Assembly (NCBI GenBank): GCA_021731815.1
Contig: JAKFWO010000036.1
Location: 1 to 64,000, forward strand
DNA length: 64,000 nt
Reading direction: 5' to 3'
Source: Hyphomonadaceae bacterium
Lineage (GTDB): Bacteria > Pseudomonadota > Alphaproteobacteria > Caulobacterales > Aquidulcibacteraceae
Part shown: in pieces, positions 1 through 64,000 of the stretch
Numbering within the stretch: position 1 is the stretch's first letter
Layout: every line of letters begins with the position of its first letter
Program-made: the position numbers and the translations under genes
The notes under the pieces: generated by a model
What the model saw: only the letters and a program-made list of their open reading frames with translations
Databases searched by the model: none
What the model was told of the DNA's origin: nothing

Positions 1-210
1 TGACAGGGGGGGCCTGATACCGGGCGAAGCATTGTCCCGACATCCAATGCGCTGCGGTCGTTTTGCGCAAATTTGACATTTGTTGCCGCGCCCGTCAGAT
101 CCGACTGACTACATGCCATGGTGCCGGCGCCGCCATGGCGACACAGATTGTCGGGCAGGTGCCGATCCTGCCTCTTCTGAATGTGCCGGAGGCGCATTGC
201 CGGAGAAGTC

Positions 211-801
211 ATGACCGTCGCCTCCCCCGTCCCGGCCAGGGAAACAGCGGCATCCGGTGCGCCGGCAGCGCACGGGGCGGCGGGGCGCACCATAGTGCTG
301 GTCGGGCTGATGGGTGCCGGCAAGACCACGATCGGGCGACGACTGGCCCGCGCGCTCGACCTGCCCTTCCGTGACGCGGACCGGGAAATCGAACGTGCCT
401 CCGGGCTTTCGATCGCCGATCTCTTTGCCATTCATGGCGAGGCGGAATTCCGCCGCGGCGAGCGCGCGGTGATTGCACGCCTGCTGACCGAGGAGCCGCG
501 CCATGTTCTGGCGACCGGCGGCGGGGCTTTCATGGACCCGGAAACCCGTGAACTCGTGCGCGACCGGGGATTTTCAGTGTGGCTCAAAGCGGGGCTCGAT
601 GTGCTGGTGCGCCGTGTCGCCCGCCGTCGCACCCGGCCGCTGCTGCTGGGGGCGGATCCGGCCGAAGTTCTGGCCGGATTGATGGCTCGGCGCCACCCGA
701 TCTATGCCGAGGCCGATCTGACCCTTGACAGCGGTGACGAGCCCCATGAGCAGGTGGTTGATCGCCTCATTGCGGCGCTGGGGGTGCATGATGGGCGCTG
801 A
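211..801 (+). CDS. aroK: Shikimate kinase
   Basis: The enzyme phosphorylates shikimate with ATP to give shikimate 3-phosphate in the cytoplasmic chorismate pathway. The protein has 196 residues. A P-loop (GLMGAGKTT) lies near residues 33-41, followed by the shikimate-binding RDAD segment and the GGGA motif, all typical of AroK. I chose the ATG at 211 because GGAGAAG lies just upstream; an in-frame ATG at 181 has no ribosome binding site. The roughly 25 residues before the P-loop domain are low-complexity and probably dispensable. The stop overlaps the start of aroB, the usual alphaproteobacterial aroKB arrangement, so the two are very likely cotranscribed and translationally coupled. The family assignment is secure; the exact start is slightly uncertain. 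Confidence 0.95.
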   Translation: MTVASPVPARETAASGAPAAHGAAGRTIVLVGLMGAGKTTIGRRLARALDLPFRDADREIERASGLSIADLFAIHGEAEFRRGERAVIARLLTEEPRHVLATGGGAFMDPETRELVRDRGFSVWLKAGLDVLVRRVARRRTRPLLLGADPAEVLAGLMARRHPIYAEADLTLDSGDEPHEQVVDRLIAALGVHDGR

Positions 802-1963
802 CACGCCGCTCGCGGGCACTGGCGACCGAATCATCCGGGTCTGCCTTCCTGAAAGCGGGCGCGATTATTCTGTTGTGATCGGATCCGGATTGCTGGCGCG
901 GGCAGCGGAATTTCTTGCTCCGCGCCTCGCGCGGCCTTTGCTCTTTGTGCTGACCGATGAACAGGTCGCGTCCACCCGGGCCCCCGCCCTCATTGCCGGA
1001 CTCGAGGCCGAAGGAATCGGGACGCGGATCCTTGTCCTGCCCCCGGGCGAGGCGCAGAAATGCTTTGCCAGCCTCGAACGCGTGCTGGACTGGCTGATCG
1101 ATGCCGGTGCGGGCCGAAGCGATCATCTGCTGGCTTTGGGCGGCGGAGTGATCGGCGATCTTGGCGGACTGGCTTCCGCACTCATGAAACGGGGCATGCA
1201 TTTCATTCAGGCACCGACAACCCTGCTCGCCCAGGTCGACAGTTCGGTGGGTGGCAAGACGGCGATCAATTCCAGAGCGGGCAAGAATCTCATCGGACTG
1301 TTCCGCCAGCCGGGCCTGGTGCTTGCGGATTTCTCGGCCCTCGATTCCCTGCCCGCACGCGAGATGCGCGCCGGTTATGCGGAAGTGGTGAAATACGGCC
1401 TGCTGGGCGACCGCGCCTTTTTTGACTGGTGCGAGGTCAATTTTGCGGGTGTACTGGCGCGCGCGCCCGACGCACTCGGTTACGCGATCGCGCATTCGGT
1501 GGAGGCCAAGGCACGCATCGTCGCCGCCGATGAGCACGAAACCGGAATGCGCGCGCTGCTCAATCTCGGCCACAGTTTTGGCCATGCACTGGAAGCGATT
1601 GCCGGCCTTGGGCATACTTCCCACGGGGAGCCGGCCCTCCTGCATGGCGAGGCGGTGGCAGCCGGCATGGCGCTGGCCTTTGATTTTTCTGCCGAAACGG
1701 GAATGTGTCCACCCGGGGACGCTGCGCGGGTCAGCGCCCATCTCGCGGCCGCTGGCTTCGAAATCCATCTGCCAATGCTGGCTGGCGGGCCCTTCCGCGC
1801 GGATGACATGCTGGCCGCGATGCGCCATGACAAGAAGAATTCCGGCGGGGGGCTGACACTCATTCTGGCTTCGGCCATCGGCGCGGCGCAGATCGTGCGC
1901 GGCGTGGACGAAGCAAAATTGCGTGCCTTCCTTCGCCATCACACGGGTGAGGACGCTCAGTGA
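791..1963 (+). CDS. aroB: 3-dehydroquinate synthase
   Basis: AroB converts DAHP to 3-dehydroquinate, the second step of the shikimate pathway, using NAD and a divalent metal. The protein has about 390 residues. Visible hallmarks are the NAD-binding GGGVIGDLGG segment, PTTLLAQVDSSVGGKTAIN, and the metal-binding NLGHSFGHALE with a later HGEAV. The start is either the ATG at 788 or the adjacent one at 791. I prefer 791 because a GGGGG run then sits at a normal distance. It overlaps the end of aroK by 11 bp. Length and motifs are complete, so it should be functional. Confidence 0.95.
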   Translation: MGADTPLAGTGDRIIRVCLPESGRDYSVVIGSGLLARAAEFLAPRLARPLLFVLTDEQVASTRAPALIAGLEAEGIGTRILVLPPGEAQKCFASLERVLDWLIDAGAGRSDHLLALGGGVIGDLGGLASALMKRGMHFIQAPTTLLAQVDSSVGGKTAINSRAGKNLIGLFRQPGLVLADFSALDSLPAREMRAGYAEVVKYGLLGDRAFFDWCEVNFAGVLARAPDALGYAIAHSVEAKARIVAADEHETGMRALLNLGHSFGHALEAIAGLGHTSHGEPALLHGEAVAAGMALAFDFSAETGMCPPGDAARVSAHLAAAGFEIHLPMLAGGPFRADDMLAAMRHDKKNSGGGLTLILASAIGAAQIVRGVDEAKLRAFLRHHTGEDAQ

Positions 1964-2000
1964 ATCCCTGCTTGTCACTCCAGTACACGGAAAACCCGGC

Positions 2001-2789
2001 ATGAACCCGACTCATCTGAACTATCATCTGGCTGGCGATGTCGCGATTCTGACCCTTGATGATCCTGCGAGCCTCAATGCCGTCAGCCCGCCTTTGGCCG
2101 ATGACATCGGCCGGGCGCTTGCGCGCGCGAGTGGCGAAGCCCGCGCCGTCATTCTGACCGGGGCCGGACGGGCCTTTTGCTCGGGGGCCAATCTCTCGCT
2201 CAAGGCCATGAGCGAGGATTCCGGGTTCGATGCCGATGCCGGTTCCGCACTCGAACGCCATTACAACCCGCTGGTTTCGCAAATGCGGGATCTGCCCATC
2301 CCCCTGGTTACGGCGGTCAATGGTGCGGCGGCGGGCATCGGGTGCTCGTTTGCCCTGATGGGGGATCTGGTGATCGCCAGCGATACTGCCTATTTCCTCC
2401 AGGCCTTTCGTCGGATCGCCCTGGTGCCGGACGGAGGTGCGACCTGGCTGCTCACCCGGGCAATTGGCCGGGCGCGGGCCATGGAGATGATGCTGCTGGG
2501 CGAGCGCATTCCGGCCACGAAAGCGCTGGAATGGGGGCTCGTCAACCGGGTGGTGCCGGCGGACGGGCTGATGGCGGAGGCGATGAATCTCGCCGAAAAT
2601 CTCGCCGCCGGCCCGACCAAAACATTGGCCCTCATCCGTAAGGCGGCCTGGGCCGGGCTCGATCAGGATTGGGCCAGCCAATTGGGCCTTGAGCGCGATT
2701 TCCAGCGCGAGGCTGGACGCAGCGCAGATTGTGCCGAAGGCCTCTCCGCCTTTTTCCAGAAGCGGCCGCCGCAATTTTCCGGCAAATAG
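2001..2789 (+). CDS. Enoyl-CoA hydratase/isomerase family protein
   Basis: A crotonase-fold protein of 262 residues. The oxyanion-hole and active-site segments are visible (GAGRAFCSGANL and VNGAAAGIGCSFALMGD), followed by the IALVPDGGATWLL stretch and a C-terminal region typical of the family. The position corresponding to the first catalytic glutamate appears to be a small or hydrophobic residue, so isomerase, hydratase or thioesterase-like activity cannot be told apart. It lies 37 bp after aroB on the same strand and may be in that transcript, although the functions are unrelated. The ATG at 2001 was taken because upstream in-frame residues are not family-like and would overlap aroB. Confidence 0.85.
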   Translation: MNPTHLNYHLAGDVAILTLDDPASLNAVSPPLADDIGRALARASGEARAVILTGAGRAFCSGANLSLKAMSEDSGFDADAGSALERHYNPLVSQMRDLPIPLVTAVNGAAAGIGCSFALMGDLVIASDTAYFLQAFRRIALVPDGGATWLLTRAIGRARAMEMMLLGERIPATKALEWGLVNRVVPADGLMAEAMNLAENLAAGPTKTLALIRKAAWAGLDQDWASQLGLERDFQREAGRSADCAEGLSAFFQKRPPQFSGK

Positions 2790-2932
2790 CGCATTTCGAG
2801 CCGCATGGTCGGTGAGCCTGGCCGATCCGCCCATGGCCGGGGGCCGGGCTTAAGCCCAAATTAGTCCGTTCATGATAAAGGCAATATTCCCGGGACTTTC
2901 CGGCCTGATATTCCCCTTCGCATGCAGAATTC

Positions 2933-5329
2933 ATGACCGAGCCCAAACCAGGTGAGCCCGATTACTTTGAATTGTCCCCGGCACCGGGGGCGGTGCTGCA
3001 ATTGGACTGGACGATTGTGCGCGCCAACCGGGCGCTGCGCGAGGCCTCGGGGTTCAAGGCGGGGGATCGCTTCGTCGATTTGCTTCCGCCTTTGGCGCGG
3101 CGGGAATTTCTCGATCAGGTCAGCGATGCCCTGTGTTCGCGCAATGAAGTGGCCATCCCGGCGCGCGTCGAATTGCTGGGGCGCGAGCGTCTGTGGCGGG
3201 TCTCGCTGCGCATTGTCGGGCTGGGCATGGTAGCCGCCTGCCAGGACGAGACCGAATATCTCGCACTTCAGGAACGCGACCATGGCCGCCGCGAGAATGA
3301 CGACATCCTCCAGCGTCTGGCGGGGATCGGCCCCTGGCGGGTGCGCGAGGGTGGGGAGATCGTTGAGATTTCCGAAGGGTTTCGGCAGATCATTCCCCGC
3401 TGGGACCATCTCATCGCACCCGATTGTGCCGATGGCTATTTCGCCGTCCCGATCGATGAAATCCCCGAATTGCAGACGATCATTTTCCGGACCCTGCAAG
3501 GCAGCAGCGACGGCCATCTCGAGGAACGCTTTACCCTGAAGGCAGAATTCGGCGTGACCCGTCACATAAGGGTGGTTGCCCACAAAATTCAGGGCCTGTC
3601 GCGCGGTACCGGTCCGGTCGAGGGCGTGGCAATTGATGAGACCGATATCACCCATGCGCGCGATGCGGCGGAAGCCAATCGGGAAAAGCTCGATTTCGTT
3701 CTGAAACTCGCCCGCGCGACGGTCTGGGAATATAATGTTGTTGATCGCGACCTCATTCTGAGCGGTGCAGGTCCGCTCGCCCATGCCTTCGAGGCCGACC
3801 AGAACCGCAAATCGGTGGACTGGTTCTGGAAACAGATCCTGCCCGAGGAACTTGAATCCGTGCGCGCCGCCTGGACGGCCCATGTTTCGAGCGGCGAGCC
3901 CTTCGTCCAGGAACACCGGATCCGCGACCGCCATGACGAAATCCGCTGGGTATTGTCGATCGTCCATGCCCATCGCGACCGGGACGGGGTGTTGTCGCGC
4001 GTCGCCGGTTTCACCATGGACATCACGGCCCGCAAGAATATCGAGCTGAAGCTCGATGAGGCCAAACGCGAGGCACTGGCGGCCGCCGAGGCCAAGGGGC
4101 GGTTTCTCGCCAATATGAGCCACGAGATCCGGACCCCGCTCAACGGGGTGATCGGGGTAATCGGCGCGCTGGCCAGAACATCCCTGTCGGGCGCGCAGCT
4201 CGAAATGGTCAGGCTGGTTTTGTCGTCGGGCGTGACGCTCGACCGGTTGCTGACCGACATTCTGGATTTTTCAAAAATCGACGAAGGCCGTCTTCAATTG
4301 TCAGAGGCAAACTTCGATCTGCGCGACGCAATCGAGACTGCGGCCGATGTCATGCGGGCGCGGGCCGAGGAAAAAAATCTCGGTTTTTCGGTGGAATATG
4401 CGCCCGATGCGCAGGGCTGGTTCCGCGGCGATGCGGTGCGGCTCAAGCAGATCATTTCCAATCTTGCCTCCAATGCCGTGAAATTCACGCATGCGGGCGA
4501 GGTGAAAGTAATGGTCGAAATCGTGGCCGGAACATCGCCTGCGGCATCTGCCACCTTGCGCCTGAGCGTCAGAGATACCGGCATTGGCTTCGATGCGGAA
4601 ACCGCTGCCCGCCTGTTCCAGCGCTTCGAACAGGCCGATCCCTCCATCACGCGCGAATTCGGTGGTTCGGGACTTGGCCTGTCAATCGTCAAGGGGCTGG
4701 TCGAATTGATGGGCGGGCGGATCGAGGCCAGCTCCCATCCCGGCGAGGGCAGCCGTTTTCAGGTCGAGCTGCCCCTGGCGCGAATGTCTGTTGCCGGGGA
4801 ACCAGGAATATCCGCGGTGGCGACGATTCCCGACCGGGATCGCGAATCCGAAACCGAAATTTCCGCAGTTGAGGCCGGGCCCTCTGTTGAGATCCAGCCC
4901 CCGGATGACGCCCAGCCCGCCGGGCAACGCATCCAGGTCCTGCTCGCCGAGGATCATCCGGTCAATCGCAAGGTGGTGAGCCTCATCCTCGCATATCATC
5001 CCGTTGACCTCACCGAGGTCGTCAATGGGGCCGAGGCGGTGGAGGCCTTCCGGACGGGCCGTTTCGACCTCATCCTCATGGACATGCAGATGCCCGTGAT
5101 GGACGGGCTGACTGCGACCGCCCGGATCAGGGCGATGGAAAAATCCATGCAGCGGACGCCGCTCCCCATCATCATGCTCACAGCCAATGCCATGCCCGAA
5201 CACCGGGCCGAGGCGAGGGCGGCGGGAGCCGACCATTACATTGCCAAGCCGGTGACTGCAGAAGGGCTGATAGCCGGGATCGAGGCCGCGCTCAATCCCC
5301 CCGACGATGCGCGGTCGAGCGCTGCCTGA
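2933..5329 (+). CDS. PAS-domain hybrid sensor histidine kinase/response regulator
   Basis: A 798-residue cytoplasmic-looking kinase with no obvious membrane segment. Residues 1 to about 370 contain PAS-like sensor modules. A dimerisation/phosphoacceptor helix follows, with His397 in SHEIRTPLNG. An ATPase domain comes next, with an N-box near residue 508, DTGIGF near 548 and GGSGLGL near 577. After a proline-rich linker the receiver domain runs from about 670, with phosphoacceptor Asp717 in LMDMQMPVMDG. All catalytic residues are present, so both autophosphorylation and internal phosphotransfer are expected. No partner regulator or output gene is adjacent; it stands alone between an enoyl-CoA hydratase and dnaX. 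The ligand is unknown. Confidence 0.9.
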   Translation: MTEPKPGEPDYFELSPAPGAVLQLDWTIVRANRALREASGFKAGDRFVDLLPPLARREFLDQVSDALCSRNEVAIPARVELLGRERLWRVSLRIVGLGMVAACQDETEYLALQERDHGRRENDDILQRLAGIGPWRVREGGEIVEISEGFRQIIPRWDHLIAPDCADGYFAVPIDEIPELQTIIFRTLQGSSDGHLEERFTLKAEFGVTRHIRVVAHKIQGLSRGTGPVEGVAIDETDITHARDAAEANREKLDFVLKLARATVWEYNVVDRDLILSGAGPLAHAFEADQNRKSVDWFWKQILPEELESVRAAWTAHVSSGEPFVQEHRIRDRHDEIRWVLSIVHAHRDRDGVLSRVAGFTMDITARKNIELKLDEAKREALAAAEAKGRFLANMSHEIRTPLNGVIGVIGALARTSLSGAQLEMVRLVLSSGVTLDRLLTDILDFSKIDEGRLQLSEANFDLRDAIETAADVMRARAEEKNLGFSVEYAPDAQGWFRGDAVRLKQIISNLASNAVKFTHAGEVKVMVEIVAGTSPAASATLRLSVRDTGIGFDAETAARLFQRFEQADPSITREFGGSGLGLSIVKGLVELMGGRIEASSHPGEGSRFQVELPLARMSVAGEPGISAVATIPDRDRESETEISAVEAGPSVEIQPPDDAQPAGQRIQVLLAEDHPVNRKVVSLILAYHPVDLTEVVNGAEAVEAFRTGRFDLILMDMQMPVMDGLTATARIRAMEKSMQRTPLPIIMLTANAMPEHRAEARAAGADHYIAKPVTAEGLIAGIEAALNPPDDARSSAA

Positions 5330-5410
5330 ACGCCCCGGGGTCATTGCGACCCGCGCTTCCGTGGCCTGTGGGTGATTGCGCAAGCGGGGGTGCATCGGCT
5401 AACATGAGAC

Positions 5411-7588
5411 ATGCCTGATTTTCCGCCCGATGCCGCCCTTGCCGGGGATTTTTCCACGGATCCACTGTTTCCGCAGGCCGGATTCCAGTCCGGGCTGCAG
5501 GCAAGGCCCGGCACTGCCGGGGACCAAAGCGGGACCTATCAGGTGCTCGCCCGCAAATATCGGCCCCGGCGCTTTGAGGATCTGATTGGCCAGGAAGCGA
5601 TGGTCCGCACCCTCGCCAATTCCTTCAAATCGGGGCGGATCGCGCATGCCTTCATGCTGACCGGCGTGCGGGGCGTGGGCAAAACCACCACGGCACGCCT
5701 GCTGGCGCGCGCGCTGACCTATGAAAGCGCAACCATCAGGGCACCGCATCTGGCGCTCGACCCGCCGGGGATCCATTGCGCGTCCATCATTGCCGGCGCG
5801 CATCCCGACATTCTGGAAATGGATGCGGCCTCCCATACCGGCGTGGCCAATATGCGCGATATCCTCGAGGGCTCGGCCTTTGCGCCCGCCGAATTGCGCA
5901 AGAAAATCTATATCATCGACGAAGTTCACATGCTGTCGACCGCCGCTTTCAACAGCCTGTTGAAGACGCTGGAAGAGCCCCCCGCCCATGTGGCCTTCAT
6001 TTTTGCGACCACGGAAATCCGCAAGGTTCCGGTCACCATCCTGTCGCGCTGCCAGCGTTTCGATTTGCGGCGCGTGCCCGCCCCGATGCTCGCCGCCCAT
6101 CTGGGCACCATCGCGGGGATCGAGGGGGCAGTGGTCGAGCCCGATGCGCTCAATTTGCTGGCGCGTGCGGCCGAGGGCAGCGTGCGCGACGGGCTGTCGC
6201 TGCTCGATCAGGCGATCGTACATGCCGAGGATGGCAGCGTTGTCGGTGTCGAACGTGTGCGTGAAATGCTCGGCCTGGCCGATCGCGGGCGCCTGATCGA
6301 TCTGTTCCGGCTCATCCTGACCGATAGCATCGCAAATGCGCTGACCGAACTCGCGGATCTCTACGCGCTGGGGGCGGAACCCGGACAGATCCTGCGTGAT
6401 TTGCTCGATATCTGCCATGCGGCGTCGAAATTGCGGGCGCTGGGACCGGCTGCGCTCGACGCCACGGACGCCCCGGCCGAGCGCAAGGCGCAGCTCCTCG
6501 CCCTGGCCGGAGGGATCAGCGCGGGAACCCTGTCCCGGCTGTGGCAGATCCTGCTCAAGGGAATGGAGGAATGCCAGCGCGCACCCGATGCGCTGGCCGC
6601 GGCCGAAATGTGCCTGATACGGCTGGCGGCCGCCGCGCATCTGCCCGGGCCGGAGGAGGCCGCCGCATTGCTGCGCCGTGCGGCAGAAGGCCAGGGGGGA
6701 TCCGGGCCCGCCGCCGATCACGGCGGCGGTTCGGGTCCGGGGGCTAAATACGACGCGCCGGAGCGCGCATCGCAGGCTGTCCGCGCGCCGGATTCCCGAT
6801 CGGGTGGCCGGGAGCCCGGAACGGTCGGTGTCGATCAGACCTCTGTCCAGCCCGTTCCTTCACCCGACACGCGTCTGCCCGCAAACCGGCGTGACATTCG
6901 GTCCGAAACCGCTTCACCTGAAAAACCAAAGTCCCCTTCCGCGATTCGCGCTTCGGGCGGAGAAAATCCATCTCCCGCACCATCCCCGCCAGATCCGGTT
7001 GACCGGCGCAAGGTCTCCGAAATCCGGCGCGGGGAAGGCAGGCCCGAATCTTCCGCCCATGACATCGGATTCATCAATCTGGTGTCTCTGCTGGAACAGG
7101 CGCGCGAGCTGACTTTGGCCGTTGAGCTGGAAAATTTTGCGCTGGGCGGCAAGGTCAATGGGCTCGATATTTCTTTCGGTCTTGCGCCGGGGGCCCCGCG
7201 TGATCTCTTGCGGCGGCTGGCGTCGGCGCTCGAGGAAGCGACAGGCGAGACCTGGCGGATCAGTCTCGATCCACACGCCACAGGCGAAACGCTGGCGGCC
7301 GCCAGAATCCGTGAGCGCGAGGAAGAGATCGCCCGGATCAAGGCGCATCCGGCCATTGCGGCCATGCTCGGGCAGTTTCCGGAACTTGCGATTGTCGGTA
7401 TCACAAGGCCTGAGATTCCGGTGTCCGAGGCTGCCGCCATTGCGCCCGACGAGGCTGAGGATTCAGACGACAGCGAGGACCCGCACCGCGCCGGGGACAA
7501 TTTCTCTCCTCAGGATCAATCCATCGGGTCTGATTCATCGGCCGAAATCATCTCGCTGCGCGATCGGCGCAAAACCGCCAAAGGCTGA
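5411..7588 (+). CDS. dnaX: DNA polymerase III subunits gamma/tau
   Basis: The clamp-loader ATPase of the replicative polymerase, 725 residues. The AAA+ domain has a Walker A (GVRGVGKTTTARLL), a DEVHMLS Walker B, and the SRC sensor in LSRCQRF. A proline- and serine-rich linker (about residues 430-550) leads to the tau C-terminal domain. The usual four-cysteine zinc module between Walker A and Walker B is reduced to a single Cys in GIHCASI, as I recall for several alphaproteobacterial DnaX proteins. About 45 N-terminal residues precede the conserved YQVLARKYRP start, so translation could begin later than 5411. I saw no clear slippery site for a gamma form. Confidence 0.93.
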   Translation: MPDFPPDAALAGDFSTDPLFPQAGFQSGLQARPGTAGDQSGTYQVLARKYRPRRFEDLIGQEAMVRTLANSFKSGRIAHAFMLTGVRGVGKTTTARLLARALTYESATIRAPHLALDPPGIHCASIIAGAHPDILEMDAASHTGVANMRDILEGSAFAPAELRKKIYIIDEVHMLSTAAFNSLLKTLEEPPAHVAFIFATTEIRKVPVTILSRCQRFDLRRVPAPMLAAHLGTIAGIEGAVVEPDALNLLARAAEGSVRDGLSLLDQAIVHAEDGSVVGVERVREMLGLADRGRLIDLFRLILTDSIANALTELADLYALGAEPGQILRDLLDICHAASKLRALGPAALDATDAPAERKAQLLALAGGISAGTLSRLWQILLKGMEECQRAPDALAAAEMCLIRLAAAAHLPGPEEAAALLRRAAEGQGGSGPAADHGGGSGPGAKYDAPERASQAVRAPDSRSGGREPGTVGVDQTSVQPVPSPDTRLPANRRDIRSETASPEKPKSPSAIRASGGENPSPAPSPPDPVDRRKVSEIRRGEGRPESSAHDIGFINLVSLLEQARELTLAVELENFALGGKVNGLDISFGLAPGAPRDLLRRLASALEEATGETWRISLDPHATGETLAAARIREREEEIARIKAHPAIAAMLGQFPELAIVGITRPEIPVSEAAAIAPDEAEDSDDSEDPHRAGDNFSPQDQSIGSDSSAEIISLRDRRKTAKG

Positions 7589-7670
7589 GGACAGCGATCG
7601 TCGACCAGGGCAATTCCGCATGCATGAGAATGCCCCTTTGCAAGGGACAGATCGCGCTGGAGTGACCCCC

Positions 7671-7696
7671 GGTGCTTTTCAGGGGTGCTTTTCAGG
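7671..7696. repeat. 13-bp tandem duplication after dnaX
   Basis: GGTGCTTTTCAGG occurs twice head to tail (7671-7683 and 7684-7696) in the 159-bp gap between the convergent dnaX and metallo-hydrolase genes. No function is evident. It is one of many similar short duplications in this window. Confidence 0.85.
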
Positions 7697-7747
7697 GGCG
7701 CCGGCCAGAAGCCGCTTCGAGGTTCATGCTGGAATTAAGGCGCTGGC

Positions 7748-8647
7748 TCAGGCCGCTGTTTTCAGGCGATATTCGCTGTCGATTCCCGGCTCGCCCGCGC
7801 ATTCCACCGCACCGATTTTCACCAGATGCATCATATGTGCGAGGACCGAGTGGCAGGCCGCCGGATGGAGGCGCCGCTCCACATTGGCATAAATAACGGG
7901 CACCATATCCTTAATTCGCGTGCTGCCGGCCTTGAGTTCGACGAAAATCTGGGCTTCGCGCGCGCGACGATGTTCGATATAGGCGGCGAGGAAGGGTTCG
8001 GGATCGTCCACGGACGGACCATGGGTCGGCCACAGACGCGAATATTTACGGGCTTTGATCTTTTCGAGGCTCTGGAGATAATCACCCATATCGCCATCGG
8101 GCGGGCTGATAACCGTCGTTGACCAGCCCATGACATGGTCGCCGCAAAACAGGGCGTTTTCTTCCTTCAGCGCGTAGCAGAAATGGTTCGAGGTGTGGCC
8201 GGGGGTCGCAACGGCCTCGATGGTCCAGTCCGCGCCGCGGAACATTTCACCGTCGCCGACCGTGATGTCCGGCGCGAAGGAAAGATCGTCGCCGGCTTCC
8301 ATCCGGACTTCCGAATCGGTTGGGATTGCCGGGCCGCCGGCAAAAACCCTGGCCCCGGTTGCCTGCGCCAGCGGATGGGCGAGCGGCGAATGGTCCATAT
8401 GGGAATGGCTGACGAAAATATGGGTGACGCGCGCGCCACCAATGGCGTTGAGCAGGGATTCGAAATGGACATCCATGTTCGGCCCGGGATCAATGACCGC
8501 GAGATCGCTGCGGCCAATAATATATACGCCGGTTCCGGTATAGGTGAAGGCACCCGGATTGGGCGCAACCACACGACGGACCAGCGGGCTCACCTGATCG
8601 GGGCGGCCATATTCGACATTCATGTCCCGAACAAAGGGAATCGCCAT
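7748..8647 (-). CDS. Metallo-beta-lactamase-fold hydrolase (LACTB2-like)
   Basis: A 299-residue hydrolase with the two-metal signature SHSHMDHS. Further metal ligands are expected in TPGHTSNH and the GDHVMGWS segment, and a late PTHGP motif is also visible. The C-terminal winged-helix-like region fits the LACTB2/beta-lactamase-like hydrolase group, whose members hydrolyse thioesters or cleave RNA. The substrate here cannot be deduced. The ATG is preceded by GAAGG seven bases upstream. It lies 86 bp downstream of the ATP-grasp-like gene on the same strand, so the two may form a small leftward unit. Confidence 0.88.
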   Translation of the reverse strand: MAIPFVRDMNVEYGRPDQVSPLVRRVVAPNPGAFTYTGTGVYIIGRSDLAVIDPGPNMDVHFESLLNAIGGARVTHIFVSHSHMDHSPLAHPLAQATGARVFAGGPAIPTDSEVRMEAGDDLSFAPDITVGDGEMFRGADWTIEAVATPGHTSNHFCYALKEENALFCGDHVMGWSTTVISPPDGDMGDYLQSLEKIKARKYSRLWPTHGPSVDDPEPFLAAYIEHRRAREAQIFVELKAGSTRIKDMVPVIYANVERRLHPAACHSVLAHMMHLVKIGAVECAGEPGIDSEYRLKTAA

Positions 8648-8733
8648 ATGTTTGCCTTCACTCTCATTTTCGGGAGCAGCTCCCGATCCGGCCCCGGGGG
8701 AGGAATCGGTTTCTGTTCGCGCGCGCAGCAGCC

Positions 8734-9750
8734 TTACAGAACTTTTTCCGGTCGTCCAAGCGTCTCACTGAGTGCCCGGGCGAGTGCCCCGGCGAGCGCC
8801 CGCGTCGCCGCGAGCTTGTCCCGCAGCGGCAAGGCCGTAGGTGGTCCCATATCAGTTTTGTTGGCATCGACAATATAGATGCGGCCGTTGGAGCGGTCGC
8901 GCAACACGTCCACTCCACCCCAATCCATTCCCAGTTCACCTGAAAACGCTTGTATTTGCTCTAATTCCTTCCGGGAGAACTGGGCTTCCGGCCAGGACAG
9001 CCGAACTCGCAAATTATCGTTATCAAAGCGTGTGGTGACGGGGCGCTCCTTGATGAACACGCAGATCGGCCGCCCGCCAATGGTGGGGCAGCGCAGATCC
9101 TCGACCAATCCCTCGTCCGTCACATTGTTGACGAGCCGCTGATAGACCCGGTCGGGCAAGGGCTCCATGGGACATTGGACGATCCGGCCGTCATGGGCAC
9201 CATTGTGCTCGGATTTCTCGACCGCCGGCCCCTCATGGAGACGCGGATCAATGGCAAAAGCATCTCCGCTTGCGGATGTCCAGGCCTGCGCCACGCGGCT
9301 TTTCGACACATCGAGGCAGTCCGCATTGACGCGTCGGGCGGTAGGCGATGATTCCGCAGGCGGCAGGAAAGGGCAGAGCGTCGAATCATCGAACTGGAAC
9401 AGGATATCGGCCTTCGCCATGTCGCGCGTGACCCGCAGCGGCGTGAGCGCAATGACCGCCCAGACGAGATACCAGGGGCGCGGCCGCTCCGGGTAAAAGG
9501 CAATGCGTGGCAGGGGCGTGCGGCCGCGATCCGATGCAATGGCCCGCGCCAGCCGGTCCTTCATGCGCAGGAATTCGACCGCGAAATAAAAGACGAACCA
9601 GTTGAAAGTTGCGGTCAGGATGGAGCGATTGAAGGGAGCAAAGGCCCCGGTCTTCTTCACTTTCAGCCCGCGCCATGTCCATTCGAAATCGGAGGCCCAG
9701 TTCCGCCCTTGCGCGGATGCGGGCGCGGTTTCGGTTTCGGAAGAATCCAT
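8734..9750 (-). CDS. ATP-grasp-like protein of unknown function
   Basis: A 338-residue protein. The C-terminal part (LGMDWGGVDVLRDRSNG, then IYIVDANKTDMGPP) looks like the metal- and ATP-binding end of an ATP-grasp fold, where an Asp/Asn pair binds magnesium. The middle contains arginine- and lysine-rich strands consistent with nucleotide binding. The N-terminus has a hydrophobic stretch around residues 45-60 that could be a membrane-associated helix or a buried one. The C-terminal 40 residues are alanine-rich and encoded by a short GC-rich duplication. The substrate is unknown; peptide- or amino-acid-ligase-like chemistry is only an inference. It is divergent from glpK across about 150 bp. 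Confidence 0.65.
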   Translation of the reverse strand: MDSSETETAPASAQGRNWASDFEWTWRGLKVKKTGAFAPFNRSILTATFNWFVFYFAVEFLRMKDRLARAIASDRGRTPLPRIAFYPERPRPWYLVWAVIALTPLRVTRDMAKADILFQFDDSTLCPFLPPAESSPTARRVNADCLDVSKSRVAQAWTSASGDAFAIDPRLHEGPAVEKSEHNGAHDGRIVQCPMEPLPDRVYQRLVNNVTDEGLVEDLRCPTIGGRPICVFIKERPVTTRFDNDNLRVRLSWPEAQFSRKELEQIQAFSGELGMDWGGVDVLRDRSNGRIYIVDANKTDMGPPTALPLRDKLAATRALAGALARALSETLGRPEKVL

Positions 9751-9903
9751 GGTGGCGAGGTCCTGGACAGCGCGATTCGGCGTGATCCGGATTCAGGGAA
9801 TCGGGATGCGGCCGGATTTGTATTCCGAAGCGGGATGCAGGACAATGAAGGCGTCCTGTCAAGCCGGCCGGATGCATCTGCCCCTTCCGCCCGCGGAGCC
9901 CCT

Positions 9904-11439
9904 ATGTCCTCCGACACCCTTTCCGCCCCCCGGTCCGATCCTGCCATCCTCGCCCTTGACCAGGGCACGAGTTCAAGCCGCGCCATCGTGTTCGGCTCCG
10001 CAGCGATCCTCGGGCGCGGCCAGATCGAGCTGCCCCAGATCTATCCGGCCGATGGCATGGTCGAACACGACCCTGAAACCATCTGGGAAAGCGTGGTGGT
10101 ATCGGCGCGGGTAGCTTTGGCCGAGGCACGCCATGCGGGCGCGCGCATCGCGGCCATCGGGCTTGCCAATCAGCGCGAGACGGTGATGTTTTGGGACCGG
10201 CGCGACGGAAAACCGCTGGGCAATGCGCTGGTCTGGCAGGACCGCCGCACTGCCGAGCACTGCCGGCTTCTGCGCACAGAGGGCCTCGAACCACTCATCC
10301 AGGCAAAAACGGGGCTGCTGCTCGACCCCTATTTCTCCGCCACCAAACTCGCATGGATGCTCGAACATTTTCCCGGCGCGCGGGCGGCGGCTTTGGCGGG
10401 GCGGCTCGCCTGCGGCACGGTGGAGAGTTTTCTCATCTTCCGGATGACCGGCGGCCGGGTCCATGCCACCGACGCTGCCAATGCCAGCCGCACCAGCCTC
10501 TATAATCTCGAAACCGGGGAATGGGACGAGGATTTGTTGCGGATTTTTGGGGTGCCGCGCAGCATCCTCCCCGAAATCCGCGACAATGCCGGCGATTTCG
10601 GCATCAGCGATCCGGAATGGTTCGGTGAGCCCTTGCCCATTACCGGGGCGGCGGGCGACCAGCAGGCAGCGCTGATCGGCCAAGCCTGTTTTGCCCCCGG
10701 CACGATGAAATGTACCTATGGCACCGGGGCCTTTGCCATGGTCAATTGCGGCACCGGGCGTCCCTTCGCGCGCAACCGGCTGCTTGCGACGCTCGCTTAT
10801 CGTCTGAACGGGCACCCGACCTTTGCCGTTGAGGGCTCGATCTTTTCCGCGGGCTCGGCCGTGCAATGGCTGCGCGACGGGCTCGGGATCATTGCCGCCA
10901 GCGCCGAGACCGAATTCATGGCCAAGGATTCCGACCCCGCCGAACGTGTATTTTTCGTGCCGGCCTTTACCGGGCTCGGCGCGCCCTGGTGGGATGCCGA
11001 GGCGCGCGGCGCGATTTTCGGCCTGACCCGCGCCACCAATCGTCTGGTACTGGCGCGCGCCGCGCTCGAGGCCGCCTGCTTCCAGACCGCTGATCTGATG
11101 TCGGCGATGATCGAAACCGGATCCGGTCCGCCGGCGCTACGGGTCGATGGTGCCATGGCAGGCAATGATTGGGCGATGCAATTTCTCGCCGATATTCTGG
11201 GCATTCCGGTCGACCGGCCGCGCGTCCTCGAGACCACGGCGCTCGGCGCGGCGATTCTGGCGCGGCTGGGGGCGGGGCTCAGCCCCGAGATCCATGCCGA
11301 CCATGCCCTGTGTCGCCCCGATCGTCGCTTCGTGCCGCAGATGCCGGAAGAGATTCGGGCGAAATTGCTCGCCGGCTGGCGGGATGCGGTGTCGCGGACC
11401 TTGTCGCACCGCCCAACCGGCGCAAGGCCTTCTGCGTGA
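9904..11439 (+). CDS. glpK: Glycerol kinase
   Basis: GlpK makes sn-glycerol 3-phosphate from glycerol and ATP. The 511-residue protein opens with the FGGY-type LDQGTSSSRAIVF phosphate loop. It has NQRET and WQDRRT substrate-binding segments, GAAGDQQAAL, and GTGAFAMVNCG. The conserved FVPAFTGLGAPWWD is followed by a complete C-terminal domain with DGAMAGND. GGAG lies five bases before the ATG at 9904; the open frame continues upstream but into non-homologous sequence. No glpF, glpD or regulator is adjacent. Confidence 0.95.
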   Translation: MSSDTLSAPRSDPAILALDQGTSSSRAIVFGSAAILGRGQIELPQIYPADGMVEHDPETIWESVVVSARVALAEARHAGARIAAIGLANQRETVMFWDRRDGKPLGNALVWQDRRTAEHCRLLRTEGLEPLIQAKTGLLLDPYFSATKLAWMLEHFPGARAAALAGRLACGTVESFLIFRMTGGRVHATDAANASRTSLYNLETGEWDEDLLRIFGVPRSILPEIRDNAGDFGISDPEWFGEPLPITGAAGDQQAALIGQACFAPGTMKCTYGTGAFAMVNCGTGRPFARNRLLATLAYRLNGHPTFAVEGSIFSAGSAVQWLRDGLGIIAASAETEFMAKDSDPAERVFFVPAFTGLGAPWWDAEARGAIFGLTRATNRLVLARAALEAACFQTADLMSAMIETGSGPPALRVDGAMAGNDWAMQFLADILGIPVDRPRVLETTALGAAILARLGAGLSPEIHADHALCRPDRRFVPQMPEEIRAKLLAGWRDAVSRTLSHRPTGARPSA

Positions 11440-11527
11440 ACGCGGCGGGCTCCGGATGGCCTTTGCGCGGCAATGGGATTAGGCTTGTGCATGTCGTGCC
11501 AATTTTGATCCGATCCGGACCCTGCCC

Positions 11528-14479
11528 GTGACCCCGATGTCAGCCATCGACCAGAAATCACCTGATATTCAGGCCTCCGGGCAGCTCTCGGGGCAGCTCT
11601 CGGGGCAGGCCCCGAAAGCGCCGCGGCTCGATCATGTGCTCGACCGCGAGAAATTGCGCGCCCAGCTCACCGCCGCGGCGCTCGATTGCATTGGCGACGA
11701 AGCCGGGGCCCGGGCGCGCGCGCTGAAATTGCTGCATGGGGCGCTGTTTCGCGGTCGGCTGGTGGCCCAGGAATATCTCGAGGCCGGGGGCTCGGGTCTT
11801 GCGGCGGCACGGCTGATGTCGGCGGTGCAGGACGAGGTGATCCGCGCGCTGCACGATTTCGCGACCACGCATTTTTTCCGCGCACGCAATCCGACACGGG
11901 GCGAGCATCTGGCGGTGCTCGCGGTGGGGGGCTATGGGCGGGGCGAGCTTGCGCCGTCCTCGGATATCGATCTCCTGTTCCTGCGCTCCTACAAGGAAAA
12001 TGCGTGGTCGGAAAGCATGATCGAATTCATGCTCTATATGTTGTGGGATATGGGCATGAAGATCGGCCATTCTTCGCGCTCGGTCGATGAATGCCTGAAG
12101 CTGGCACGCGCGGACTTCACGATCCGCACGGCGGTGATGGAGGCGCGCCCGCTATGTGGAGACCGTGCCCTCGCTGCCGGGCTCGACCGGCGCTTCTGGC
12201 ACGAACTCGCGCCGGGCTCGGAAGCGGCTTTCGTCAGCGCGAAGCTCGCCGAGCGTGAACAGCGCCTCAAGGCGGCCGGCCAGTCGCGCTTCATGGTGGA
12301 GCCCAATATCAAGGACGGCAAGGGTGGTCTGCGCGATTTGCACAGCCTGTTCTGGATATCATCCTATGTACTCCGGGCGCGCGGCATCGAGGCCGGGGGG
12401 ATCGGAGGCCTTGCCGAACTCGGCGTCTTTACCGCAAGCGAGGCCCGGACATTCGTGCGGGCGCTGGAATTTCTGTGGACCGTGCGCTGCCATTTGCATT
12501 TCCTGACCGGCCGGGCCGAGGAGCGGCTGACTTTCGACCTCCAGCCCGAAATGGCCAAGCGCATGGGCTTTGTGGGGGCCGCCGGCGAAGCCCCGGTCGA
12601 GGCCTTCATGCGGGCCTATTTCGGGATCGCCAAGGAAGTGGGGGGCCTGACCCGCATTCTGTGTGCCAAGCTCGAGGCCGAGGAACAAAAGCGCAGCCCG
12701 CGGGGCCTGTCGCGTTTGTTCGAGCCGCGGGTGAAACCCCTGGCCGATGTCGCCAATCCGGAGCAGGATTCGGGCTTTGCGGTGGAAGCCGGCCGCCTCG
12801 CCTTTGCGCGCCCCGAAATCCTGGGCGAGGATGCGGTTCAATTGTTGAAACTGTTTTCGGAGGCTGACCGGCGCGATCTCGACATCCATCCGGCCGCTTT
12901 GTCGGCGGTGTCACGCAACCTGCATCTGGTGGATGATGAATTGCGCAGCGACCCCCGGGCACAGAAGGTATTTCTGGAAATTGCGGCTTCGCCTTTCGCG
13001 CCGGCGCGTGCGCTTCGGCTGATGAACGAGGCCGGCCTGCTCGGCGCGTTCCTGCCCGAATTCGGGGCGATTGTGGCGCGCACACAATTCAACATGTACC
13101 ATTCCTTTACCGTGGACGAGCACACGCTGGAAGCGGTTCAGACCATTTCCGACATCGAACATGGCCGTTTCCGGGCCGAGCATCCCCTCGCTTCCGGGCT
13201 GTTTTCGCGTCTGCAACACCGACGCGCCCTCTATCTTGCCATGCTGCTCCACGACACCGGCAAGACCGGCGGCGATCAGGAAGTGGCGGGGGCGCGCTCG
13301 GCGGAGACGGCCTGCCGGCGGCTTGGTCTGCCGGAGGAGGAAATCGCGCTCGTGGCCTGGCTCGTGGGCCATCATCTGCGCATGAGCGACACCGCCCAGA
13401 AGCGCGATCTTTCGGACCCGCGCACCATTGCGCGCTTCGCCGAACTCGTGGCCTTTCCCGAGCGTTTGCGGCTTCTGCTCATCCTTACAGTGGCCGATAT
13501 GCGCGCGGTCGGGCCCAATGTGTTCAATGGCTGGAAAGGGCAATTGCTGCGGGACCTCTATCGCCTGACCGAGGCAGCCTTGCGCGGCGGGCGGGCCGAT
13601 GAGGGGGCGGTGGCCGCGCATCTGGCGGCCCAGGCCTCTGCACGCCGGGGCGAATTCGCTGCGGTGACTAATTCCGAGGGCGTCAATCCGGTCGCGCGGA
13701 TTCAGGAAACCCTCGATGATTCCTATTGGCTGAGTTTCGGACCAGAGGCACTTGCCTGGCATGCCCGGGTGCTGGCGGCGTCGACAGCTGGCGAGGGGGG
13801 GATGGTTGTCGTCGCCGCGCGCGATGCGTCCGACCGGGCGGCCACCGAATTTCTGGTGGCCGCCCCCGACCGGCGCGGCCTGTTTGCTGACCTTTCCGCC
13901 ATATTTGCAGCCGCGGGGGCGAATGTGGCGCAGGCATCGGCCCATACCAGCTCCGAAGGTGTGGCCTTTGACGTGTTTGCCGTCCAGAACAATGCGGGTG
14001 CGGCCTTTGGTGCCGATGATCCGGACCGCGTCAGCCGGGTCATTCACGGCCTGAGAGCGGCAGCGATGTCCAGGGAATCGATTTCCGGGGAATCGATTCC
14101 GACACCGGCGCTCCGGATCGGGCGGCGGGAGGCTGCCTTCCTGATCGAGGCGCATGTCGATATCGACAATTCAGCCTCGCTTTCGGCGAGCCTTGTTGAA
14201 GTGTCCGGCCGCGACCGGCCGGGCCTTTTGGCCCAATTGGCGCGCGAATTTGCCAATGCCGGATTGTCCTTGCGCTCGGCCCATATCGGGGCCTGCGGGG
14301 CGCGGGTCACCGACAGTTTCTATGTCGTCGATGCCGCCGGGGAGAAACTCACGGCACCCGACTTGATCGCAAAGCTGCGTCAAGGATTGCTCGATGTTCT
14401 TGCCGCCGAAGAGCCCGCCGCGCCGGAGACTGCGGCGCGCCGGCCTTTGGCGCGCGCGCGGGTCTCGGCTGACCGGTGA
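11528..14479 (+). CDS. glnD: Bifunctional uridylyltransferase/uridylyl-removing enzyme (PII modification)
   Basis: GlnD uridylylates PII proteins under nitrogen limitation and removes UMP when glutamine is high. The 983-residue protein has the expected order. A nucleotidyltransferase domain carries GGYGRGELAPSSDID around residues 135-150. The GlnD linker region follows, then an HD phosphohydrolase domain (LLHDTGKT near residue 575) and two C-terminal ACT domains (around 765-850 and 890-960; DRRGLFADLS and GRDRPGLLAQLA). The assigned start is a GTG at 11528; an ATG at 11537 is equally possible. The N-terminal tail contains a short repeat (SGQLSGQLSGQ) encoded by a 12-bp tandem duplication, and another 15-bp duplication lies between the ACT domains near 14073-14101. 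Confidence 0.95.
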   Translation: MTPMSAIDQKSPDIQASGQLSGQLSGQAPKAPRLDHVLDREKLRAQLTAAALDCIGDEAGARARALKLLHGALFRGRLVAQEYLEAGGSGLAAARLMSAVQDEVIRALHDFATTHFFRARNPTRGEHLAVLAVGGYGRGELAPSSDIDLLFLRSYKENAWSESMIEFMLYMLWDMGMKIGHSSRSVDECLKLARADFTIRTAVMEARPLCGDRALAAGLDRRFWHELAPGSEAAFVSAKLAEREQRLKAAGQSRFMVEPNIKDGKGGLRDLHSLFWISSYVLRARGIEAGGIGGLAELGVFTASEARTFVRALEFLWTVRCHLHFLTGRAEERLTFDLQPEMAKRMGFVGAAGEAPVEAFMRAYFGIAKEVGGLTRILCAKLEAEEQKRSPRGLSRLFEPRVKPLADVANPEQDSGFAVEAGRLAFARPEILGEDAVQLLKLFSEADRRDLDIHPAALSAVSRNLHLVDDELRSDPRAQKVFLEIAASPFAPARALRLMNEAGLLGAFLPEFGAIVARTQFNMYHSFTVDEHTLEAVQTISDIEHGRFRAEHPLASGLFSRLQHRRALYLAMLLHDTGKTGGDQEVAGARSAETACRRLGLPEEEIALVAWLVGHHLRMSDTAQKRDLSDPRTIARFAELVAFPERLRLLLILTVADMRAVGPNVFNGWKGQLLRDLYRLTEAALRGGRADEGAVAAHLAAQASARRGEFAAVTNSEGVNPVARIQETLDDSYWLSFGPEALAWHARVLAASTAGEGGMVVVAARDASDRAATEFLVAAPDRRGLFADLSAIFAAAGANVAQASAHTSSEGVAFDVFAVQNNAGAAFGADDPDRVSRVIHGLRAAAMSRESISGESIPTPALRIGRREAAFLIEAHVDIDNSASLSASLVEVSGRDRPGLLAQLAREFANAGLSLRSAHIGACGARVTDSFYVVDAAGEKLTAPDLIAKLRQGLLDVLAAEEPAAPETAARRPLARARVSADR
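11578..11608. repeat. 12-bp tandem repeat inside the glnD 5' end
   Basis: About 2.6 copies of GGGGCAGCTCTC lie in frame near the start of glnD and encode an SGQL repeat in the unconserved N-terminal tail. Being a multiple of three, changes in copy number would keep the frame. Confidence 0.8.
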
Positions 14480-14576
14480 TTAACCGCCGGGTGGCGCGCT
14501 GCCGCCCGGGATTGTTTTTCGGCCGGAATTTGGGCTCTATCGCCTGATATTCCTCTTTTCCTGACAGGTCTGCGCC

Positions 14577-15569
14577 GTGCCGATGGATCCCATCCTCATT
14601 TCTGCCCGCACGGAATCCTGGCCCATTCGCGGCGAGTTCCGGATTTCGCGTGGCGCGAAGACCGAGGCCCATGTCGTCGTCGTCGAGGCCCGTTCGGGCT
14701 ATTTCATCGGTCGCGGCGAAGCCACGCCCTATTCCCGTTACGGCGAAAGTGTCGAAGGCGTGCTGGCGACCATAGGGGATATTGCCCTGCGCCTGCCCGA
14801 GGAATCGCCCCGTCGCGCGCTGCAGAAATTGCTCCAGCCAGGGGCTGCCCGCAATGCGCTGGATTGCGCCTTATGGGATCTGGAGGCCCAGATGGCCGGA
14901 ATCCCTTTCTGGAAACTTGCGTGCCTTCCCGAGCCCGTGCCGCAGGTGACGGCGCTGACTATCAGTCTTGATACGCCCGAAGCCATGGCGGCCGCAGCGG
15001 CGGCGGTTTTGGATCGGCCATTGCTCAAGGTCAAGGTGGATGATGGGGGTGCTCTGTCGGGCGTGGAAGCCATCCACGCCGCCGCACCTGATTGCGCGCT
15101 CATCGTGGATGGCAATGAAGCGCTGTCGGAAAAGACCTTTGAACGTCTGGCCATGAAGGCGCGCGACTGGAACATCGTCCTCATTGAACAGCCCTTCCCG
15201 GTGGATCGCGACGGAGTTCTGGCCGGCCGCTCCTTCCCGGTCTGTGTCTGCGCCGATGAAAGCGCGCATGTGACCGAGGATCTGGAGACGCTGGTGCGCC
15301 GCTATGACGCCGTCAATATCAAGCTGGACAAGACCGGCGGCCTGACCGAGGGTATGGAGATGGCCCGGCGGGCAAAGCAATTCGGCATGAAAGTGATGCT
15401 CGGCTGCATGGTGGGAACCTCGCTGGGCATGGCACCGGCCGCCAATCTTCTGGGCCTTGCGGATTTTGTCGATCTGGATGGGCCATTATTGCTCGCCAAT
15501 GACCGCCAGCCGGGCCTGGTCTATGAGGGCTTCAATGTCACCGCCCGCGCGCCGGGACTGTGGGGCTAG
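14577..15569 (+). CDS. Enolase-superfamily dipeptide epimerase (L-Ala-D/L-Glu epimerase type)
   Basis: A 330-residue enolase-superfamily enzyme likely to epimerise L-Ala-D-Glu to L-Ala-L-Glu during murein peptide recycling. Visible elements are the N-terminal capping domain (RGEATPYSRYGES) and the catalytic lysine strand LLKVKVDD. The metal ligands are Asp in LIVDGNEAL, Glu in IEQPFP and Asp in CADES, followed by the second lysine region NIKLDKTGGL and the MLGCMVGTSLG loop. This motif set matches the dipeptide epimerase subgroup better than muconate cycloisomerase. The start is a GTG at 14577 or the ATG at 14583. Confidence 0.88.
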   Translation: MPMDPILISARTESWPIRGEFRISRGAKTEAHVVVVEARSGYFIGRGEATPYSRYGESVEGVLATIGDIALRLPEESPRRALQKLLQPGAARNALDCALWDLEAQMAGIPFWKLACLPEPVPQVTALTISLDTPEAMAAAAAAVLDRPLLKVKVDDGGALSGVEAIHAAAPDCALIVDGNEALSEKTFERLAMKARDWNIVLIEQPFPVDRDGVLAGRSFPVCVCADESAHVTEDLETLVRRYDAVNIKLDKTGGLTEGMEMARRAKQFGMKVMLGCMVGTSLGMAPAANLLGLADFVDLDGPLLLANDRQPGLVYEGFNVTARAPGLWG

Positions 15570-15668
15570 ATGTGGGATTTCAGGGAATTGCTCATTCGAC
15601 GTGACCCGAACAGATCGAGGTAACGATTCCTCAAATCTGGAGGGATGAATGGATGAAACTGCGAGGAA

Positions 15669-16035
15669 ATGCCCGATCCTCGCCTTGTAATCGGGCCGGA
15701 ATTGTCCTGTACCGGACGGTCACGGGACGTCTTCAGCCCAATGCGGCGCAAAGCGGGGCTGTGGGGCCTGGCGCGATCCGATCCGCCATATTCCCTGCGC
15801 GGTTATGATCGCGCTCTTCCCGGCAAACCAATCCACTTCGACATCAAGAGGCTTGGTCGATTCCTTGTCTTTCGCCATTGGATCTCCTTCGATTGGACCC
15901 GAAGGAGTAACGCGCGTGGCTATCGTAACGGTGGAATATAGTGTGGCGGAGGGAATTCGTCACGTCGCATTGATGATGCCCCGGGCGGCTCCGTCAATCG
16001 GGTACAGCCCGACGAAAATGACGAATGTGGCGCGA
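15669..16035 (+). pseudogene. Remnant of an IS481-type transposase
   Basis: One reading frame shows RRKAGLWGLARSD and then DRALPGKPIHFDIKRLGR. The latter resembles the conserved IS481 segment around the first catalytic Asp (pattern IHxDxKxLGR). The frame is stopped by TAG at 15939. In the same register it continues with a degenerate IDDAPGG...PDE stretch that fits the second Asp region. No terminal inverted repeats or complete N- or C-terminal domains could be recognised. I read this as a decayed insertion sequence fragment, now non-coding, at the left edge of an accessory segment. The call rests on motif recognition, without an alignment. Confidence 0.55.
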
Positions 16036-16260
16036 TCTCCGTTTCCCATCCAGCGGGGCGCAAAATCCAGGCACCCCGAAAAACTCCCGATTCCGCCTGG
16101 CTCGCGTCAAAAGGATGTCTTATGTCGGCACCGTGACTCCGATGTATGTCGAAAACGACGCGATCGCATGTCAATTGGATGCGTACTTAACGCCAATAGC
16201 TTTCGCCATACAAATTGCTCGCTCACGCATCTCGGATGCCTGTTCCGGCTGCGTCTGGTT

Positions 16261-16509
16261 TTGTAAGACAACTTGGTTTTTCAAGTTACCATTCTTACGA
16301 AAGTGATGTATACCTAATTATTTTCGAATAAAAATCACGTAACTCAAAGAAAATAATTCGTACATTTCGTTATTTATAATTGTAATGTTATTGGATTATT
16401 TGAGTCGAGATCCAGCAACGAATCTGGAGATAGTTTTTTGCTTGACAGCGTCAGGGAATGCATTATTGCTATCTATCGGATATCCAGAGGTCGCAATTCA
16501 TGTGGGGGC
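16261..16509. promoter_or_regulatory. Very AT-rich leader of the CHAT operon
   Basis: The roughly 180 bases from 16261 to 16440 are strikingly A/T-rich in an otherwise GC-rich window, with several A and T runs. This is where a promoter for the rightward CHAT operon should lie and where a xenogeneic silencer could bind. I could not fix a specific -35/-10 pair. A GGAG at 16425-16428 precedes an alternative TTG start at 16438 for the CHAT gene. Confidence 0.5.
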
Positions 16510-19500
16510 ATGCGCATGATGCCGGATTGGCAAGCCAGGGCGATAAAAGGCAAGAAATCGCGTGAGTCGAAAAGGAGCTTCGCAATTCTTGCTTTGGTGA
16601 TTGCGGTAATGGCTCCCGCCAGCGTTTCGCAAGTCCCCGTGGGTGCAGTCACTGCGGGATTTCGAATAATCCCGGGCAGCGACCAGGGAATTGCTCGCCC
16701 CGACGCGGCGTCAGATTCGATCATTATCAAGAGTTCAGATACCAGAGAGATGCGCCCGGGAACTTGCGCGGCACTGGCGGTCCAGAGTCCACTTTTTCAG
16801 GAATTTCAACGCCTTAATCCTCTGCTTCGCCCGCTTTCTCTCGACGACAAGCTGACGGCTTTTGCATTTTCGGGTGCCCGTGCCGCGCTGGGCCGACTTC
16901 AGTCCCTGAAAAACCCCGGTGGCGACAAAAAGCCGGATGGAGAGGCGGCGGCACTGGCTGTTTTGCAGCAAGGCCTGGATAACGCCCTGGTCTGGATCAA
17001 GGAACGTGAAGACGAATGGGTGCTCCAGGATAAGGACGGTTCGGAATTGAACTCCACCCCGTCGTCGGTGGGCTCTCAATCGGGTCCTGGTAAAATTGAA
17101 AACCACGTTTTGACGCGTCGGGAAGTGATCAGGGCGGGGCTTGTCTCGCCCTCACGCCGCGAGATCGAGATAATGGTTGATCTTGGCATTGCTCAATATC
17201 TGGTGGCCTCGGGCAACGCACCTGTAGCTGCCGAGCGCGCGAATCAAATTCGCGATCGCCTGATGCGCGAAAGCCCCGATTCGCCTCTGTTGCTGGCCGT
17301 CGACCTTTTGCTGGTAGATGCCTATCGATTGGATCATGAAACTGCGCTGGCTCTGGATGCCTCTGAATCATTCGATGAAAACCTGGCACGCTTCCCCCGG
17401 CTTTTCGGGAAGATAAATCACGCTGAAATCAAGACTGCGGCATTTCGTGCCACAATCTATCGTGAGCGGAAGCAGAGCGGTCTTGGTTTACCTGAAGGGC
17501 GGAGTGAGGAAGAAGAATTAAAGCGCGTTACAGAGCTCTATTCGGGTGGCGGAAATTTATTGCACCTCGTTTTTCCAGGCGGCGCAGGATTGATTACGTA
17601 TGATCGACCGCCTGCTCCGGAATCTGTGCTGCGGACATTTGCGCCGGCAAGTAGCGCATCTATCCTGACGATTGGCCAGGCTGTCCTGTTGGCGGTTCAA
17701 ACGGATTCCGTGTTTGGAGCATCTGTCCCGTCCCCGCCTGCCAAAAGCCTCGCCGAATTGGCCCGCTGGACCCTGGAATGCGGAGAACTTGGTGCACAGG
17801 CTTTTCTGGCCGGAGATTTTGCGCTGGCATCGGCTGCCGGAAACACCGCATTTCGTCATCTTGATGGTCCTATGGCCAAAGCACTGGTCAGCCTTGGTGT
17901 GTCGGAAGGAGCAGAAGGTTATGAGGAGCTCTTCGAGGACCTACAGGACTGGTATCTTTCGCGACCAGGAAAGACCTATGATCATCTGAACATTTCGCTC
18001 ATAGGCCTTGGTTCAATCGCTCTTCCGGTATTGTCGGGGGATACCGGACCGTTTCTGGGGGCCATCCGTCGGGTACTCGGCGATGACGTTATCAGGCATG
18101 CGTGGAAAGAGACCCGCGGGTTTGTCGCAGAAGAAGTGATCGTCGACACAGGGCTGACGATGCAGGACATTGACCCTGCTGCCGATCAGGCGATCGCGAC
18201 CGCCTCTGCCGCGCGCGATGCCATATTGTCGCTGCTGGAGCCTTCGCGGCAGAGCCGTAATTCGGCGGCATTGTATTTCGAACTGGACCGTTTCCGGACG
18301 CGTTTGTCGCGATTGATCAATATGACTTCCACTTTGTTTGACAGGGTTTTTCAGTATCAAGGCAAACAGACGGATGACCCGGACGAAATAAATGAAATAA
18401 AGGCCATTCGACGAGAAATACCATTTTTGCGCAAGGCAACAATCCAGTATGTCGACATTTTGTTTGCCAATGGCGAGGCAATGCTTGCCGCCCGGTCCGG
18501 AGAGAAGGGGCGACTGAACGCGGCAATACAGAAAAGCCAGCGATTGGCACGTAGTTTTGCGACGGCCTTGGGCGGGTCGGTTACCAGCACTGATCCGGGC
18601 ATGATCGTCAAACAGGCCGCACTCGTCGCGACCAAATACGGCCTGGAACTTTCTCGACGTGTAGAAAACGGCCTGGCATCAGAAACGGCGGCACTGGCCA
18701 AGGATCAAATTGATGGCATCAAATTTTCTGTCGATTTGGCCGTTGGTTTCCTGATACCGCTGCCTTACAGCAATTCTCCGGAGGCGCGCGCTATTGCGCA
18801 AGACTACAAGGACGGTATTCGCTCCATTATGGCGTCGCTTGATCCCGACTGGGCTGTCGACTTGAGAGACAGTTTTGAGCCGCCGGATCTGTCTGATCAG
18901 GGTTCATTTTCTGATTTCGCTTATACTTCTTTGACATCAATATATAGTCAGGGGATCGAAATCTTTCTGGCACGAGGTTATTGGGCACTGAGTGAACTGA
19001 ATAATATTGGAGCGAAGGAGGAAGTCGCATTTCTGCTCGAGGGATTACAGGCTGTTACTGAAGGCGTTTCAGAATGGGGTGATGCCAGCTCATCATTCTA
19101 CACAGCTCTGGGCGTTCTCGACGATGCGGTCTTCTTGTCGCTGATCCAAATTGGGAGCCAGTTTCAGCGTCCGGTCATAACGGAGACTGCTTTGTCCCTT
19201 TGGGTTGCAGCAAAACGGGCGGGGAAATCGACCAATGCGAACCAGGACACGCAGGACTTTCGCGCGGATCGCAACGCTTTCGCGATTCAGGCCTGGGTGG
19301 TCGCACAACGAATCATGTCCGGTCAGGCCACGGGAAAAAATGCTGATCTGCTTCTCAATTCTCTGGATTTCGCAAATCGCAGTGCCGCGGGCGTGGATTT
19401 CAGTATCCAACTGGAGATGCAGGCCGCGCCCAAGGAAGTTCGCGATGCCTATCAGCGATGGAGGCGCTTGTCTCTGGACCTTGAAGCCGATGGGGATGCC

Positions 19501-20841
19501 CGTCGCGCCAGTGCACAACAAGCCTTTCAACTGGGCCGCGCTCTTTCCGAATGGAGACCCGTTACGGGCGCAACAGCGTCCACCGTCAGTGATGCTTACC
19601 GAAACCTGATCATTGCTGCGCAGAACTCGAACTACGGGCTCCCGCAATTTCGGACCACCAATTTTGCTGAGTTACAAGCTGCCCTCGATGACCGCGAGGT
19701 TCTCATTACCGGGATGGTCTATGCCAGCGAATTGCTGGCAGTAGCCATCAGGCGAGGAAAACCGATTCGCGTCGCAAGGGTAGACCGTTCGTTCGCGGAC
19801 CTGACGGCGAAAAGCGCGCAATTGCGCGCTTCCATGACACTGTTGCCCGGTCGGGAAGCACCGGATTTCAATCTGGATGCGTCACGCGTACTCTATCAGT
19901 CCCTGTTTGCGTTTGCGGATGAGTTCATTGACGGAGCTGATCGGATAATCTGGTCACCGCCACGCGGACTCGACAATTTTCCTGTCGCGGTTCTCGATCG
20001 TGCTCAATCCGGTGATGTTCGATGGCTTGGTCTGGAGAAGGAGATCATGGTCGCCCCATCATTGGCATCATTAGTCAGTCTGCGGGCCGCCGTCCCATTC
20101 GTGTCCTCGGGAGCGATTGCAGCGGTCGGAGATGTACCATTCGTCGGCCCGACAACCAGTGGCCTTGGTTCCGGGAATGGCCTTCGTTCCGGAAAACGGC
20201 CCAACCACACAGCTGGCGCTCCCGGAATTTCCAATCTCAATTATTTTCTCGGTGCTACGCCCGCCGCGCGGCAAGCGTTGGCTTCGCTCAAAAGCCTTTT
20301 TCCGCAATCCGAACTTCTTGACGGGGCCAATGCCACCAGAATCAATGTTACTTCGAAATTGCGGGACCGGAGTTTTGACTATCTGCTTTTTCACACGCAT
20401 GGCGTGGGAGAGGATGTAACCCTTGCGTGCGGCTACGGTGTTGCGCAAGCGCTTGCACTCAATCACGACAATCCGGACAAACCTTGCAAGGAAGCGCTGC
20501 TCGGTGCCCAGGACGCCGCACAACTTGGGATCAGGGCAAGAGTTGTCATGCTCGGGGCCTGTAGCACGTCAGCAGCCCCCAATCGGCGGCTCGATCCTGT
20601 CGGAGGAATGGCTCGGGGGTTCTTGCTCGGCGGGGCACGGGCAGTGGTCAGTGCGCATCTGCCCGTATCAGACAGAGCTGCATCGTTGGTAGGGAAGGAA
20701 CTTGCGACAGGGCTGCTGACCCGGAAACGTGTGCCGACTGCGGCGCTTCGGGACGCGATGATGTTGGTCCGGTCTCAGCGGGGCATGTCTGGTCCTGCAT
20801 ATTGGGGACAGTTCGAAATCATTGGGGAAGGCGGACGATGA
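16510..20841 (+). CDS. Exported CHAT-domain (caspase-like) protein
   Basis: A large protein of 1443 residues if started at the ATG at 16510; an in-frame TTG at 16438 would add 24. A basic stretch (KGKKSRESKR) followed by a hydrophobic core at residues 24-37 looks like a Sec signal peptide ending near ASVSQ. Most of the protein is predicted helical and TPR-like, with no clear second domain. The C-terminal 170 residues form a CHAT domain. His1297 lies in LLFHTHG and Cys1351 in MLGACSTS, followed by the GGMARGFLLGGARAVVSAHLPVSD-type stretch and YWGQFEIIG, so the catalytic His-Cys dyad is intact. Family knowledge suggests a cysteine peptidase; an extracytoplasmic location is inferred. It is followed by CHASE2 and secreted-protein genes. 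Base composition is lower in GC than its neighbours, suggesting transfer. Confidence 0.85.
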   Translation: MRMMPDWQARAIKGKKSRESKRSFAILALVIAVMAPASVSQVPVGAVTAGFRIIPGSDQGIARPDAASDSIIIKSSDTREMRPGTCAALAVQSPLFQEFQRLNPLLRPLSLDDKLTAFAFSGARAALGRLQSLKNPGGDKKPDGEAAALAVLQQGLDNALVWIKEREDEWVLQDKDGSELNSTPSSVGSQSGPGKIENHVLTRREVIRAGLVSPSRREIEIMVDLGIAQYLVASGNAPVAAERANQIRDRLMRESPDSPLLLAVDLLLVDAYRLDHETALALDASESFDENLARFPRLFGKINHAEIKTAAFRATIYRERKQSGLGLPEGRSEEEELKRVTELYSGGGNLLHLVFPGGAGLITYDRPPAPESVLRTFAPASSASILTIGQAVLLAVQTDSVFGASVPSPPAKSLAELARWTLECGELGAQAFLAGDFALASAAGNTAFRHLDGPMAKALVSLGVSEGAEGYEELFEDLQDWYLSRPGKTYDHLNISLIGLGSIALPVLSGDTGPFLGAIRRVLGDDVIRHAWKETRGFVAEEVIVDTGLTMQDIDPAADQAIATASAARDAILSLLEPSRQSRNSAALYFELDRFRTRLSRLINMTSTLFDRVFQYQGKQTDDPDEINEIKAIRREIPFLRKATIQYVDILFANGEAMLAARSGEKGRLNAAIQKSQRLARSFATALGGSVTSTDPGMIVKQAALVATKYGLELSRRVENGLASETAALAKDQIDGIKFSVDLAVGFLIPLPYSNSPEARAIAQDYKDGIRSIMASLDPDWAVDLRDSFEPPDLSDQGSFSDFAYTSLTSIYSQGIEIFLARGYWALSELNNIGAKEEVAFLLEGLQAVTEGVSEWGDASSSFYTALGVLDDAVFLSLIQIGSQFQRPVITETALSLWVAAKRAGKSTNANQDTQDFRADRNAFAIQAWVVAQRIMSGQATGKNADLLLNSLDFANRSAAGVDFSIQLEMQAAPKEVRDAYQRWRRLSLDLEADGDARRASAQQAFQLGRALSEWRPVTGATASTVSDAYRNLIIAAQNSNYGLPQFRTTNFAELQAALDDREVLITGMVYASELLAVAIRRGKPIRVARVDRSFADLTAKSAQLRASMTLLPGREAPDFNLDASRVLYQSLFAFADEFIDGADRIIWSPPRGLDNFPVAVLDRAQSGDVRWLGLEKEIMVAPSLASLVSLRAAVPFVSSGAIAAVGDVPFVGPTTSGLGSGNGLRSGKRPNHTAGAPGISNLNYFLGATPAARQALASLKSLFPQSELLDGANATRINVTSKLRDRSFDYLLFHTHGVGEDVTLACGYGVAQALALNHDNPDKPCKEALLGAQDAAQLGIRARVVMLGACSTSAAPNRRLDPVGGMARGFLLGGARAVVSAHLPVSDRAASLVGKELATGLLTRKRVPTAALRDAMMLVRSQRGMSGPAYWGQFEIIGEGGR

Positions 20842-21039
20842 ATCCGGGCCTCGACAGGAATTCGGAACCGTGGCTGCGCTGCGGGCATCCAGACCAGAGC
20901 GCGTTCAGAAGAAGTGGAGTCCGGTTTTTCGTTAGAACGTGCTTTAAAATGCCCGGGGTCTGGGATGTAACGAATCTCAGGTCGCCTGAAATTCTGAAGG
21001 CGGGATCGATTGGATCATTCAGTACGTGAATTGCGCGGG

Positions 21040-22407
21040 ATGAAAGTCACGGCATTTCTGGCGGCCATCGGACTAGGGGCACTCGTTGGCGGGCTTGGTG
21101 TCTTGCTGCGAGATGAACCAGTACGCTTTGTGCTGATTGCCGAAATGGCTGCGGCAACAGAACGAAGTTTCCTTGAGGCCGTCGCGCGCAGGAAATTGCC
21201 GCCATCGCCAGTTTCCGGGGTGCTTTTGGTTGATCTTTCGCCGATGTCAGAAAATTCTCCTTCAGGGAATCGGTCGGCGCCCGCGAGTGGAACCGATCGC
21301 CGGACGATTGCAGCCGCGCTCGATACTCTCCGCCTGACTCCCCGCGCTCCATATTTGGTTGTTCTCGATGTGGATATCGCCCCGCCGGCCGATGCTTCGG
21401 ATTTCCGCACGGAAGAAGAGGCGCGTCTGTTGGAGTCGCTCGACGCCTGGAAGCGGGCGCCCGCAGCCGCACCGTTACTTCTGGTGCGAGGCGAAGGATG
21501 TGCCTCGCCACTAAATCATGCAACGCGTGTGCTTCCGTTGCCCTGGAAAAATTCCCCCTATGATTTGTTGGCAGCACCGACTGCCAGTGAGGCAACACGT
21601 ATCGCATGGACGTGTTCCTTGCCATTCTTGTCGCGGGACGGGGCGGCCCGTAGTTTCCATCCAATGGGATGTGCGTCGCGCAAGACCGACTGGGGCGAGC
21701 GGTTTCCTGTCCCATCGCCGGGAGAATGGGCCAAATCCGGCGTCCAGCAAGCCTCACCGACCGTCGATTTGACTGCGACCTATCGCAGATTGCTTCCGGC
21801 TTGGCGGAAGGCGTGCCTGCAGGAATCAGGGGGCGGCGCATTTCCGCGTCCTGTGCCGTTCCCTCCCCGGCAGTCGAACGAGACTGATGCGCCAATTGCT
21901 GTCAGTCAGTTGACGGAATTCGCCACAAGGGGCGAACTTGATTCCCGAGTGATTGTCCTTGGACGGTGGGACGCCCGATCAGGCGACCAATGGGTCGGTT
22001 CATCGGGGCAGTTGACGCCCGGTGCGCACCTTGTCGCTGACCATGTGTACGCCGCATTGAGATATCGCGGGCGAACAGAACTGGGCACATATTCGGGGAT
22101 TGGGCTGGTGTTCCTCCTCGGCGGCGGATTAGGTGCCTTATATTGGAGCGTTCGAACGGCCCGTCGGCCGCTGGTGAGGTGGCTTGGCAAGTGGCGAACA
22201 TTACGGGGGCTGCCAGTCTGGATCACCCGAATTGCATTCTCTCCTCCGGTCCTGGGCATAATATTGTCACTGACGACCACGATGGCCCTGGTCTTGGGTG
22301 CCGATCTCGTGGCACCCAATTCCTGGCCGGTGCTCTGGTATGTTTCGGTCGGGTGCGGCACCGCCCTCGCACTGCTTGATTTGGCTCTTACCGAGGAGAA
22401 AGACTGA
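21040..22407 (+). CDS. CHASE2-domain membrane protein without output domain
   Basis: About 455 residues from the ATG at 21040; a TTG at 21010 with a better ribosome binding site would add 10. An N-terminal membrane segment (residues 1-23) is followed by an extracytoplasmic CHASE2-like domain. Its typical landmarks are visible: VLLVDLS early, YLVVLDVDIAPP near residue 106, VIVLGRWD near 304 and LTPGAHLVADHVYAAL near 326. Three further hydrophobic segments (about 348-368, 395-415, 430-447) end the protein with no kinase, cyclase or other cytoplasmic domain. CHASE2 normally serves as the sensor of such enzymes. Here it may sense or anchor something for the neighbouring CHAT protein. It lies about 200 bp after the CHAT gene and 1 bp before the next gene. 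Confidence 0.75.
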   Translation: MKVTAFLAAIGLGALVGGLGVLLRDEPVRFVLIAEMAAATERSFLEAVARRKLPPSPVSGVLLVDLSPMSENSPSGNRSAPASGTDRRTIAAALDTLRLTPRAPYLVVLDVDIAPPADASDFRTEEEARLLESLDAWKRAPAAAPLLLVRGEGCASPLNHATRVLPLPWKNSPYDLLAAPTASEATRIAWTCSLPFLSRDGAARSFHPMGCASRKTDWGERFPVPSPGEWAKSGVQQASPTVDLTATYRRLLPAWRKACLQESGGGAFPRPVPFPPRQSNETDAPIAVSQLTEFATRGELDSRVIVLGRWDARSGDQWVGSSGQLTPGAHLVADHVYAALRYRGRTELGTYSGIGLVFLLGGGLGALYWSVRTARRPLVRWLGKWRTLRGLPVWITRIAFSPPVLGIILSLTTTMALVLGADLVAPNSWPVLWYVSVGCGTALALLDLALTEEKD

Positions 22408-22408
22408 A

Positions 22409-23323
22409 ATGCCGTCGATTTCCGAATACAGCTCCGCACTCTTCCTGATCACAGCTCTCCTCGGCGTGCCGGGGGTGGCAGATGCACAATGCCCCCCGGG
22501 CGAACGCTATGCGGCGGACATTGTGGAGCCCGGTTCAACCCCGACACCCCGGAAAACCGACATCTTTTCAGTAGAACGTTCCAACCGCACAATGAAATTC
22601 TTCAATGGCGGGGTCCGACTGTGCACCGGTGATCGCGTGATAGCGCAAGATCTGGAAGTCTCACTTGTGCTCGATTGGCGAAGGGAGCCGATCCGCATTC
22701 GGCCCAGATCTCATTTTATGATCCCCGGAAAGCGGCGGGTCATTTTCGACTTGCTTGCAGATGCCGCGCCTGTTTTCTTCGAGCGAGAAGTCAGTTCCAG
22801 CGGAACTGCAGGAACGCTTGGTTCTGGCTCCCGCGGACCGTCCGGTAACGAGGAAATGCGTTTTGCGATCGCCGGATTGCCAGGAGGAGATGCACGTTTG
22901 ACGGCATTGCCTACATTGTTTTCATTGCCAATTTCCCGCAAACGCACATCGAGGCTCGACGTGGTTATTGTCGATCCGGAGGGGCATGCCCATGAAATGA
23001 CCGCACCGGAAAACGATGACGGTGCTCCTCAGTTCGAAGATTTACCAAAAATACCAGGAGAGTGGAGAATATTTGCCGAGAGCGGCGTAGAACGCCTCAG
23101 CGGAAAATTTATTCTAGAAACTGCAAATACTTGGCCCGGCCCACGCGGCACGGAGGAGGATATTCTGATTTGGATTTGCGAAGATCCGGCGCGTAATGGC
23201 TTGCAAGGTGTTCATGAACTCAGGGAAGTCAATAGCGGGGTTGTTTCGCCATTCGCAAAATCAATTCTGGAATTTTGGTATACACCAGGATCGTCGTCCT
23301 TTTGCGCTGCAAGTCCGGGGTAA
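22409..23323 (+). CDS. Secreted protein of unknown function, third gene of the CHAT-CHASE2 unit
   Basis: A 304-residue protein with a clear signal peptide (hydrophobic core SALFLITALLGVPG, cleavage likely after ADA). A strong GAGGAGAAAG ribosome binding site precedes the ATG at 22409, which lies 1 bp after the CHASE2 stop. The N-terminal third (GGVRLCTGDRVIAQDLEVSLVL, then IRIRPRSHFMIPG) has a weak FecR-like beta-rich look, but I do not claim the family. The rest is a beta-rich region with no motif I recognise. Five cysteines could form disulfides in the periplasm. Tight spacing indicates cotranscription with CHASE2, so a role with the CHAT protein in the envelope is likely. Confidence 0.7.
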   Translation: MPSISEYSSALFLITALLGVPGVADAQCPPGERYAADIVEPGSTPTPRKTDIFSVERSNRTMKFFNGGVRLCTGDRVIAQDLEVSLVLDWRREPIRIRPRSHFMIPGKRRVIFDLLADAAPVFFEREVSSSGTAGTLGSGSRGPSGNEEMRFAIAGLPGGDARLTALPTLFSLPISRKRTSRLDVVIVDPEGHAHEMTAPENDDGAPQFEDLPKIPGEWRIFAESGVERLSGKFILETANTWPGPRGTEEDILIWICEDPARNGLQGVHELREVNSGVVSPFAKSILEFWYTPGSSSFCAASPG

Positions 23324-23760
23324 TCATCGCAGGTATCGTTCGTCCCGGGCCTGCCTTCTGGAATTTCCCCTGGTCTGTCGTCGAGCGGGCTCATTCTGAG
23401 AAGGAAGAGACGGAAAACGAACAATCGTTTCGCCGAAGCGCAGATTATCGGGGCGGATTATCGTAAACGAGGCTACCCAACCGAAATCCACTCATCCGCG
23501 CGAATCAATGAGTGAGTTTTGATTTTGGGCAGTATGAAAGTCTAAAAGTTTCAAGTTGATAGGCATTACGCTGGGTGTCAGCCGCTGGCTGCCCGACCAG
23601 AAACGGTCCCCCGCCTTGATGTATTGAATAATGATAATTTACCTTGGCAGGGGCGCCAAGGCTGCGGATTCTGGTGTAGAGGACGCGCAATACAGCGGCA
23701 ATGAACCGTAGCGCCCAGATCCGGCCCCGGAGCGCAGGGCCAAAACTGCCAGGAACCGGA
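23324..23760. other. Non-coding gap at the right edge of the accessory segment
   Basis: About 437 bases. I see no convincing gene: small open frames on both strands lack ribosome binding sites or recognisable products. Composition returns from AT-rich to GC-rich across this stretch. It presumably contains the end of the CHAT operon transcript and the promoter of the efflux pair. No clear terminator or attachment repeat was found. Confidence 0.5.
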
Positions 23761-25065
23761 ATGCTGAGGGAAGCCAACACCATGCCCCCATCTGAAGCAG
23801 AAGCGGGACGAATTGCTCCGCCTCCGCGCTTTTTGCTGCGCAATTATTTCATGCTCGGCATCGCGGTTCTCGCGCTGGTCGGCATGGGCGTTGCGGGTGG
23901 TCTCAAGGCGCTGTCGGGAAACAAGGGCGGCACTCCGGCCGCGAAAGCCGGCTCCGCGCGTGCCGGTGCGCCGGGCTCCCCCGCCGGCCCCGGCGGTGGC
24001 GAGCCGTCTTTGGTCGCGGAGGCGCAGGCCGGATTGCGGCGCTTTTCCTCGCGGCTCGAGGCGCTTGGCACCGCTCAGGCAATCGAATCCGTGGTGATCT
24101 CGGCCAACCAGACCGAGACGATCGCCCGGATATTTTTCGACAGTGGCCAGAAAGTCGCCAGGGGTGCGCCGCTCATCGAACTCGCCGGAACGGAAGAAGC
24201 CGCCGATCTGCTGGATGCGCAGGTGGCGCTTGCCAATGCGCGCAGCTCACATGAGCGGTTTTCGACCCTTGCGGCTCAGGGCATCGCCCCCCAGGCGCGG
24301 GCCGATGATGCCAGGGCCGCCCTTGAGCGTGCCGAAGCCCAGGTGTTGTCGATCAAGGCGCGCCAGGCCGACCGGCTGATCCGCGCGCCCTTTGCCGGCG
24401 TGATCGGCCTGCGCGACACGAGCCCCGGTGCGCTGGCGCGGCCGGGCGATGCGCTGGCCACACTCGATGACCTTTCGGTCATGAAGGTGGATTTCAACCT
24501 GCCCGAGCGTTACCTTGCGGCGGTGAGGCGCGGGACCCCGATCGAGGCGCGGTCGGAAGCGTGGCCGGGCGCGATCTTCCGCGGCGAGATCGCCGAGATC
24601 GACAGCCGGATCGATGAAGCCACACGCTCTTTGCGGGCACGGGCCCAATTGCCGAATAAAGACAACCGGATGAAGCCAGGAATGCTGTTGGTGATCGAGG
24701 TCGGGTTTTCCGGCCGCGAGGCATTGGCCGTGCCCGAAAGCGCAATCATTCTCGATGCCGACAAATCCTATGTTCTGGCACTCGACAGCTCGAGCGATGG
24801 TGTTCGCGCTGTTCGCCGGGAAGTGATGACCGGCGAGCAGCAGGACGGATATGTCGAAGTGATTTCCGGCCTCAAAGCCGGCGAGCGCTTCGTGGCCGAG
24901 GGCGGCAACCGGGTGCGGCCGGGCGAGATCGTGCGCACCATTCCGTTTCAGGGCGGCGGCGAAACTGTGCCCCCGCCGGATGGCAGTACGCCGACCGGCG
25001 CGGGAACCCGTACAGCCGATACCCGCCCGGCCGGAACCCGCCTGGAAAGCGTCCGCGGGCAATGA
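23761..25065 (+). CDS. RND efflux periplasmic adaptor subunit (membrane fusion protein)
   Basis: The HlyD/AcrA-type adaptor linking an inner-membrane RND pump to an outer-membrane channel. The 434-residue protein has an N-terminal membrane anchor (FMLGIAVLALVGMGVAGGL, about residues 37-55). A low-complexity Ala/Gly/Pro linker leads to the lipoyl and hairpin region (IFFDSGQKVARGAPLIEL onward). Next come RAPFAGVIGLRDTSPGAL and a beta-barrel domain ending near VRPGEIVR. The C-terminal tail is Thr/Arg-rich. AGGAA five bases before the ATG at 23761 decides the start. It lies 124 bp before the RND transporter; no outer-membrane TolC-type gene is adjacent. Confidence 0.9.
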   Translation: MLREANTMPPSEAEAGRIAPPPRFLLRNYFMLGIAVLALVGMGVAGGLKALSGNKGGTPAAKAGSARAGAPGSPAGPGGGEPSLVAEAQAGLRRFSSRLEALGTAQAIESVVISANQTETIARIFFDSGQKVARGAPLIELAGTEEAADLLDAQVALANARSSHERFSTLAAQGIAPQARADDARAALERAEAQVLSIKARQADRLIRAPFAGVIGLRDTSPGALARPGDALATLDDLSVMKVDFNLPERYLAAVRRGTPIEARSEAWPGAIFRGEIAEIDSRIDEATRSLRARAQLPNKDNRMKPGMLLVIEVGFSGREALAVPESAIILDADKSYVLALDSSSDGVRAVRREVMTGEQQDGYVEVISGLKAGERFVAEGGNRVRPGEIVRTIPFQGGGETVPPPDGSTPTGAGTRTADTRPAGTRLESVRGQ

Positions 25066-25189
25066 TGGGGTCCGGACCGGGCACAGGCGCAAATTGGCGC
25101 AGGGCCTTCGTGCACACCGGACCGGGTGACCATTACCGAAATCCGAAATCGCTGCGCGACACCAAGTTCAGAGACAAGAAAGCACGGCC

Positions 25190-28100
25190 ATGAATCTCTC
25201 CGAAATCTCGGTCAAGCGTCCGGTTCTGGCGGCGGTTCTGGCATTGCTGGTCTGCGTGGCGGGAGTGGCGGCCTATTTCACGCTGCCTTTGCGGCAATTG
25301 CCCGATATCGATCCATCGATCGTCACGGTCCAGACGGGCTATCGGGGGGCATCGGCCGAGACGGTCGAGACGCGGATCACCGAGGTCATCGAAAACCAGC
25401 TTTCAGGGTTGCAGGGGGTGGACGAGATCTCCTCCACCAGCCGGGACGGGCGGTCTTCGATCACCATTTCCTTCCGTCTGGGCCGGCCGGTCGACGAGGC
25501 CGCCAATGATGTGCGCGACGCAGTGGCACGCGTGGCGGGTGCGCTGCCGCCGGAGGCCGATCCGCCGGAAGTGGCCAAGGCCGACCTCGATTCCCAGCCG
25601 ATCATGTTCATCAATGTGGCTTCGACGACACTCGAACCACTGGCGCTCAATGATTATGTCGAGCGTTATGTGATCGACCGGCTCGCCACGATCGACGGCG
25701 TGGCGCAGGCCCGGATCTTCGGCGCACCGCGGTTTTCCATGCGTATCTGGCTCGACCGTGAGGCCATGGCCGCGCGCCAGGTGACGGTCGAGGACATCGA
25801 ATCCGCTCTGCGTGCCCAGAATGTGGAGGCGCCGGCCGGCGGGCTTGAATCGACACAGAAGGATTATTCGGTCCGCCTCGCCCGCAATTATTCCAGCCCC
25901 GAGGATTTCAGACGCCTGCCGATCCGCGCCGCAGGGGCCCGCGCTGCCGGGGGCGGCAGTGCGGGAGGTGATGCGGGGGCCTATGTGGTGCGGCTCGGGG
26001 ATGTCGCCCGCGTCGAGGAAGGTGCCGATGAGCGCCGCCGCTATTTCCGCGGCAATGGCGCGCCGCAATTGGGCATTGGCATTGTCCGCCAGAGCCAGGC
26101 CAATGACCTCGACATCGCCAAAGGCGTGCGCGAGGAAATCGCGCGCATCCAGGAAACCCTGCCGCCCGGCACTGAAATCCTGACGGCCTTTGACGGCACG
26201 GTGTTCACGGCGCGCGCGGTCGAGGAAGTCTGGGTGACGATGCTCATCGCTGTGCTGCTGGTGGCGCTCGTCAATTATTTCTTTCTCGGCGCGTTGCGTG
26301 CGGCCTTCATTCCCTCGATCGTCGCGCCGATCTGCGTATTGGGCGCGTTTATTTTCCTCGCGATTTTCGGCTTTTCCATCAATATCCTGACGCTTTTGGC
26401 GCTGGTCCTGTCGATCGGGCTGGTGGTCGATGACGCGATCGTTGTGGTGGAAAATATCCAGCGCCGGATCGATCTGGGCGAACCCCGGGCGGTGGCGGCC
26501 TTGCGCGGTGCCAAACAGGTCTATTTCGCGGTGATCGCGACAACCGCGGTGCTGCTCGCGGTATTTGCGCCGCTGCTGTTTTTGCCCGGCTTTATCGGGC
26601 GGCTATTCGTGGAACTGGGTGTGGCGATCGGCGGGGCGGTGCTGGTCTCGGCCTTTCTCGCATTGTCGCTTGGGCCGATGTTGGGCTCGAAAATGCTCGC
26701 ACCCGCCCGCCGCGCCGGACCAGTGGCGCGCGGCGTGGATGCGGCAGTGCAGGCCGCGCGCAAATCCTATGAAACCTCGCTCGAACTCGCGCTACGGGCT
26801 CCGCTGGTGTCCGGAGCCGCGATCATTGTGCTCGGATTCGGTGCGTATCTCCTCCTCAATTCGGTCAAGAGCGAACTCACGCCAACCGAGGACCAGGGCC
26901 GTGTCGATGTCTCGGTCTCGGCACCCGAGGGGGTGGGCTATGATTCCATGACAAAAATCATGGCAACACTCGAACAAAAACTCATCCCCAAAATCGGCAA
27001 GGGGGAGATCGCGCGGGTCATTACCGTATCGCCGGGTTTTGGTGACAGCCGGTTTTCGAGCGGCCGGGCGGTCGTGGTGCTCACGGACTGGAGCAAGCGC
27101 AAACGCAGCGCCAGCGAGGTCGCGACTTCGCTGCAACAGGAATTGTCCGGCGTTACGGCGGCCCGCATCGTCGTCACCGCCCGCGGCGGCTTTCAGCGCG
27201 GCGGGGGCGCGGCAGGCGAACTCAATGTCGCGCTCAAGGGCGCGGATCTCAAGGCGATCGCCGCACGGATCGAGCCGGTCATGACCGCCTTCCGCAGCGA
27301 TCCCCGCTTCAGCCGGGCGCGCACCAATTACGAGCCCAACAGCCCGCGTTATGTCGTCGATATCGACCGCGAGCGCGCGGCTTCGCTGGGGGTCTCCGTG
27401 GACCAGATCGGGCGCGCGCTCGAAACCATGCTGGGATCGCGCCGGGCCACTACTTATCTGCGCGAGGGGCTTGAATATGACGTCTTGCTGCAAGCCAGCC
27501 TCGACGACCGGCGCGGGGTTTCCGACCTCAACAATGTCTATGTCCGTGCCGGAAGCGGCGAACTCGCGCCGCTGTCGGCGCTGGCGCGGGTGCGGATCGA
27601 GGGCGATTCGGCGGACCGGCGACGGGTCGACCGCCTGCGCACCATGACTTTTGCGGTCAATTTCGGCCCCGGCGTGACGATTGACGATGCGACGGCCCTG
27701 TTTGCGGCACAGATCACCCAACACGCGCCCGAAATCGTCTATGAATGGGCGGGCGAGGCCAAGGACCGCAACGAGGCGGGATCGGCGATCCTGTGGGCGT
27801 TTCTTCTGGCTTTGCTGATCGTGTTTCTGGTGCTTGCTGCCCAGTTCGAGAGCTTCATCCATCCGCTGGTCATCATGGCGACCGTGCCGCTGGCGATCAG
27901 TGGCGGGCTGTTCGGGCTCTATATGAGCGGGCTTTCGCTCAATCTCTACAGCCAGATCGGGCTCATCATCCTTGTCGGAATCGCCGCGAAAAACGGTATC
28001 CTGATCGTCGAATTCGCCAATCAATTGCGCGATGAGGGCCGCGGGATCCGCGAGGCGGTGATCGAGGCGGCGTCGCTCCGCCTGCGGCCCATCGTCATGA

Positions 28101-28348
28101 CCTCCATGACTACCGCGATCGGGGCCTTGCCGCTCATCTTCAGCCATGGGGCGGGATCGGAAGCGCGGGTGGCGATCGGCGTCACCATTTTCTCGGGCGT
28201 GGTGTTCGCGACGATCCTGACCCTGTTTGCGATCCCGGCGCTGTATTCGGTCATGGCGCGCTTCACCCGCAGCCCGGACTGGACGTCACGCCAGATCGAT
28301 GCCTATGAGGCATCCGAGAAGACCGCGAAGGCAGCTCCGGCCGAATAG
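25190..28348 (+). CDS. RND family multidrug efflux transporter permease
   Basis: A 1052-residue inner-membrane proton-driven pump of the HAE1 (AcrB/MexF-like) type. It has the duplicated RND layout of a transmembrane helix, a large periplasmic loop and six helices, twice over. The proton-relay aspartate pair lies in GLVVDDAIVVVENIQRR. The N-terminus (MNLSEISVKRPV) and the late GIAAKNGILIVEFANQL and RLRPIVMTSMTTAIGALPL segments are typical. It follows its adaptor gene and probably shares an operon with it. Substrates cannot be predicted. The stop codon TAG overlaps the first unit of a six-copy 16-bp tandem array. Confidence 0.93.
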   Translation: MNLSEISVKRPVLAAVLALLVCVAGVAAYFTLPLRQLPDIDPSIVTVQTGYRGASAETVETRITEVIENQLSGLQGVDEISSTSRDGRSSITISFRLGRPVDEAANDVRDAVARVAGALPPEADPPEVAKADLDSQPIMFINVASTTLEPLALNDYVERYVIDRLATIDGVAQARIFGAPRFSMRIWLDREAMAARQVTVEDIESALRAQNVEAPAGGLESTQKDYSVRLARNYSSPEDFRRLPIRAAGARAAGGGSAGGDAGAYVVRLGDVARVEEGADERRRYFRGNGAPQLGIGIVRQSQANDLDIAKGVREEIARIQETLPPGTEILTAFDGTVFTARAVEEVWVTMLIAVLLVALVNYFFLGALRAAFIPSIVAPICVLGAFIFLAIFGFSINILTLLALVLSIGLVVDDAIVVVENIQRRIDLGEPRAVAALRGAKQVYFAVIATTAVLLAVFAPLLFLPGFIGRLFVELGVAIGGAVLVSAFLALSLGPMLGSKMLAPARRAGPVARGVDAAVQAARKSYETSLELALRAPLVSGAAIIVLGFGAYLLLNSVKSELTPTEDQGRVDVSVSAPEGVGYDSMTKIMATLEQKLIPKIGKGEIARVITVSPGFGDSRFSSGRAVVVLTDWSKRKRSASEVATSLQQELSGVTAARIVVTARGGFQRGGGAAGELNVALKGADLKAIAARIEPVMTAFRSDPRFSRARTNYEPNSPRYVVDIDRERAASLGVSVDQIGRALETMLGSRRATTYLREGLEYDVLLQASLDDRRGVSDLNNVYVRAGSGELAPLSALARVRIEGDSADRRRVDRLRTMTFAVNFGPGVTIDDATALFAAQITQHAPEIVYEWAGEAKDRNEAGSAILWAFLLALLIVFLVLAAQFESFIHPLVIMATVPLAISGGLFGLYMSGLSLNLYSQIGLIILVGIAAKNGILIVEFANQLRDEGRGIREAVIEAASLRLRPIVMTSMTTAIGALPLIFSHGAGSEARVAIGVTIFSGVVFATILTLFAIPALYSVMARFTRSPDWTSRQIDAYEASEKTAKAAPAE

Positions 28349-28442
28349 GTCGCAGGCCCAACAGGCCGCAGGCCCAACAGGTCGCAGGCCCAACAGGTCG
28401 CTGGCCAAACAGGTCGCAGGCCGAACAGGCCGCAGGACAAAA
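28347..28442. repeat. Six-copy 16-bp tandem array
   Basis: Six contiguous 16-bp units close to AGGTCGCAGGCCCAAC occupy 28347-28442. Units 1 and 3 are identical, and the others differ by one to several bases, most in the last unit. The array starts inside the stop codon of the RND gene and ends about 50 bp before the next start codon. There are no spacers, so it is not a CRISPR. It may be a neutral minisatellite or a regulatory or RNA-structure element; the sequence shows only the repeats. Confidence 0.93.
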
Positions 28443-28491
28443 AACAGGATCTTCCGGGCATCACCTTATGCACCGGGGACGGGGAGGAAGC

Positions 28492-30918
28492 ATGGCCGAC
28501 AACGTGCACGCGTCGGGTGACCCATTGGCGGCGGAAAGAGGAGCCGGCGAAGGCATTGCGCGCGACATTGGCGGAAATGCCATGGATCTCGCGGCTTTGG
28601 CGCGGATCGAGGATCTGCTGCTCTGGCTGGCCAGCCAGATGATCCACAATGCCAATCATGTGCGCGTAGCGCGCGACGGGCTGAAAGTCGGCGGGCATCA
28701 GGCGTCCTCGGCGTCGATGGTCACCGTCATGACCGCCTTGTTCATGGGCTTTCTGCGCCCGCAGGACCGGGTGGCAGTGAAGCCCCATGCCGGGCCGGTT
28801 CTGCATGCGCTCGAATATCTGTTCGGTCGCCAGAGCCTCGACCAATTGCAACGGTTCCGGGGATTTGGCGGCGCGCAGGCCTATCCGTCGCGCACCAAGG
28901 ACCGGATCGGAGTGGATTTCTCGACCGGTTCGGTGGGGCTCGGGGTGGCCATTACCGCCTTTGCCAGCCTCGTCCAGGATTTTTGGGCGGCGCGCGACCG
29001 CGTCGCCCCGTCGGAAATGGGCCGCTTCATCGCGCTGATGGGCGATGCGGAACTCGACGAAGGCAATATCTACGAAGCCCTGATCGAGGGCTACAAGCAT
29101 GATCTGCGCAATGTGTGGTGGATCGTCGATTACAACCGCCAGAGTCTCGATTCCATAACGCCCGAACGCATGTGGGACCGCTTCGACGATGTGTTCGATA
29201 CCATGGGCTGGCGCGTCGAAAACCTGAAATTCGGCGCGGCGCAACGCGCGGCCTTTGCCGAACCGGGGGCTGGCGCGCTCCGCAATTTCATCGAGACCTG
29301 CCCCAATGATCTCTATTCAGCGCTGGCTTTTGAGGGCGCTTCCGCCTGGCGTGCCGAACTCAAATCCGCCTTCAGGGGGGATCGCAAGGCGCTCGCCTGG
29401 CTTGGCAAACAGGACGATGACCGGCTCGAGGGCCTGATGACCCGGCTGGGCGGGCATTGCCCCGAAACGCTGCTCGCGGCCTTTGCGCGCGCATCGCAGC
29501 ATGAGCAGCCGACCCTGTTCATCGCCTATACGATCAAGGGCTATCGCCTGCCCTTTCAGGGGCACAAGGACAATCATTCGGGCCTGATGAATCCGGGCCA
29601 GATGCGCGTGTTGCAGGAGAAACTGGCCATCCCCGAGGGGGCCGAATGGGATCCGCTCGTGGCGCTGCCGGCCGGCGAACAGGCGCGGATCCGCACTGCA
29701 CTCGAAAATTCATTATGGGCCGATGCCGGGCCTCGCGATCGCGGATTTCCGTCCGTCGCCACGCCGGCATTCGAGGAATTTCCGGGGGGCGATGGCAAGC
29801 CGACCTCCACGCAAGCCGCGTTTGGACGCATCCTGACGGCCCTCGCCAAACGCGAGGATGAATTCGGCCGGGCGCTCATCACCACCTCGCCCGATGTCAC
29901 CGTGTCGACCAATCTCGGCGGCTTCGTGTCGCGGCGGGGATTATTTGCGCGTGCCGGCCATCCGGACCTGTTCCGCGAACGGCGCATTGCCAGCCCCCAT
30001 CTGTGGACCGCCAGCCCGACGGGGCAGCATTTCGAGCTCGGTATCGCGGAAAACAATCTTTTCCTGATGCTCGCGGCGGCCGGCCTGTCGGGGCCTTTGT
30101 TCGGGCAGGCCCTGTTTCCCGTCGGGACACTGTATGATCCCTTCATCGCGCGCGGGCTCGACGCGCTGAATTATGCGCTCTACCAGAATGCGCGCTTCAT
30201 TCTGGTGGCGACGCCGTCGGGCGTCACTCTGGGGCCCGAGGGCGGGGCGCATCAATCGGTTTCCGCGCCGCTGATCGGCATGGGCCAGCCGGGCCTCAAA
30301 TCCTATGAGCCGGCCTTTGCCGATGAATTGACTGCCATCCTCGCCGATGGCTTTGGCCAATTGCATCGGCCGGAAGGGGAATCGCTTTATCTCCGGCTGT
30401 CGACACGCAGCCTCGCCCAGCCGGTCCGCGGCGAAGACGATGCCTGGCACAAAGGCGCGATCGCGGGGGCCTATTGGCGCGTGCCGCCGGCGGCAGGGTC
30501 TGACTATGTGCTCGCTTATTGCGGCGTACTTGCCCCCGAAGCCGAACAGGCCTTTGCTGCACTCCGCGAGGATTTTCCCGGCGCCGGATTGTTGGCGATC
30601 ACCTCGCCGGGGCAATTGTTCCGCGGCTGGACGGCGGCATGCCGGGCCCGCCAGAGCAATGGGGACAGAAGCGCCCATATCGAGGATTTGCTCGCCCCTG
30701 TGGGCCGGGCGGCGCAGATCGTCACGCTGATCGATGGAGCGCCGGCCACCCTCGCCTGGCTCGGCAGTGTGCGCGGCCATGTCGTGCGGGCGCTCGGGGT
30801 GGAGAATTTCGGCCAATCGGGTGATTTGCCTGATCTTTATGCCAAATATGGCCTTGATTCCGAAGCCATCATTGCGGCCTGCGCCGAAATGTGGGTCTCG
30901 GGGCGGCGGGGAATCTGA
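28492..30918 (+). CDS. ThDP-dependent transketolase/AceE-like E1 enzyme
   Basis: An 808-residue single-chain enzyme with transketolase-fold halves. It resembles homodimeric pyruvate dehydrogenase E1 (AceE) more than true transketolase. GLKVGGHQASSASMVTVMTA matches the AceE GGHxxSxxS segment. The ThDP-binding motif is GDAELDEGNIYEAL through VDYNRQSLDS. A pyrimidine domain around 430-640 includes FELGIAENNL with the catalytic-type Glu. It could be a 2-oxo-acid dehydrogenase E1, but no E2 or E3 gene is adjacent, so the reaction is uncertain. GGGGAGGAAG six bases before the ATG at 28492 decides the start over an upstream ATG at 28468. It may begin a unit with crcB and the pseudouridine synthase. 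Confidence 0.8.
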   Translation: MADNVHASGDPLAAERGAGEGIARDIGGNAMDLAALARIEDLLLWLASQMIHNANHVRVARDGLKVGGHQASSASMVTVMTALFMGFLRPQDRVAVKPHAGPVLHALEYLFGRQSLDQLQRFRGFGGAQAYPSRTKDRIGVDFSTGSVGLGVAITAFASLVQDFWAARDRVAPSEMGRFIALMGDAELDEGNIYEALIEGYKHDLRNVWWIVDYNRQSLDSITPERMWDRFDDVFDTMGWRVENLKFGAAQRAAFAEPGAGALRNFIETCPNDLYSALAFEGASAWRAELKSAFRGDRKALAWLGKQDDDRLEGLMTRLGGHCPETLLAAFARASQHEQPTLFIAYTIKGYRLPFQGHKDNHSGLMNPGQMRVLQEKLAIPEGAEWDPLVALPAGEQARIRTALENSLWADAGPRDRGFPSVATPAFEEFPGGDGKPTSTQAAFGRILTALAKREDEFGRALITTSPDVTVSTNLGGFVSRRGLFARAGHPDLFRERRIASPHLWTASPTGQHFELGIAENNLFLMLAAAGLSGPLFGQALFPVGTLYDPFIARGLDALNYALYQNARFILVATPSGVTLGPEGGAHQSVSAPLIGMGQPGLKSYEPAFADELTAILADGFGQLHRPEGESLYLRLSTRSLAQPVRGEDDAWHKGAIAGAYWRVPPAAGSDYVLAYCGVLAPEAEQAFAALREDFPGAGLLAITSPGQLFRGWTAACRARQSNGDRSAHIEDLLAPVGRAAQIVTLIDGAPATLAWLGSVRGHVVRALGVENFGQSGDLPDLYAKYGLDSEAIIAACAEMWVSGRRGI

Positions 30919-30933
30919 CAGGGGATGGACCGG

Positions 30934-31323
30934 ATGAGAAGCCTGCATGAATTTCTGCTGGTGGGACTGGGCGGAGCGCTTGGCGCAATGGCGCGGTTCG
31001 GCCTCGGGCTCGCTGTCGCCCGCCTGGGGCTCAGCGCGTTTCCCTGGGCAACGCTCGGGGCCAATGTGCTGGGCGGTCTCGCCATGGGGGTGCTGGTCGG
31101 CTTCATCTCGCTGCGTTGTGCGCCGGGCGATTTCGCCATCCGCGCGTTTTGGGGCGTGGGATTGCTCGGCGGATTCACCACCTTTTCGGCATTTTCGATC
31201 GAGATGCTCGGCATGATGGAGCGCCGCGACTGGGGCCCCGCCCTTGTCTATGGCTTTCTGTCCATCGCGGGCGCGCTTGGTGCCTGCGCGCTCGGCCTGT
31301 GGCTCGGGCGACGAATCTGGTGA
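30934..31323 (+). CDS. crcB: Fluoride efflux channel CrcB/Fluc
   Basis: A small four-helix inner-membrane protein (129 residues from the ATG at 30934; an ATG at 30925 is also possible). Dual-topology dimers of this family expel fluoride. Diagnostic stretches are GGALGAMARFGLG, the Asn in GANVLGGLAMG that lines the pore, and GLLGGFTTFSAFSIE with the family's TTFS motif. It starts 15 bp after the AceE-like gene, and its stop overlaps the next start in a GTGA. I see no fluoride riboswitch upstream, which fits its internal operon position. Confidence 0.92.
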   Translation: MRSLHEFLLVGLGGALGAMARFGLGLAVARLGLSAFPWATLGANVLGGLAMGVLVGFISLRCAPGDFAIRAFWGVGLLGGFTTFSAFSIEMLGMMERRDWGPALVYGFLSIAGALGACALGLWLGRRIW

Positions 31324-32114
31324 AAGCGAGCGGAGCCGGATCCCGCGGTACCGGGCGCGCGCCGACCCGCTTTTTGCCCGGGCCGGGGGATCGCGAATTC
31401 GTGGAGCGGCTCGTCATCCATGTGGATGATCAGGTTCTGGGCTTCAACAAGCCTTCCGGCCTCGCGGTGCAGGGCGGATCGGGGGTCACGCGCGATCTCG
31501 ATCATTTGCTCGCGGTGCTCGCCACCGCCAAAGGCCGGGTCCCGCGACTCGTGCATCGGCTCGATCGCGAGACTTCGGGCGTGATGATCGCGGCGCGGAC
31601 GAAGCCGGCAGCGGCCTTTTTCTCCGCCGCCTTCGCCGAACGCCGGGCGCGGAAAACGTATCTGGCGCTCATTTTCGGGGATTTACCGGAGACGGGGATG
31701 GTAGAAATTCCCCTCAGACGTGTCAATCGCGGCGGGATCGACCTGTCCGCCCCTGCCCGTGCTGACGATCCCGGCGCGCAGGCGGCATGCACGCGCTGGC
31801 GGGTGGTCGGCACGGGAGAGGCGGGGGCGCAATTGCTGGCGCTTTTCCCTGAAACCGGACGCATGCACCAGATCCGCGCGCATCTGGCTGCGATCGGTGC
31901 GCCGATCGCCGGCGATCGTAAATATGGCGGCGCGCTGGCCAAAGCAGGCCTGCCCTTCGAAAGATTGCATCTGCACGCCTTGCATCTGGCGTTGCCCCAT
32001 CCGAAGGATTGCGAATTCCGCTTGACAGCCTTGCCCGGGCCGGAGCTTTTCGGGCCATGGCGCGAACTGGCGCTGGTCGGGGATGCGGATGCCGATTTCG
32101 GACATGTCGAATAG
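31320..32114 (+). CDS. RluC/RluD-family pseudouridine synthase
   Basis: A 264-residue enzyme that isomerises specific uridines in rRNA or tRNA. The catalytic motif is HRLDRETSG with Asp82. Upstream is the FNKPSGLAVQGGSG strand, and downstream are RKTYLALIFG and PETGRMHQIRAHLAAIGAPIAGDRKYG, all typical of the RluA/C/D group. No S4 RNA-binding domain is present, so the exact target is unclear. The GTG at 31320 overlaps the crcB stop by four bases, implying translational coupling; the frame is open further upstream but lies inside crcB. Confidence 0.9.
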   Translation: MKASGAGSRGTGRAPTRFLPGPGDREFVERLVIHVDDQVLGFNKPSGLAVQGGSGVTRDLDHLLAVLATAKGRVPRLVHRLDRETSGVMIAARTKPAAAFFSAAFAERRARKTYLALIFGDLPETGMVEIPLRRVNRGGIDLSAPARADDPGAQAACTRWRVVGTGEAGAQLLALFPETGRMHQIRAHLAAIGAPIAGDRKYGGALAKAGLPFERLHLHALHLALPHPKDCEFRLTALPGPELFGPWRELALVGDADADFGHVE

Positions 32115-32198
32115 GAATCCGGTTCCCGAAGGCACGACTTGCGGGCCTGGATCAAGGGGCCGGGATCAGTGGGCCGCGACTAATTTGGGGGCGTGGAA

Positions 32199-33326
32199 AT
32201 GAAACGAATTCTTCTCGGGATCGGTCTGGCATTGATCGGACTTCCGGCGATCCTGCTCGGTGCGGCGCTGTTCTGGCTTGGCTATGCGCCGGAGGCAAAG
32301 CCCACCTCCCCTCCCGCCGACCAATTGGCGCGCGCGGCCACCATTCTCGCCGATCCGCGCTGGACCCCGCCCGCGGGCTGGACCTTTGGCGAATATACCC
32401 GGCCCGATGGCGTGACGCTGCGCTTTGGCTCTGCGCAGGCACCATCTCCCGAAGCGCCAATCTTTGTCTATGTGCCGGGCTTTACCAATATCATCGAGCA
32501 AGGTTATGAATTTCTGAGCGATTTGCACGAACGCGGCATCACGGTCTATTCCATCGAATTGCGCGGGCAGGGTGGTTCGACCCGCGGCTTGCCGGGGGCA
32601 GAAAACCATCAGAAATCCTGGCTCCGGGATTTCCGGACCTATGCCGAGGACCTTACCGGCTTTTTGTCGGAGGAAACGGGGCTTCGCCGCGGCGGGCCGG
32701 TCATTCTGGGTGGTCTGTCGCTCGGCGGGCATGCGGTTTTGCGCACGGCGGTGGAGTTTCCCGATTCGGCGGACGCTTTTGCCCTGATCGCGCCGGCGGT
32801 TGGCCTGCGCACCGCTCCGTTCGATGCCAAGGGGGCGCTGCTGCTTGCCCAGAGCGTGAGTTTCATCGGCGGCGGCAAGCATTATGTCCCGGGGCATGGC
32901 CCGCGGAGCTGGGGACCCGAGCGCCTTGACGGGATCGGGGCATGCGGTTCCGACCCCGCGCGCGCGGCCGGGCTTCAGGCCTGGGCTATCGCACGCAGCG
33001 AAACCCGGATGGGCGGCGGAACCTTTGACTGGCTCAAGGCGTTTCTCAAATCTGCGGCTCTGGTCCGGGAGAGCGAAAATCTCGCAAGGATCAGCGCACC
33101 CATTTTGCTGATCAATCCGCTGGCCGATGCCACCGTGCTCCCCGAAGCAAGCACCAGCGCCTGCAAGGCCATCAAGAATTGCCGTGAATTGGCCATGGCC
33201 GACACGCAGCATTGTCCATTTACCGACCCCCAGCCCAAATACGATGCCGCACTCGATGCCCTGTCCGGCTTCATTCTGGCGCAGGTGCCGCCACCCATTA
33301 TCGTCACCGAATCCGCCACACGCTGA
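32199..33326 (+). CDS. Membrane-anchored alpha/beta hydrolase (monoacylglycerol lipase-like)
   Basis: A 375-residue serine hydrolase. An N-terminal hydrophobic segment (residues 3-26) looks like an uncleaved anchor or signal sequence. The alpha/beta-hydrolase core has the nucleophile elbow GGLSLGGH with Ser174. An early VYVPGFTN and IELRGQGGS segment resembles lysophospholipase/monoacylglycerol lipase. A candidate acid lies in LINPLADATV and a His in ADTQHCPF. The ATG at 32199 has a GGGGG run seven bases upstream; a GTG at 32193 is an alternative. The substrate is not known. Confidence 0.85.
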   Translation: MKRILLGIGLALIGLPAILLGAALFWLGYAPEAKPTSPPADQLARAATILADPRWTPPAGWTFGEYTRPDGVTLRFGSAQAPSPEAPIFVYVPGFTNIIEQGYEFLSDLHERGITVYSIELRGQGGSTRGLPGAENHQKSWLRDFRTYAEDLTGFLSEETGLRRGGPVILGGLSLGGHAVLRTAVEFPDSADAFALIAPAVGLRTAPFDAKGALLLAQSVSFIGGGKHYVPGHGPRSWGPERLDGIGACGSDPARAAGLQAWAIARSETRMGGGTFDWLKAFLKSAALVRESENLARISAPILLINPLADATVLPEASTSACKAIKNCRELAMADTQHCPFTDPQPKYDAALDALSGFILAQVPPPIIVTESATR

Positions 33327-33336
33327 GCCCGCTGCC

Positions 33337-34893
33337 ATGACCCACGCGATCAATGGCGCGCAGGCGCTCATCCAAACCCTCGCCGATTGCGGCGTTGAGG
33401 TGTGTTTTGCCAATCCCGGCACCAGCGAGATGCAATTGGTGACGGCGCTCGACCGGGAGCCACGCATCCGTTCGGTGCTGTGTTTGTTCGAGGGTGTCGC
33501 GACGGGGGCCGCGGATGGCTATGCGCGCATCGCAGGCAAGCCGGCATTGACGCTTTTGCATCTGGGGCCCGGCTATGGCAATGGGCTCGCCAATCTCCAC
33601 AATGCGCGGCGGGCATTTTCGCCGGTCATCAATGTGGTGGGCGACCATGCCTGCGATCACCGGGCGCTCGATGCGCCGCTCAATTCCGACATCGCCGCGA
33701 TTGTCGCGCCCAATTCCCGCTGGGTGGGAACGGTGGAGCGGACCGAAGAGATGGGCCCCATGGCGGCCCGCGCCTTTGCCGAGAGCTTTGGCCCGCCGGG
33801 TGGTTCGGCAACCCTGATCGTTCCGGCCGATTCGGCGTGGAATCCGGGCGGCGTTGCTGCTGCGCCACCCCTTCACCCCGGGCCCGGTGCGGTTCCGCCT
33901 GAGCGCGTCGCAGCTTTCGCAACAGCATTGCGGGCGGCGCAGAAGCCCGTGCTGCTGCTCAATCATTCGGCGCTGACGGCATCGGCGCTGGCATCGGCGG
34001 CGCGGCTCGAAGCCTTTGGCGTGCGCGTGCTGGCCGACACATTCGTCTCGCGCATGGCGCGCGGGGCCGGTCGCTACCAGCCCGGCCGCTTCCTCTATTT
34101 CGCCGAAGCCGCCATGGCCGATCTCGAGGGCACGGATTTCATGGGGCTGGCGGGCACCTCGTCGCCCGTGGCGTTTTTCGCTTACCCGGGCAAGCCCTCG
34201 CGCCTCGTGCCGGAGGGCTGCCGGGTGGAGAGCCTTGCCGGGCCGGGCGAGGATGCTGGCCCGGCGCTTGCGGCATTGGCCGATCTGCTCGAAGCCCCGG
34301 CGCAAGGGCCGGTGGTGGCGAGCTTCGACTATGATCCGCCGGAGGGCGAACTGACGCCCGCGACGATCGGGGCTTCCCTCGCCCGCCATTTGCCGGCCAA
34401 TGCCATCATTTCCGATGACGGCGTGACCGGCAGCCTCGGGGCGTGGCTCGCGACGGCGAGCGCGGCACAGCATGACTGGCTCAACCTCACGGGCGGCGCG
34501 ATCGGCCAGGGCATGCCCGCGGCGATCGGGGCGAGCCTCGCGCGGCCGGGGGCGAAGGTCATCTGCCTGTCGGGCGACGGGGCGGGCATGTATACTGTAC
34601 AAAGCCTGTGGACCATGGCGCGCGAGAATCTGCCGATCGTCACCATCATCTATGCCAATGATTCCTATCGTATCCTGCATATCGAACTCGCCCGCACCGG
34701 GGCGGGGGCACCGGGCAAGGCGGCCGAAGGGATGCTCTCGCTCGCCGGCCCGAGCCTCGATTGGGTCAAGCTCGCCGAGGGCCAGGGCGTGCGTGCCATG
34801 CGCGCGACCGATGCCGCCGGCTTCGATGCGATGCTCGCCAGCGCCATGCAGGCCGATGGGCCGGTGCTCATCGAGGCGCGGCTGGCCGGCTGA
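33337..34893 (+). CDS. Acetolactate synthase-like ThDP-binding enzyme
   Basis: A 518-residue protein of the POX/acetolactate synthase large-subunit family. The cofactor-activating Glu52 is in LFEGVATGAADGYARI, and the ThDP/Mg motif is LSGDGAGMYTVQSLW followed by IIYANDSYRIL. The middle domain is shorter than in true AHAS catalytic subunits, and no small regulatory subunit follows. It therefore fits the stand-alone group often labelled acetolactate synthase-like or benzoylformate decarboxylase-like. The ATG at 33337 lies 10 bp after the hydrolase stop, suggesting an operon. The substrate remains open. Confidence 0.85.
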   Translation: MTHAINGAQALIQTLADCGVEVCFANPGTSEMQLVTALDREPRIRSVLCLFEGVATGAADGYARIAGKPALTLLHLGPGYGNGLANLHNARRAFSPVINVVGDHACDHRALDAPLNSDIAAIVAPNSRWVGTVERTEEMGPMAARAFAESFGPPGGSATLIVPADSAWNPGGVAAAPPLHPGPGAVPPERVAAFATALRAAQKPVLLLNHSALTASALASAARLEAFGVRVLADTFVSRMARGAGRYQPGRFLYFAEAAMADLEGTDFMGLAGTSSPVAFFAYPGKPSRLVPEGCRVESLAGPGEDAGPALAALADLLEAPAQGPVVASFDYDPPEGELTPATIGASLARHLPANAIISDDGVTGSLGAWLATASAAQHDWLNLTGGAIGQGMPAAIGASLARPGAKVICLSGDGAGMYTVQSLWTMARENLPIVTIIYANDSYRILHIELARTGAGAPGKAAEGMLSLAGPSLDWVKLAEGQGVRAMRATDAAGFDAMLASAMQADGPVLIEARLAG

Positions 34894-35221
34894 ACAACCT
34901 GTGGCTGCGGATATGCGGGTTGCGGGTTCGGCCATCTTGCCGCCACTGGCCGCCACTGGTCCTTGACGGAACGGGCCTCGCCCTATTGTCCGGCGCGGCC
35001 ATCGCCCGCTTTCGGGTCACCGGCAGGGCAGGGGGACCGATTGCGTACCGGGATTCCACTGCGTACCGGGATTCCACCGGGCACAATCGATGTGGGGGGC
35101 GGGTTTGGGAGTTTTCTGCGCAAGCCGGTGTTGGAATGCGCGTCTGGATATTGCGAAGCGGTGCGAAAGTGACTAATGCTCCCGCCTCCCGGCCCGGGAG
35201 CTCACGCTCCCGCCCGCGCAT
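34894..35221. other. Gap upstream of tRNA-Gln, with a tandem duplication and possible promoter
   Basis: No gene is evident in these 328 bases. An 18-bp unit beginning GCGTACCGGGATTCCAC is duplicated head to tail (35043-35060 and 35061-35078, one mismatch). A possible tRNA promoter is TTGCGA at 35151-35156 with CTAATG at 35173-35178. A small hairpin, CTCCCG-GCC-CGGGAG, spans 35186-35200, just before the tRNA. Confidence 0.45.
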
Positions 35222-35296
35222 TGGGGCGTCGCCAAGCGGTAAGGCAGCGGTTTTTGGTACCGCCATCCCCAGGTTCGAATCCTGGCGCCCCAGCCA
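35222..35296 (+). tRNA. tRNA-Gln (anticodon TTG)
   Basis: A complete cloverleaf: acceptor TGGGGCG pairs with CGCCCCA. The D-arm is GCCAAGCGGTAAGGC. The anticodon stem GCGGT/ACCGC has loop TTTTGGT (anticodon TTG), and the T-arm contains GGTTCGAATCC. The discriminator is G35293 and CCA is encoded at 35294-35296. The sequence is very close to the Escherichia coli glutamine tRNA that I recall, supporting the identity. It decodes CAA and probably CAG by wobble. Confidence 0.97.
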
Positions 35297-35341
35297 AATC
35301 TCTGTTGTCGCGCAGCGATGAAACCTTCTTGCCTGGCCAGA

Positions 35342-35359
35342 CCTGATCCATGGATCAGG
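35342..35359. promoter_or_regulatory. 18-bp perfect palindrome downstream of tRNA-Gln
   Basis: CCTGATCCATGGATCAGG is a perfect inverted repeat 45 bp past the tRNA. It has no following T-run, so it is not a standard terminator. It could be an RNA 3' stem or a dimeric protein site; nothing else supports either. Confidence 0.35.
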
Positions 35360-35529
35360 AGCCTTGGTGCGACACGCACGGGGCATGCGAACCGGGTCTG
35401 GAGCGCCGCTTTCTCGCCGGACGGGACAAGGTTCCTCACGACGACCCGGAACCAGACTGCCTGCCTCCAGGCGCTGGATTTCAAGGGCCTCCGGAATATC
35501 GCCGCCCCCGGTCCTGAACCGCGCACATG

Positions 35530-35559
35530 CAAAAAAGCGGGGAGCGTTTCCGCTCCCCG
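35530..35559 (-). terminator. Intrinsic terminator for leftward transcription
   Basis: A 9-bp perfect stem (35538-35546 with 35551-35559) closes a four-base loop. Read on the minus strand it is followed by C and then six Ts (35531-35536), a textbook intrinsic terminator. The nearest leftward gene, the SemiSWEET gene, stops at 35916, about 360 bp upstream, so the terminator may end that transcript or a separate small RNA. Confidence 0.75.
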
Positions 35560-35915
35560 TCCGAGTTGGTAATGGTGGGGTGTCTCAAAGGGAAGACACA
35601 CACAAGATGCGCGGAACCCCTTAAGATTTCGTAAAACCGGTCGCGACGATTTCAATGGGCGCGACATCAAGTTTACCGCATTGGTAACCATGACAAGGAT
35701 TGGCGCAAGTGTGCAGCAAGGAATTCCGGATCAAGCAATGAATTGAACATAAACCAAAGTTCTTGAAACGTTTCGCATAGTCTGAATCCCGTGTCGGTAC
35801 AGGTTCCCAAAAGGGATGCTTCGATACGGCGAATACATTTCCCGGCCATCCTGGCGGCGTGTGACGGGGGGGCTTCGCCCGCGCAGTGAGACATTTTCCC
35901 GGGGTTGGCAGCCCG
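35560..35915. other. Gene-free stretch, possible leftward small RNA or long 3' UTR
   Basis: No convincing protein gene lies here. A second hairpin (GTGTCT at 35580-35585 with AGACAC at 35594-35599) lies next to the strong leftward terminator, and the central part is less GC-rich than its surroundings. A short leftward RNA ending at 35530 would fit, but I could not identify a promoter. Confidence 0.35.
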
Positions 35916-36182
35916 TCAGGACTTGCGGAACCGGAATTTCAGCATCAGCACTGCGCCCGAAAGGCTCAGGGCGATCAGGTTCCAGAAAATAATGGCCGGT
36001 GACTGGCGTCCCACTCCATAGGCCGTCCAAAAGATGGCTCCGATAAAGACCATCCAATAGGTGGCGGCGGAGACAGCTTCCGCATCTTTGGCGCGCAGCA
36101 ATTTGATGGCTTGCGGGGCGAATGCAAGGCTGCTCATCGCACCAGCGATTACCGCCAGCCATTCCACCGCATCAAAAATCAT
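35916..36182 (-). CDS. SemiSWEET/PQ-loop membrane protein
   Basis: An 88-residue three-helix protein. The first helix ends with the PQ motif in SLAFAPQAIKLLRAKDAEAVS. The second helix (YWMVFIGAIFWTAYGV) and third (IIFWNLIALSLSGAVLMLKF) match the bacterial SemiSWEET pattern, whose dimers carry sugars across membranes by facilitated diffusion. A GGAG six bases before the ATG at 36182 decides the start; a TTG at 36206 is also in frame. The substrate is unknown. It lies 57 bp after the DUF3126 gene on the same strand. Confidence 0.85.
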   Translation of the reverse strand: MIFDAVEWLAVIAGAMSSLAFAPQAIKLLRAKDAEAVSAATYWMVFIGAIFWTAYGVGRQSPAIIFWNLIALSLSGAVLMLKFRFRKS

Positions 36183-36239
36183 GCCGGTCTCCGGAAATTC
36201 CGGCAATCAGATGCCGTCTGTTATTTACAAAATATGGCT

Positions 36240-36452
36240 TCATGATTCGAGATCTTCGGCCAGTATGGACATTTCGAAGTGAAATGACATGTCGCCATCT
36301 TCTTCATCCTTATAGACGATCCCGATAAACTCCTCTCCAAGATAGACCTCGACCGAGTCATCTTTCTTGTTTCTTTCCTTGAGACGCAGATTATCGACCG
36401 CAAATTTCCGGCGCAGATAGGTTTCGACTTTCGTCCATTGGCCTTTAACCAT
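36240..36452 (-). CDS. DUF3126 family protein
   Basis: A 70-residue soluble protein that matches the alphaproteobacterial DUF3126 family as I recall it. An N-terminal helix (VETYLRRKFA) is followed by the conserved KKDDSVEVYLGEEFIGIVYK strand pair and EEDGDMSFHFEMSIL. The function is unknown. It is highly acidic towards the C-terminus. It precedes the SemiSWEET gene in the leftward direction, possibly in one transcript. Confidence 0.85.
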   Translation of the reverse strand: MVKGQWTKVETYLRRKFAVDNLRLKERNKKDDSVEVYLGEEFIGIVYKDEEDGDMSFHFEMSILAEDLES

Positions 36453-36798
36453 GAGGTTTCGTGTCCTGATACATGAATGATTCTGACTGATTCGCTTCTC
36501 ACTGACGGAAAGCGATCCCTGCCATCAGCACGGAAGGGATCGTTCAGGCAGATTTTCGGGTGAGCGGAATCAACGGATCGACAAAAACTCTGCCGACATA
36601 ATCAGAATCCCTGCTTGCGCCTATCGGTTTTTCCGTGACCTCGCGATCAATGGCATGGCGCGCGGGGGAATACAGGCCCAAATATCTCCGTATCGGGGAT
36701 GCATGCATCCGGCAGCAATCAAACCGGTTCCCTTTCATTGAAAAAAATTCCAGTATGGAGCCCCGCACCGGTTTTCCGGGCGACCAACCGGGTGTCCT
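36453..36798. other. Gap between DUF3126 and DUF423 genes
   Basis: About 346 bases between divergent genes. An 88-codon minus-strand frame (36544-36810) and overlapping plus-strand frames exist, but none has a recognisable product or ribosome binding site. The region likely holds the two divergent promoters. Confidence 0.4.
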
Positions 36799-37287
36799 TT
36801 GGCAGATCACGTATCGGTATTTCGCCCCTCAGCCCGACCCTTCAGGATCACCCGCGGGGCGTGGGCGCTGTTTGCCGCGATTAACGGTTTCGTCTCCGTG
36901 GCAATGGGAGCGTTTGCGACGCATGCGATGCCCGATCCCGTCGCCAAGGGCTGGGTCCAGACCGCAGCGACCTATCAGTTCATGCATACGATGGCGATTT
37001 TCACTTCCCTTGCGCTTCAGGGCTGGAGCGGGAGAGCCGCATGTTGGGCCCCTCGCGCCTTTGCGCCGGGGATCCTGCTGTTTTCGGGCTCGCTCTACGC
37101 CGCGGGACTGGGTGCGGAGCGCTCTGTGCTGGTTTTGACGCCGGTCGGGGGGGTGCTTCTCCTCGCGGGCTGGATGGCGCTGGCGATTTCGGCCTGGCAA
37201 TTTATGAGATCGGAACAATCCAGAGAAGCGGAAGCACGCGAGGCCGCCGGCCCCGACACGGAATCGACAGGGAATCCACAGCCATGA
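36799..37287 (+). CDS. DUF423 family membrane protein (YgdD-like)
   Basis: A 162-residue inner-membrane protein with four predicted helices. The first segment (WALFAAINGFVSVAMGAFATHAM) and the following AATYQFMHTMAIF carry the DUF423 pattern, and GILLFSGSLYAAGLG and PVGGVLLLAGWMAL follow. The hydrophilic C-terminal tail of about 30 residues is not conserved. The only in-frame start that includes the whole first helix is the TTG at 36799. Its stop overlaps the next gene's start in an ATGA, implying coupling. The function is unknown. Confidence 0.82.
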   Translation: MADHVSVFRPSARPFRITRGAWALFAAINGFVSVAMGAFATHAMPDPVAKGWVQTAATYQFMHTMAIFTSLALQGWSGRAACWAPRAFAPGILLFSGSLYAAGLGAERSVLVLTPVGGVLLLAGWMALAISAWQFMRSEQSREAEAREAAGPDTESTGNPQP

Positions 37288-38309
37288 AGCAGGTTTCGAC
37301 CGAAGGTGAGACGCCGAATTCCCTGCCCGGGATGCCTGAGGCCCGCTTTGTGCAGGCAAATGGCATTCGGCTTTGCGTCTATGAATCAGGCCCGCAGGAC
37401 AGCGCTTTCCCGCCGCTCGTTTTGCTGCACGGCTTTCCCGAACTTGCCTTTTCCTGGCGTGCGCAGATTCGCGACCTTGCCGTAGCGGGTGCGCGGGTCA
37501 TCGCCCCCGATCTGCGCGGTTATGGGCAGAGCGCGCGACCCGAGCGCCTCGAGGCCTATGACATGGCAGCGCTGACCGGCGATGTCGCGGGTCTGCTCGA
37601 TGCGCTCGGCATCGAACGCGCCATCATTTGCGGCCATGATTGGGGTGGCGTGATCGGTTGGCAATTCCCTTTGATGTTTCCCGAGCGCGTTGCGGGCGTG
37701 ATCGGGCTCAACACGCCATCCCTGCCGCGCGCGCCGATCGATCCGATCACGGCCTTCCGTGCGATTTACGGCGAAGACATGTATATCGTCTTCTTCCAGT
37801 CTCCGGAGATCCCCGAAGCCCTGTTCGAGGCCGATCCGGCCCGCACCATGCGCTTTTTCATGCGCCGCTCGCGGCTCAGCATCGAAGAGTTCAATGCCTT
37901 GCCGGCCGAACGACGCAATCTTGCCCTGCAAAAATCCTTTTCGGCCTTCGAATCCAGCGAGGACCCGACGGAAATCTTTGGCCGGGAATGTTTTTTGACC
38001 GCCGAAGAACTTGCAGTCTATGCAAGCAGTTTTGCGAATTCCGGTTTTCGGGGGCCGATCAATTTTTACCGCAATTTGACGCGCAACTGGCAGGCCTCCG
38101 CCGGCCTGCCGACCCGCATCACGGCACCCGCGCTCATGATCATGGCCGACCGTGATGTGGTACTGCAACCGCGATTTGCCGATGGCATGGGAGCCCATAT
38201 TCCCAATTTGACCAAAGTGCTGATCGGAGATTGCGGACATTGGACGCAGCAGGAAAAGCCCGCCGAAACCAGCGCCGCGATTCTCGAATTTCTGCGCGCA
38301 AAATTTTGA
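37284..38309 (+). CDS. Alpha/beta hydrolase, epoxide hydrolase-like
   Basis: A 341-residue cytoplasmic hydrolase. The oxyanion-hole motif LLHGFPE, the nucleophile elbow ICGHDWGG with Asp119, and the late GDCGHWTQQEKP with the catalytic His form the epoxide-hydrolase pattern, in which Asp replaces Ser. A cap domain lies between about residues 145 and 265; tyrosines there could activate the epoxide (for example in GEDMYIVFF). Haloalkane dehalogenase is an alternative within the same fold. The start overlaps the DUF423 stop by four bases. Confidence 0.88.
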   Translation: MKQVSTEGETPNSLPGMPEARFVQANGIRLCVYESGPQDSAFPPLVLLHGFPELAFSWRAQIRDLAVAGARVIAPDLRGYGQSARPERLEAYDMAALTGDVAGLLDALGIERAIICGHDWGGVIGWQFPLMFPERVAGVIGLNTPSLPRAPIDPITAFRAIYGEDMYIVFFQSPEIPEALFEADPARTMRFFMRRSRLSIEEFNALPAERRNLALQKSFSAFESSEDPTEIFGRECFLTAEELAVYASSFANSGFRGPINFYRNLTRNWQASAGLPTRITAPALMIMADRDVVLQPRFADGMGAHIPNLTKVLIGDCGHWTQQEKPAETSAAILEFLRAKF

Positions 38310-38378
38310 TCAGCTTGCGGATTTGTCAAATCCAGTCCCGTCCGGACCGGTGCGCAACCTGATGGTCTATATCTGACG

Positions 38379-38406
38379 CGCGATCTGGCGCGCGATCTGG
38401 CGCGCG
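38379..38406. repeat. 12-bp tandem duplication between convergent genes
   Basis: CGCGATCTGGCG occurs twice (38379-38390 and 38391-38402) followed by a four-base partial copy. It lies immediately before the accA stop codon, in the 102-bp gap between the convergent epoxide-hydrolase-like and accA genes. Confidence 0.85.
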
Positions 38407-38411
38407 GCTGA

Positions 38412-39452
38412 TTATTCCGCGATCTGGATTTCGACCTGGCGGTTCTTGCCGCTCCGGCTGGTTGTCGCATCGCCACTGGAACTTTCCAGCCCAGTGCGTC
38501 CGATAGCGAGAAAGCGCTCACGACGCTGCATGCGCAGGGCTCTCGCATCCATGCCATTCAATTGCTTGAGGTTCTGGGCGATCGCTGCCCCGACATTGGC
38601 GATGGCGGTCTTCGCATCGCGATGGGCCCCGCCCAAAGGTTCCGGCGCAATGGCATCGATCACCCGCATGGGCAGCAGGTCCTGGGCCGTGACCTTCATG
38701 GCTTCGGCGGCGTCGCGCGCGCGGGCGGGATCCCGCCACAAAATCGAGGCGCAGCCTTCTGGCGAGATTACTGAATAGATGGCGTGTTCCATCATCACGA
38801 CCTTGTTGGCGGCCGCGAGCGCGATTGCGCCGCCCGATCCGCCCTCGCCGACGATTACAGAAACCAGCGGTGTGCCCAACGTCAGACAGCGTTCCGTTGA
38901 CCGCGCAATCGCTTCGGCCTGGCCGCGCTCTTCGGCGGAAAGGCCCGGAAACGCGCCGGCGGTATCGACCAGCGTAATGACCGGCATGTTGAAGCGTTCG
39001 GCGAGATCCATCAGCCGGATCGCCTTGCGGTAACCCTCCGGCATGGCCATGCCGAAATTGTGGCGCAGTCGCTCCTGGGTATTGCGGCCCTTTTCATGGC
39101 CCATCAGCAGCACCGGGCGTCCGCGAAAGCGCCCCATCCCCCCCAGAATCGCCTGGTCATCGCCAAAATTGCGGTCGCCCGACAATTCCACCCAGTCAGT
39201 GAGCAGTCCCGCGGCGAAATCGCGGAAATGGGGGCGATCGGGATGGCGCGCCACCTGGGTTTTCTGCCAGGCGTCGAGCTTCGAATAAAGGCGGGCGAGC
39301 TCCTTGGCGGCCTTGTCCCGGAGAGCGCCGAGCTCGGCATTGATCGAAGTCGCACCCGCATCGCGCGCAGCGGCGCTCAGTTCATCGATCTTGGTTTCGA
39401 GCGTCGCGACCGATTTCTCAAAATCCAGATAGGTGCGTTTGCCTTCCGCCAT
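38412..39452 (-). CDS. accA: Acetyl-CoA carboxylase carboxyltransferase subunit alpha
   Basis: AccA pairs with AccD to transfer carboxyl from biotin to acetyl-CoA, the first committed step of fatty acid synthesis. The 346-residue protein begins with the conserved LDFEKSVATLETKIDEL helix. It contains GRPVLLMGHEKGRNT, NFGMAMPEGYRKA, TLVDTAGAFPGLSAEERGQ and VGEGGSGGAIAL, all AccA hallmarks. About 25 residues at the C-terminus (Ser/Arg-rich, then QVEIQIAE) extend beyond the usual length of about 318. GGGGA precedes the ATG. The gene is monocistronic here. Confidence 0.95.
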   Translation of the reverse strand: MAEGKRTYLDFEKSVATLETKIDELSAAARDAGATSINAELGALRDKAAKELARLYSKLDAWQKTQVARHPDRPHFRDFAAGLLTDWVELSGDRNFGDDQAILGGMGRFRGRPVLLMGHEKGRNTQERLRHNFGMAMPEGYRKAIRLMDLAERFNMPVITLVDTAGAFPGLSAEERGQAEAIARSTERCLTLGTPLVSVIVGEGGSGGAIALAAANKVVMMEHAIYSVISPEGCASILWRDPARARDAAEAMKVTAQDLLPMRVIDAIAPEPLGGAHRDAKTAIANVGAAIAQNLKQLNGMDARALRMQRRERFLAIGRTGLESSSGDATTSRSGKNRQVEIQIAE

Positions 39453-39593
39453 TCGTGATCCCCACCGCCCGGGCGAATAAGTGCGCGACAGGCTGTTGCA
39501 AATAAGACACAGCGTGAATTTTTATTCTGTACCCAATGCAGCAGAGTGACAAGCACCTGGAACAGAGGAAATCATCTTTTTCCGGGAGGATTG

Positions 39594-39616
39594 CCGCCGG
39601 AGCCCGGCGGGCTTTT
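39594..39616 (+). terminator. Possible hairpin with short T-run between petC and accA
   Basis: CCGCCGG-AGC-CCGGCGG forms a 7-bp stem followed by GCTTTT on the plus strand. The T-run is short and no rightward gene is nearby, so it may instead end or protect the leftward petABC transcript, whose coding part stops at 39655. Confidence 0.35.
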
Positions 39617-39654
39617 GCCGCTTGGGCAAGCGCTGGTCGAGGATTACCTCCGGA

Positions 39655-40572
39655 TCAATGGCTTTGGTTCCGCCACACGGCCTTGTAGGCGACGAATAAC
39701 AGACCGGCCAGCAGGATGAGATAGATCATCACGACCACGCCCGTGCGCTTGCGCGATTCAACCTTGGGCTCTGACGCCCAGGCGAGGAAGGTTGCCACAT
39801 CGCGCGCAATCTGTTCGGGAGTGGCCGGCGTTCCATCCCCGAATTCGACGATCTGGGATGCGATTTCGAGCTGCGGAGCCATGGCAATCAGCCCGCCTTC
39901 CGGCACGGAATTCTTTTCGCCGCTCCAGATCGAGGCCACATCCCCCGGAAACCAGGGGTTGTAATATTTTCCGTCTGGAACATTCAGCCCCTCCGGATTT
40001 TCGCCATAACCGAGGAGCAGGCTATAGATATAATCTGCGCCGCCATGCCGGGCTTTTACGATCAAGGACAGATCCGGCGGCAGGGCACCGCCATTGGCAC
40101 CGCGTGCGCGCTGTTCGTTCTCGAAGGGTGCCCGAAAGCGGTCGGCGGGGCGACCGGGGCGGTCGATCTCATCGCCATTCTCGTCGCGGTCGGTAATCGA
40201 GACCTCAGCGGCAATTGCCTTCACGATCGGGTTGTCATTGGGTGTGGCCGGGCAGATAGGTCGCACATGGGCCGTGCCATGGGCCTCGCCTTCTCCCTCG
40301 GTCTGCGGTGCGGGGAAACATTCAAACGGCCCGCCTTTTTCCCCCAGATGGCGGTAGCTGAGCAGATTGAGCGAATGGCAGGTCGCGCAGACCTGCTTAT
40401 AGACCTGAAAACCGCGCTGGAGCGCCCCGCGGTCATAGGTTCCGAGCGGTCCCTCGAAGGAAAATCCCACATGTTTGGGATGGGCCTTGCTTTCGCTCGC
40501 CAGCGCGGAGGGCGCGAGACCGAAAGCCAACAGCCCGAACAGGGACCCGAGCGCGACGATATTCGGTTTCAT
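39655..40572 (-). CDS. petC: Cytochrome c1 of the bc1 complex
   Basis: The haem-c subunit of complex III, which passes electrons from the Rieske protein to soluble cytochrome c in the periplasm. The 305 residues start with a signal peptide (LFGLLAFGLAPSALA). The haem attachment site is CATCH near residue 62, the axial Met is in GGLIAMAPQL, and one C-terminal anchor helix (VVMIYLILLAGLLFVAYKAVW) follows. A stretch around residues 95-150 is rich in acidic and small residues. It is the third gene of petABC, 12 bp after petB. Confidence 0.95.
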   Translation of the reverse strand: MKPNIVALGSLFGLLAFGLAPSALASESKAHPKHVGFSFEGPLGTYDRGALQRGFQVYKQVCATCHSLNLLSYRHLGEKGGPFECFPAPQTEGEGEAHGTAHVRPICPATPNDNPIVKAIAAEVSITDRDENGDEIDRPGRPADRFRAPFENEQRARGANGGALPPDLSLIVKARHGGADYIYSLLLGYGENPEGLNVPDGKYYNPWFPGDVASIWSGEKNSVPEGGLIAMAPQLEIASQIVEFGDGTPATPEQIARDVATFLAWASEPKVESRKRTGVVVMIYLILLAGLLFVAYKAVWRNQSH

Positions 40573-40584
40573 CTTGGTCTCCGC

Positions 40585-41865
40585 CTATTCCGCCGCCGCA
40601 TGAGCGGGACGTGCTGCGCCGGGCTTCAGTACCGCTTCCGAAATGGAGGCCGGGGCATTTCCCGGCCGTTCGACAATTCCCAGAATGGGCAGGATTGCGA
40701 GGAAGAACAGGAAATAATAGGCCGTTGCGATCTGGGCGATGATCAGGAACAGGCCTTCGGCCGGCTGGGCACCGACATAGCCGAGCGTCAGACAGGCCAC
40801 CACGAATAACAGGAAGAACTGGCGCGCCAGCGGCCGGTAGCGCATGGATTTGACGCGCGACGTGTCCAACCAGGGCAGCGCGAACAGGACCATGATCGAA
40901 CCGAACATCGCGATCACGCCGCCCAATTTGTCGGGGATCGCCCGCAAAATGGCGTAAAAGGGCAGGAAATACCATTCGGGCACGATATGGGTCGGCGTCG
41001 AAAGCGCATTGGCCGGGATGTAATTATCCGGATGGCCAAGCGCATCTGGCATGAAAAACACGAAAGCCGCGAACAGGATCATGAACAAGGCAAGAGCAAA
41101 AGCGTCCTTCACCGTGTAAAAAGGATGGAAGGGTACCGTATCGGCCTTTGATTTTACCTCGACCCCGGTCGGATTATTATTTCCGGGCACATGCAATGCC
41201 CAGATATGCATGCCGACCATGGCCGCAATCACGAAGGGCATCAGATAATGCAGCGAGAAGAAGCGGTTGAGTGTGGCATTCGAAACGGCGAAGTCGCCCC
41301 AGATCCAGGTACGGAGCGCGTCGCCCACCACCGGAAAGGCCCCGATGAGATTGGTAATCACCGCCGCGCCGTGAAATGACATCTGCCCCCAGGGCAGCAC
41401 ATAGCCCATAAAGGCGGTGGCCATCATCAGCAGGAAAATCACCACGCCGATCGCCCACAGGATCTCGCGCGGGGCCTTGTAGGACCCGTAATAGAGCCCG
41501 CGAAACATATGGATATAGACCGCGATGAAGAACATCGAGGCCCCGACAGTGTGCAGGCTCTGGATCAGCCAGCCATAGGATACGTCGCGCTGGATCCGCT
41601 GGACCGAGGCAAAGGCCTGGCTGATATTGCTGCCTTCGATGAAGGGCTGGGCGCTCGCGACATAATGCATGGCCAGCACGATGCCGGTCACGATCTGCAC
41701 GGCGAGGCAGAAGGTCAGGATCCCGCCAAACGTGTACCAGTAATTGAGGTTTTTCGGCGTCGGAAAATCGACGATGGAATCATAGCCGAGCCGGATGATC
41801 GGCAGTCTGGTGTCGAGCCATTTCTCGAATGCCGAACCGGGCTGGTAATTGGAGGGGCCGCTCAT
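40585..41865 (-). CDS. petB: Cytochrome b of the bc1 complex
   Basis: The membrane core of complex III with two b haems and both quinone sites. The 426-residue protein has eight expected helices. The quinol-oxidation loop PEWY is in [14 protein letters not shown]. The haem-ligand segments [21 protein letters not shown] and [22 protein letters not shown], and [16 protein letters not shown], are intact. A hydrophilic C-terminal tail follows the last helix. It sits between petA (15 bp) and petC (12 bp), the conserved fbc order. Confidence 0.97.
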
Positions 41866-41880
41866 GGATGTCGCCTTCCC

Positions 41881-42504
41881 TTAGCCGATACGAACGACGC
41901 TGTCGGTCACGAAAGCCAGTTTCGGAACCTCGAGATTGGCCGGAGCCGGGCCGATGCGGATGCGCCCGGCAGTGTCATAATGCGATCCGTGGCAGGGGCA
42001 GAACCAGCCGCCGAAATCACCCTGCCCAAATACCGGCACACAGCCCAGATGGGTGCAGGTGCCCACCAGCACGATGAATTCGGGCTTTGGTTTGCCATCG
42101 GGTCCGACCGGAACCCGGTTGGCATCGCTGGCATCGGCACTGGCTGGCAGGCCCTGATTGCGGGAAAGCTTGTCCTTGAGCGCGGACAGCGCCGTCTGTT
42201 CGGATTTGGTGATCTCTTCGGGCGTGCGGCGGCGGGCAAAGACCGGCTTGCCCTGCCAGGTGAAACGAACCTCCTGGCCGAGTTCCAGCTTGGCGAGGTC
42301 GAATTCGATCGTCGCCAGCGCCCGGGCGTCACCCGCGGGATTCATCTGGTCGATCAGCGGCCAGACCACGGCGGCCGCCCCGATCGCACCGGCCGCACCG
42401 GCGGCGATGAAAATGAAATCCCGGCGGCTGGCATCGTGTTCGTTCGTGCCGGCCCCATGCCCGAGGGGTGTCATCATCCCGGGTGCCGTGTTCGCTTCCG
42501 CCAA
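41881..42504 (-). CDS. petA: Rieske iron-sulfur subunit of the bc1 complex
   Basis: The 2Fe-2S subunit of complex III, 207 residues. The N-terminus carries SRRDFIFIAAGAAGAIG, a twin-arginine-type anchor helix, then AVVWPLIDQMNP. Cluster ligands are in CTHLGC and CPCHGS, with a closing PAP segment. I took the TTG at 42504 because GGAGG lies five bases upstream; the ATGs at 42477 or 42474 are reasonable alternatives that give a 198-199 residue protein. First gene of petABC, divergent from trmL over about 135 bp. Confidence 0.95.
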   Translation of the reverse strand: MAEANTAPGMMTPLGHGAGTNEHDASRRDFIFIAAGAAGAIGAAAVVWPLIDQMNPAGDARALATIEFDLAKLELGQEVRFTWQGKPVFARRRTPEEITKSEQTALSALKDKLSRNQGLPASADASDANRVPVGPDGKPKPEFIVLVGTCTHLGCVPVFGQGDFGGWFCPCHGSHYDTAGRIRIGPAPANLEVPKLAFVTDSVVRIG

Positions 42505-42639
42505 TTTCGCCTCCACCGGTCTCGACCTGCAACCGATTTGGCTGCACCAATTATGGCCGCTACATATCCGGCAACATATACCGAACCCGAGCCGGAAATC
42601 CGAATCCGATTCGCCACCTGATTGTAGAGAGCGCTTAGC

Positions 42640-43119
42640 TTGCGGCTGACATTGTTTCAACCCGACATTCCGCAGAATCTTGGTGCAGCCATCCGGCTTT
42701 GCGCGTGTTTTGCAGTTCCTCTCGACATCGTGGAGCCCACGGGCTTTCCGCTGACCGACAAGGCAATCCGGCGCGCGGCCATGGATTATGGGGCGCTGGC
42801 CACAATAAAACGTCATGATGGCTGGTCAGCCTATCTGGATTTTGCGGCCGGACAGGGGCTAAGGCTCGTACTTATGTCGACAAAAGCCGAAACAATGCTC
42901 CCCGATTTTCGTTTTTCCGGCCAGGAGGCGCTCGTTCTGGGCCGCGAAACTGCCGGGGTCCCCGATGATGTGCGCCAAAATACCGCGGCACATCTGCGCA
43001 TTCCCATTTGCACCGGCGCGCGGTCGTTCAATGTCATCAATGCCGGTGCAATCGCCCTCTATGAAGGCTTGCGCCAGACTGGCGGATTCGCGTTCGACTT
43101 TAACCCACCAGCCTGTTGA
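42640..43119 (+). CDS. trmL: tRNA (cytidine(34)-2'-O)-methyltransferase
   Basis: A SPOUT methyltransferase that 2'-O-methylates the wobble base of certain leucine tRNAs. The 159 residues begin with LFQPDIPQNLGAAIRLCACF and contain the knotted-fold AdoMet site (LVLGRETAGVPDDV, IPICTGARSFNVINAGAIALYE), closely fitting TrmL/YibK. The start is a TTG at 42640, chosen because the conserved LTLFQP strand follows immediately. The ribosome binding site is weak. It lies 84 bp before hemF. Confidence 0.92.
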   Translation: MRLTLFQPDIPQNLGAAIRLCACFAVPLDIVEPTGFPLTDKAIRRAAMDYGALATIKRHDGWSAYLDFAAGQGLRLVLMSTKAETMLPDFRFSGQEALVLGRETAGVPDDVRQNTAAHLRIPICTGARSFNVINAGAIALYEGLRQTGGFAFDFNPPAC

Positions 43120-43164
43120 GGGCACGACACCCCGACAATTTTCGTTCCCGTCCCAAAACAGTCT

Positions 43165-43199
43165 CCGAAAGCCAGCCCCGAAAGCCAGCCCCGAAAGCC
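43165..43199. repeat. 13-bp tandem repeat at the hemF start
   Basis: CCGAAAGCCAGCC is repeated about 2.7 times (43165-43199), ending four bases before the hemF ATG, so it occupies the place where a ribosome binding site would normally lie. Copy-number change here could alter hemF translation. Confidence 0.85.
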
Positions 43200-43203
43200 C
43201 GTC

Positions 43204-44112
43204 ATGACCGCGACTGACGATCCCCACAAGCTCGCTCTGCCTGCCGATCTCGCGACAAAGCAACAGCTCGCCCGGGACTGGTTCGAGCATTTGCGCGATG
43301 AAATCTGCGCCCTGTTCGAGCAATTGGAAGACGAGGCCCCGCCGGCGCTCTATCCCGGCGCGCCGGGCCGTTTCGAGCGCACGCTGTGGCGGCGCGGCGA
43401 TGGCCTTGCCGATGCGGGGGGTGGCGTGGCCTCCCTGATGCGCGGGCGCTTTTTCGAGAAAGTGGGCGTGCATGTCTCGACGGTGTTCGGGACCTTTCCA
43501 CCGGAATTCGCCCGCCAGATCGAGGGTGCTGAAGTGGATCCGCATTTCTGGGCCTCGGGCATCTCGCTCATCGCCCATTTGCGCAATCCGCGCTGTCCGG
43601 CCGCCCATATGAACACGCGCATGATCGCAACGACAAGGTCGTGGTTCGGCGGAGGAGGGGATCTCAATCCCACGCTCGCCATCGACCGGCACAAGGATGC
43701 CGCCGATGCGCGCCGTTTCCACGCCGATTTCCGCGCCTGCTGTGACCGGCACGATCCCGAATATTATCCGCGCTTCCGGGATTGGGCGGATTCCTATTTC
43801 TTCCTGCCCCATCGCAACGAGCCGCGCGGCGTCGGCGGTATTTTCTTCGATCGCTTTCGGGACAAAAGCTGGGAGCAGGATTTCGCATTCGTGCAGGATG
43901 TCGGCAAAAGCTTTGCTTCATCCTATGGGGCGATCCTGCGCGGGCGCATGAACGAGCCCTGGACCGAGGAAGAACGCGCCGGGCAATTGTTCTGGCGCGG
44001 GCGTTATGTCGAGTTCAACCTGCTCTATGACCGCGGCACGACCTTCGGGCTGAAGACCGGGGGCAATGTCAATGCGATCCTGTCCTCCATGCCCCCCGTC
44101 GCGACCTGGTGA
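43204..44112 (+). CDS. hemF: Oxygen-dependent coproporphyrinogen III oxidase
   Basis: HemF uses oxygen to convert coproporphyrinogen III to protoporphyrinogen IX in haem synthesis. The 302-residue protein shows the family blocks: [53 protein letters not shown] and [23 protein letters not shown], ending with PPVATW. No Shine-Dalgarno is visible because a tandem repeat occupies that position. Placed near petABC, it fits a respiratory and haem neighbourhood. Confidence 0.96.
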
Positions 44113-44238
44113 GCGACGGACGGCGCGCGTGAAGCCCGATTGGCACCGGGCCTGTGCAGCGCGCGTGACTCACATTGCATTTATCATTTTTTAACCATAA
44201 CGTGACCCGGCGGGCGATCGCGGGCGAAGGGCACGGGC

Positions 44239-45000
44239 ATGATCGGTGATAAAAAATTCCGGAACGCGGCATCGTTCGATCTGGTAAAGATGGCCAATCA
44301 GTGGCGTGCGGGCAGGCGTGCCCGGCCATTGCGGGTGTTTTTCAGCCACCGCTATGATTATGGTGTCGCACTCTACCAGGCGGTGATTGCCGGATTGCAA
44401 AACCAGTTTACGATTGTTGAAGACCTGTCTCTGACACAGGAGCAGCAATTGACCGGGCCACGCGGCGGGCAGGTCAATGATTACTCGATCGCCCAGGAAG
44501 TTGCTTCCCGGATATACACCAGCGATGTCGTGATCGCTTCGGCCCGCGTCGGAAACGGGCTTTCGGAATGGGTGTCGTTCGAGGTGGAATTGGCCGCGAT
44601 CGCTTTTTCTGTTCCGGTTCTTTTCATCGAAGAACCCGGAACGCAGCGATATGCGTCGATGGTGACGAAGCTTCAAAATATTGGGGCGAAATGTGCGGTT
44701 GCTGAAATCATCGCCGAGCCAACTGGTTATCGGCAGACCGAGACCACCAAAATTGTCGGGGCGATTGCAAGACTGGTGAAGCCGCCGGTATTTCGTGCGC
44801 CACCGGCACCCGGTATCGTCAAGGATATGCGCACCGCCTGGCGCGGACCCAACCCCTCCCGACTTGAAAGGGTCATGCACCAATGGCCATATAAAGTGCT
44901 TGAGACGCCCTTTGAAAGCAAACTTTCTTCTGATCCTGGTGATCCGTCCTGCACGCTTGCCGATGACGATGCATTCGACCGGGGTTTTGTTGCGGACTGA
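44239..45000 (+). CDS. TIR-like domain protein (DUF1863/ThsB-like), orphan
   Basis: A 253-residue protein. Residues 30-125 look like a TIR-like fold: RVFFSHRYDYGVALY as the first strand and loop, then FTIVEDLSLT. An acidic stretch and RIYTSDVVIASARVG come next, followed by SEWVSFEVELAAIAF, in which Glu115 aligns with the TIR catalytic-region Glu, and PVLFIEEPG. Relatives in defence systems such as Thoeris make cyclic ADP-ribose signals, but no effector gene (ThsA or similar) is adjacent. The C-terminal 90 residues are proline-rich then acidic and unrecognised. A zinc-ribbon gene follows at 58 bp. Defence is a hypothesis only. Confidence 0.6.
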   Translation: MIGDKKFRNAASFDLVKMANQWRAGRRARPLRVFFSHRYDYGVALYQAVIAGLQNQFTIVEDLSLTQEQQLTGPRGGQVNDYSIAQEVASRIYTSDVVIASARVGNGLSEWVSFEVELAAIAFSVPVLFIEEPGTQRYASMVTKLQNIGAKCAVAEIIAEPTGYRQTETTKIVGAIARLVKPPVFRAPPAPGIVKDMRTAWRGPNPSRLERVMHQWPYKVLETPFESKLSSDPGDPSCTLADDDAFDRGFVAD

Positions 45001-45057
45001 GGCGAGGCTCGGGGTCCAGCTTTTGGTTGGGAGATCTTCATGGGAGGTGGTGTGCTG

Positions 45058-45258
45058 ATGTCCGCCTGGTCCTGCCTGAAATGCGGCGGCAATCACGCGA
45101 CCCACCGGGATATTCGCGCTACAGGCCGGGGGCTGTCGACTTTTCTCGGCTTTGACCGCACGCGGTTTACCGCTGTGACCTGCGATAGTTGTGGTGCGAC
45201 TGAATTCCACCGGTGCGTCCTGTCGGGCACGCTTCGTGCGGCTGACCTCATGCGCTGA
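45058..45258 (+). CDS. Small zinc-ribbon protein
   Basis: A 66-residue protein with two CxxC knuckles (CLKCGG near the N-terminus and CDSCGA in the middle), separated by a basic and aromatic stretch containing GRGLSTFLGFDRTRF. This suggests a zinc ribbon of the nucleic-acid-binding type. The ATG at 45058 is preceded by GGAGGTGG eight bases upstream; an ATG at 45040 is also in frame. It follows the TIR-like gene and overlaps the end of the convergent ribF by 11 bp. The function is unknown. Confidence 0.75.
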   Translation: MSAWSCLKCGGNHATHRDIRATGRGLSTFLGFDRTRFTAVTCDSCGATEFHRCVLSGTLRAADLMR

Positions 45259-46195
45259 TTGCGAGAATCCTGCGTGCCTCCGCGCAATCGAGCGCGATGC
45301 GGGCCTTCAGTGCCTCCAAGCCCTCAAAGCGCATTTCGGGGCGCAGGAATTTCACCAGTTCAACGATGATCCGCGTGCCGTAAAGCTCGCCCCCGAAATC
45401 GAACAGATGCGCCTCCAATAATGGCTGACGCTCGCCCGTGGTGGGCGTGCGACCGAAATTGGCCACGCCGCCATGGTGCCGGATGGTTGCGCCCGCGCTG
45501 TCCAGCCGTTCCACGCGCACCGCATAGACGCCCATTTTCGGGTGCAATTGATCGCCGGGGCTGAGATTGGCGGTGGGAAAGCCCAGAAGCCGGCCGCGTT
45601 GTTCGCCCTTCGCCACGACGCCCTCCATCGCCCAGTACCGGCCGAGCAGGAAATTGGCGTGGTCGAGATCGCCTTCGGTCAGGGCCTCGCGGATACCGGT
45701 CGCGGAGATCTTGTCGCCGGCTTCGTCGCCGATCTGGGGTTCGACGCCCACCGCAAACCCATAAATCGCACCCAGTTCCGCCAGCCGCGCCGCATCGCCC
45801 ATACGCTGGCGGCCGAAACGGAAATCGAAGCCGGCAGTCACGGCGCGCGCGCCGATCCCCTCGACCAAAGCCGCGCGGACAAATTGCTCGTCGCTCATGG
45901 CGGCGATGGTCGCGTCAAACGGGGCCTCGATCAGCCAATCCACGCCGCTTGCCGCCAGTGCGCGGGCGCGGGTCAAAGGCGTGGTCAGGCGGAAGGGCGT
46001 GGCGTCGGGGCGAAAGAAGCGGCGGGTCGGGGGCTCGAAACACAGGACGCCGACTTTGGTCGACGGACCGGCGAGCGCGCGTGCACGGGCGATCACCTCT
46101 CCATGGGCGCGGTGGACGCCGTCGAAACTGCCAATGGCCCAGGCGGCGCCGCGCAGATCCGCGGGGAATTCATTCCAGTGGGGGAAAATGCGCAT
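45248..46195 (-). CDS. ribF: Bifunctional riboflavin kinase/FAD synthetase
   Basis: RibF makes FMN and then FAD. The 315-residue protein has an N-terminal nucleotidyltransferase domain (AIGSFDGVHRAHGEVI, then GFDFRFGRQRMGD and ISATGIREAL). A C-terminal flavokinase barrel follows (GRLLGFPTANLSP, GVYAVRV, GVANFGRTPT and the EAHLFDFGGELYG acid). Both activities should be present. It lies 33 bp after the MaoC gene in the same direction, so they may be cotranscribed. Confidence 0.95.
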   Translation of the reverse strand: MRIFPHWNEFPADLRGAAWAIGSFDGVHRAHGEVIARARALAGPSTKVGVLCFEPPTRRFFRPDATPFRLTTPLTRARALAASGVDWLIEAPFDATIAAMSDEQFVRAALVEGIGARAVTAGFDFRFGRQRMGDAARLAELGAIYGFAVGVEPQIGDEAGDKISATGIREALTEGDLDHANFLLGRYWAMEGVVAKGEQRGRLLGFPTANLSPGDQLHPKMGVYAVRVERLDSAGATIRHHGGVANFGRTPTTGERQPLLEAHLFDFGGELYGTRIIVELVKFLRPEMRFEGLEALKARIALDCAEARRILAISA

Positions 46196-46228
46196 CGGGC
46201 TTTTCTGTAGCGATCGGGAGGAGAAGGA

Positions 46229-46669
46229 TTATACGGAGGCGGGCTTTGCCGCCATCTTTCGGGGTGCCAGAACGATGGCCTCGCCATCCACCACCAATTT
46301 GCCGCCGACCCGGCAGGTTGTGCGCAGGGTGACGCGTCCCTTGATCGCGTCGAGCGTGATAATCTCCACCTCGCTCTCCACCTCATCGCCCGGCCGGACC
46401 GGGCGGCGGAAATTCAGGCTCTGGCTGAGATAAATGGCACCCGGCCCGGGCAGGACAGTGCCCAAAACCGCCGAAATATAGCCCGCCGACAACATGCCAT
46501 GTGCGACCCGTGTGCCGAAGGGCGTGGTCGCGGCATAGGCCTCGTCGAGATGAACAGGATTATTGTCGCCGGTGACGGATGCGAAAAGGTCGATGTCGCC
46601 TGCTGTAACCGTGCGGCGAAGTTTTGCCTTCTGGCCCAATTCCAGATCCTCGAAAAAAAAACCCGTCAT
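46229..46669 (-). CDS. MaoC-like (R)-specific enoyl-CoA hydratase
   Basis: A 146-residue hot-dog-fold protein. The hydratase signature, with catalytic Asp and His, is in FASVTGDNNPVHLDEAYA, followed by GTRVAHGMLSAGYISAVLG and LNFRRPVRPGDEV. It fits the PhaJ/MaoC group that hydrates trans-2-enoyl-CoA to (R)-3-hydroxyacyl-CoA. The ATG at 46669 gives a normal N-terminus; the frame extends 10 codons upstream. It is divergent from the cheY-like gene. Confidence 0.88.
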   Translation of the reverse strand: MTGFFFEDLELGQKAKLRRTVTAGDIDLFASVTGDNNPVHLDEAYAATTPFGTRVAHGMLSAGYISAVLGTVLPGPGAIYLSQSLNFRRPVRPGDEVESEVEIITLDAIKGRVTLRTTCRVGGKLVVDGEAIVLAPRKMAAKPASV

Positions 46670-46822
46670 GTTGCCCTTGCTGCGTGTCAAGACGTCCAAT
46701 TGTGAAAATAGCCTGGTCTGTTTACCCTATTTTCATTGGGTCCCCCCTATAAGCGATTTGCAAGGTGCTGACCCGCTGAAAAAGGGTCACGCCATCAGGT
46801 TCCGGGGTTAAGGGAGAACGAC

Positions 46823-47209
46823 ATGGCCGTCGACATGTCCATGCCAGTATTGGTCGTGGACGATTACCAGACCATGATCCGCATCATCAAGAATTTGCTG
46901 AAGCAGCTTGGTTTCGAAAACGTGGACGAAGCCAGCGATGGCAAGGCAGCGCTTGAAAAGATGCAGGCCGCGAAATTCGGTCTGGTCATTTCGGACTGGA
47001 ATATGGAGCCGATGACCGGCTACGAGCTGCTGTGCGAGGTCCGTGCCGATGACCGCCTGAAGGGCACGCCCTTCATCATGGTCACGGCAGAATCCAAGAC
47101 TGAAAACGTGATCGCTGCGAAAAAGGCCGGTGTGAACAATTACATCGTCAAGCCGTTTAACGCTGCGACCTTGAAATCCAAGATCGAGTCGGTATTCGGC
47201 GCGTTCTAG
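46823..47209 (+). CDS. cheY: Chemotaxis response regulator CheY
   Basis: A 128-residue single receiver domain. The acidic pocket is VLVVDDY, phosphoacceptor Asp58 is in ISDWNMEPMTG, then come the Thr in MVTAESK and the Lys in YIVKPFNAATL, all conserved. The sequence resembles the CheY type that binds the flagellar motor switch. GGGAGAA precedes the ATG. A cheZ gene follows after 56 bp, which supports a chemotaxis role rather than a generic regulator. No other chemotaxis or flagellar genes are in view. Confidence 0.92.
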   Translation: MAVDMSMPVLVVDDYQTMIRIIKNLLKQLGFENVDEASDGKAALEKMQAAKFGLVISDWNMEPMTGYELLCEVRADDRLKGTPFIMVTAESKTENVIAAKKAGVNNYIVKPFNAATLKSKIESVFGAF

Positions 47210-47265
47210 ACTTTTGTCTGTCGGGTTGATTCCTTCCCGGTCAAAGCTTTCATGGGAGGCCGCCA

Positions 47266-47937
47266 ATGCCGGCGCCAGAAATTGCCGCGCAAGTGCGCGA
47301 AGCGCTAAAAGCTGTCAAGACGGCGGATCTCAAGGATCCGCGTCTCGTGGAAGTGCTGAATATATCGCAACAACTCGTTGATGCGATGCAGGCATTTTTC
47401 GGCGGTATCGACACCACGATCTATGGCGAGTTTCGCTATATCGCGTCCTATATCGCCCGCACGCGCCAGGAAATTTCCAATCTGCGGCCCAATGACATCA
47501 AGGAAGAGCGGATTCCGCGCGCCGGGCTCGAACTCGATGCCATTATCCGCCACACGGAAGATGCGACCCACACGATCATGAGTGCGGCCGAAGCCATAAT
47601 GGCCGCCAATCCGTTGGAGCCCGGCTACGCTGACTTCGTCAATGACAAGGTGCTGGACGTCTTTCAGGCCTGTTCCTTTCAGGACATCACTGGCCAGCGT
47701 ATCCGCAAGGTCGTTGAGACCATGCAGCATATCGAGGAACGCATTACCCGCTTCGTGCATGTCATGGGGGTCGAGGACGCGGTCATCGAGGAAACCGAGG
47801 AAGACCGGCGGCGCAAGAAACTGCTGCTCAACGGTCCCCAGCTCATTGGCGAGGCGAAGAAGCAGGATGATGTCGACGAATTGTTCGGCAATAACGGGCC
47901 GCCAAGCCAGAACGATATCGACGCCTTGTTTGGCTGA
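47266..47937 (+). CDS. cheZ: CheY-P phosphatase CheZ
   Basis: A 223-residue, largely helical protein. The catalytic CheZ block FQACSFQDITGQRIRKV, with the Asp and Gln that place the attacking water, is present near residue 145, preceded by a long four-helix-bundle region. The C-terminus carries two similar acidic motifs, DDVDELFG and NDIDALFG, separated by about 10 residues. A single such amphipathic end binds CheY in enterobacteria. GGGAGG upstream marks the start. It is paired with cheY. Confidence 0.93.
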   Translation: MPAPEIAAQVREALKAVKTADLKDPRLVEVLNISQQLVDAMQAFFGGIDTTIYGEFRYIASYIARTRQEISNLRPNDIKEERIPRAGLELDAIIRHTEDATHTIMSAAEAIMAANPLEPGYADFVNDKVLDVFQACSFQDITGQRIRKVVETMQHIEERITRFVHVMGVEDAVIEETEEDRRRKKLLLNGPQLIGEAKKQDDVDELFGNNGPPSQNDIDALFG

Positions 47938-48052
47938 TCTTGTTCATTGCTGATTTCGGCCCAGGTTGCCCCCCGCGACTGGAAGTGTCTGCCTATCCGC
48001 TTTCAATGACTGTGCGAACATGGCTGCACAGCAAATCGGTCCCCATGGCTCC

Positions 48053-48880
48053 TCAAATGACGGGAGGAAGGGTTGGGATCGCGAATGTGGCGACACAGGC
48101 CGGGGCGCTTGCCAGCGTTTCCGCAGAGGCCAGCATCAGCGGCCCGGTAGTATGAACGTCCTGATGCAATTGCTGGCCGAGGATGATGGCAATGCGCGCT
48201 GCGCCGTAATTTGCTGAGACCTTGAACGCACCACCGTGACTTGATGCCACGCCAATCGCTTCAGCTGCACGCAGGTTCAACGCGTCTGGCAAGGCATTCG
48301 AACCTTCGAGCGAGATCGACATGCCGCCCCAACCGGCCGGCAGCGCGACTTCATAGTCTGAGCGGGTGTTGATCAGGACTTCTTGCACGCGCACTGGCGA
48401 TGGCGGTGCCGCGCGGGCCTCGGCAATGCCGGTGCCATCGATTGCGGTGCGGCTTTGCCAGCCATTGGCTGATTTGCGAATCATTGCTTCAGGTGACCGC
48501 GGAAAAGCGGCCGCGTCATCGCCCTGATGCGCCACCGGCAGGCTGAAGAAGATCTGCAAGCCGCGCACCGGGCCGCCGCCGTCCGGCGGAATCTCTTCAT
48601 GGATTATTCTCCGCGACGCGCGGATCCAATGCAGTCCGCCTGGTCGAATTTCATGCTGTTCACCGAGGCTGTCTTGGTTGCGAAAGCCATTTGGAGAATC
48701 GGCGAACAAACAGGTTCCCGCCGAGAAAGCGGCATGTGGATGCGCGGGGAAGGTCGGTCCCTACATCTCGAACCAGTCGATATTGAGCACTGGACCGATC
48801 AGATTATCGAATGCCTGTCGTGGATATTGCCGGGCAGACAAGACTTCGCCGCGATTCGCTACCGATGGAATGAAAGCGGT
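48053..48880 (-). pseudogene. Pirin-family (cupin) protein interrupted by an amber stop
   Basis: Reading leftward from about 48880, the frame gives a pirin-like N-terminus ending WFEM. TAG at 48763-48761 interrupts it, and GPTFPAHPHAAFSA, GFRNQDSLGEQHEIRPGGLHW and RRIIHEEIPP continue in the same frame. The normal pirin C-terminal cupin (GVASSHGGAFKVSA, IILGQQL, TTGPLML) runs to the stop at 48053. The metal ligands HPH and HEE are intact; only the stop, probably a former CAG codon, and a missing clear start argue against function. Pirins are metal-binding cupins, some with quercetinase activity. Confidence 0.7.
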
Positions 48881-49034
48881 TGAAAATCGGATGATGGCAG
48901 GATTTCTGATGGAGATAAACAATACAAATTGCGGGTTTCGTCCTGATTATGGTTATTACGCCAACGATTTGATTTGGTGCCAAAGCAAAAAGTTCTTCGC
49001 GTGAAGTCCGTTCCCGTCCGCTTGCTTTGGTCAA

Positions 49035-50393
49035 CTATTGTTGTTTCTTTTCAGCAGTTGAATTTTTTTCGTCACCCAAATCGACTGGCAGCCGCCGCCG
49101 GATTTTCAGTGCCGCATGAAGCTTTGATCTGTCAAGCGCTCCCTCCCAGCGTGCGACCACGAGCGTCGCCACCGCATTGCCGATGAAATTGGTCAGCGCG
49201 CGGCATTCGCTCATGAAGCGGTCGATGCCGAGGATCAGCGCCATGCCCGCGATGGGAATATCGGGCACAACCGACAAGGTGGTGGCAAGCGTGACGAAGC
49301 CGGCCCCGGTCACGCCGGCGGCACCCTTCGAACTGATCATTGCCACCAACAGCAACAAAATCTGTTGTTCGAGGCTGAGCGGGGTGTTGGTCGCCTGGGC
49401 GATGAACAAGGCCGCCATGGTCATATAGATATTGGTGCCGTCGAGATTGAAGGAATAACCCGTGGGCACGACCAGCCCGACCACCGGCTTTTCTGCGCCG
49501 GCTTTTTCGAGCTTCTCGATCAGCGAGGGCAGGGCTGCCTCGGAAGATGACGTGCCCAGAACCAGCACCAGTTCGGAACGCAGATAGACCAGCAGCCGCC
49601 AGAGTGAGAATCCGGCAATCCTGGCGATCGGTGCCAGAAACAGGATCATGAACACAATGCTGGTCAAATAGAATGTGGCGACCAGTTTTCCGAGGCCGAG
49701 CAGGGTTTCGATGCCATATTTGCCGATGGTGAAGGCCATCGCTCCGAAAACGCCAATGGGGGCCGCGCGCATCACGATATCGACGATCCTGAAAATCACC
49801 GGGCCGAAATCGCTGATGGCGCTGGTGATCCGCGCGCCTTTCGCGCCCAGCATGGCGAGCGCGACGCCCGTCAGGATGGAGACCAGCAGCACTTGCAGGA
49901 TCTGGCCGGAGGTGAAGCTGCTGACCAGCGAATCCGGTATGATATTCAGCAGGAAGCCGGCGATCGATTGGTCCTTTGCCTTGCCCTGAAATTCGCGGAT
50001 GGAATCGGAATCGAGGCTTGCCGGGTCGATATCGAGGCCCGCCCCGGGCTGGACGATGTTGCCGACCACCAGGCCGACGATCAGCGCAAGGGTGGAAAAA
50101 ATGAGGAAATAACCGAGTGCCTTGGCACCGACGCGCCCGACACTTTCCAGCGTCTTCATGGAGGCGATGCCCGCCACCACAGTGCAGAAGATGACGGGCG
50201 CGATGATCATCTTGACGAGCTTGATGAACGCATCGCCCAATGGCTTCAGGCTCTCGCCAAACGCCGGAAAGAAATGGCCGACCGCGATCCCGATCAGCAT
50301 GGCGACCAGCACCTGCGCATAAAGGCTGCGATACCACGCCTTTCGCGCGATGGGGGTCTCGTCGCGGATCGCGCTTGTATCTGGTCCGGGCAT
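49035..50393 (-). CDS. DctA-type dicarboxylate/amino-acid:cation symporter
   Basis: A 452-residue inner-membrane carrier of the DAACS family. N-terminal helices start at [20 protein letters not shown]. The serine-rich re-entrant loop is [13 protein letters not shown]. The [24 protein letters not shown] helix and the second loop [14 protein letters not shown] match DctA closely, so C4-dicarboxylate uptake is the family expectation. The hydrophilic tail is Lys/Gln-rich. It is the last gene of the uronate operon. The preceding NHL stop lies 2 bp before the ATG at 50393, and a GTG at 50399 would overlap it. A substrate shift to uronates is possible but unproven. Confidence 0.92.
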
Positions 50394-50395
50394 GG

Positions 50396-51502
50396 TCACT
50401 TCCCCTGTGTTCCGTTCCGTTGGAGGCGGAAGCGTTGCACAGGCTTGCCGGTGCTGACCTCGCCGACATAAATATTGCCCCGCCCATCGATTGCGATGGT
50501 GTGCGGCCGGCGAAACTCGCCCCGATTTGAGCCCTCACGGCCGAACCGGCCAGCAATATTGGCGGTCGCACGGTCGATGATCCGGACTTCGCCATTGCTG
50601 CCATCGACCACAAGCAGATGCGTCTCGCTGCCCTTGGGCCACATTGCGCTGTCCCAGACGCTGCCGACGCTCCCGGTTGCGCCACCCGTTCCGCCGCCGG
50701 TTTCCGGGCGCTGAACCAGATCGGCGATCCAGCGGCCCTCGCGGGTGAAGGCTTGCAGCCGGTTATTGGGCCGGTCGCCGACAAAGAGGGTGCCATCCCG
50801 TGCCAGCGTAATTCCGTGCGGCTGCATCAGCTGGCTGGTGCGGTCGACGACCGCGCCATCAACCGGTGCGTGGCCATAGGCACCCCAATGGCGTTTATAG
50901 GATCCGTTCCCGGCATCGAAGACGATGACCCGGCGATTGCTGTAGCCATCGGCAACGAAGATCTCACCTCTTTCGGGATCCACCACCATGCCTGACACGC
51001 GGCCAAGCTGGCCATTCTCATTGCTGCCTTTCGAGGGGCCGCTTTCACCAATGCGCAGCAGAAAACGGCCGGCGGCGGAATATTTGACGATGAAGCCGTC
51101 ATTTTCCCCATTGCCGCTGATCCAGACGCTGCCATCGCTTTTGTCGATGGCGATGCTGTGTTCGCGGTGCGGCCAATTCTCTCCGCGCCGGCCGATTGGC
51201 CAATGTGCGACGACCTTGCCTTTCCGGTTGAAGACCACCAGCGGCGGTGCCGCCACCGAGCCCGCCAGAATTTCATCTCCGGTGATCGATTCCGGCCGGT
51301 TCAACACCCAGATCCGGTTTTTCCGGTCAATTGCCAATCCGGTGACATGGCCCAGAAGCCATCTGCCGGGCAATGGTCCGGGCCAGCCGGCATCGACGGC
51401 GAAATGTGGCCGGGCGAAAGGTGGCTGGGCGAAAAGCGGTTGAGCGAACCGGGAGCCGGGGGCCAGAAGCGCAATGACACACGCAAGCAGAAATGCCTTC
51501 AT
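50396..51502 (-). CDS. Secreted NHL-repeat beta-propeller protein
   Basis: A 368-residue protein with a signal peptide ([18 protein letters not shown]) followed by a small repeat ([15 protein letters not shown]) from an imperfect DNA duplication. The rest is a six-bladed NHL-type propeller: repeated blades such as [71 protein letters not shown] and [17 protein letters not shown]. It resembles the lyase-like NHL proteins related to peptidylglycine amidating lyase, but activity is unknown. The ATG overlaps the GH28 stop by four bases. Its place suggests envelope-side work with the uronate hydrolases. Confidence 0.85.
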
Positions 51503-52884
51503 TGGGCAATCCCGTCAGTAAAGGTATCCGGCGGTGTTTCCTCGACGGCGTGCAATGGCAATCCATTGGCGCTCACCCGATCGAGTAAAAGTGCGCGGAC
51601 ATGTTTCACCCGCATCGGGGTCTTTGCTTTGTCGATGACCAGATTGCGCACGGATACCCGGTCCAGCGGAGCCTGTTGGGCACCGATCAGGCTCATGCCG
51701 ACGATCGCCTCGCCAACGCGGATATTTTCGATGGTGATCTGCTCAAACCGCGGCGGAAAGTGACCGCCCCGATAGCCGTGATAGCGGGTGGTGAAGATCA
51801 GCGCGCTCTGTGCAGTGCCGATGGTGATGTCACGGATATGGATGTCGCGAATGGCACCACCCCGATCGAGATTGGATTTGAAATAAAGACCGTGCGAAAC
51901 ATTGCCCATGCGATAGCGCTCAACGAAAATATCATGCACGCCGCCGGACATTTCACTGCCGATGGCGAGGCCGCCACCCGCTGTCCCCCGATATTCACAG
52001 TCGCGGATAATGATTGAAGACGATGGCCTCGCCACCCGCCAGCCATCCTGGTCGCGCCCCGATTTGATCGAAACGCCATCATCGCCCACGTCAAGGACGC
52101 AATGTTCAATGAGGATATGGGTCGAGCTGTCGGGATCAATGCCATCGCTGTTGAGGTGGTCGCTTTTCAGGCGAAGATTGCGCAGGCTGACATGTTCGCA
52201 ATAGACCGGGTGGATCATCCAGAATGGTGAATCGACCAGGCGCGGACCGTCGATCAGCACCCTTTGGCAATTGACGAACTGGATGAAACCGGGGCGCAGA
52301 AAATGGCCGGGGCCGAAGCGGCGTTCCGCAACTGGCACGCCCTCCGCGCCCATCTCGCGCAGCAATTGCTGGCTTTCCCTTTGTTTGGACCGCCATTGGA
52401 AAAAGCCGTCAAAGCCCTGCCCGTCGATGGTGCCCCCGCCGGTGATCGCGATGTCGGTCACATCGCGCGCATAGATCAGGGGGGAGTAATTCCAGCATTC
52501 CGTCCCCTCCCAGCGAGTGAAGACCAGCGGCAGGTAATGGTCCGGGGCGCGGCTGAATTTCAGATGGGTGTGATCGGAAAAATGGAGCGCGATGCGGCTT
52601 TTGAAATGAATCGGGCCATTGCTCACCCATTCGCCATTCGGCAGGATGATCGTGCCGCCTCTGGGGCCGAGCGCTTCCATTGCTGCCATGATCGCGCGGC
52701 GGATATCGCCGTCATCGGGCGGCGGCAGGTGCCATTTGCGCCTTCCGATCCGCGGGGGCCGGATGTCGCGCATGATCTGTCGGGCTTTCGCCCATGGGTC
52801 AGAGGCTTCGTGCATCCAGCCCGGAACAAGCGCAAACAGCCCCGGCACGCTGCCACCCAACAGCAGGATGCGCCGGTTGATCAT
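51499..52884 (-). CDS. GH28 polygalacturonase-family glycosidase
   Basis: A 461-residue right-handed beta-helix protein. The catalytic aspartates of GH28 are visible in LNSDGIDPDSS and VGDDGVSIKSG, with a GGLAIGSEMSGG loop in place of the usual GHG and a YFKSN segment near the RIK position. The N-terminus (MINRRILLLGGSV) has a twin-arginine-like signal, so export by Tat is plausible. GH28 enzymes cleave galacturonic-acid or rhamnogalacturonan linkages; the exact polymer is not deducible. The start and the upstream stop overlap as ATGA with the GH2 gene. Confidence 0.9.
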   Translation of the reverse strand: MINRRILLLGGSVPGLFALVPGWMHEASDPWAKARQIMRDIRPPRIGRRKWHLPPPDDGDIRRAIMAAMEALGPRGGTIILPNGEWVSNGPIHFKSRIALHFSDHTHLKFSRAPDHYLPLVFTRWEGTECWNYSPLIYARDVTDIAITGGGTIDGQGFDGFFQWRSKQRESQQLLREMGAEGVPVAERRFGPGHFLRPGFIQFVNCQRVLIDGPRLVDSPFWMIHPVYCEHVSLRNLRLKSDHLNSDGIDPDSSTHILIEHCVLDVGDDGVSIKSGRDQDGWRVARPSSSIIIRDCEYRGTAGGGLAIGSEMSGGVHDIFVERYRMGNVSHGLYFKSNLDRGGAIRDIHIRDITIGTAQSALIFTTRYHGYRGGHFPPRFEQITIENIRVGEAIVGMSLIGAQQAPLDRVSVRNLVIDKAKTPMRVKHVRALLLDRVSANGLPLHAVEETPPDTFTDGIAQ

Positions 52885-54716
52885 TGCCGCGCCTTTCGGG
52901 CATAAAAGGCCTGAAGCACGACAAAGGCCGCCTTGCGCGTGCCGGTCTCGTTGATCAGCCCCTTGCGGTTCCAGAATTGCTGGTATTTGCCATGCCAGCG
53001 GCGGGGCGAGCGGAAATCCTTGAGCAGCCAGGGCGAGAGGCCGACACAGCCCTCGGTCCGCTCCACCATTTTCAGCGTTTCTTCATAGAGCCAGGCCTGA
53101 AAATCCTCGGTCCAGAATGACTCTTTCGCCCCCCGGTTTCCGGCCAGGGCATCGGCCCCGAATTCGGAGAAGATGAGCGGCTTGTCATAGGGCGTGGTGA
53201 AGCTCACCTGATCGAGTTCATTGGCTTTGCGCTTCGAATACCAGGCTTCGTACTGGTTCACCGCCAGCACATCGAGATATTCGCCCAAAGGATCGGTGAC
53301 GCTGAACACGCTTTGACCGTCCGTCGCGCCGCCGACATCGGCATTCTTGTTGAGTGCGGCGGTGATGAGGCGGGTCGGGTCGAGCGCGCGGGCATCCTCG
53401 ATCAAGGTTTTCAGAAAGCGCGTGCGTGGTTCTTCCTGCGGGGTCTCATTGGCGACCGACCACAGCCCGATCGCGCAACGGTTCCGGTCGCGCAGGATCA
53501 TGTCGGCGAGCATGGTCCGGGCCAGCGTCAGCGTATGCGCGCTGTCATAGCGAATCTGTTCCCAATAGACCGGGATTTCGGACCAGACGATCAGGCCCAT
53601 CTCATCCGCCAGTCGCAGCGTCAATTCGCTGTGCGGGTAATGGGCGAGGCGGACGAAATTGCAACCGAGCGCTTTTGCCTCGGCCAGCAATCGCTGCGCA
53701 TCCCCCCCGGTCATCCGCCGCGTTCCGATCGGGCCGATGGGTTCTTCGTGGAGACTGATCCCCCGCAGATAGAGCGGCTGGCCATTGAACAACAAGGCGC
53801 GTCCGCGCGTTTCGATGCTGCGCAATCCGATGCGGTCGGAAACTTCGTCGGCCCCCGCCACAATCCGTACCTCATGGAGCAATGGCGATTCCGGCGACCA
53901 GAGCGCGAGGCGATTGCGCTTGCGCAGCCGCGCCATCCCCGCGGCGTCCGTGATTGCGGAGAGCTTCATCGATCCAATGCAAAGTTCAACCGCAATGCCG
54001 GCGCTTTTCGGATTCATCTGCACATCGGCAAGGACGAAACCGTTGTCCAGCCGGATGAACCAGTCCGCAATATGATTTGCCGGCAGGTCAACCAGCCAGA
54101 CCGAGCGCGTTACCCCGCCATAATTGTGCCAGTCGGTATAGTCGCTGGGTACGGCCTCGGCATGATGCCGGCTGTCGGCGCAAACCACGATCGCATTCTC
54201 GCCGGGAATGAGCCCGGTGGTGACATCGATGGCAAAGGGGGTGAAGCCGCCCTCATGTTCGCCGATCTTTTCGCCATTAAGCCAAATGGTCGCGTGGTAA
54301 TTGACCGCCTCGAAAGCGAGAAATTTGCGGCCGGACCCGGGATTGTCGACCATGAAGGTCCGGCGGAAATAGACCGGGCCATTATACCAGATGAGCTCCG
54401 GGGTATGGCTGTTCCAGTCGCGCGGCAGATCCATGATCGGGCTTTCCGCCCAATCATATTCGACCAACGGCCCGGTTTCGGGCGGGCGAAAATTTTTCCA
54501 GAAAGTGCGCCGGTCGTTATTCCCGCGCTTTGCCGCGTCAAATGGATCGATGATGTAACGCCATTGCCCGTCGAGGGACAGTTTTCGTCGGGCAAACACA
54601 TGGAGCAAGGGGCGGGCCTGGCGCGCAGGTTCAACTTTCCATTGCGCTTGCGCAGGCCATGCAAAGGCCAATGCGCCCAATGCGCTTCCGGTGAGTAGCG
54701 AACGGCGTGTGGTCAT
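52881..54716 (-). CDS. Exported GH2 beta-glucuronidase/galactosidase-like enzyme
   Basis: A 611-residue GH2 enzyme. The N-terminus (TTRRSLLTGSALGALAFAW, cleavage near AQAQ) looks like a Tat signal. A sugar-binding jelly roll (about 45-230), an immunoglobulin-like domain and the TIM barrel follow. The acid/base is Glu424 in SVANETP and the nucleophile Glu518 in IFSEFGAD. The RGISLHE segment and LAHYPHS of glucuronidase-type GH2 are present. With uxaC and uxuB in the operon, beta-glucuronidase is the best guess; beta-galactosidase is possible. It overlaps both neighbours by four bases. Confidence 0.9.
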   Translation of the reverse strand: MTTRRSLLTGSALGALAFAWPAQAQWKVEPARQARPLLHVFARRKLSLDGQWRYIIDPFDAAKRGNNDRRTFWKNFRPPETGPLVEYDWAESPIMDLPRDWNSHTPELIWYNGPVYFRRTFMVDNPGSGRKFLAFEAVNYHATIWLNGEKIGEHEGGFTPFAIDVTTGLIPGENAIVVCADSRHHAEAVPSDYTDWHNYGGVTRSVWLVDLPANHIADWFIRLDNGFVLADVQMNPKSAGIAVELCIGSMKLSAITDAAGMARLRKRNRLALWSPESPLLHEVRIVAGADEVSDRIGLRSIETRGRALLFNGQPLYLRGISLHEEPIGPIGTRRMTGGDAQRLLAEAKALGCNFVRLAHYPHSELTLRLADEMGLIVWSEIPVYWEQIRYDSAHTLTLARTMLADMILRDRNRCAIGLWSVANETPQEEPRTRFLKTLIEDARALDPTRLITAALNKNADVGGATDGQSVFSVTDPLGEYLDVLAVNQYEAWYSKRKANELDQVSFTTPYDKPLIFSEFGADALAGNRGAKESFWTEDFQAWLYEETLKMVERTEGCVGLSPWLLKDFRSPRRWHGKYQQFWNRKGLINETGTRKAAFVVLQAFYARKARQ

Positions 54717-55945
54717 GGGGGAAAGGCCCCGGCATAGAGCGCGAGGAACCGCGCGGCGAAGGGATTGCCGAGATCACGTTGCAGGATTTTGCCGCCCTTG
54801 ATCCGCCGCTCGATCACGAGCCCGCGCAGATTGGGATCGGGATGATCGGCCGGGAAGCGATTGGCGGTCAGCCAGCGTGCCACGGCGTGAATCTGCGGAT
54901 CGAATTCGGTAAAACCCTCGTCACGCAGCCCCAGCCACAGAATTCCCGCAAAGGCGCTTGCCGATCCGGTCGGCGCGCTCGAGCCGCGCGTGCCATTGAC
55001 ATTCTGCACATAGTCGAAACTGCCATCGGCACGCATCATGCGCAGATTGGCACGGGCGGTCTTCAACGCGGCATCAAGGAAGCGGCGCTCTTTGCTGCGC
55101 ACCCATTGGCGCAACATCGCTTCGGCGTTCCATGTATTGAAGCGCGGATGGACGGTGCCATCCACCGGATTGTTCGGTTCGAACGCCATCCAGAGACCAT
55201 TGGCATCCTGCCGTTCCATGGTCGCGACCGCGAGCCGGTCATGGGCCTTGCACAAAGCGTCCAAATCGAGATGCAGACAGGCATCGAGAAAAGGCGAGCC
55301 TTCGATATTGGGCCGCGCGACCTGCTCGACCCCCGCTTTCGCGACCGCGTGATGCGGGGATTTGTCCGTCCAGATCCTGCCCGTGTCAGGATCAAGAATA
55401 TTGTAATAGAGTTCGTGGCCGGGGACTTTGGTGTTGCGATACAGCCAGGTGATCGCGCGCGCTGCGACATCGGCATAACCAGGCTCGCCGGTGACGCGGG
55501 CCAGATGGAACAGCCCGGCCGTTCCGTTGCTGACGGTGGTGAAATTGATCAGGCGTCCGAGCCGATCCCCGTGCGCGGCAGCGATCATGCCCCTGAACGG
55601 GCCGGATTTGATCTCAAGACCAATCCAAAAATCGCCGGCCTGTCGCGCCCGGTCGAGAAAACGTTTCTCGCCGGTCACATGATAGGCCGCGAGAAGCCCT
55701 TCGATCGCCTGCCCGCTGTGCCAGGCGATCTCATAATCGCGCCATTCCCCCGCTTGCCAGTCATAGTCGCCCCGCGCCGCGCCTTTGGCGTCGAGCACGA
55801 CCCGATCAATGCCATCCGCGATTTCCACCAGGGCCTGTCTGATTTCGGACGCGGCGACAGGCTGCGCCGCGGCAGGGGGCGAAAAGACCAGCAGCACTGC
55901 CGCCAACAGAGCGAGGGCCGCCAACAGGGCGAGGGCCGCCTTCAC
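54713..55945 (-). CDS. Secreted alpha/alpha-barrel protein, probable carbohydrate-active enzyme
   Basis: A 410-residue protein with a leucine/alanine-rich signal peptide encoded partly by an 18-bp duplication, cleaved near PPAAAQ. The mature part is helical with repeating hairpins (AWHSGQAIEGLLAAYHVTGE, VSNGTAGLFHLARVTGE, NTWNAEAMLRQWVRSKE). This suits an (alpha/alpha)6 barrel as in unsaturated glucuronyl hydrolases, glucuronyl epimerases or some lyases. No family-specific catalytic pair could be fixed. It starts with GTG, overlapping the uxaA stop by four bases. The context implies a role on uronate-containing glycans in the periplasm. Confidence 0.65.
   Translation of the reverse strand: MKAALALLAALALLAAVLLVFSPPAAAQPVAASEIRQALVEIADGIDRVVLDAKGAARGDYDWQAGEWRDYEIAWHSGQAIEGLLAAYHVTGEKRFLDRARQAGDFWIGLEIKSGPFRGMIAAAHGDRLGRLINFTTVSNGTAGLFHLARVTGEPGYADVAARAITWLYRNTKVPGHELYYNILDPDTGRIWTDKSPHHAVAKAGVEQVARPNIEGSPFLDACLHLDLDALCKAHDRLAVATMERQDANGLWMAFEPNNPVDGTVHPRFNTWNAEAMLRQWVRSKERRFLDAALKTARANLRMMRADGSFDYVQNVNGTRGSSAPTGSASAFAGILWLGLRDEGFTEFDPQIHAVARWLTANRFPADHPDPNLRGLVIERRIKGGKILQRDLGNPFAARFLALYAGAFPP
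55900..55940. repeat. 18-bp tandem duplication in a signal-peptide coding region
   Basis: CCGCCAACAGAGCGAGGG (55900-55917) is followed by a copy with one mismatch (55918-55935) and a partial third. On the coding strand it encodes the repeated leucine/alanine core of the signal peptide, so copy changes would lengthen or shorten that core in frame. Confidence 0.8.
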
Positions 55946-57453
55946 ATCGCCGCTCCCGGGACCCAGGGCACAAATTCCTCATCCCCGATCCCGTTGAGTT
56001 CGGAGGCGGTCTTTTCGCCGCTGGCGACCCGCAGCAGCCGATCGAAGATTTCATCGCCCAATTGCGCGAGCGTCGCCTCGCCGCTGATCAATCGCCCGCA
56101 ATCGATGTCGATATCATCTGGCATCCGCGCGGCAAGCGCGCTGTTCGACGCCAATTTCAGGGTGGGGGCCGGCTTCGAGCCGAAGACCGAACCGCGCCCG
56201 GTGGTGAAGGCAATGAGATTCGCTCCGCCGGCGATCTGTCCGGTCGCCGAACAGGGATCATAGCCCGGCGTATCCATGAAGCTCAGGCCGGGCGCCGTGA
56301 TGGTTTGGGCGTAGTCGATCACATCGCGCAGCGGCGACGACCCCGATTTGGCGACAGCGCCAAGGGATTTTTCGAGGATCGTGGTGATTCCGCCGGCGAT
56401 ATTGCCGGGCGAGGGATTATTGTTGAGATCAGCGCCATCGCGCGCGGCATAATCTTCCCACCATTGCAGGCGTGCGATCAGCCTGTCGGCGACGTCGCGG
56501 CTGGCGGCCCGTTCCAGCAACAGGTTTTCGGCACCAAAAATCTCCGGGGTTTCGGAGAGGACGACCTTGCCGCCAGCTGCGACCAGAAGATCGGCCGCAA
56601 GCCCCAGCGCCGGATTTGCCGTCAGTGCGGAATTGCCATCCGAAGCGCCGCATTGCAGACCGAGGGTCAAATGTGCCGCGGATTGCACGGACCGTTCGGC
56701 TCTGTTGGCCAGAGGAAGCATTTCCCTGACGATGGCGATGCCGGCATCGATGGCGGTCCGGGTCCCGCCCTCCGACTGGATATTCATCGTCCGCAACATT
56801 TCGCTGGTCTTCAGTTCCTGATCGACCAGCAAGGGATTGATCTGATTCACCTCGCAGCCCAGTCCGATCACCAGAATCGCTGCGAAATTGGCATGTCGGG
56901 CATAGCCGCCAATGGTCCGGCGCAGATTGTCCATGCCGCGCCCGGACTTTGCCATTCCGCAGCCCGACATATGGCTGAACGCCACGACGCCGTCGATGCC
57001 GGGCCAGGGGGCCAGACGCTCCTCGTCGAAATGGGAAGCAATGCGGCGCGCAACCGTCGCCGAACAATTCACCGAGGTCAGAATGCCAATGTAATTGCGT
57101 GTTCCAACGCTGCCATTCTCTCGCAAATATCCCATGAACCCGGCGGGCTTCAGGGGAATGGTCACGATTCTTGTGCCGAAGGATTCGCGATCGGCGCGCC
57201 CAGAAAAACGCACATTATGGACATGCACATGCGCGCCCGCGGCGATGTCTGCGGAAATGATTCCGATCGGCTGGCCAAGCTTGATCAATGGCTCACCCGA
57301 CCTGAAATCACGCAATGCCACCTTGTGTCCGGCACCAATCCGTTCCCGCGTGCGCAGGCCGTGGCCGAGGTCGAAGCCTGCGGGCAGATCGGCAAGCGCC
57401 ACCGCAACGCCGTCTTTCGCAGAAGCCTTGATATGGGTCATTGCCTCGCTCAT
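55942..57453 (-). CDS. uxaA: Altronate dehydratase
   Basis: UxaA dehydrates D-altronate to 2-keto-3-deoxygluconate in the galacturonate branch. The 503-residue protein is full length with both parts: an N-terminal SAF domain (about 10-95, DLPAGFDLGHGL and AGAHVHVHNV) and the catalytic dehydratase domain. The latter carries GYLRENGSVGTRNYI, VAFSHMSGCGM, VIGLGCEVNQI, LGLQCGASDGNSALTANPALG and TTGRGSVFG. Conserved cysteines for iron binding are present. The start overlaps the uxuB stop as ATGA. No altronate-producing UxaB gene is in the window. Confidence 0.93.
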   Translation of the reverse strand: MSEAMTHIKASAKDGVAVALADLPAGFDLGHGLRTRERIGAGHKVALRDFRSGEPLIKLGQPIGIISADIAAGAHVHVHNVRFSGRADRESFGTRIVTIPLKPAGFMGYLRENGSVGTRNYIGILTSVNCSATVARRIASHFDEERLAPWPGIDGVVAFSHMSGCGMAKSGRGMDNLRRTIGGYARHANFAAILVIGLGCEVNQINPLLVDQELKTSEMLRTMNIQSEGGTRTAIDAGIAIVREMLPLANRAERSVQSAAHLTLGLQCGASDGNSALTANPALGLAADLLVAAGGKVVLSETPEIFGAENLLLERAASRDVADRLIARLQWWEDYAARDGADLNNNPSPGNIAGGITTILEKSLGAVAKSGSSPLRDVIDYAQTITAPGLSFMDTPGYDPCSATGQIAGGANLIAFTTGRGSVFGSKPAPTLKLASNSALAARMPDDIDIDCGRLISGEATLAQLGDEIFDRLLRVASGEKTASELNGIGDEEFVPWVPGAAM

Positions 57454-58841
57454 CGCGGCATCACCTCGAGCAGGAGTTCGCGCAACCAGTCCTGCGATCC
57501 GAGAGGGCCGAAAACGGGCTCGATCGCCATCGCATTGCCGACCAATTGTGCGGGAATGTCATTGGCCGCGGCCATCAGAATTTCCGACAACGGATCACTG
57601 ACGAAAGGGCCTGAAAAATGCCGCATCCAGGCGGCGACCCCGGTGGCGGCGGCGCGCGGTGCGCCTCCGGCCGCATGCAAATCGGCGATCGTGGCCAGCA
57701 AACGCTGCGGCAGCTTTTGTGTCCCGTCCATGGCGATTTGCGACAATCGATGCCCGAGCGCCGCATTGCGAAACCGGGCTTTCAATGCCTCGGCATAAGA
57801 TTCCGGATCGAGGCCCGGAACCGCAGGAAGTGTCGCAGCGGCTTCATTCATCAGCGCATCGACGACCTTTGCAATGCGGGGATCGGCCATCGCCTGATCG
57901 ACCGTTTCATGGCCATGATGCAGGCCGAGATAGGCAATGGTCGAATGACTGCCATTGAGCATGCGCAGTTTCGCAAGTTCGAAGGGCTGCACATTGTCCA
58001 CCATCTGCGCGCCGACGCTTGCGAAATCCGGGCGGGGACCGGCAAAATCGTCCTCGATCACCCATTGGCGAAACGCTTCGGCCTTGACCATGCCATGGTC
58101 GGACATGCCAAGCTGCGTGTGCAGCCGGGCAAGGTCGGATTCCGTGGTCGCGGGAACGATCCGGTCCACCATCGTCGAGGGAAAGGACACATTGGCCGCC
58201 AGCCAGCCATCGAGGTCCGGCATCGCCGTGCCGACAAACGCGGTGAGAACCGATTTCAGCACCGCGCCATTCTGCGGAAGATTGTCGCAGCTCATCAGCG
58301 TGACCGGGCCCGCGCCTGAATTCATCCGCTGGCGCAGCCCGGCGGCGAGAAAACCGATCGCGCTCACCAGCGCGGACCCGTTTGCGACATCGTTAACGAT
58401 GTCGGGATGATCCCCATCGAGCGCGCCGCTTGCGGGAATGTGGCAATAGCCCTTTTCGGTGATCGTCAGAGAAACAATATGTGTGGACGGCGCTGCAATC
58501 GCGTCGATCACCGCCTTTGGGTTGTCTCGCGCGACCAGAACATCGGCAATCGCGCCGATAATGCGCAGATCTTCGCGGTCCCCGTCGCGCTCGACAAGCG
58601 TGTAGAGCCCATTTTGCGGAACCAGTTGATCGCGAACGCCGCGCGAACGCAGCGAAACGCCCAGGATCCGCCAGTCACCCGCACCCAGGGCCAGCAGATT
58701 GTCGACATAGACCGCCTGATGCGCGCGGTGGAAAGCGCCGATGCCCAGATGGACAATGCCGATGCCATGCGCAGAGGGGTCATGGCCAAATATGCGAATA
58801 TTGGCGGGTAATCGGGACAGATTTGATGTGCTCAGCCTCAC
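57450..58841 (-). CDS. uxuB: Mannitol dehydrogenase-family hexuronate reductase, probably fructuronate reductase
   Basis: A 463-residue polyol-specific long-chain dehydrogenase. The N-terminal Rossmann segment VHLGIGAFHRAHQAVYVDNL and the catalytic region with MVKAEAFRQWVIEDDF and LRMLNGSHSTIAYLG are typical. Placed beside uxaC and across from manD, it most likely reduces D-fructuronate to D-mannonate with NADH. Tagaturonate reductase (UxaB) or mannitol dehydrogenase are the alternatives. It starts with GTG and overlaps the uxaC stop by four bases. Confidence 0.88.
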   Translation of the reverse strand: MRLSTSNLSRLPANIRIFGHDPSAHGIGIVHLGIGAFHRAHQAVYVDNLLALGAGDWRILGVSLRSRGVRDQLVPQNGLYTLVERDGDREDLRIIGAIADVLVARDNPKAVIDAIAAPSTHIVSLTITEKGYCHIPASGALDGDHPDIVNDVANGSALVSAIGFLAAGLRQRMNSGAGPVTLMSCDNLPQNGAVLKSVLTAFVGTAMPDLDGWLAANVSFPSTMVDRIVPATTESDLARLHTQLGMSDHGMVKAEAFRQWVIEDDFAGPRPDFASVGAQMVDNVQPFELAKLRMLNGSHSTIAYLGLHHGHETVDQAMADPRIAKVVDALMNEAAATLPAVPGLDPESYAEALKARFRNAALGHRLSQIAMDGTQKLPQRLLATIADLHAAGGAPRAAATGVAAWMRHFSGPFVSDPLSEILMAAANDIPAQLVGNAMAIEPVFGPLGSQDWLRELLLEVMPR

Positions 58842-60253
58842 AACCGATAGGCCTTCTTTGCCAGATTATAGGTGAGGTCCACCGCAAGTTCGGCGGCTTC
58901 GTCCTCCTCGATCCGGTGATCGGCGACAAGTTCGGCCAGCCAGTTGCAATCCATCCGCCGCGCGACATCGTGCCGTGCGGGAATGGACAGGAAGGCCCGG
59001 GTATCGTCGTTGAAACCGACGGTATTATAGAATCCGGCAGTCTCCGTGGTCATTTGCCGGAAACGGCGCATCCCTTCCGGGCTGTCATGGAACCACCAGG
59101 GCGGTCCAAGCTTCAGGCAGGGATAATGCCCGGCGAGCGGGGCAAGCTCGCGCGAACAGGCGCTTTCGTCGAGCGTGAACAGGATGATCGACAGGCCGGG
59201 CGCAGTGCCGACCACATCGAGCAGCGGCTTGAGCGAATGGACATAATCGGTGCGCATGGGGATATCCGCCCCCTTGTCACGCCCGAAGCGTTCAAAAATC
59301 TGCCGGTTGTGATTCCGCAGCGAGCCGGGATGGATCTGCATCACCATCCCGTCATCAAGACTCATCTTCGCCATTTCGGTGAGCATTTGCGCACGGAACA
59401 ATTCCGCATCCCCCGCACCCGCAGGGGCCGAGACGACACGATGAAACACGGCTTCACTCTCCGCCGCCGACAGATTGGCGGTCCCGGCCGTGGGATGACC
59501 ATGATCGGTTGCGGTCGCGCCCATCGCGGCGAAAAAGGCCCGGCTTTTGCGGTGCGCGGACAGATATCCGGTCCAGGATTGGGTATCCTCGCCGGTCAGA
59601 GCGCCAAACGCGGTGATGTTTTCCCGGAAACCCTCGAATTCGGGATCGACCACCGGATCCGGACGATAGGTCGTGATCACCCGCCCCTTCCAGCCCGAGT
59701 CACGAATTTTCCGGTGGTGATCAAGCGGATCGAGAGGCGATTCCGTCGTCGCAATCACCTCGATATTGTAACGCTCGAACAATGCCCGCGGCCGGAACGC
59801 ATCGGTCCTGAGCGCGGCATCAATGGTGTCGTAATACATATCCGCGGTTTCGCGGCCCAGGCGAATATCCAGCCCAAAAACTTCGGCAAACACCCAGTTC
59901 AGCCAAATTTGCGACGGGGTGCCGCGGAACAGGTGGAAATTTGCGGCGAATAACCGCCACACCTCGCGCGGATCCACTTCATTGCGCCGGCCACGAATAT
60001 CGCGAATGCCGAGCTGTTCTGGCGCGATGCCCTGCGAACAGAGCATGCGATAGACATAATGATCGGGCTCGACAAACAATGCCGCCGGATTGGCAAAGGG
60101 TTCATTGGAAGCAAACCACGCCGGATCGGTATGACCGTGCGGACTGATGATTGGCAAATCACGCACAAGGGCAAACAGCCGTCGCGCAATGGCCCGAATG
60201 TTCTCATTGGGCGAGAAAAGGCGATCCGGATGCAGGGATAATTTTCTCAGCAT
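58838..60253 (-). CDS. uxaC: Glucuronate isomerase
   Basis: UxaC isomerises D-glucuronate to D-fructuronate and D-galacturonate to D-tagaturonate. The 471-residue protein opens with the metal-binding ISPHGHTDPAWFASN and continues with PDHYVYRMLCSQGI, an EVIATTESPLDPLDHH strand and MQIHPGSLRNHN, ending near FYNTVGFNDDTRAFLSIPARHDVARR, all family blocks. It is the first gene of the leftward operon, with a GGAA-containing ribosome binding site and a 447-bp intergenic region in front. Confidence 0.96.
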   Translation of the reverse strand: MLRKLSLHPDRLFSPNENIRAIARRLFALVRDLPIISPHGHTDPAWFASNEPFANPAALFVEPDHYVYRMLCSQGIAPEQLGIRDIRGRRNEVDPREVWRLFAANFHLFRGTPSQIWLNWVFAEVFGLDIRLGRETADMYYDTIDAALRTDAFRPRALFERYNIEVIATTESPLDPLDHHRKIRDSGWKGRVITTYRPDPVVDPEFEGFRENITAFGALTGEDTQSWTGYLSAHRKSRAFFAAMGATATDHGHPTAGTANLSAAESEAVFHRVVSAPAGAGDAELFRAQMLTEMAKMSLDDGMVMQIHPGSLRNHNRQIFERFGRDKGADIPMRTDYVHSLKPLLDVVGTAPGLSIILFTLDESACSRELAPLAGHYPCLKLGPPWWFHDSPEGMRRFRQMTTETAGFYNTVGFNDDTRAFLSIPARHDVARRMDCNWLAELVADHRIEEDEAAELAVDLTYNLAKKAYRL

Positions 60254-60281
60254 TTATTCCACTTGCTCATTGTGCTTTTGA

Positions 60282-60338
60282 TTTCTCGAGGCGTTTTTGG
60301 TTTTTCAAGGTGTTTTTGGTTTCTCGAGGTGTTTATGG
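60282..60338. repeat. Three 19-bp direct repeats upstream of uxaC
   Basis: Copies at 60282-60300, 60301-60319 and 60320-60338 follow the pattern TTTCTCGAGGTGTTTTTGG with a few mismatches. Copies 1 and 3 contain the palindrome CTCGAG. The phased spacing, about two helical turns, would suit cooperative regulator binding, but the array may equally be a neutral tandem duplication. Confidence 0.85.
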
Positions 60339-60599
60339 ATCTTTTTATTCTTTGAAATCAAACATGCCGGCGGAGGCACCGGACAGGCAGGCATTCGCCG
60401 GAGCAGAAGCCTTTCGCAGTACAGGATTTGACCAATCCTCCATGGCGGCTCTGATTCTGTCGCGATAATTTTTTCACTGGTTTTGCACTGTGATCCCTGG
60501 CCGGCCGTGTACGGGGCCAATTCCCGCAATTCAAAAACCTTCAGCGACTCCCCATGGTCCGATCGATATGTTTCGCGGGAATGTGAGAGAAACTAGTTT

Positions 60600-60660
60600 A
60601 TTGGTCGGGCGCGGTCAAGAGAATTGGTCGAGCCACTTATACCTACTTGACAGGCCAATT
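60600..60660. promoter_or_regulatory. Candidate uronate-regulator operator
   Basis: AATTGGTCGAGCCACTT partly resembles the ATTGGT-ACCAAT inverted repeat that I recall for the GntR-type regulators UxuR/ExuR. A second ATTGGTCG lies 23 bp upstream and an inverted GGCCAATT downstream. The match is imperfect and no regulator gene is in the window, so this is a lead rather than a call. Confidence 0.3.
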
Positions 60661-60700
60661 TTAGGAAGGCATCTGGCAAGGGCGTTTTCCGGAGTGCGAA

Positions 60701-61909
60701 ATGCGAATTACCGCTGCAAGAGTGATCGTCACCTGTCCAGGGCGCAATTTCGTGACGCTCAGGATCGAGACGGATCAGGGCGTTTACGGAATTGGCGATG
60801 CCACGCTGAACGGGCGGGAATTGGCGGTGGTTTCCTATCTGGAATCGCATGTCGTGCCGTGCCTGATCGGGATGGATCCGCGCCGGATCGAGGATATCTG
60901 GCAATTTCTCTATCGCGGGGCCTATTGGCGGCGTGGGCCGGTAACAATGCGCGCCATTGCGGCGGTTGATGTCGCGCTCTGGGACATCAAGGGCAAAATG
61001 GCAGGCATGCCGCTCTATGACCTGCTCGGCGGCCGGAGCCGTGACAGCGTGATGGTCTATGGTCACGCCAATGGCCGCGACATTGAAGAGACGGTGGATG
61101 CCGTCGGTCATTATGTCGACATGGGCTACAAGGCCGTCCGCGCGCAGACCGGTGTGCCGGGCATCAAGGATGCCTATGGAATTGGGCGCGGTAGGCTCCA
61201 TTACGAGCCCGCCGATGCCGCACTGCCGGGGGTTACCGGCTGGGACACCCGCAAAGCACTGAATTACGTTCCGAAATTATTCGCCCAATTGCGAGAGAGA
61301 TATGGGTTTGACCTCCATCTGCTCCATGACGGGCATCATCGTTACACCCCGCAGGAGGCCGCCAATCTCGGCCGGATGCTCGAGCCATTTCAATTGTTCT
61401 GGCTGGAAGATGTAACGCCCGCCGAAAATCAGGAGGCATTCCGGCTCATTCGCCAACACACCCTCACGCCGCTGGCGGTGGGAGAGATTTTCAATTCCAT
61501 CTGGGATGCGAAGGATCTGATCCAGAACCAGTTGATCGATTATATCCGCTGCACGGTCGTCGGGGCCGGCGGAATTACGCATTTGCGGCGCATTGCGGAT
61601 CTCGCCAGCCTCTATCAGATCCGAACCGGGTGTCATGGCGCGACCGATCTGTCGCCCGTCACCATGGGGGCGGCACTCCATTTCGACATTTGGGTCCCCA
61701 ATTTCGGTATCCAGGAATATATGCGCCACAGCGAAGAGACCGACGCCGTCTTTCCGCATGATTATCGCTTTGAAGAAGGGGCTTTGCGCATTGGCGATCG
61801 CCCCGGTCATGGCGTCGATATCGATGAAGCGCTCGCCAGCAAATATCCATATAATCCCGCTTTTCTTCCGGTCGCCCGGCTGGACGACGGAACGATGTGG
61901 AACTGGTGA
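60701..61909 (+). CDS. manD: D-mannonate dehydratase (enolase superfamily, ManD type)
   Basis: ManD dehydrates D-mannonate to 2-keto-3-deoxygluconate. The 402 residues equal the length I recall for characterised ManD, and long stretches match it: the [18 protein letters not shown] start, [12 protein letters not shown] and [16 protein letters not shown]. The metal site includes [22 protein letters not shown] and LAVGEIFNS, and the protein ends [10 protein letters not shown]. It replaces the unrelated UxuA dehydratase. GGAGTG precedes the ATG. First gene of the rightward operon; its stop overlaps kdgK as GTGA. Confidence 0.95.
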
Positions 61910-62850
61910 TCCATGTGAAAACTCTTGTCTGTTTCGGCGAATGCATGGTCGAGCTGAGCAATTCAGCGAGTGGTGAGCGGATCTGGTCGCAGGGTTATGC
62001 AGGCGACAGTTATAATGTCGCCGTCTATTGCCGCCGCCTTGGCCTGCCGACCGCGTTCATGACGGCGATCGGACCGGACGAATTCAGCGCAGGCATGCTC
62101 GGGGAATGGCGCGCCGAAGATATCGACACCAGCCTGGTGCTGCGGCACCCCGATCGTGTCGTGGGGCTTTATGCGATCCGGGTCGATGATCGCGGCGAAC
62201 GATCCTTCACCTATTGGCGGTCAAAATCCGCGGCACGCGAATTTTTCGCCTGTGCCGGGGCTGGTAACGCCCTCGCGCAGGCGGCCAAGGCGCGTTTGCT
62301 TTATCTGTCGGGGATTACCCTGTCGCTCTTTGATCGGGATGGCCGCGCCCGCGTGATGGAACTGGTCAGGGCCGTGCGGCACAATGGTGGCCAGGTTGCG
62401 TTCGACACCAATTACCGCCTGGTCGGCTGGCCGGACAAGGCAGAAGCCTGCGACGTGTTTACGGCCTTTGGCCGGGAAACCGATATCGCGCTCCCCACTT
62501 TTGAGGACGACCAGCGATTATTTGGCGATTCCGACCCCGCAGGCTGCGCCGAACGCTGGCTGGGCCTTGGGGCCACGGAGGTCGCCGTCAAATTGGGTGC
62601 TGCGGGTGCGCTGATCGCAACGCCCTCCGAACACCGGGTGGTTCCGGCGCTGAATGTCGAAATCGTAAAAGACACGACCGGCGCAGGTGACGCCTTCAAC
62701 GCAGCCTATCTCACTCATCGCTGCGCGGGAAAAACCGGGATTGCGGCGGCTGAAGCCGGGCATGTGCTCGCCGCGAGCGTCGTGCAAAATGCCGGCGCCA
62801 TCCTGCCGCGCGCCTTGATGCCGCTGCAATGCGGCCTGACGCACCAATGA
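61906..62850 (+). CDS. kdgK: 2-dehydro-3-deoxygluconokinase
   Basis: KdgK phosphorylates 2-keto-3-deoxygluconate to KDPG. The 314-residue PfkB-family kinase has the N-terminal [10 protein letters not shown] strand and [16 protein letters not shown]. It has VAFDTNYR and the C-terminal signature [16 protein letters not shown] with the catalytic Asp. The GTG at 61906 was preferred because it overlaps the manD stop by four bases, the habit of this locus; GTGs at 61897 and 61915 are alternatives. It receives product from both ManD and UxaA. Confidence 0.93.
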
Positions 62851-64000
62851 CCCAAACCCCCGTCAATAACCGCTATCGCAGCGCCGTGGATCTTTCCGGG
62901 ATCTGGCATATCTGCTTCGATCCGCAGGCCGATGGCGTGAGCCGCAATTGGCACAGGGGGATCGACCGCCGCCAGGCCTTCGCGATTGCGGTTCCCGGGA
63001 GCTGGAACGAGCAGCTCGCCGAAGCCGGATACATGAATTATTGCGGCGTGGCCTGGTATGAAACGCGGTTTTACGTGCCAGAAACGGGCGCTGACCGCGT
63101 TCTCTCGCTCCATTTCGGCTCCGCCGATTTTTCTGCGGAAATCTGGGTCAATGGCCAGCCGGCAGGCCGCAGCAAGGCCGCGATGCTGCCATTTGAAATC
63201 GCGCTTGAGGGGCTCGTGCAGCCAGGGGAAATAGCGGTGCTTGTGGTCCGGGTCGATGCCACGCTCGATTCTGAAGGACCCACGCAAGGAATTACGCGCG
63301 CCATCTATGAGGCCGAGAAACGGCCGCGGGACGAATATTTGCCGGCGGTGCGCTTCGATTTCTTCCCGTTCGGTGGCCTCAACCGCCCCGTATTTCTGAC
63401 GAGCCGGCCGGGGATGCGGATCCGCGATCATGTCGTGGTCAGCTCGATGCGCACCGTTTCGGTCACTATTGACGCCCATGATGGCACGGAAGTCGTGGTT
63501 CGCCTGAGCGATGGGAGTGAATGTGTCGAACAGCGGGCCGCGCTGATCGACGGCAAGGCTTCGCTCACACTCTCACCCCAATGCCCTGAATTGTGGTCCC
63601 CCGATTCGCCCTTTCTCCATGATCTGGAAATCAGCCTGCTGGATGCGAAGGGCGTGACGGTCGATCAGATCAGCCAGCGCATCGGGCTGCGCGAATTCCG
63701 GGTGGAGGGGAGGCAGCTTTTGCTCAATGGCCAGCCCATTCGGCTCAAGGGCTTTGGCAAGCATGAGGAAAGCCCTCTTCATGGGCGCGGGCTCAATTTA
63801 CCGCAACTCATCAAGGACTTCCATCTGCTCAAATGGATCGGTGCCAATTCGGTGCGCACCTCGCATTACCCCTATAGCGAGGCTTTCCTCGAATTAGCCG
63901 ACGCGTTCGGGATCCTCGTGGTGGATGAGGTCTTTTCGATCAATCTTGATTTCCGTCTGGTCAATGAAGCCACGCTCGCCAATCACAAGGACGCGGTTTC
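62847..64000 (+). CDS. GH2 beta-glucuronidase-like enzyme, cut by the window end
   Basis: The first 384 residues of a second GH2 enzyme; the frame is open to the last base. No signal peptide is visible, so it is probably cytoplasmic. The jelly-roll domain (DLSGIWHICFDPQADG, VPGSWNEQ, YCGVAWYETRFYVP) is followed by the immunoglobulin-like domain and the start of the barrel. The last recognisable segments are GLREFRVEGRQLLLNGQPIR, KGFGKHEESPLHGRGL and SVRTSHYPYSEAFLELAD, close to bacterial beta-glucuronidase (UidA). The catalytic glutamates lie beyond the window. Its ATG overlaps the kdgK stop by four bases. Confidence 0.9.
   Translation, partial: MTQTPVNNRYRSAVDLSGIWHICFDPQADGVSRNWHRGIDRRQAFAIAVPGSWNEQLAEAGYMNYCGVAWYETRFYVPETGADRVLSLHFGSADFSAEIWVNGQPAGRSKAAMLPFEIALEGLVQPGEIAVLVVRVDATLDSEGPTQGITRAIYEAEKRPRDEYLPAVRFDFFPFGGLNRPVFLTSRPGMRIRDHVVVSSMRTVSVTIDAHDGTEVVVRLSDGSECVEQRAALIDGKASLTLSPQCPELWSPDSPFLHDLEISLLDAKGVTVDQISQRIGLREFRVEGRQLLLNGQPIRLKGFGKHEESPLHGRGLNLPQLIKDFHLLKWIGANSVRTSHYPYSEAFLELADAFGILVVDEVFSINLDFRLVNEATLANHKDAV

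Follow-up and report, generated by a model that had tools for sequence, protein, structure and literature searches.

The window (the whole 64,000-nucleotide stretch analysed here) carries three adjacent rightward genes, encoding a CHAT (caspase-like) protein, a likely CHASE2 membrane protein and a secreted protein. We read the trio, at about even confidence, as an acquired, divergent and reduced CHAT-CHASE2 envelope module, in which sensing by the CHASE2 protein and/or the secreted protein would lead to proteolysis by CHAT. In other genomes, CHAT genes lie beside CHASE2 genes far more often than chance would predict, which supports a functional link between them, and this recurrent CHAT-CHASE2 system is more striking than the window member alone.

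The CHAT gene, the third gene and their surroundings

The CHAT gene (positions 16510 to 20841, forward strand) was identified from a Pfam CHAT match and the dyad columns. Its open frame extends from a TTG codon at 16438 to 20841 (1,467 aa), and translation from the ATG at 16510 gives about 1,443 aa. The product consists of a signal sequence, an N-terminal region of ~1,000 aa and a C-terminal CHAT domain with the His/Cys dyad. Residues 1148-1463 generated a hit on PF12770 (E = 5e-30, 105 bits against a cut-off of 24), covering positions 3-288 of the 289 in the profile. The catalytic dyad, H1321/C1375 in the TTG count, corresponds to His1297/Cys1351 when numbered from ATG 16510 and occupies the invariant columns H321 and C375 of the CHAT alignment. 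As the dyad is intact, catalysis is probably kept, and the product is a putative protease. The N-terminus is charged, followed by AILALVIAVMAPASVSQ, and resembles a cleavable signal sequence, with APASVSQ after the hydrophobic segment and no further strong membrane segment within the first 1,200 residues. The CHAT protein is thereby predicted to be exported. Several CHAT homologues in related clusters carry lipoprotein-type signal sequences, which likewise places the CHAT side outside the cytoplasm. The earlier note's description of an exported CHAT protein with an intact dyad thus stands.

Residues 60-1130 of the CHAT protein matched nothing else among the ORFs compared. Its relatives, sought in related genomes, in genomes of the class and on plasmids, were matched in the CHAT domain only, at about 25-36% identity, and searches of 101 relatives, of 385 class genomes and of the species-level collection of genomes gave no close relative. 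The top match among those compared was the protein of locus L017 in Rhizobium sp. BG4 (102 bits, residues 999-1463).

The third gene (22409 to 23323, forward strand, 304 aa), identified from its translation, starts 1 bp past the stop codon of gene 2, behind GAGGAGAAAG. The N-terminus of its product resembles a signal peptide. As the earlier note had stated, the family of the product is not recognisable: it generated no hit in Pfam or NCBIfam, and a search of 299 genomes from the order gave no homologue. A single-sequence AlphaFold model was uninformative (pLDDT 32).

All three frames are full length and contain no internal stops. The GC contents of the CHAT gene, gene 2 and gene 3 are 0.56, 0.60 and 0.54, against 0.63-0.67 in neighbouring genes, and their GC3 values are 0.56, 0.60 and 0.52, against 0.73-0.78. 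Based on this composition, the trio was probably acquired horizontally, as had been proposed earlier from the AT-rich leader and the lower GC. The leader (16261 to 16509, 5′ of the CHAT gene on the forward strand) has a GC content of 0.345, contains TTGACA at about 16440 and is a probable promoter region. A promoter scan of the leader returned no more than in shuffled sequences, and an Rfam search of it matched no RNA family. The gap between the CHAT gene and gene 2 is about 200 bp, so that their co-transcription is not certain.

At the left edge, a possible IS481-family transposase fragment (15771 to 15863, reverse strand) was detected by nucleotide matching. Its 93 bases are 74.5% identical (E = 1e-5) to an IS481 transposase gene carried by a plasmid of Rhizorhabdus, which gives the transposase remnant of the earlier note a candidate identity, with weak support. 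The trio is flanked by glnD-like and epimerase frames on the left and by HlyD and RND efflux genes on the right. In none of the listed genomes of the family were both flanking genes found on a single contig, and no empty site was readable there. Neither a TPS exoprotein gene nor a ShlB/FhaC transporter gene was seen beside the trio, and PF05860 (TPS) had no match in the window's genome in a profile search run without a positive control. No CRISPR-like repeats were present in the 13.5-25.5 kb interval of the window.

Likely assignment of gene 2 to CHASE2

Gene 2 (21040 to 22407, forward strand; product of 465 aa if the start is TTG 21010) is listed as a gene for a remote CHASE2 membrane protein without a cytoplasmic output domain, on the basis of profile-profile comparison, topology, alignment and AlphaFold. 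The product had no CHASE2 match over the cut-off in Pfam and none in NCBIfam, and a Pfam profile search with PF05226 found no match in the window's genome. A CHASE2 alignment was used that was built from genes adjoining CHAT homologues and seeded with Pfam-confirmed members. In profile-profile comparison, residues 68-377 of the gene 2 product aligned to it over 250 columns with an E-value of 3e-4, though the hhalign probability was only 40%; the best result among the other 42 frames of the window was E = 0.011 over 36 columns. Hydrophobic segments at residues 15, 363, 417 and 441 fit the CHASE2 topology of one N-terminal and about three C-terminal helices flanking an extracytoplasmic domain. 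A filter combining this topology with the CHASE2 tail pattern was applied to 104 CHAT loci and the window, and retrieved CHASE2 proteins, the gene 2 product and one false match. The AlphaFold model, built from an 11-sequence alignment, had a pLDDT of 49.5 with moderate confidence in parts of the alpha/beta core only, and a fold search of the PDB with this model gave no match. Taken together, the gene 2 product is likely a remote CHASE2 protein missed by Pfam, in agreement with the earlier assignment.

The gene 2 product stops after its last membrane segment, and no cyclase profile matched it in a search for an adenylate cyclase domain. An orphan-CHASE2 clade including the window protein was considered and rejected, as the orphan CHASE2 proteins were not the closest to the gene 2 product. 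Because the product is not specifically close to them, cyclase loss may have occurred more than once. Plasmid searches with the gene 2 and gene 3 proteins gave no matches.

A rival reading is that the three genes are accidental neighbours and that gene 2 encodes no CHASE2 protein. The lack of Pfam matches for genes 2 and 3, the gap between CHAT and gene 2, and the failure to find a close relative with the same trio in the genomes searched would agree with this, but the profile-profile result against the 42 other frames, the topology filter and the recurrence of CHAT beside CHASE2 (see below) make it very improbable.

Recurrence of CHAT with CHASE2 and the larger clusters

Stretches around 24 loci found with the window CHAT protein were searched for CHASE2 genes within 8 kb, and seven contained one (L017, L037, L043, L044, L046, L049 and L054). 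As 27 CHASE2 genes occur in about 80 Mb (21 of these genomes), only about 0.15 of the 24 loci would be expected to have one by chance. When the genome collection was scanned with an alignment of module CHAT proteins, 80 loci were obtained, 11 of them with CHASE2 nearby; this 80-locus set is biased towards the module by its query and repeats some records of the 24-locus set. The earlier note had named an absence of such neighbourhoods as grounds against its reading; since the pair recurs as neighbours, CHAT and CHASE2 escape this objection, whereas the third protein of the window has no similarity to its counterparts.

The usual cluster elsewhere comprises a TPS exoprotein, a lipoprotein-type CHAT protein, a small secreted protein and a CHASE2-adenylate cyclase, and the larger clusters often add a ShlB/FhaC transporter or a cyclic-nucleotide-binding protein. 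Clusters of TPS, CHAT, secreted protein and CHASE2-cyclase were listed at L037, L043, L044, L046, L119, L123, L129, L136, L140, L141, L157 and L160. L043, L044, L046 and L037 each have, 5′ of CHAT, a long and repetitive exoprotein frame that resembles filamentous haemagglutinin and was assigned by eye, and CHAT is followed by the small secreted protein and then by the CHASE2-adenylate cyclase (CHASE2 and Guanylate_cyc in Pfam). The partial exoprotein frame of L043, the one such frame scanned, generated no hit in Pfam. A cyclic-nucleotide-binding protein gene comes after the cyclase in L037, L043 and L044, and the last gene of L037 encodes both a mechanosensitive-channel and a cyclic-nucleotide-binding domain. 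A ShlB/FhaC transporter follows in L119, L131 and L157. Many clusters show a 4-base overlap between the CHAT stop and the beginning of the gene for the small secreted protein, with the CHASE2-cyclase next. In L131 a single open frame of 897 aa spans both the small secreted protein and CHASE2-cyclase and, if not a sequencing error, also links the two.

As in the window, the exported CHAT protein in these clusters adjoins a CHASE2 membrane protein and a secreted protein with close spacing. They carry a cyclase domain and, in most cases, an exoprotein and/or a ShlB/FhaC transporter, and the CHAT proteins of L043 and L044 contain TPRs (Pfam), features that were not seen in the window. Their secreted protein forms a recognisable family, and the gene 3 product falls outside it (hhalign E = 0.43, no HMM match). 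FecR identity was suggested by eye both for the gene 3 product and for this small secreted family, and profile comparison ruled it out in each case. As no relatives of the gene 3 product are detectable, its equivalence to the third component elsewhere rests on position and signal peptide.

The placement of CHAT, in most related clusters, beside a TPS exoprotein and/or a ShlB/FhaC transporter makes a role in exoprotein handling natural. Rather than being a signalling protease, exported CHAT could then serve as a scaffold for a surface protein or act in its maturation, with CHAT merely anchored or assembled by the CHASE2 and secreted proteins; the very long N-terminal region of CHAT would suit a scaffold. 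We regard this as unlikely for the window, where the dyad is intact and the genome-wide profile search, which had no positive control, found no TPS domain.

Reduced forms also occur in other genomes. L054, a locus of the family to which the window belongs, comprises a transporter, a frame resembling an exoprotein, CHAT and a divergent, cyclase-less CHASE2, and in L102 (Rhodoferax) a cyclase-less CHASE2 lies about 7 kb from CHAT. L127 (bacterium MnTg02) has CHAT, a CHASE2 of 399 aa without cyclase and a small secreted protein, with no adjoining TPS genes. L017, on plasmid pRPC1 of Rhizobium sp. BG4, carries, in this order, CHASE2, with a frame that is broken in the record, a secreted protein and CHAT. 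L127 and L017 thus share with the window a set of three genes with no cyclase and no TPS system seen next to it; the gene order of L127 is that of the window, whereas that of L017 differs, and both are alignable with the window in the CHAT domain only, at about 28-32% identity. These cyclase-less forms bear on whether the window trio is what remains, decaying and no longer working, of a larger TPS-CHAT-CHASE2-cyclase cluster after the loss of its partners. The missing exoprotein, transporter and cyclase, the foreign composition and the possible transposase fragment at the edge would fit such decay. It is nevertheless improbable given the three full-length frames without stops, the kept dyad and the existence of cyclase-less forms elsewhere, and the trio is probably functional.

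Proposed mode of action and comparison with known systems

In the reduced-module reading, the CHASE2 protein would be an inner-membrane protein whose sensor domain faces the periplasm and which has no cytoplasmic output, and CHAT and the small secreted protein would be exported to the side of this sensor. Most probably, one or both of the CHASE2 and secreted proteins would sense an envelope or external cue and control the CHAT protease, and the output would be cleavage of a periplasmic or surface protein. Periplasmic proteolysis would be the likely output of the module; export is predicted from sequence, and protease activity, physical interaction of the three products and the direction from sensing to cleavage are inferred. 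As the CHASE2 protein of the larger relatives carries an adenylate cyclase, cAMP is the probable readout there, and the reduced form would have proteolysis as its sole output left. A more specific version is put forward only tentatively, namely that an effector-less CHASE2 sensor and a secreted cofactor switch the exported CHAT protein, all outside the cytoplasm, and that the TPS/cyclase clusters represent the parent system.

The CHAT proteases of known mechanism found in the open-access literature are cytoplasmic. If the proposal is correct, caspase-like signalling would take place wholly outside the cytoplasm, with sensing leading to direct cleavage of envelope or surface proteins, and the recurrence of exported CHAT with CHASE2 sensors would imply regulated proteolysis in the bacterial envelope. 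The larger clusters resemble a complete surface-to-cAMP circuit that is testable in culturable hosts, e.g. Niveispirillum cyanobacteriorum. No description of the CHAT-CHASE2 arrangement was found in the open-access literature, a scope within which absence is weak evidence.

A CHAT protease acts in immunity in Craspase (type III-E CRISPR, Cas7-11/gRAMP with the TPR-CHAT protein Csx29) (PMC9729208, PMC10028731). Like the window protein, it has a C-terminal CHAT protease after a long N-terminal region, but Craspase is a cytoplasmic RNA-guided complex without an exported protein, CHASE2 or a secreted partner, and the window trio adjoins no CRISPR array. That other CHAT proteases act in immunity, together with the foreign composition of the segment and the patchy distribution of the trio genes, could point to an anti-phage or inter-bacterial conflict module with CHAT as a suicide or effector protease triggered at the envelope. 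However, PADLOC returned marginal matches only (BovA, E = 4e-4 over 50 residues; SAVED_CHAT, E = 7e-3), on which grounds a known defence family was rejected for the trio. The neighbours are housekeeping or efflux rather than defence genes, and related clusters contain secretion and cAMP-signalling genes. A conflict role is accordingly quite improbable.

CHASE2 is an extracellular sensor tied to the adenylate cyclases CyaD1, CyaD2 and CyaK in Sinorhizobium meliloti (PMC13001267), and the BiofilmReg operon of Burkholderia pairs a FecR/LysM protein with a CHASE2 histidine kinase, the ligands of CHASE2 domains being termed unknown in that report (PMC5192318). These systems share with the proposed module an extracytoplasmic CHASE2 sensor with periplasmic or outer-membrane partners. 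They signal through a cyclase or kinase in the cytoplasm, whereas the window CHASE2 has no cytoplasmic domain, and the gene 3 product shows no similarity to FecR. The earlier note had mentioned that CHAT and CHASE2 are sometimes fused in other bacteria. None was seen, and the fusion reported from Trichodesmium joins CHASE2 in one protein to a metacaspase, a different caspase relative (PMC3501461, PMC2853523). As in the window, a caspase-type protease is coupled to CHASE2 there, but within a single protein, with a protease of another family whose domain is placed in the cytoplasm.

CHAT and CHASE2-cyclase clusters

Among the loci of CHAT homologues in other genomes (L-numbers; coordinates are positions within each locus), a cluster encoding a CHAT protein, a small secreted protein and a CHASE2-adenylate cyclase was conserved in L043, L044, L046, L119, L123, L129, L140, L141, L157 and L160. 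Many of these ten clusters were adjoined by an exoprotein-like frame (assigned by eye) or a ShlB/FhaC transporter gene, and some contained a cyclic-nucleotide-binding gene. Such clusters possibly represent an undescribed surface-to-cAMP circuit. At L037, a gene (574-1995) adjoining that of the CHASE2-cyclase encodes both a mechanosensitive-channel domain and a cyclic-nucleotide-binding domain; its product is a candidate cAMP-gated output.

Single and split frames

At L131, one open frame of 897 aa (3518-6211) spans the small secreted protein, CHASE2 and cyclase, reflecting either a natural fusion or a stop codon lost in assembly. In Rhizobium sp. BG4, an apparent frameshift, which could be a sequencing error, splits the CHASE2 gene (L017:4217-5550).

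Other CHAT gene surroundings

In Rhodoferax (L102:1-8257), sigma-factor-like and anti-sigma-factor-like frames (assigned by eye) lie divergent from the CHAT gene, followed by small lipoprotein-like frames and a CHASE2 protein without cyclase. Pseudosulfitobacter plasmids carry CHAT genes (L014, on pDSM107133_h, and L016) with annotated caspase-family and serine/trypsin-like protease genes nearby, another CHAT association.

Follow-up and report, generated by a model that had tools for sequence, protein, structure and literature searches.

How does a CHASE2 sensor signal if its own chain includes no output domain? The known role of CHASE2 receptors is to signal inward. The question is raised by a membrane protein encoded in the window, a stretch of 64,000 nucleotides from a Hyphomonadaceae bacterium (contig JAKFWO010000036.1 of assembly GCA_021731815.1, positions 1 to 64,000). 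An earlier note had described it as a CHASE2 sensor that ends in the membrane and must therefore act through a second protein, for which the CHAT protein encoded next to it was the simplest choice. The coordinates given there for the gene, 21040-22407, are correct: it starts with ATG at 21040 (an in-frame TTG at 21010 is open too) and ends with TGA at 22405-22407.

Table 1. Features of the three genes discussed and, in the last line, of four control loci, with the basis of each assignment
Feature	Position	Strand	Basis
Output-less CHASE2 membrane protein, 455 aa	21040..22407	+	ORF, hydropathy, profile alignments
Transmembrane helix 1	21052..21108	+	hydropathy
CHASE2 sensor region, predicted periplasmic	21109..22095	+	profile alignments; topology inferred
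Transmembrane helix 2	22096..22152	+	hydropathy
Basic cytoplasmic loop, 8 Arg/Lys and 0 Asp/Glu	22153..22257	+	read off sequence
Transmembrane helix 3	22258..22314	+	hydropathy
Transmembrane helix 4	22330..22386	+	hydropathy
Exported-looking CHAT (caspase-like) protease gene	16510..20841	+	Pfam CHAT, N-terminal segment, start codons
CHAT domain	19879..20826	+	Pfam match converted to nucleotides
Putative catalytic His codon, residue 1321, THG motif	20398..20400	+	aligned, 10/10 module CHATs
Putative catalytic Cys codon, residue 1375, GAC motif	20560..20562	+	aligned, 10/10 module CHATs
T protein: small, signal-bearing, beta domain then Ig-like region (low confidence)	22409..23323	+	profile, structure model
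FecR-protein relatives	L173:11916-12767, L180:11950-12870, L163:6738-7703, L176:7508-8242		Pfam-tested in L173 only

The membrane protein and its kinship to CHASE2

Hydropathy places four helices in the protein, at residues 5-23, 353-371, 407-425 and 431-449, and leaves a tail of 6 residues behind the last one. The loop 372-406 is basic and free of acidic residues. The positive-inside rule would place it in the cytoplasm, and residues 24-352, a long polar stretch of about 330 residues, are thus predicted to be periplasmic. A check of the topology bears out the earlier description: an N-terminal helix, a domain outside, three C-terminal helices and next to nothing behind them. The same layout, with a single helix ahead of the extracytoplasmic domain and three behind it, is described for a CHASE2 protein in PMC3501461. 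Basic loops comparable to that of the window protein are seen in its relatives L090, L112 and L137, none in L149 and L150.

The affiliation to CHASE2 escaped every direct search. Scanning the protein against Pfam-A and NCBIfam gave 0 families at E<=10, and PF05226 gave 0 matches in the window's own genome. An in-house profile, built mostly from output-bearing CHASE2 proteins, reached a full-sequence E of 1 (best stretch 0.02) in hmmsearch and a P of 0.08 in hhalign, with an alignment that was colinear only. This profile contains at least two wrong-strand rows (L076, L086), which showed up again as an antisense match in L090; its role was limited to locating CHASE2 ORFs, and it carries none of the claims on the window. 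By tblastn at E<=0.01, two of 61 genomes matched, the protein's own and one with a protein unlike CHASE2; among 240 genomes the protein matched only itself, and among plasmids nothing. Plasmid searches with the CHASE2 proteins of L149 and L137 were equally empty, and that of L150 matched two records with its C-terminal quarter only. A structure model, which like that of T was computed from an alignment of four rows (the window and three related loci), was poor (mean pLDDT 43), and a fold search of the PDB returned no useful match.

The relatives tell a different story. A profile of four output-less relatives, with the window protein left out, recognised it with an hhalign probability of 93% (P 3e-7). 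An equally independent profile of eleven relatives ranked it first of 317 proteins (hmmsearch E 4e-8), ahead of output-bearing CHASE2 proteins from control loci. The Pfam scan covered nine of these eleven, all but L158 and L160, which are copies of L157 and L159 from the same genus; all nine pass the CHASE2 cut-off, with E values from 1e-8 to 1e-21. L202, a later find, passes as well, which makes 10/10 scanned among 12 relatives. Judged by its sequence, the window protein is a very divergent CHASE2 protein whose membership is established via its relatives. The earlier assignment to CHASE2 thus fails in a direct Pfam or NCBIfam search and holds by this detour.

Output-less relatives and the end of the gene

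Thirteen output-less CHASE2 loci were available: the window, L090, L112, L113, L114, L137, L149, L150, L157-L160 and L202. Their hosts comprise several alphaproteobacterial families, another proteobacterial class (L202) and Eremiobacterota. The window was given at the outset; the others were retrieved via CHASE2 profiles, not via CHAT. The Pfam CHASE2 domain occurs in 116 of the 299 genomes of the order, and twelve of these, looked at closely, yielded L090 (CHASE2 match 7.1e-14), which is output-less and belongs to the window's family. A two-row profile of the window and L090 led to L112, L113 and L114, and a five-row profile to L137. The genome contig collection contributed L149 and L150 (a third match, L148, is the contig of L090), a search at class level L157-L160, and one at phylum level L202.

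Such proteins are rare. They were found in 6/299 genomes of the order, in 5/230 of the class (the window's own included) and in 1/239 of the phylum (the own one excepted), most other matches, in frames of about 690 aa or more, being taken as ordinary CHASE2 without individual reading. L161 and L203 were read; the tail of L203 measures about 158 residues and is of undefined kind. Eight short CHASE2 frames (in G210, G214, G249, G288, G639, G572, G259 and G159) hit a contig end and are uninformative; the frame of L098 (G245) runs into a contig end too.

Twenty output-bearing loci of about 19 kb served as controls; they were hand-picked, the criteria being a long contig and an open frame of 736-860 aa. 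Their CHASE2 ORF was called in 19/20 when the ORF list was filtered for overlaps (L168 was missed) and in 20/20 over all stop-to-stop frames. A cyclase-type tail is present in all 20, as seen with a profile that was itself built from 19 of them. The same profile finds a cyclase-type tail in no ORF of the 13 output-less regions, the stretch 11000-32000 of the window among them.

Could an output domain have been cut off by a frameshift? In the window protein itself there is none, only the 6-residue tail, and the three + strand frames of 22300-23700 hold no long open frame apart from the T gene. This gene starts at 22409, 1 nt past the CHASE2 stop. In 12/12 loci the following start, as chosen by us, falls within -23 to +5 nt of the CHASE2 stop, and six of these loci show an overlap of 4 nt; in L202, the thirteenth, the following gene overlaps the CHASE2 gene too. 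In a tree of 38 CHASE2 proteins, midpoint-rooted and without L202, the twelve output-less ones form one group with a support of 98/93. It is found in 99% of 200 bootstrap trees, and 0 of 500 shuffles came out as low. Since the twelve proteins form one supported clade, the output-less layout is an inherited architecture. The end branch of the window is long (2.13), and its exact place inside the group is therefore unsure. That the protein has no output domain, as the earlier note had it, survives: there was no loss by frameshift, the T gene follows 1 nt downstream, no output domain was found beyond the stop, and twelve loci of twelve look alike.

The neighbouring CHAT and T genes

The CHAT gene upstream preferably starts with ATG at 16510, with a TTG at 16438 open too. 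PF12770 matches its product with 5.3e-30 at residues 1148-1463; CHAT is the sole family recognised by Pfam, which gave no TPR match. A hydrophobic, signal-like segment lies at residues 48-66, counted from the TTG. His1321 and Cys1375, which presumably are catalytic, as in the family at large, make the protein a putative caspase-like cysteine protease with predicted activity. The His/Cys pair is kept in 10/10 CHATs of the module, and 10/10 also start with a hydrophobic, signal-like segment; export is thus predicted from hydropathy and not from a signal-peptide program. A lipobox-like Cys is present in four of them (L157-L160, two same-genus pairs). TPR matches are found in the CHATs of L150, L157 and L115, and a weak one in that of L149. 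The window CHAT, used as a query against the genome contig collection, found no relative.

A CHAT gene lies near 10/13 output-less CHASE2 genes (window, L112/L115, L114, L137, L149, L150, L157-L160), or near 8/11 if the same-genus pairs L157/L158 and L159/L160 are merged. In nine it adjoins the CHASE2 gene or is separated from it by T only; in L112/L115 it is about 6 kb off, across two-partner secretion genes. The window shares the order CHAT-CHASE2-T with a Proteobacteria MAG; an Eremiobacterota MAG has CHASE2-T-CHAT. In the controls neither CHAT (0/20) nor T (0/20) was detected at E<=1e-3, and a rescan of all stop-to-stop frames had the same outcome. Two genomes, G170 and G271, carry both kinds of CHASE2, with CHAT near the output-less one only. 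The earlier proposal of CHAT as the most likely partner is, as far as gene association goes, well supported by 10/13 against 0/20. However, no CHAT is near three of the 13, L090, L113 and L202. The contig of L090 measures 8,978 nt and ends near the locus, and a CHAT is present elsewhere in that genome; the genome of L113, 87% complete, has no CHAT match anywhere. Moreover, two output-bearing CHASE2 genes outside the controls do lie near a CHAT. In G057 (L026:4867-10054) a CHASE2-guanylate cyclase gene stands directly upstream of a gene for a 1095-aa CHAT with a signal-like N-terminus, and on contig 18 of G007 a CHASE2-cyclase gene lies about 5.8 kb from CHAT. The association is therefore not exclusive to output-less CHASE2. 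In the tree the CHASE2 of G057 falls into the group that is sister to the output-less proteins (88/97), so that the link to CHAT may predate the loss of output.

Between the CHAT gene and ATG 21040 there is a gap of 198 nt, and promoter and terminator matches in the window do not exceed those in shuffles; for both reasons an operon of CHAT and CHASE2 is not established here. Other CHAT genes of the order (L033:4329-9595, L031:854-9665) stand in runs with caspase (Peptidase_C14) and TPR genes, where no CHASE2 was called; they represent a second caspase-like neighbourhood.

Two-partner secretion genes accompany 6/10 CHAT loci. Pfam finds ShlB/POTRA in L112 and ShlB plus the TPS domain in L137 and L157, while L158-L160 have a long ORF next to CHAT and a ShlB match inside the locus or within about 4 kb. 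Two-partner secretion is optional, since the three genes are kept in the window genome and in G170, where ShlB gave no match at E<=0.001. The release of a two-partner exoprotein by CHAT was considered as a general function and rejected for the window, whose genome has no ShlB.

The third gene, T, which the earlier note overlooked, is recognised by its profile, made from the window and ten others, in 11/13 loci. The proteins have about 300 aa, a signal-like N-terminus, a frequent LCxGD-type motif and behind it a part that looks Ig-like. A profile that leaves out the T of the window recognises it weakly, with an E of 7.9e-4 and an hhalign probability of 79%, and ranks it first of 317 proteins. 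Pfam assigns it 0 families at E<=10. In its model (mean pLDDT 42) a beta part at residues 51-110 reaches a pLDDT of about 58-76 and resembles 5ix9, a cell surface anchoring domain which we take to be the retention domain from Marinomonas. The comparison gave Z 7.1 with an rmsd of 2.5 over 72/76 residues, the next entry having Z 5.0, although the tool itself notes that a Z under 8 may be due to chance; Foldseek gave a probability of 0.99 but an E of 0.11. The modelled likeness stands above the rest of the list and may be taken as a lead.

T is not recognised at E<=1e-3 in L113 and L202. The follower in L202 matches weakly (hhalign P 0.0025), and behind the CHASE2 gene and this follower comes a tandem of three small paralogues, each with a signal-like N-terminus (L202:5280-6669). 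In L113 the gene after the output-less CHASE2 (L113:7058-8401) carries PBP_like_2, a periplasmic-binding-type domain; its kinship to T is unproven, and it may be a variant that arose naturally and points to the sensing of a ligand.

A possible relation of T to FecR proteins deserves mention. The next-best match of the T profile among the control proteins (E 0.012) is to a FecR protein (FecR 3.6e-10) whose gene neighbours a CHASE2 gene of the ordinary kind. This protein and its relatives occur in 4/20 controls, at most about 1.5 kb away from an ordinary CHASE2 cyclase gene (Table 1). A distant link between T and FecR is therefore possible. T as a FecR protein proper was rejected: FecR (PF04773) is found in 0/8 T proteins scanned (L090, L112, L114, L137, L149, L150, L157 and L159; L158 and L160 were left out), whose sole sub-threshold Pfam match is BiPBP_C in L137 (0.019), and hhalign of one FecR protein against the T profile gave P 0.077.

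A proposed module outside the cytoplasm and its competitors

We propose, and give the proposal an even chance, that the genes at 16510-23323 form a CHAT/CHASE2/T module which acts outside the cytoplasm, with CHASE2 as the receptor that controls a periplasmic CHAT. The CHASE2 protein, devoid of an output domain, would sit in the inner membrane with its sensor domain toward the periplasm. T would be its small exported partner; as the T gene abuts or overlaps the receptor gene, translation of the two is probably coupled. The exported CHAT, a caspase-like cysteine protease by prediction, would be the effector. A signal bound by the CHASE2 domain, alone or with T, would alter the activity or the release of the CHAT in the same compartment, and T might serve as an adaptor, an inhibitor or a decoy. 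To place the receptor and the protease in a single compartment is the simplest scheme, since the partners that recur have the look of exported proteins and a cytoplasmic domain is missing from the CHASE2 protein. We infer that the three proteins bind one another and that CHASE2 governs CHAT; the direction of this control, the signal and the substrate are likewise part of the conjecture.

The scheme can be pushed further, if only tentatively. CHASE2 may sense a periplasmic or external cue and switch CHAT directly, in a pathway that never enters the cytoplasm; T may be a retention-domain-like adaptor or decoy substrate, the whole a counterpart of LapD/LapG, and the protease may trim the exoprotein in two-partner-secretion loci and other envelope targets elsewhere. 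We would sooner doubt than believe this version in all its parts.

The main rival places the output in the cytoplasm. A cyclase, a kinase or another protein would dock in trans on the basic loop or the helices, and CHAT would be a separate function that travels along. Inward signalling by those CHASE2 receptors whose pathway is known speaks for it, as does the basic cytoplasmic loop of several members; in L202, moreover, the CHASE2 gene is overlapped by a stand-alone ORF of 206 aa (L202:9245-9865) that looks like a class III cyclase in a degenerate form. The likeness, however, is not significant (no Pfam family, hhalign P 0.18), and this neighbour had to be rejected as a cyclase. The cyclase-tail profile, in a scan for cyclases rather than a systematic one for kinases or GGDEF proteins, matches no ORF at 11000-32000 of the window and none in the remaining 12 regions. 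We consider this rival unlikely.

Quite unlikely, too, appears a role of the CHASE2 protein and T as a scaffold, or as an aid in secretion or maturation of CHAT or of a surface protein, with no sensing involved. The two-partner secretion genes at six of the ten CHAT loci would fit such a role, but the window genome and G170 keep the three genes without ShlB, and elsewhere CHASE2 is a sensor domain. That the window protein is a decayed signalling protein, deprived of its output domain through a frameshift or a truncation, is highly improbable: its divergence and its invisibility to Pfam would suit decay, but the output-less proteins share one origin, a common end point and a following gene at the matching place, and no output domain is left downstream.

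The proposed module has partial precedents. In Trichodesmium erythraeum a metacaspase is fused to CHASE2, and the accessible part of PMC3501461 mentions nothing after the last helix. There, however, one polypeptide is described and the protease is predicted to be cytoplasmic, whereas the module is spread over several genes, its protease is a CHAT protein that starts with a signal-like segment, and a third protein is added. The CHASE2 cyclases CyaD1, CyaD2 and CyaK of Sinorhizobium meliloti work with the outer-membrane protein NsrA, as the available text of PMC13001267 describes. A CHASE2 receptor with a partner outside the inner membrane would be common to both systems, but the cyclase output resides in the same protein in S. 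meliloti and is missing in the window protein. In the BiofilmReg operon of Burkholderia a LysM-FecR protein adjoins a CHASE2 histidine kinase (PMC5192318, in part). A signal-bearing accessory protein encoded next to the receptor is shared with the module; in contrast, BiofilmReg has a kinase output, CHAT is not mentioned in the portion at hand, and T has no FecR match in Pfam. A further parallel is the adhesin release by LapD/LapG, which, according to the accessible part of PMC13090378, comprises an inner-membrane receptor, a periplasmic cysteine protease, a retention-type beta domain and sometimes a type Vb adhesin. The module would have the receptor and the protease in common with it, in its case by prediction, perhaps also the retention-type beta domain and, in some loci, the type Vb adhesin. 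LapD, however, reads c-di-GMP inside and LapG is transglutaminase-like, as the same text has it, whereas the domains recognised in the module are CHASE2 and CHAT. Finally, the TPR-CHAT protease of Craspase works with another protein and is linked to CRISPR (PMC9729208, PMC9935389, as far as accessible), whereas the CHAT of the module has a signal-like N-terminus. The TPR matches are shared with it by the module CHATs named above, and not by the window CHAT. The TPR-CHAT of Craspase is cytoplasmic.

In the literature, most subscription journals aside, we found no paper that pairs CHASE2 with a CHAT domain or describes the set of three genes, and none that links CHAT to two-partner secretion. 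The recurring CHAT/CHASE2/T set is apparently undescribed in the literature so covered. To our knowledge, bacterial caspase-like proteases have mostly been studied inside the cell. If the proposal is true, a heritable lineage of output-less CHASE2 proteins would signal from start to finish without leaving the space outside the cytoplasm. With three defined genes in several genomes, the question of how a sensor without output signals becomes directly testable.
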